DNA from: Pirellulaceae bacterium
Lineage (GTDB): Bacteria; Planctomycetota; Planctomycetia; Pirellulales; Pirellulaceae
Direction of reading: 5' to 3'
Length of the DNA: 15,068 nucleotides
Assembly: GCA_020846515.1 (NCBI GenBank)
Contig: JADLDX010000916.1
Location: 1 to 15,068 of the forward strand
The notes beneath the pieces are model-generated. The model was not told where the DNA came from. It made no database searches and saw only the letters and a list, made by a program, of their open reading frames with translations. Within the stretch, counting starts at the first letter, position 1; each line of letters starts with the position of its first letter. Below, in pieces: positions 1-15,068 of this stretch. The translations under genes and the position numbers were made by a program.

Positions 1-465
1 CTGGTCAAGCAGAATCCGCGGATCATGGTCTCGCGTACGCTCAGCAAGTCTTACGCGCTGGCGGGTTTGCGCTTTGGCTTTTTGGTCGCCCAACCGGCCA
101 TGATTCGCATGCTCCGCAAAGTAAAGGACAGTTACAACTGCGACGCCCTTAGTCTGGCCGGCGCGACGGCGGCCATCTCGAGTCAAAAGTGGTTAGCGGA
201 AAATCGGGCCAAGATCATCGCTACCCGTAGCTGGATGACCGATAAACTGAGAACTCTCGGCTTTAGCGTTACCGATTCTCACGCCAATTTCGTTTGGTGC
301 ACTTCGACTGAGCATTCCGCCCCGCGATTGTATGAAGGTCTCAAGGCTCAGAAAGTACTAGTGCGATATATGAATTATCAAGGTTGGGGCGATGGCCTGC
401 GCATTAGCGTCGGCACCGATGACGGCGCCCGCGCGGCCCTGAGTATCCTGGAGAGTTTGCTGTGA
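1..465 (+). CDS. hisC: Histidinol-phosphate aminotransferase, C-terminal part (5' end outside window)
   Basis: This is a PLP-dependent class I/II aminotransferase that converts imidazole-acetol phosphate and glutamate to histidinol phosphate in histidine biosynthesis (cytoplasm). The frame is open from base 1, so the gene is cut by the window edge. The 154 codons seen correspond to less than half of a usual HisC of about 350-370 residues. The motif [17 protein letters not shown] carries the Schiff-base lysine (AAG at 46-48), followed by the phosphate-contacting Arg of GLRFG. Near the C-terminus, GLRISVGT contains the arginine expected to bind the substrate carboxylate. The ATG at base 25 is internal to the conserved motif and is not the start. 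The stop TGA (463-465) overlaps the GTG start of hisB by four bases, which indicates translational coupling. Another aminotransferase of this fold is possible from the fragment alone, but the hisB neighbour makes hisC very likely. Confidence 0.92.
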
Positions 466-1058
466 GTAACCCAGTGCGCACCGCCAGTATCGATCGGCAA
501 ACCGCCGAGACCAAGATCTCGCTCAAGCTGACGATAGATGGCACTGGCTCCAGCCAGATTCAAACCGGGGTCGGATTCCTGGACCATATGTTGACCTTGT
601 TTGCCAAACACGGTCTGTTCGATCTGCAAGTCACTTGCGATGGTGATACGCAGGTCGATGCGCACCACACGACCGAGGATATTGGCATTTGCTTAGGCCA
701 GGCCTTTCGTGCGGCCTTAGGTGACAAGCGAGGTATCACCCGCTACGGCCATATCGTGTTGCCTATGGAAGAGACCTTGGTCACCGTGGCGGTCGATTTG
801 AGTGGACGCAACTACCTCGTGTTTCATGCCCCAATGCCCTCGCCGACGATTGGCCAGTTCGATAGCGAGTTGGTCGAAGATTTTTGGTATGCGTTCGCCA
901 GCAACGCCATGTGTAATTTTCATGTGCTGCTGCATTATGGGCGCAACAGTCATCACATTGCCGAGGGCATTTTTAAAGCTGCTGCGCGCTCTCTGCGTAC
1001 GGCCACCAGCATCGATCCCCGTCAAAGTGGTGTTCCCAGCACTAAAGGGCAACTGTAA
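462..1058 (+). CDS. hisB: Imidazoleglycerol-phosphate dehydratase
   Basis: It dehydrates imidazoleglycerol phosphate to imidazole-acetol phosphate, the step before HisC. The protein has 198 residues, the normal size of a stand-alone HisB, so the phosphatase domain of the enterobacterial bifunctional enzyme is absent. Visible family motifs are GFLDHML (38-44), the metal-binding DAHHTTED (66-73), a second metal site [10 protein letters not shown] (164-173) and the C-terminal [12 protein letters not shown]. These are the paired Mn-binding His/Glu motifs of the two half-repeats. The start is a GTG overlapping the hisC stop (GTGA). An ATG start would remove the conserved N-terminal strand. The usual PMD[DE] motif reads PMEET here, a conservative change. 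It is the last gene of the histidine unit. The next gene starts 46 bases later behind its own promoter-like box. Confidence 0.97.
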
Positions 1059-1088
1059 ACAGTCCGCCCCTTGGTGTCGTCTGGGATT

Positions 1089-1097
1089 TGCTATACT
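1089..1097 (+). promoter_or_regulatory. Extended -10 box (TGcTATACT) before moxR-like gene
   Basis: TGCTATACT lies in the 46-base gap after hisB. TATACT (1092-1097) is one base from the TATAAT consensus, and the TG one base upstream makes an extended -10. The box ends 7 bases before the ATG at 1105, so a normally spaced transcription start would fall at or within a base or two of the start codon. A poor -35 candidate (TTGGTG, 1071-1076) lies 15 bases upstream. No Shine-Dalgarno sequence precedes the ATG. Promoter function is inferred from sequence only. Confidence 0.5.
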
Positions 1098-1104
1098 ACT
1101 TGAT

Positions 1105-2163
1105 ATGTCATCCAATCCTCCACAAACTTTCGACGATGTCGAAGGCCTTAAACGGCTTAGCTCCTCTTGTGCATCTATTCGGCAAGAGCTCAGTCGTGTT
1201 ATCGTCGGTCAAGACGCCGTCATTGAACAGTTGCTGATCGCGCTGCTGGCCGGTGGACATTGCTTGCTGATCGGTGTACCCGGTTTAGCCAAGACATTAA
1301 TGATTTCCAGTTTGGCCAAGTCGCTGGAGCTGGAATTCAGTCGTATACAGTTCACTCCCGACTTGATGCCGGCAGATATCACGGGTACTGAGGTCATTCA
1401 AGAGAATCGTCAGCAGGGTAGCCGTGAGTTTCGGTTTTTGCGCGGGCCCATTTTCGCCAACATCGTCTTGGCCGACGAAATCAACCGCACACCACCCAAG
1501 ACACAGGCCGCATTGCTTGAAGCCATGCAAGAGCGTCAAGTCACTGTCGGTGGTGAACGTCATCCCCTGCCGTCGCCGTTTTTTGTACTGGCTACCCAAA
1601 ATCCAATTGAGCAGGAGGGCACCTATCCGCTGCCTGAAGCCCAGTTGGATCGATTTATGTTCAACGTCCTGGTCGATTATCCGAGTCAATCCGATGAACT
1701 GGAGATCGTCTTGCGCACCACCAGCGATGCGCAAACGGAACTGGCCAGTCAGTTGTCGGGCAGTGAGTTGTTGCAGTTGACGCATTTGGTGCGGCGCATC
1801 GCCATTACACCGCAATTGGCCTTGATGGCCACGCAGATCGCCCGGTTGACGCGGCCAACGGATGAGGGGGCCAGTCAGTTGGTCCGCAGTTGTGTACGCT
1901 GGGGAGCGGGTCCCCGGGCCAGTCAATATCTGGTGTTGGGTGCCAAAGCCCGTGCGGCCCTACTGGGCAGCCCCATTGTGCGCCGCGAAGACATCGATGC
2001 GGTGGCACCAGCCGTGCTGCGCCATCGATTGCGATTGAATTTTCAAGCTGAAGCGCAAGGCGTCTCCGCAGTCGATATCATCAAAGAAGTGCTAGAAGGC
2101 GTCGATCAAAGCCTGGAGTCGAGCGCAACGCGTGAACGCATCAGCAAAGTACTTCGATCCTGA
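1105..2163 (+). CDS. MoxR-family AAA+ ATPase
   Basis: A 352-residue cytoplasmic MoxR-type AAA+ ATPase. Members act as chaperones that help metal-dependent VWA proteins mature or change state. Motifs in order are Walker A GVPGLAKT (57-64), Walker B VLADE (121-125) followed by [18 protein letters not shown], sensor 1 ATQNP (163-167) and LDRF (181-184), with a C-terminal AAA lid. The length is typical (about 320-350). I chose ATG 1105 because residues before it would run back through hisB in another frame and show no homology. The RVIVGQ region typical of MoxR N-termini begins at about residue 31. There is no obvious ribosome-binding site, and the TATACT box ends 7 bases upstream. The 3' end overlaps the DUF58 gene by 32 bases, the classic MoxR-DUF58 pairing. 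The client is not known and is probably one of the VWA proteins encoded downstream. Confidence 0.95.
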
Positions 2164-3040
2164 TACGCTGGCCCGTATCCAGCCGTTAGGCTTGCGCGCG
2201 CGCTCTCTGGTCGAAGGGCTGATCGCCGGCCAGCATCGTAGCCCGCTGAAAGGTCGCTCAATCGAATTCGCCCAGCATCGCGAATACACCCCAGGCGATG
2301 ATACGCGACAGGTCGATTGGAAAGTCTATGCGCGCAGTGATAAGTTCTATCTCAAGCAGTTCGAAGACGAAACCAATCTTCAGTGCACACTGCTGTTGGA
2401 TATCAGTCAGAGCATGTCCTTTCGCGGCCCACACAGTCCGCTCAGCAAACTTGAGTACGCGCAGCTGGTAGCCGCCAGTCTGGGCTCCCTCATTCTGGCC
2501 CAGCAAGACGCAGTTGGTTTAGGTACGTTTACCAACGACATGGAAACCTGGTTGGTGCCTAGCGCTAGTCCCACGCGCTGGGATGACATCGTGCATGCGC
2601 TCGATTGTCCAGCCAAAGATGGCACGGCGCGTTCCAATATTCCGCAGGCATTAACCCTGGCCGCATCGCGCGTCAAACGGCGTGGTTTGATTGTGTTGAT
2701 CAGTGATCTATTGGGCGATGCGAACCAAACCCTTTCGGCATTAAAGCTGCTAAACTTCCAGCGCCATGATGTGCTGGTCCTGCATACGCTCGATCGCAGC
2801 GAAGTCGATTTCCAATTCGATCGTGCCACCCGCTTTATCGGCTTGGAAGGCTTGCCCAGCATCGCCGCCGATCCGCGCTTGATTGGCTCGGCCTATCGCA
2901 AGGCCATGCAGAGTTTCATTCATACGCTGCAAAGCGGCGCGCAGCAGATGGGGATGGAGTATCACCTATTGGTGACCGATGAATCGTTAGCGGTGGCGTT
3001 AGCGCACATGTTGGCTCGCCGTCGGAAGGCCACGATATGA
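2132..3040 (+). CDS. DUF58 domain protein (VWA-like, MoxR partner)
   Basis: A 302-residue soluble protein of the DUF58 family, which accompanies MoxR ATPases and carries a VWA-like fold. The hallmark stretch runs from FDPDTLARI through [39 protein letters not shown] and [11 protein letters not shown] (residues 8-82). It is followed by LLLDISQSM, in which D90-x-S92-x-S94 is a MIDAS-like metal site. There is no transmembrane helix or signal peptide, so the protein is cytoplasmic or peripheral. The start is GTG at 2132, inside the end of the MoxR gene. A later start would cut into the domain, and a weak GGAG lies 13 bases upstream. The large overlap suggests the two proteins are made together. 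Its molecular function is not established; a role as adaptor or client of the ATPase is an inference from the conserved pairing. Confidence 0.93.
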
Positions 3041-3056
3041 GGCAGCGTGCAGTCTG

Positions 3057-5285
3057 ATGTTTGATGTCTTCACGATAGCCGCAATTGAACTGGGTAGCGC
3101 ATGGATGCTCGGCTGGCTGGCCGCCGCCGCCATTCCGTTGGCGTTGCATCTACTGCATCGCCGTCGACAACAAGAGATTGCCTGGGCAGCCATCGAACTG
3201 CTGATGCAAGCCATCCAACAGAATTCGCGGACCGTTCGTATCGAAGGCTGGTTATTGTTACTGCTGCGCACGCTGGCGTTAATACTGTTTGCCATTGCCT
3301 TGGTGCGACCATTGCTCAGCGGGCCTGCCAATACAGATGCCGTCACGACGCAGCCGCCTCGGTTATGGATCATCGTCTTGGATGGTTCGTATTCCATGGT
3401 CTATACGCCTGGACGTCAATCACTATGGCAACAGGCCCAGCAAAGTGCAGTCGATCTCGTTCAACAATCCGGGCCAAACGATGCGTTTGCCTTGGTGCAA
3501 TTGGGTGAACCATCGATGGCCATCATCGGTGCTCCAGCCTTTGATGCCAGTCGAGTCATCAACGAAATTCAGAGGCTCAAGTGTAGCGATGGTGGCGGTG
3601 ATCTGGCCGGTTGTTTAGAAGTGGTACAGCAATCCATCGAAGACTCGCGGGTGGTTACCGAGGATAGCGAAGTGCACATTGTGTTTTACACCGACATGGG
3701 ACGAGATACCTGGCAAGCGGCGGTGACCGGTGATCAAAAACGCACACTGCAGGAACTGTCATCGCGTCATTTTGTGCGCATCGAATCGTTTGCTCCCGAG
3801 AACCCTACCAACCTGGCAATTACGGCCATGGAGCCCGATTCACCCCTGGCTCTCCAGGGGCGGCCATTGGGCTGTGCGGTGACTGTGCATAACTATGGCT
3901 CCATCAATCTATCGCGTGTGCCGGTCCAGTTTCAATCGGGCGGTTCAACCCTGCGGACCGAGTTCGTCGATTGTCCGGCCGGCCAGGCGCGGACCGTGAA
4001 TGCTCAACTGCAACCATCCAACGCGCTCGACTGGAACATAAGTGCTGTCCTGCCGGACGATCGATTGCAACTGGATAATCGTCGTGAATTGGTGATTAGC
4101 GTGCGACCGCAAGTGCGAGTGGTTACGATCGAAGAGTCCAGCGGCGCGGCGCGTCTGGTCAACCTTAGCCTGTCCCCCAGTGGCAGCGCGTCTGATACGG
4201 TTTCATCCCTGTCACGCCGAGCCATGACGGTTGAGACTTGGAATACACTCGACCTGCAATCGCGGGCGCTTGGCGATTTTGATGCCGTTGTGTTAGTGGA
4301 TGTGACGGAGTTGAGCGCAAGCACTGTTTCCAAGCTGCGTGGTTTTGTTCAAGCCGGTGGCGCATTGCTGGTGCTGGTTGGTCCACGTACTCAGCCCAAT
4401 GCCTGGAATGCTCCCGAGAACAGTTTGAAAGAGTTGTGTGGTTTTGGGCTGACTGAACCATCGGCCCCGGGCGACTGGCGCATTGATCCACTGAACTATA
4501 CTAGTCCCATCGCTAAACCATTCGCCAATTTTCTCGACGCCGGTTTGCTCACCACGCCTCTGTTTCGCTATTGGAAAATCGAACGCAACTCCGATACGGA
4601 CTGGGTGATTGATCTGGCGTTTACCAGTGGCGATCCTTGGATTGTGCGTCGTGCGGTCGATAGCGGCTGGACAGCGGTCATGCTTAGTGCTCCCGAATCA
4701 GGTCGAGGTCTAAGCAGTGGCGCAGCGAGTTGGAATGCCATGGCCACCTGGCCCAGCTTTGTGCCGATCATGCAGAAGATGATCGAGACTCTGGTCGGTG
4801 GTAGCGATCAACAACAAAATGTCACGATTGGCCAGCCGTTGCGTGGTTGGCTGTCACCCACGACGCGCGCTGAGGAGCTGACCGTGCGACGCCCCGATAG
4901 CTCCTCCAGTCGCTTAACTGTGCCCCCACCCGTTTCAAATGCCCGCGCGCAGTGGTCCTATCCGTTGACGGATCGTGCCGGGGTGTATGTGGTCAGTGGC
5001 AGTCAACAGACTGGTGCCAGCCAGGTGACCAGTGGCAGTGACTCAGCCAAGCAAGTTTACGCGGTGAACATCAATCCTGCGCAAAGTGATTTACAGAGCT
5101 TAAGCGTAGATGCCTTGACACTGGGGACTGGATCCAAGCCCGCCGCCACCGCTCGATCCACCACGCTAGCGCAGGCGAATTCAAGTCAGACGGAATGGTT
5201 GGCCCAAGCTTGCCTGGTAGCATTGCTGTTGGTGTTGGCCTGCGAGTCCGTGTTGGCCTGGCATCTCGGAAGGCGTTTAGCATGA
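3057..5285 (+). CDS. BatA-like membrane protein with VWA domain
   Basis: A 742-residue membrane protein. The N-terminus is the BatA/aerotolerance-type domain: TM helix at about 15-33 followed by HRRR, then a second TM at about 64-87. A VWA-like domain follows, with LDGSYSM (MIDAS D109-x-S111-x-S113). Further on is a CARDB-like beta region (about 255-350), then a class I amidotransferase-like Rossmann segment, FDAVVLVDVTELSASTVSKL to GGALLVLVG (about 406-442), without an obvious catalytic Cys-His pair. A last TM at about 716-737 precedes a short cytoplasmic tail. The architecture predicts a large periplasmic portion anchored at both ends. A Ser/Gln/Thr-rich stretch (SGSQQTGASQVTSGSDS) sits before the last helix. 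ATG 3057 lies 16 bases after the DUF58 stop, and the stop overlaps the next ATG (ATGA). The function is inferred as cell-envelope homeostasis, as for Bat proteins; the actual role is unknown. Confidence 0.88.
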   Translation: MFDVFTIAAIELGSAWMLGWLAAAAIPLALHLLHRRRQQEIAWAAIELLMQAIQQNSRTVRIEGWLLLLLRTLALILFAIALVRPLLSGPANTDAVTTQPPRLWIIVLDGSYSMVYTPGRQSLWQQAQQSAVDLVQQSGPNDAFALVQLGEPSMAIIGAPAFDASRVINEIQRLKCSDGGGDLAGCLEVVQQSIEDSRVVTEDSEVHIVFYTDMGRDTWQAAVTGDQKRTLQELSSRHFVRIESFAPENPTNLAITAMEPDSPLALQGRPLGCAVTVHNYGSINLSRVPVQFQSGGSTLRTEFVDCPAGQARTVNAQLQPSNALDWNISAVLPDDRLQLDNRRELVISVRPQVRVVTIEESSGAARLVNLSLSPSGSASDTVSSLSRRAMTVETWNTLDLQSRALGDFDAVVLVDVTELSASTVSKLRGFVQAGGALLVLVGPRTQPNAWNAPENSLKELCGFGLTEPSAPGDWRIDPLNYTSPIAKPFANFLDAGLLTTPLFRYWKIERNSDTDWVIDLAFTSGDPWIVRRAVDSGWTAVMLSAPESGRGLSSGAASWNAMATWPSFVPIMQKMIETLVGGSDQQQNVTIGQPLRGWLSPTTRAEELTVRRPDSSSSRLTVPPPVSNARAQWSYPLTDRAGVYVVSGSQQTGASQVTSGSDSAKQVYAVNINPAQSDLQSLSVDALTLGTGSKPAATARSTTLAQANSSQTEWLAQACLVALLLVLACESVLAWHLGRRLA

Positions 5286-7768
5286 TGCTGGCGGCCATTA
5301 TCCAAGACGCGTGCTTGGGCTCGTTCAACTTGAGCTCTTTGAGCTTGGGCTCGTTCACTTTAGGCACACCAGTTTTGGACACATTAATCTTGGGGCAGGC
5401 GGCAGCGCCCACTACCGGCATTGAGCAAGTGCTCGATCGCGCCTGGCCCTGGTCGATTTGGTTTACATTGCTGTGCGGTCTGTTGGTGGCATTGGTCGTG
5501 TCGGCCTTATACGCCACGGAGCGAGGTCGCGCGTCGCAAGGACGACGCGCTCTGCTGGCCGGTCTGCGGGTGGCAGCGCTGCTGCTGGTCGTTTGGATGT
5601 TGGCCGGCTGGAGTATCCAGCGTTTTAAGAGCGACATGCCTGAGCTGGTCATACTGATTGATGATTCGGCAAGTATGCAGACCAGTGATGGGGCGTCGGT
5701 AACATCGACTGGTCGTCAGCCTCGCCAGTCTCGCTGGGAGACAGCCAAGCAAATACTGATTAAGACCTGGAGCTCTGACGATGAGCTGGCTAGCCGTCGA
5801 TATCGTCCCAAGCTGTACGCGATCGCCGAGGAGGCTCGGCAATTGGCGACCAGTTCTGAGGAACTGACCGCAGCGCTGGCACAAGTGGAACCGAAAGGCC
5901 AACACAGTCGCATAGGCGACGGATTGATCCAAGTAATGCAACGGCAGTCGGGGCGCCCGACTGCGGCGGTTGTTTTATTTAGCGATGGAATCGTGACCAG
6001 CGGTTCGCCGTTGGAAGATGCCGTTGCCTCGGCGCGTCGCTTGGGCATTCCTGTTTATTGTGTGGCTACCGGTGAGCAGTTGCCGCAACCCGATTTGGCC
6101 TTGGTAGATTTGCTAGCTGACGATGCGGTGTACTTAGGGGATCGAGTCAATGTGCAAGTGTCAGTGGCAGCTTCGGATGTGGCCGCGCATCGCACGACTG
6201 TAAATCTGCGAGATATGCAGTCGGGGCAAGTTGTCGATGCGGCCCAAGTCGAATTGTCGTCCGCGCGCAATACGACGACTGTGCAACTCAGTTTCGTACC
6301 GAAGGTGGCTGGTAGTTCGGTAATTAAACTTGAGATCGCGGCCGCGCCGGGTGAAAAGAACCTCGACAACAACGTGCTCGACCGAGTAATTGATGTTCGC
6401 GATCAGACATTGCGCGTCCTGATGGTGCAACGCTCGCCCAGCTTTGAATATCGATTCCTTAAAACGCTGCTCGAACGTACATCGAATCTGGCTGATCCGG
6501 ATAAACGAGCGTTTGAACTGGACGTCGTGTTACAAGATGCGGATGCCTCGCATGTGGCACAGGACTCCCATGCTTTGCGATTGGTTCCCGGCGACCTGGA
6601 AACCATCGCCAGTTACGATGTGGTGATCATTGGTCAACTGGACCCAGCCTTGGTAGCCGGTAGCACACAGCAGATGATTGTTGACCAGGTCACCACGGCT
6701 GGCTGCGGTTGTATGTTTGTGTGTCATCCCGATTTTCAGCCCAGCCAATTGCTCGGTTGGCCGCTGGGGAAGCTGCTGCCGCTGGAGTTAAGCGGCAGCG
6801 GTCAAGTGAGCAATGTCTCGGGAGGTATAGCTGATTCGACTGGTCCAGGCGTGTGGAAATACGATGGGACATCCCGACGCTGGCAACCGACCATGTTAGG
6901 TCAATCCGCTTTGCCACTGCAATTGGTGGATGCAGGCAGTGCCGATAGCCTGTGGCGAACTCTGCCTGGCCCAGATTGGCATTTTGTACCGGGCCCGTTG
7001 AAAGCGGGTGCCCAAGTATTGGCCACAGCGGTCTCGGAACAGGCATCAGCGAACGCGAACATGGCGAGTGCGCCGCTGTTGATCAGCCAGTTTACTGGTG
7101 CTGGTCGCGTGGTGATGCAAACCACCGACGAGACCTATCGTTGGATAGGTTATCGCGGTAACGAATTGATGTACGAACGCTATTGGATCCAGATGTTGCG
7201 TTGGCTGTCGCGTGGAAAACTGAATCGACAGGATCAATCGGAGTTAGCGGTTGAGCCGCGGCGGGCGCAGTTGGGCGAAGCGGTACAGTTCACGGTACGA
7301 TTAGGAGCCAATGTGGCCGCGGGCTTGGATGTGGCTCAGTGTCAGGTGACGGTGGAACGCATTGGTGGCGATGTAAAGCAAGTGCAGCTCAATCGCACCC
7401 AAGCGGCGACGGCCGAATTCAAGGCCAGCGACGCAGGTTTAGCAGCCGGCAGTTATCGTGCGACGCTCAGCCGTCCACAGGATGCGACGTTAGGTAGTGT
7501 AACCTTCACCGTGACAGCGCCTCCGGGTGAGCAGGCCAATTTGCGCTCCGACTGGCGGGCCATGCAGACTTTGGCCGATCAGACGCATGGCAAATTCTTC
7601 ACGGCGGCCAAGGCCGATAGCTTGTTGCGCCAATTGCCCACCGGTACTCCAGTTCGCCGCGGCGCCTTGCCACCCGTCCCCTTATGGAACACCCCCTGGG
7701 TCGCGCTCGCCTTCGTGCTGATCGTCACCCTCGAATGGATCCTCCGCCGCCTATCCAACATGCTCTAA
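5282..7768 (+). CDS. Large VWA membrane protein with amidotransferase-like domain
   Basis: An 828-residue membrane protein and the last gene of the MoxR block. The start is ATG 5282, which overlaps the previous stop as ATGA. The frame is open further upstream, but only inside the neighbouring gene. Two TM helices (about 57-76 and 92-110) precede a VWA domain with ILIDDSASM (D127-x-S129-x-S131) and a later VVLFSDG strand. A carbohydrate/CARDB-like beta region follows, then MVQRSPSFEYRFLKTLLER (about 381-399), YDVVIIGQLDP (about 445) and GCGCMFVCHPDF, which form the amidotransferase-like fold common in planctomycete VWA proteins. The conserved block YRWIGYRGNELMYERYWIQMLRWLSRG (about 619-645) and a C-terminal TM close the protein. 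An unusual pentapeptide-like repeat occupies residues 11-40. The stop TAA lies in the palindrome shared with the convergent gene. Most of the protein should be periplasmic. The function is unknown. Confidence 0.87.
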   Translation: MMLAAIIQDACLGSFNLSSLSLGSFTLGTPVLDTLILGQAAAPTTGIEQVLDRAWPWSIWFTLLCGLLVALVVSALYATERGRASQGRRALLAGLRVAALLLVVWMLAGWSIQRFKSDMPELVILIDDSASMQTSDGASVTSTGRQPRQSRWETAKQILIKTWSSDDELASRRYRPKLYAIAEEARQLATSSEELTAALAQVEPKGQHSRIGDGLIQVMQRQSGRPTAAVVLFSDGIVTSGSPLEDAVASARRLGIPVYCVATGEQLPQPDLALVDLLADDAVYLGDRVNVQVSVAASDVAAHRTTVNLRDMQSGQVVDAAQVELSSARNTTTVQLSFVPKVAGSSVIKLEIAAAPGEKNLDNNVLDRVIDVRDQTLRVLMVQRSPSFEYRFLKTLLERTSNLADPDKRAFELDVVLQDADASHVAQDSHALRLVPGDLETIASYDVVIIGQLDPALVAGSTQQMIVDQVTTAGCGCMFVCHPDFQPSQLLGWPLGKLLPLELSGSGQVSNVSGGIADSTGPGVWKYDGTSRRWQPTMLGQSALPLQLVDAGSADSLWRTLPGPDWHFVPGPLKAGAQVLATAVSEQASANANMASAPLLISQFTGAGRVVMQTTDETYRWIGYRGNELMYERYWIQMLRWLSRGKLNRQDQSELAVEPRRAQLGEAVQFTVRLGANVAAGLDVAQCQVTVERIGGDVKQVQLNRTQAATAEFKASDAGLAAGSYRATLSRPQDATLGSVTFTVTAPPGEQANLRSDWRAMQTLADQTHGKFFTAAKADSLLRQLPTGTPVRRGALPPVPLWNTPWVALAFVLIVTLEWILRRLSNML
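5312..5401 (+). repeat. 15-nt periodic tract encoding six pentapeptide-like units
   Basis: Ninety bases read in frame as CLGSF NLSSL SLGSF TLGTP VLDTL ILGQA. Every second codon is TTG or TTA (Leu), and the next residue is Gly, Ser or Asp. Within it, GCTTGGGCTCGTTCA occurs exactly twice, 30 bases apart (5313-5327 and 5343-5357). The period of 15 bases looks like local tandem duplication of a five-codon unit. It lies at the extreme N-terminus of the large VWA protein, before its first TM helix. Confidence 0.8.
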
Positions 7769-7881
7769 AAAAGGGGGCACGGCAAAAAAGGGGTCAGGTC
7801 TATTTTCCCCCTAGCTTTCCTTACTCAGGCAGCCGGCGCAAGGAAAATAGACCTGACCCCTTTTTTGTGACCCCTTTTTAG
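7765..7881. repeat. Nested palindromic (REP-like) element containing both flanking stop codons
   Basis: The inner arms 7783-7808 and 7842-7867 are a perfect 26-bp inverted repeat (core GGGGTCAGGTCTATTTTCC) around a 33-base loop. Outer arms CTAAAAAAGGGGGCAC (7765-7780) and, on the minus strand, CTAAAAAGGGGTCAC (7881-7867) form an imperfect second pair. The TAA stops of the VWA gene (7766-7768) and of the radical SAM gene (minus, 7880-7878) both lie in the outer arms. The arrangement fits a mobile REP/MITE-like repeat or a specialised bidirectional terminator. Copy number elsewhere cannot be judged here. Confidence 0.85.
7783..7867. terminator. Probable bidirectional terminator between convergent genes
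   Basis: The 26-bp stem has an A6 tract at the left base and a T6 tract at the right base, so on either strand the transcript forms a GC-containing hairpin (GGGGTCAGGTC/GACCTGACCCC) ending in U residues. It sits between convergent stops 109 bases apart. The 33-base loop is longer than in a standard intrinsic terminator, so efficiency is uncertain. Confidence 0.5.
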
Positions 7882-9389
7882 TCAAGTTTCGGCAAAGGTA
7901 CTTTGCCATCGCGATACAGAACGTTGTATGCACAGAAGGGAATGATGTGACCGCTGGGCAGTACGTGATGGGTGCAGCATTTCATGACGCGGCGGACATC
8001 AAAGTTGTACATGTCCAAAAATGATGTCACGGTAATGCGCAACAAGTCCCGCGCGCTGGCTTGGCCCTCCAACGCCTGGGCCAGTAGACCAAGTACGACA
8101 CTGGTCGGAGTAGCCTCGCTGGTCTCGGTTGATACTGTGGAAAGCACGGGTAAGCTGGACGCGGCCGGCGGGGCAGGGCAGCAGGTCGAGCTCAGCAGTT
8201 CGCTGGTGATCGGCGTGCAGCAACCCGACTCACCGCACGCCAAACGCGATAGCAATTGGGCAACCAATGTTTGACTGCCCGCTCGGGTGAAGCTGATGCC
8301 GTTGGCCAGCAAGTCGCGATTGGTCTGGGCGTCGACCACTTGCGACAGTGGCCACAGGCGATCAGCATGACGCGCGGCTAGCGAAATCCAATGGCAATTT
8401 GGATGCGCGCATGGCAGCGGCATAAAGTCCTCGGGCGTAAACTCGCTCCCCGGCGCAGCGCACAGGCTGTCGATCACATCCGGGAAAGTAATGCGCTGCT
8501 CAAGCTCTTCGGGCAACACATGCCGACCACTGTATGTGGCTGGTTGAAAACTCAGTCCAGTAATAAACGGCCGCGTGCGCGCGAACTCCAGCAATCGCGC
8601 TGGCGCGGAGGGATTCACGCCGCCTTGTAAGGTGGCCACCAAGGTCACGTTCAAGCCCGCCTGCTCGAGTCTCTCCAGGGCTTGCAGCTTCTTCTCGAGC
8701 AAGCCTGCCTGTCCGCGCAGTCGCGTGAGCACTTCATCGTCTAAATCATCTAACTGAAAATAGACTTCGACACGCTCGCGGCGCGCGGCCAGCACGTCGA
8801 CCAGCCCTTGATCGTTGGCCAGGCGTATGCCATTGGTGTTGACCATCACATAATCGATTGGCTGGGAGAGGGCATAGTCGAGTATCTCGACAAACTCCGG
8901 ATGAATCGTCGGTTCACCGCCCGATAACTGGGCCACCTCGGCGCGACCTTCGGCAGCGACCAAACGGTCAATCGCGTTCTTTACTTCAGCGAACGATTTG
9001 TGCTTCTGCCCCGGGGCACTGGCGGCGTAGCACATGGGGCAAGTCAAATTGCAACTGTCGGTAATCTCGATGACACCGATGCAGGTGTGCTGCTCATGCT
9101 CTTCACACAGACCGCAATCGAACGGACAGCCTTTATCACTTTGGACAAAGGTCTGCTTGGGCAGTTTGGCTGGCAAACTGGTGGCAGTCAGATCGTATCG
9201 TGAGACATCGCTGCAAATAAAATCCTCACGCTCACCATGCTCGGGGCAACGTTTGCGAAAATAGACGCGACCAGCCCGCGAGACGATTTTGGCTGGTACC
9301 AAAGCGCGACACTCGGGACAGAGACTTTGGGTCAGTCCCAGGAAGGTGTAATCGCGATGCCTGGTGGCCAGGTTCAGTGGTGTATTCAT
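7878..9389 (-). CDS. Radical SAM enzyme, tetraether lipid synthase (Tes)/MJ0619-like
   Basis: A 503-residue cytoplasmic iron-sulfur protein; residue numbers here count from one codon upstream (the TTG at 9392-9390). An N-terminal rubredoxin- or zinc-ribbon-like site has CPEC (25-28) and CPEHG (49-53). The signature KGCPFDCGLCEEHEQHTC (87-104) supplies auxiliary-cluster cysteines. The radical SAM motif is C114-x3-C118-x2-C121 (CNLTCPMC), and SGGEP (157-161) binds SAM. Late cysteines are PLPCAHPNC (326-333) and MKCCTHHVLPSG...IPFC (470-487). This layout matches, from memory, the archaeal MJ0619/Tes group, which was first linked to methanopterin methylation and later shown to join lipid chains. 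Substrate here is unknown: lipid-chain coupling and C1-cofactor methylation are the main options. I preferred ATG 9389 because AAGGCGAG stands 7 bases before it. The gene follows a small membrane protein gene by 25 bases. A Cys/Ser/Thr/Pro-rich insertion (about 386-430) is unusual. Confidence 0.85.
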   Translation of the reverse strand: MNTPLNLATRHRDYTFLGLTQSLCPECRALVPAKIVSRAGRVYFRKRCPEHGEREDFICSDVSRYDLTATSLPAKLPKQTFVQSDKGCPFDCGLCEEHEQHTCIGVIEITDSCNLTCPMCYAASAPGQKHKSFAEVKNAIDRLVAAEGRAEVAQLSGGEPTIHPEFVEILDYALSQPIDYVMVNTNGIRLANDQGLVDVLAARRERVEVYFQLDDLDDEVLTRLRGQAGLLEKKLQALERLEQAGLNVTLVATLQGGVNPSAPARLLEFARTRPFITGLSFQPATYSGRHVLPEELEQRITFPDVIDSLCAAPGSEFTPEDFMPLPCAHPNCHWISLAARHADRLWPLSQVVDAQTNRDLLANGISFTRAGSQTLVAQLLSRLACGESGCCTPITSELLSSTCCPAPPAASSLPVLSTVSTETSEATPTSVVLGLLAQALEGQASARDLLRITVTSFLDMYNFDVRRVMKCCTHHVLPSGHIIPFCAYNVLYRDGKVPLPKLD

Positions 9390-9396
9390 CAAGCAT

Positions 9397-9404
9397 CTCG
9401 CCTT
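9397..9404 (-). promoter_or_regulatory. Shine-Dalgarno sequence of the radical SAM gene
   Basis: On the minus strand AAGGCGAG ends 7 bases before the ATG at 9389. It decides between this ATG and the TTG codon directly upstream of it. It is the clearest ribosome-binding site in the window and contrasts with the plus-strand genes, most of which lack one. Confidence 0.6.
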
Positions 9405-9414
9405 AGAAATAAAA

Positions 9415-9885
9415 TTACGACTTGGCCCAGTGCACGGACTGACGCAACATCAGCAAAAACATCCCGATCGTTCCAAAGACGCACACCAGTAGCCATACCA
9501 GGGCGTTGGGCGACGACATATTGGACAAACGGAATATCGCTCGAAAGCAGCCCACCGCGACCCCAATCGCACTCAACTGCAGGACCAGGCACACAAAAGT
9601 AGATGTGACCAAAAGGAAGTTGGCTGGTAAAGGTGGCAAACCAGCGCGGGCGCGCGCCGAATAGACCAGGCACACACGCAAAATACCCGCCAGGAGCGGG
9701 AACATCAGCAGCAAGAGCAGATTATGAATCACAACCGCAGCCAACATCAAGCACAAGATACTGGCCGCCGCTATGCCCCAAAAGCTGGCATCGGGAACGG
9801 GCAGCGTATCGCGCAGGCGGGCTCGCTGCATCTCCGTCAATTCGGCGATCGGCTGCTCGGAAGGTGGTTGGTATGGATTGGTCAT
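9415..9885 (-). CDS. Small four-helix membrane protein with NPYQPP N-terminus
   Basis: A 156-residue protein that I cannot assign to a named family. It begins MTNPYQPPSEQP; an NPY.pP tag at the extreme N-terminus is, from memory, common on small planctomycete membrane proteins. A charged segment follows (TEMQRARLRDTL, about 17-28), then hydrophobic segments at about 35-54, 56-75, 89-118 and 127-147, and a short polar tail. No catalytic motif or conserved Cys pair is visible, and no cleavable signal peptide. The ATG at 9885 gives the tag in place, with no clear Shine-Dalgarno. The radical SAM gene begins 25 bases after its stop on the same strand, so the two are probably co-transcribed. A membrane-anchoring or partner role for the enzyme is conceivable but only inferred from position. 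Confidence 0.75.
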   Translation of the reverse strand: MTNPYQPPSEQPIAELTEMQRARLRDTLPVPDASFWGIAAASILCLMLAAVVIHNLLLLLMFPLLAGILRVCLVYSARARAGLPPLPANFLLVTSTFVCLVLQLSAIGVAVGCFRAIFRLSNMSSPNALVWLLVCVFGTIGMFLLMLRQSVHWAKS

Positions 9886-9910
9886 GGGTTGAACGCTTGA
9901 CGGCCCAGGT

Positions 9911-9928
9911 AAACACAGGAAACACAGG
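9911..9928. repeat. Tandem 9-mer (AAACACAGG x2) in divergent intergenic region
   Basis: Two head-to-tail copies of AAACACAGG are followed by TTAAGTTAAG (9931-9940) and a short GGGC-TCT-GCCC hairpin (9950-9960). All lie in the 113-base gap between the divergent membrane-protein and NYN genes. The repeats could be a regulator-binding site, but nothing here identifies one. They may equally be chance low complexity. Confidence 0.35.
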
Positions 9929-9984
9929 CGTTAAGTTAAGTCACACGCAGGGCTCTGCCCCACGTAAAATGCAGCGACATACCC

Positions 9985-9990
9985 TATACT
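9985..9990 (+). promoter_or_regulatory. -10 box (TATACT) before NYN ribonuclease gene
   Basis: TATACT ends 8 bases before the ATG at 9999, so the expected transcription start coincides with the first codon within a base or two. No Shine-Dalgarno and no recognisable -35 are present. This is the same layout as before the MoxR gene. Confidence 0.5.
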
Positions 9991-9998
9991 GTACCTGT

Positions 9999-10535
9999 AT
10001 GTCTATTGTCTTGCTTATCGATGGCTACAACTTATTGCACGCGACGGGTGCGGTTGGCGTTTCTCGCGGACCAGGCGGATTGGCACGAGCTCGAGACCGA
10101 ATGCTGGCCCAAATTGCCGCTGGACTGACGGAATCCCAACGTTTGCTCACTCAAATCGTGTTTGATGCCAAACGTCGTGACAGTCAAAACAATGAATCCA
10201 TCGTGCGCGGTATGACGGTGACCTACGCCGTTGGCTTTGATGAAGCCGACGATCTTCTAGAAGATATCATTCGTCATCATGGCAAACCGCAAGCACTAAC
10301 CGTGGTCTCCAGCGATCTGCGTGTGCAACGCTGCGCCAAAGCCCGCAAAGCCAACGTGGTTGGCTGCGATCAATGGTTGATGCAACTGATGGATGGCAAA
10401 CCTGTCCAGTCATCCATTGCACAAGCTCAACGGCCAACAGAACCCAAAGAACTTGATCCGTCCGAACGTACCGATGCGGACCTCAAGTTATCGGCGGAAG
10501 AAGTCGACAAGTGGCTGCGTGAGTTCGGTTTGTAA
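9999..10535 (+). CDS. NYN-domain ribonuclease, YacP/Rae1 family
   Basis: A 178-residue PIN-like (NYN) protein related to Bacillus YacP/Rae1, an endonuclease that cuts mRNA in the ribosomal A site. The N-terminus MSIVLLIDGYNLLH places the first acidic residue at D8 with N11. Further acidic positions are D56 (VFDAKRRDS), the D81-E-A-D-D85 cluster, SSD (104-106) and D124 in GCDQWL. These are the expected metal-binding set of a PIN-like fold. The length matches the family (about 170-180). A C-terminal acidic tail (EPKELDPSERTDADLKL, then EEVDKWLREFGL) ends the protein. ATG 9999 is chosen because the fold begins there and a TATACT box lies just upstream. The earlier in-frame ATG at 9969 adds MQRHTLYCTC, with no known counterpart. 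The gene is convergent with the photolyase, with only 12 bases between the stops. Confidence 0.9.
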   Translation: MSIVLLIDGYNLLHATGAVGVSRGPGGLARARDRMLAQIAAGLTESQRLLTQIVFDAKRRDSQNNESIVRGMTVTYAVGFDEADDLLEDIIRHHGKPQALTVVSSDLRVQRCAKARKANVVGCDQWLMQLMDGKPVQSSIAQAQRPTEPKELDPSERTDADLKLSAEEVDKWLREFGL

Positions 10536-10547
10536 GCCCGCGCTTCG

Positions 10548-12026
10548 TCAAACACTCCACTGCTTCAAATACTCTTTCAGCTTGACTTTCCGGGCTGTAT
10601 TTTCGCTGGTCATATAACGCACTTTACCGAAGATGGGACGTTCGGGGCCCCAGGCGCGATCGTAGCGGCCTAAGACCCAGAAGATACCGCTGTAAGAATT
10701 GGGATCGCGGCCGTCGAGGGCGAACTTGTTGTTTAACTCCAACATGACCTCCAGCGCATCTTCGGCACACTCCGTCCACTCCAGTATTTTTTTGCCCCAC
10801 ATCATTCGCAGGTAATTGTGGATCCGACCCTCATGCACCAGTTGCATCTGCGCCGCATTCCACAAGCGATCGGAAGTGCGGCCTTGCTCCAACTGCGAAT
10901 ACTCATAAATGTGTGGTCGTGGATCATCGCGATGATCGGCCAGCGTCTGGCGAGCCCACGCCGGCAATGATTCATACCGATCATAATTCGGTTCGCGTTG
11001 ACACATGTTGAAACCAATTTCACGCCATGTGCATAACTGGTCCAAAAACGCCTCAGCCGCTGGGCCGACATTCCAGAAACCTTCCATGCTCCCGTTGGGC
11101 TTGGACAAACGTTCTGGATTCCAGCGGCACGCCTGCATCAACGTCCAGAAAACCTGGTGAGCGGATATATGTCCAAAGTGCATGTGGGCTGATAGCTGAC
11201 TGGTAGCCTTCAGGTCGGGATGATTGCGGTCTTCATTGTATCGATCTAATAGTTGATTGATAAAGTATTTCAGTTGCGACCGGGCTGTGCGGCTGCCACC
11301 ACGCGCGGGAGCCGGGGCGACGCTGTGGTCGATCGCCAGTTTCGATAGGCCACCATCGGACAAGAGTTTGTCCAAATCCGCTCGCGGCCAACGCCCGGTG
11401 ATCTCGCGAGGCAACTCTTTCAGCGGCGGAATGCCGGCCACACTGCGCGCCAACAGCGGGTTCTCCTCCGGTGCCTGATCCAGCAGCGCGGGCAGCGTCT
11501 TCTGCATGGCTCGCCGATAGGAGTGCGCGACCGTAAAGGTCCGATCCCAGACCGACAGGGGTACCAGGCAGTTGCTGTCGACCACCTCCAGTTGGCAAGG
11601 CAACGTCCGTGATACGGCTTTGATCATGTGCGGATGAAAGAAGCACGGATAGTCATCGGTCACCACCAGACAGGCTGGCCGGGCCAGCGCTTCCAGCAGA
11701 CCGCTACCTTCGCCAGGCTTGGGTTCGACGTAAGCGTAATAGTGCGCGACCGTATTGGCGAAGTCGAGCGAGTTGTCTTGCATGCCTTCGATGACAAAAC
11801 GGTGCATGCGATCGCTGGCCCAACGATAACGTATACGCAAGGCTTCCAGCACAATCAACGGTTTGCCCAGTTGCCGGGACCAATCGCGTGCCCGCTGCAA
11901 CGCAAAGTTTGAATGCTGACGGCGAAAGGCGGTCATCCAGTAAACCACCCATTGCCCATCTTCACGCAGCGGTACCGCATTGGCCGTGCGCACACGATTG
12001 TTCCAATGGGCGGCAGATGTATGCAT
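10548..12026 (-). CDS. phr: Class II deoxyribodipyrimidine (CPD) photolyase
   Basis: A 492-residue flavoprotein that uses light to split cyclobutane pyrimidine dimers. The antenna-type N-terminal domain holds WVVYWMTAFRRQHSNFAL (26-43). The C-terminal FAD domain shows SAHMHFGHISAHQV (279-292), LWNAAQMQLVHEGRIHNYLRMMWGKKILEW (388-417), LDGRDPNSY (437-445) and AWGPERPIFGKVRYM (458-472), all class II signatures. Class II enzymes are usually 450-480 residues, so the gene is complete. Two places differ from what I recall of canonical members: RREL.(E/D)NFC reads TWREIGFNMC (333-342), and GVHDRAW reads GRYDRAW (453-459). ATG 12026 has only a weak purine tract (AAAAAGAG) 8 bases upstream. The gene diverges from the prepilin-peptidase-like gene and converges with the NYN gene. 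Cryptochrome-like signalling is a less likely alternative. Confidence 0.92.
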   Translation of the reverse strand: MHTSAAHWNNRVRTANAVPLREDGQWVVYWMTAFRRQHSNFALQRARDWSRQLGKPLIVLEALRIRYRWASDRMHRFVIEGMQDNSLDFANTVAHYYAYVEPKPGEGSGLLEALARPACLVVTDDYPCFFHPHMIKAVSRTLPCQLEVVDSNCLVPLSVWDRTFTVAHSYRRAMQKTLPALLDQAPEENPLLARSVAGIPPLKELPREITGRWPRADLDKLLSDGGLSKLAIDHSVAPAPARGGSRTARSQLKYFINQLLDRYNEDRNHPDLKATSQLSAHMHFGHISAHQVFWTLMQACRWNPERLSKPNGSMEGFWNVGPAAEAFLDQLCTWREIGFNMCQREPNYDRYESLPAWARQTLADHRDDPRPHIYEYSQLEQGRTSDRLWNAAQMQLVHEGRIHNYLRMMWGKKILEWTECAEDALEVMLELNNKFALDGRDPNSYSGIFWVLGRYDRAWGPERPIFGKVRYMTSENTARKVKLKEYLKQWSV

Positions 12027-12143
12027 GAGATCGCTCTTTTTCCAAGATAATGACTCAGCGATTGCGGGCTCGTGCGGAGCACTGACCAGGATCTTGCCCG
12101 AGGTTTCCCCGCATCAGCCGATCGCCAGAGGGCTGGATGCAGT

Positions 12144-12149
12144 TATACT
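12144..12149 (+). promoter_or_regulatory. -10 box (TATACT) before prepilin-peptidase-like gene
   Basis: TATACT in the 169-base divergent gap, 46 bases before the ATG at 12196, would give a leader of about 40 bases. A TTGACA at 12163-12168 lies downstream of it and has no good -10 at 16-18 bases, so TATACT is the better candidate. The rest of the gap shows no other convincing signal. Confidence 0.4.
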
Positions 12150-12195
12150 ATTAATCAACTTTTTGACACCCTAGCCATCTTGTCTGCATTCATAC

Positions 12196-13371
12196 ATGCC
12201 GCGTCGTCGTCGCTTTCGCCCGAACTACCCGTTTCTGTGGGCGATCGCCATCTTTGTGGGAGTGATCATCGCCTACATCGGTTTGGGGTTACTCAGCGCT
12301 AATATGGCTCCGAGGCGTATGGGCATGCCTCGCGGGTTGTTCTTGCCGCTGGTGGCACGTTGCTTGGATGCCACGTTGGCCGTTTGGTTTTTCTCTGTAG
12401 GTGCATCGATCGGTAGCTTTCTGAATGTGGTGGCCTATCGGTTGCCATTGGGCAAGACCTTGGGTGGTCATTCGGCTTGCCCGTTCTGTGCCACGCCCAT
12501 CGCGTCTACGGACAATGTGCCGGTTTTGGCTTGGTTGAGACTGCGTGGACGATGTCGCACTTGCCGGTTGCCAATCTCGATTCAGTATCCGCTGGTCGAA
12601 TTGGCAGTAGGTTTAGTCTTTTTGGCGATCTACTTTCTTGAATTCGGAATCGCTGGTAGTAATTTGCCTGGCTCCGCGGCGGCGCCGGTGGGGATTGGCT
12701 TGATCTGGATGTCGGTAACGCAAGTGCTGGCCGTTCGCGTCTTAATGTACTTGTTTTTATTAAGCGGTCTGATTGCAGCAGCCCTGATGATCGTCCGCGC
12801 TAGTCGACCACCGCTCAGTTTGTTTGGTTGGGTAGCTGCCGTTTTGATCGCGGGTCAATTGATTTGGACGGATGCGGTCATTGTGCCTTGGTGGGGCCTG
12901 AAAACCGTTGGCTTAAAGGCCGTCGCGGTCACACAGCCGCTGACTCATCTGGACGTTGTCCTGACGCTATTGAGCGGTTTGACCGGCGGCCTGGTGGTCA
13001 GCCTGCTGACATTCCCCTTCCTCCATCGCCTGACTAACCGCATACCTTGGATGGGGGTAACCGCTTGTGCAGGTCTGTTGCTGGGGTGGCAGGCGTTGCC
13101 ACTGCTGGTCAGTTTGATTCTAGTGGTCACTTGGCTGGGCAGATTCAGCCTGTGCGCCATCTTCGGCCAATTGGTCGACGAGCGTGCTTTGGGCGACCCG
13201 GTGACTTGGAGCTGGCTGGGCCTAGTGCTGTTTCGGGCGACCTGGAAAGCCAGTGATACTTTGCAACGCAGCATCGAGTTGACGCCCTCATGGAGTGTTA
13301 CCCTATTGCCTTTGGCAGTTGCCATTCTGCTGGCCTGGTTGAACGCAGTCACTTGCAGAATAAGGGATTAG
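12196..13371 (+). CDS. Prepilin-peptidase-like membrane protein, catalytic aspartates apparently lost
   Basis: A 391-residue polytopic protein of the type IV prepilin peptidase (A24) family. An extra N-terminal helix (about 12-34) comes first. The methyltransferase-type N-terminal domain follows: GSFLNVVAYRLPLG (73-86), two CxxC pairs (C95/C98 and C120/C123) for zinc, and ISIQYPLVELAVG (127-139). The peptidase domain should then carry an Asp in LALID-like context and a GxGD motif. By eye, the first place reads AALMIVRASRPPLS (195-208), with V200 where Asp is expected. The second reads WMGVTACAGLLLGWQALP (285-302), where LGWQALP aligns but GxGD is missing. It is therefore probably not an active aspartyl peptidase. 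Later Asp residues (D226, D253, D328, D334) do not sit in the motifs. No pilin genes are nearby. The ATG has no Shine-Dalgarno and a TATACT box stands 46 bases upstream. Confidence 0.8.
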   Translation: MPRRRRFRPNYPFLWAIAIFVGVIIAYIGLGLLSANMAPRRMGMPRGLFLPLVARCLDATLAVWFFSVGASIGSFLNVVAYRLPLGKTLGGHSACPFCATPIASTDNVPVLAWLRLRGRCRTCRLPISIQYPLVELAVGLVFLAIYFLEFGIAGSNLPGSAAAPVGIGLIWMSVTQVLAVRVLMYLFLLSGLIAAALMIVRASRPPLSLFGWVAAVLIAGQLIWTDAVIVPWWGLKTVGLKAVAVTQPLTHLDVVLTLLSGLTGGLVVSLLTFPFLHRLTNRIPWMGVTACAGLLLGWQALPLLVSLILVVTWLGRFSLCAIFGQLVDERALGDPVTWSWLGLVLFRATWKASDTLQRSIELTPSWSVTLLPLAVAILLAWLNAVTCRIRD

Positions 13372-13481
13372 ATGCTCCGCCCGTATCCTCAACACAGCCG
13401 ATCCCTGACAAGCTACAATGGGGCGGCGCTAGCGGTTAAATATGTTGGAATGCGAATGAACGCAAACCGAACCGCACTTTC

Positions 13482-13487
13482 TATACT
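13482..13487 (+). promoter_or_regulatory. -10 box (TATACT) before CNNM/CorC gene
   Basis: TATACT ends 17 bases before the ATG at 13505, which would leave a leader of only about 10 bases, too short for a normal Shine-Dalgarno. None is visible, and there is no clear -35. The remaining 133-base gap also holds a TACAAT (13414-13419), a weaker alternative. Confidence 0.4.
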
Positions 13488-13504
13488 TTCACCTCTGAAC
13501 ATCA

Positions 13505-14818
13505 ATGTCCGATTGGTCTTCGCTGATTAGAATCCTTGTGGCTCTTTTGTTGGTCATAGTTAACGGATTCTTTGTGGCGGCGGAGTTCTCGCTGGTCAAG
13601 ATTCGTATTAGTCGCATCGAGCAGCTGGTAATTGCCCGCCGCTTGTTCGCCAAGACGGCTCGTTGGTTAGCAGAACGCCTGGAAAAAGCCCTTTCGGCTT
13701 GCCAGCTGGGCATCACCATGGCTTCCCTGGCCCTGGGCTATGTGGGTGAACCTGCCTTTGAGCATTTATTGACACCGGTGCTCCATGGATTGGGTATTGA
13801 TTCGCCGACGGCCGTCCATGCGATAGCCTTTATCGTATCTTTTACGGTGATCACATCGTTGCACTTGGTGGTGGGTGAGCAAGCGCCCAAGATATTTGCC
13901 ATCCGCCAGCCAGAAGTGCTGCTGCTGTGGTGCGCAGTACCCCTGAAGCTTTTTTACTTGTGTACTTATCCGCTAATGACCGCCTTGAGTGCCACAACAA
14001 ATTTGCTGTTGCGATCAATTGGTCTGGGTGATTCTGGGGAGCAGGATATTCCCTATACGGAACAAGAAATACGTGCCTTGCTCCGTGAAGCTCACATTCA
14101 TGGCAATTTGACTCGGTCTGAGCATCGATTGATTGATGCCGTGTTCGAGTTTGATGATATGGTTTGTCGGCGTATCATGGTGCCGCGTGGTGAGATTGAC
14201 TTTATTGACATCAACGAGAACGTCGCCGAAAACTTCGACATGATGCGCCGCACCAAGCATACGCGTTATCCGGTATGCGATGGCTCGTTGGACGAAGTGT
14301 TGGGCGTGCTGCATGTGAAGGACCTGGTTGGCCGTGAGACCAAGGCCGACTTTGATTTTCGCAGCATTATGCGGCCACCCAAAAAAGTGCCTGAGAATAT
14401 GCCGATCAGCAAATTATTGCGGCATTTTCAGGGCACGCATCAGTTGCTGGCCTTCGTCATTGACGAATATGGGACGATCATCGGTGTGGTCACGCTAGAG
14501 AATGTGCTGGAAGAGATCATCGGCGATGTGGCCGACGAGTTCGATATCGAAGATCCAGAGATCGTGCCAGATGGTCCCGAGGCTTACATTATTCAAGGCA
14601 GTGCAGCGGTGGCTGACGTCGAAAGCCAGTTGCAACTCTCTTTTGGCGACGCCGACGTTGATACCATGGGCGGCCTCTTGATGGATGTGGCCGAACGTAT
14701 TCTCTCTGCCGGTGACGTCATCGACCTGGGAATCGCAGAAGCCAAAGTTCTGGCCGTAGGTGATGATCGCGTCACCAAGCTGCGTCTAAAAATTACACGC
14801 CCAGCTGATGACGCGTGA
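13505..14818 (+). CDS. CNNM/CorC-type membrane protein with CBS pair
   Basis: A 437-residue member of the hemolysin C / CorC / CNNM family, linked to magnesium (and cobalt) efflux and resistance; bacterial MpfA is the best-studied relative. The N-terminal CNNM (DUF21) membrane domain has hydrophobic helices at about 7-27, 60-80, 103-125 and 137-165. It includes FFVAAEFSLVK (22-32) and the conserved VVGEQAPK (122-129). A cytoplasmic pair of CBS domains follows (about 223-280 with RRIMVPRGEIDFI; about 288-345 with HQLLAFVIDEYGTIIGVVTLENVLEEIIGD), the likely nucleotide-sensing module. The C-terminal CorC_HlyC domain (about 357-432) has the typical GLLMDVAERIL segment. The length and domain order are complete. 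It stands alone behind its own promoter-like box. The name hemolysin is historical; no toxin role is implied. Confidence 0.93.
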   Translation: MSDWSSLIRILVALLLVIVNGFFVAAEFSLVKIRISRIEQLVIARRLFAKTARWLAERLEKALSACQLGITMASLALGYVGEPAFEHLLTPVLHGLGIDSPTAVHAIAFIVSFTVITSLHLVVGEQAPKIFAIRQPEVLLLWCAVPLKLFYLCTYPLMTALSATTNLLLRSIGLGDSGEQDIPYTEQEIRALLREAHIHGNLTRSEHRLIDAVFEFDDMVCRRIMVPRGEIDFIDINENVAENFDMMRRTKHTRYPVCDGSLDEVLGVLHVKDLVGRETKADFDFRSIMRPPKKVPENMPISKLLRHFQGTHQLLAFVIDEYGTIIGVVTLENVLEEIIGDVADEFDIEDPEIVPDGPEAYIIQGSAAVADVESQLQLSFGDADVDTMGGLLMDVAERILSAGDVIDLGIAEAKVLAVGDDRVTKLRLKITRPADDA

Positions 14819-14880
14819 ACTTAAAGCGGAATCGGCGCGAGTCGTCCGGTTACTTGGCTTTTCTCAATGAAGGGCGTTTT

Positions 14881-14960
14881 CACGTAGGCGAGTCTCTCCG
14901 AGACTCGCGAATTTCACCAAAAGGCTCAGGACTCGCGTCTCGGAGAGACGCGGCTACGTG
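14881..14960. repeat. 80-bp REP-like element: two inverted hairpins with CACGTAG/CTACGTG ends
   Basis: Termini CACGTAG (14881-14887) and CTACGTG (14954-14960) are inverted repeats. Inside, GCGAGTCTC-TCC-GAGACTCGC (14888-14908) is a perfect 9-bp hairpin with a 3-base loop, and CGCGTCTC-GGA-GAGACGCG (14934-14952) is a perfect 8-bp hairpin. The second is an inverted, slightly diverged copy of the first, so the whole element also folds on itself (about 24 positions with 2 mismatches). A pair of small palindromes in opposite orientation is the layout of a BIME/REP doublet. It lies between the CNNM gene and the probable next gene. No T tract follows, so it is a poor intrinsic terminator. Confidence 0.8.
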
Positions 14961-15034
14961 CTTCGTTGAACGGTATTGCGCTTAAACGAGCCACTCTCAC
15001 TTACATCAGCCACTTGTGCTTATACGAACAGTTC

Positions 15035-15068
15035 ATGGATCGGCCTGCCGCCGTCGGTGATTGGTACC
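15035..15068 (+). CDS. Possible start of next gene (cut by window end)
   Basis: ATG at 15035 opens a frame, MDRPAAVGDWY, that runs off the window. TATACG ends 8 bases before this ATG, the same spacing seen before the NYN gene, and there is no Shine-Dalgarno. An N-terminus ending in VGDWY recalls small planctomycete proteins of the DUF6763 type, but eleven residues cannot establish this. The 216 bases before it hold only the double-hairpin repeat at 14881-14960 and no other gene that I can support. Confidence 0.35.
   Translation, partial: MDRPAAVGDWY

Follow-up and report, generated by a model that had tools for sequence, protein, structure and literature searches.

A Tes-like radical SAM enzyme and a small cysteine-bearing membrane protein of a planctomycete as possible parts of a lipid cassette with an Lgt-like protein

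The radical SAM enzyme Tes, the archaeal synthase of tetraether lipids (GDGT-MAS; MJ0619, PDB 7TOL/7TOM), couples chain ends through C-C bonds. In Methanosarcina acetivorans, its gene adjoins lipid genes, according to the available part of the report (PMC8941075). Tes homologues of Planctomycetota and other bacteria have been published, with their function given as a proposal in the accessible text (PMC8941075, PMC11868695), and are read in print, in the portions available, as possible makers of brGDGT, which are palaeoclimate proxy lipids. Bacterial acyl chains are joined by the membrane-spanning lipid synthase Mss, a likeness that rests on its partly available published description. What is new here, as far as the accessible literature goes, is the company that such genes keep: a literature search found no description of a Tes-like radical SAM gene accompanied by an Lgt-like protein (Lgt, prolipoprotein diacylglyceryl transferase) and a cysteine-bearing protein.

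We analyzed a stretch of 15,068 nucleotides from a Pirellulaceae bacterium (the window), which carries a radical SAM gene with the following features:

7878..9392, minus strand: Tes-like radical SAM gene, 504 aa from TTG 9392, with an in-frame alternative ATG at 9389
9237..9320, minus strand: rubredoxin-type site C25-x2-C28...C49-x2-H52 (PF23545), invariant in an alignment of 42 and equivalent to MJ0619 C9, C12, C33 and H36
9096..9128, minus strand: N-terminal auxiliary Fe-S site C89, C93, C96 and H99, by alignment with MJ0619 ligands named in the available part of PMC9433317
9030..9053, minus strand: radical SAM CxxxCxxC (C114, C118, C121), by alignment with MJ0619
8394..8396, minus strand: C333, presumed first cysteine of a C-terminal Fe-S site, aligned with MJ0619 C338; putative ligand
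7932..7979, minus strand: C472...C487, presumed other cysteines of this C-terminal site, by alignment; putative ligands

The motifs and coordinates given in the original prediction (CPEC...CPEHG, KGCPFDCGLCEEH, CNLTCPMC, SGGEP and MKCCTHH...IPFC) are all present in the ORF, and the Tes/MJ0619-like architecture that it proposed is borne out by the metal-site residues, the predicted fold and the domain matches, with two Pfam domains scoring above their cut-offs (Radical_SAM, 83.3 bits; Zn_ribbon_HMPTM, 68.8 bits). Homologues were found among 3914 of 7996 scored candidates at E ≤ 1e-3, the best non-self match being 84% identical, and their number rules out chance; named close relatives come from Aureliella, Pirellulaceae, Pirellulales and Planctomycetales. 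The surrounding window genes (aminotransferase, HisB, MoxR-type AAA, DUF58, BatA/VWA and YacP, together with a weak photolyase match, a prepilin-peptidase N-terminal domain and a protein near the CorC/PaeA models but below their cut-offs) give no hint on function.

The enzyme resembles Tes in its whole-length predicted fold, and shares with MJ0619 the rubredoxin, N-terminal and radical SAM sites as well as three C-terminal cysteines, such that the residues of all four metallocofactor sites of Tes are present in its sequence. It differs in its identity of only 27-32%, in its Lgt-like partner, in its separate branch, and in having Thr and His in place of Met439 and Tyr459, which are completely conserved in 1000 archaeal homologues according to the available part of PMC9433317, where the M439A variant stayed active. 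These replacements characterize the Pirellulaceae type (50 rows, 46 distinct), with Thr in 48 and His in 47, while C338, C455 and C470 are retained in 46, 45 and 46 of the 50 rows. The NCBIfam model for Tes (NF045702) gives 270.4 bits, under its cut-off of 450 (MJ0619, 744.4), and the best NCBIfam score, 319.7 bits for TrsS (NF045646), with which the domain order is shared, also lies under its cut-off of 490. In a quick tree of 172 radical SAM rows, with no inferred root, with long-branch warnings (e.g., L038 and L101_16064) and from a sample grown outward from the window protein, one branch with SH-aLRT 100 splits 12 Tes and 2 planctomycete rows from the other 158, among them the window enzyme. 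Membership of the Tes branch is not supported by the tree, by the NF045702 score or by the residues at Met439 and Tyr459.

Most sampled homologues fall outside the Tes branch, and many of them, including proteins from Flavobacterium, Pedobacter and Paenibacillus, are accompanied by a lipid transferase and a cysteine-bearing membrane protein, a caution against counting every Tes homologue as a tetraether maker. The two planctomycete rows on the Tes side, L035 (G055), with a Tes-type MHFMDGYN, and L038 (G001), on a long branch, would from their sequences be better bacterial candidates for that role than the window enzyme. A further peculiarity is a low-confidence, clade-specific, Cys-rich segment at residues about 380-425 (CGESGCC; CCGPSGCC in relatives), whose CC motif occurs in 27 of the 29 parsed rows out of 50 (21 unparsed) and which might form an extra metal site. 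In the L121-L143 clade (Verrucomicrobia/Phycisphaerae, mostly Lgt-paired), Glu/Asp replaces His83 of the Tes N-terminal cluster in 25/25 rows.

In many relatives, the gene adjoining the radical SAM gene encodes a membrane protein resembling Lgt, in which the motif GRxGC and frequently also RHPTQLYE occur. Among 241 genomes of the family, the radical SAM gene was found in 101 (E ≤ 1e-40) and the Lgt-like paralogue in 91 (E ≤ 1e-30), with both in 88, the former only in 13, the latter only in 3 and neither in 137 (p = 3e-47, kinship ignored). All 13 genomes with the radical SAM gene only are counted as carriers, seven of them (G219, G317, G328, G330, G332, G333, G335) holding nothing nearer than a type with 35-39% identity and several of the rest being fragments. 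Presence or absence of the two genes agrees in 126 of the 139 genomes of all 13 varying genera (65/67 in an eight-genus subset), with genus bounds read from the genome listing order. In the 88 co-carrying genomes, 65 pairs are neighbours on the same strand, no more than 1.5 kb from each other; 4 share a contig at distances of 4.75 kb to 2.5 Mb, and 19 are split between contigs, in some cases perhaps through assembly breaks. Adjacency and co-occurrence support the lipid context that had been proposed for the radical SAM enzyme.

In the window's genome, the Lgt-like gene lies off the window, at G000:C643:1350-2111; because it has its own flanks and the radical SAM gene is followed by another gene on its contig, no assembly break separates them here. 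Directly after the radical SAM gene, at the position that the Lgt-like gene occupies in many relatives, we found the following element:

7783..7867, no strand assigned: 26-bp perfect inverted repeat (arms 7783-7808 and 7842-7867)

Its 19-bp core has 28 copies in the genome, compared with 0 for the same pattern read backwards, and this dispersed repeat may mark the break that moved the Lgt-like gene away. The partner passes Pfam LGT (PF01790; 102.1 bits, cut-off 24.9) and keeps the GR, P...E and R columns of Lgt. It differs from Lgt in being an additional paralogue in a genome that has one other LGT gene, on contig C82, and in its score of 51.5 bits against the NCBIfam lgt model (TIGR00544, cut-off 118.9), for which four Lgt-like proteins tested reached 48.4-68.6 bits; by sequence, these proteins may be something other than diacylglyceryl transferases.

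The association extends beyond the family. Of 567 stretches confirmed in named genomes, the best 80 were examined, retrieved with a query led by an Lgt-paired sequence and hence favoring paired clades. At 48 of these 80 loci, a same-strand Lgt-like gene lies no more than 700 bases away, and at 8 more one lies at 718-3482 bases; none was found at 14, some of them on short contigs, and at 10 a methyltransferase stands in its place. Paired loci include Mucilaginibacter, Flavobacterium, Paenibacillus, Brevibacillus, Aeribacillus, Akkermansiaceae, Vicinamibacteria, a melainabacterium and an elusimicrobium, and all seven Lgt-like proteins tested from such loci pass the Pfam LGT cut-off. On the radical SAM tree, adjacency to an Lgt-like gene clusters yet needs about 28 changes, which points to frequent loss or relocation of the partner. 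The ten loci at which a related radical SAM gene has a class I methyltransferase close by but lacks an Lgt-like gene (L149, L150, L151, L153, L155, L158, L171, L172, L190, L192) belong to Dehalococcoidia and other Chloroflexota, Thaumarchaeota, a xanthomonad and Pelagicoccus; they are at most candidates for TrsS, three of their radical SAM proteins scoring 319-321 bits as partial sequences. Three distant planctomycetes carry two different Tes-like radical SAM genes side by side, without an Lgt-like gene (L018/L096, L022/L099, L032/L101).

The second gene of interest in the window encodes a small membrane protein:

9415..9885, minus strand: gene for a small hydrophobic membrane protein of 156 aa, ending 25 nt before the radical SAM ATG
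9862..9879, minus strand: N-terminal NPYQPP, with N in 12/17 and P in 15/17 aligned rows at two places
9547..9549, minus strand: Cys113 codon (VAVGC), the only invariant column in 17 aligned cassette small proteins (16 hand-picked and one from G000:C643, a choice that may favor matching cysteines)

The gap of 25 bases noted originally holds when counted from the small protein's stop to ATG 9389. Helices 33-81, 88-121 and 126-155 in a weak single-sequence model (pLDDT 71) would fit about four membrane passes, and Pfam gave no match for the protein. The proposed pairing with a membrane protein stands by position, since at 18 of 29 family loci (L039-L067) the ORF directly upstream of the radical SAM gene is small and contains at least two hydrophobic stretches, and by one cysteine; it fails for the overall sequence, which among the 241 family genomes matched only its own.

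Counted over unique proteins, evidently spurious ORFs included, a cysteine is present in 79/79 Lgt-adjacent small membrane ORFs and in 87/101 other small membrane ORFs from the same loci, which are longer (mean 182 vs 139 aa). It lies within the last 16 residues in 59/79 vs 27/101 and after a hydrophobic stretch in 53/79 vs 40/101, while a stricter test for a small residue at position -1 does barely better than the control (27/79 vs 24/101). All 27 small proteins beside radical SAM genes without an adjacent Lgt-like gene also have a cysteine. The motif is no canonical lipobox, residue -1 often being I, V or T, and by hydrophobicity the protein also departs from a canonical lipoprotein with its N-terminal signal peptide, Cys113 lying in a late hydrophobic stretch of a polytopic protein. 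Lys/Arg content is higher ahead of the Cys-bearing stretch than behind it in 59 of the 79 proteins and lower in 13, such that the cysteine would face outward in most; for the window protein, the automatic pick in this analysis was Cys135, not Cys113. Beside the Lgt-like gene on C643, the small protein P0241 has a zinc-ribbon-like CxxC...CWLC and NPYSAP at its start and LFLMCAQMLGR at its end. This arrangement recurs at four of six unlinked Lgt-like loci that we read (L111, L114, L116, L119; absent in L112 and L113). A further family of 200-240 aa membrane proteins, with a RWQxYxGExR-type start, occurs near the cassette in several Pirellulaceae (L076, L079, L080, L085, L086, L088, L111).

The cassette genes are linked and co-occur, and the radical SAM protein has the predicted fold of Tes and its conserved residues. 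Our main reading, at slightly less than even odds (about 0.45), is that the window's radical SAM enzyme and small membrane protein are two parts of a cassette whose third, the Lgt-like gene, lies on the other contig, and that together they would attach a lipid to the membrane protein and remodel lipid chains by radical chemistry. The trio would likely form a system, new to description, for the attachment and remodeling of membrane lipids, and it offers a concrete lipid system open to genetic testing. The shared cysteine mostly lies near the end of a hydrophobic stretch that, judged by charge bias, would sit at the outer face. The Lgt-like enzyme would use a phospholipid as donor and load its diacylglyceryl group onto the Cys113 thiol, and the radical SAM enzyme would abstract a hydrogen from an acyl chain of the Cys-bound or a neighboring lipid, whereupon a new bond would form. 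In the Pirellulaceae type, where the three presumed C-terminal cluster cysteines are retained, this bond may join chain ends by C-C coupling, as Tes does. Cluster-bound coupling of the Tes type cannot be family-wide, since C455 is replaced by Ser and C470 by Glu/Asp in 24/25 Bacteroidota (plus Ktedonosporobacter) and 6/6 Bacillota rows, which are mostly Lgt-paired. That a dedicated Lgt paralogue loads the outward cysteine of a tiny polytopic protein, and that a Tes-fold enzyme then rewires the inert chains, in Pirellulaceae through C-C coupling, into a protein-anchored, possibly membrane-spanning lipid across many phyla, is in this full form a speculative and rather unlikely scheme. Lgt chemistry takes place on the outer face of the membrane and the radical SAM enzyme should be cytosolic, a topology that speaks against the proposed system.

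The predicted Tes fold and the metal sites would also suit an enzyme that makes free membrane-spanning phospholipids (diabolic-acid or brGDGT type), in line with the published proposal for bacterial Tes homologues (available parts of PMC8941075 and PMC11868695), with the Lgt-like and small proteins only presenting or exchanging head groups. We consider this fairly doubtful, given that the enzyme lies outside the Tes branch without Met439 and Tyr459, that the presumed C-terminal cluster cysteines are lost in other Lgt-paired lineages, and that the shared cysteine of the small proteins is left unexplained. A small, fast-evolving partner with one shared cysteine would fit a peptide maturase: the radical SAM enzyme would modify the small protein and the Lgt-like enzyme lipidate it, yielding a lipidated peptide comparable to the RiPP-lipoprotein DybA (PMC12636315, available part), which we regard as distinctly unlikely. 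Given other membrane genes nearby, the Lgt-like gene could also be linked only incidentally, it and the radical SAM gene both belonging to a general envelope-maintenance island; this is improbable, because co-occurrence persists when the genes are not adjacent and because, among sequence clusters around the best 80 of 567 loci, the Lgt-like family recurs in 37, the methyltransferase in 10 and every other family in at most 7.

The original prediction had also considered methylation of a pterin of the H4MPT pathway, the role first ascribed to MJ0619, which agrees with automatic names such as 7,8-dihydro-6-hydroxymethylpterin dimethyltransferase among the homologues and with the H4MPT cyclohydrolase MCH in the window's genome. 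This role is now disfavored and seems to us scarcely credible: the MJ0619 structure speaks against it (PMC9433317, available part), and the distribution of MCH does not follow that of the radical SAM gene, as MCH occurs in 218 of the 241 family genomes vs 101 for the latter, which is itself present in 8 of 20 listed MCH-lacking genomes (23 in all, most incomplete). MCH was found in 0 of 25 distant genomes carrying the radical SAM gene; at those 25 loci, an Lgt-like gene lies within 700 bases in 24 and at 2446 bases in the remaining one (L183).
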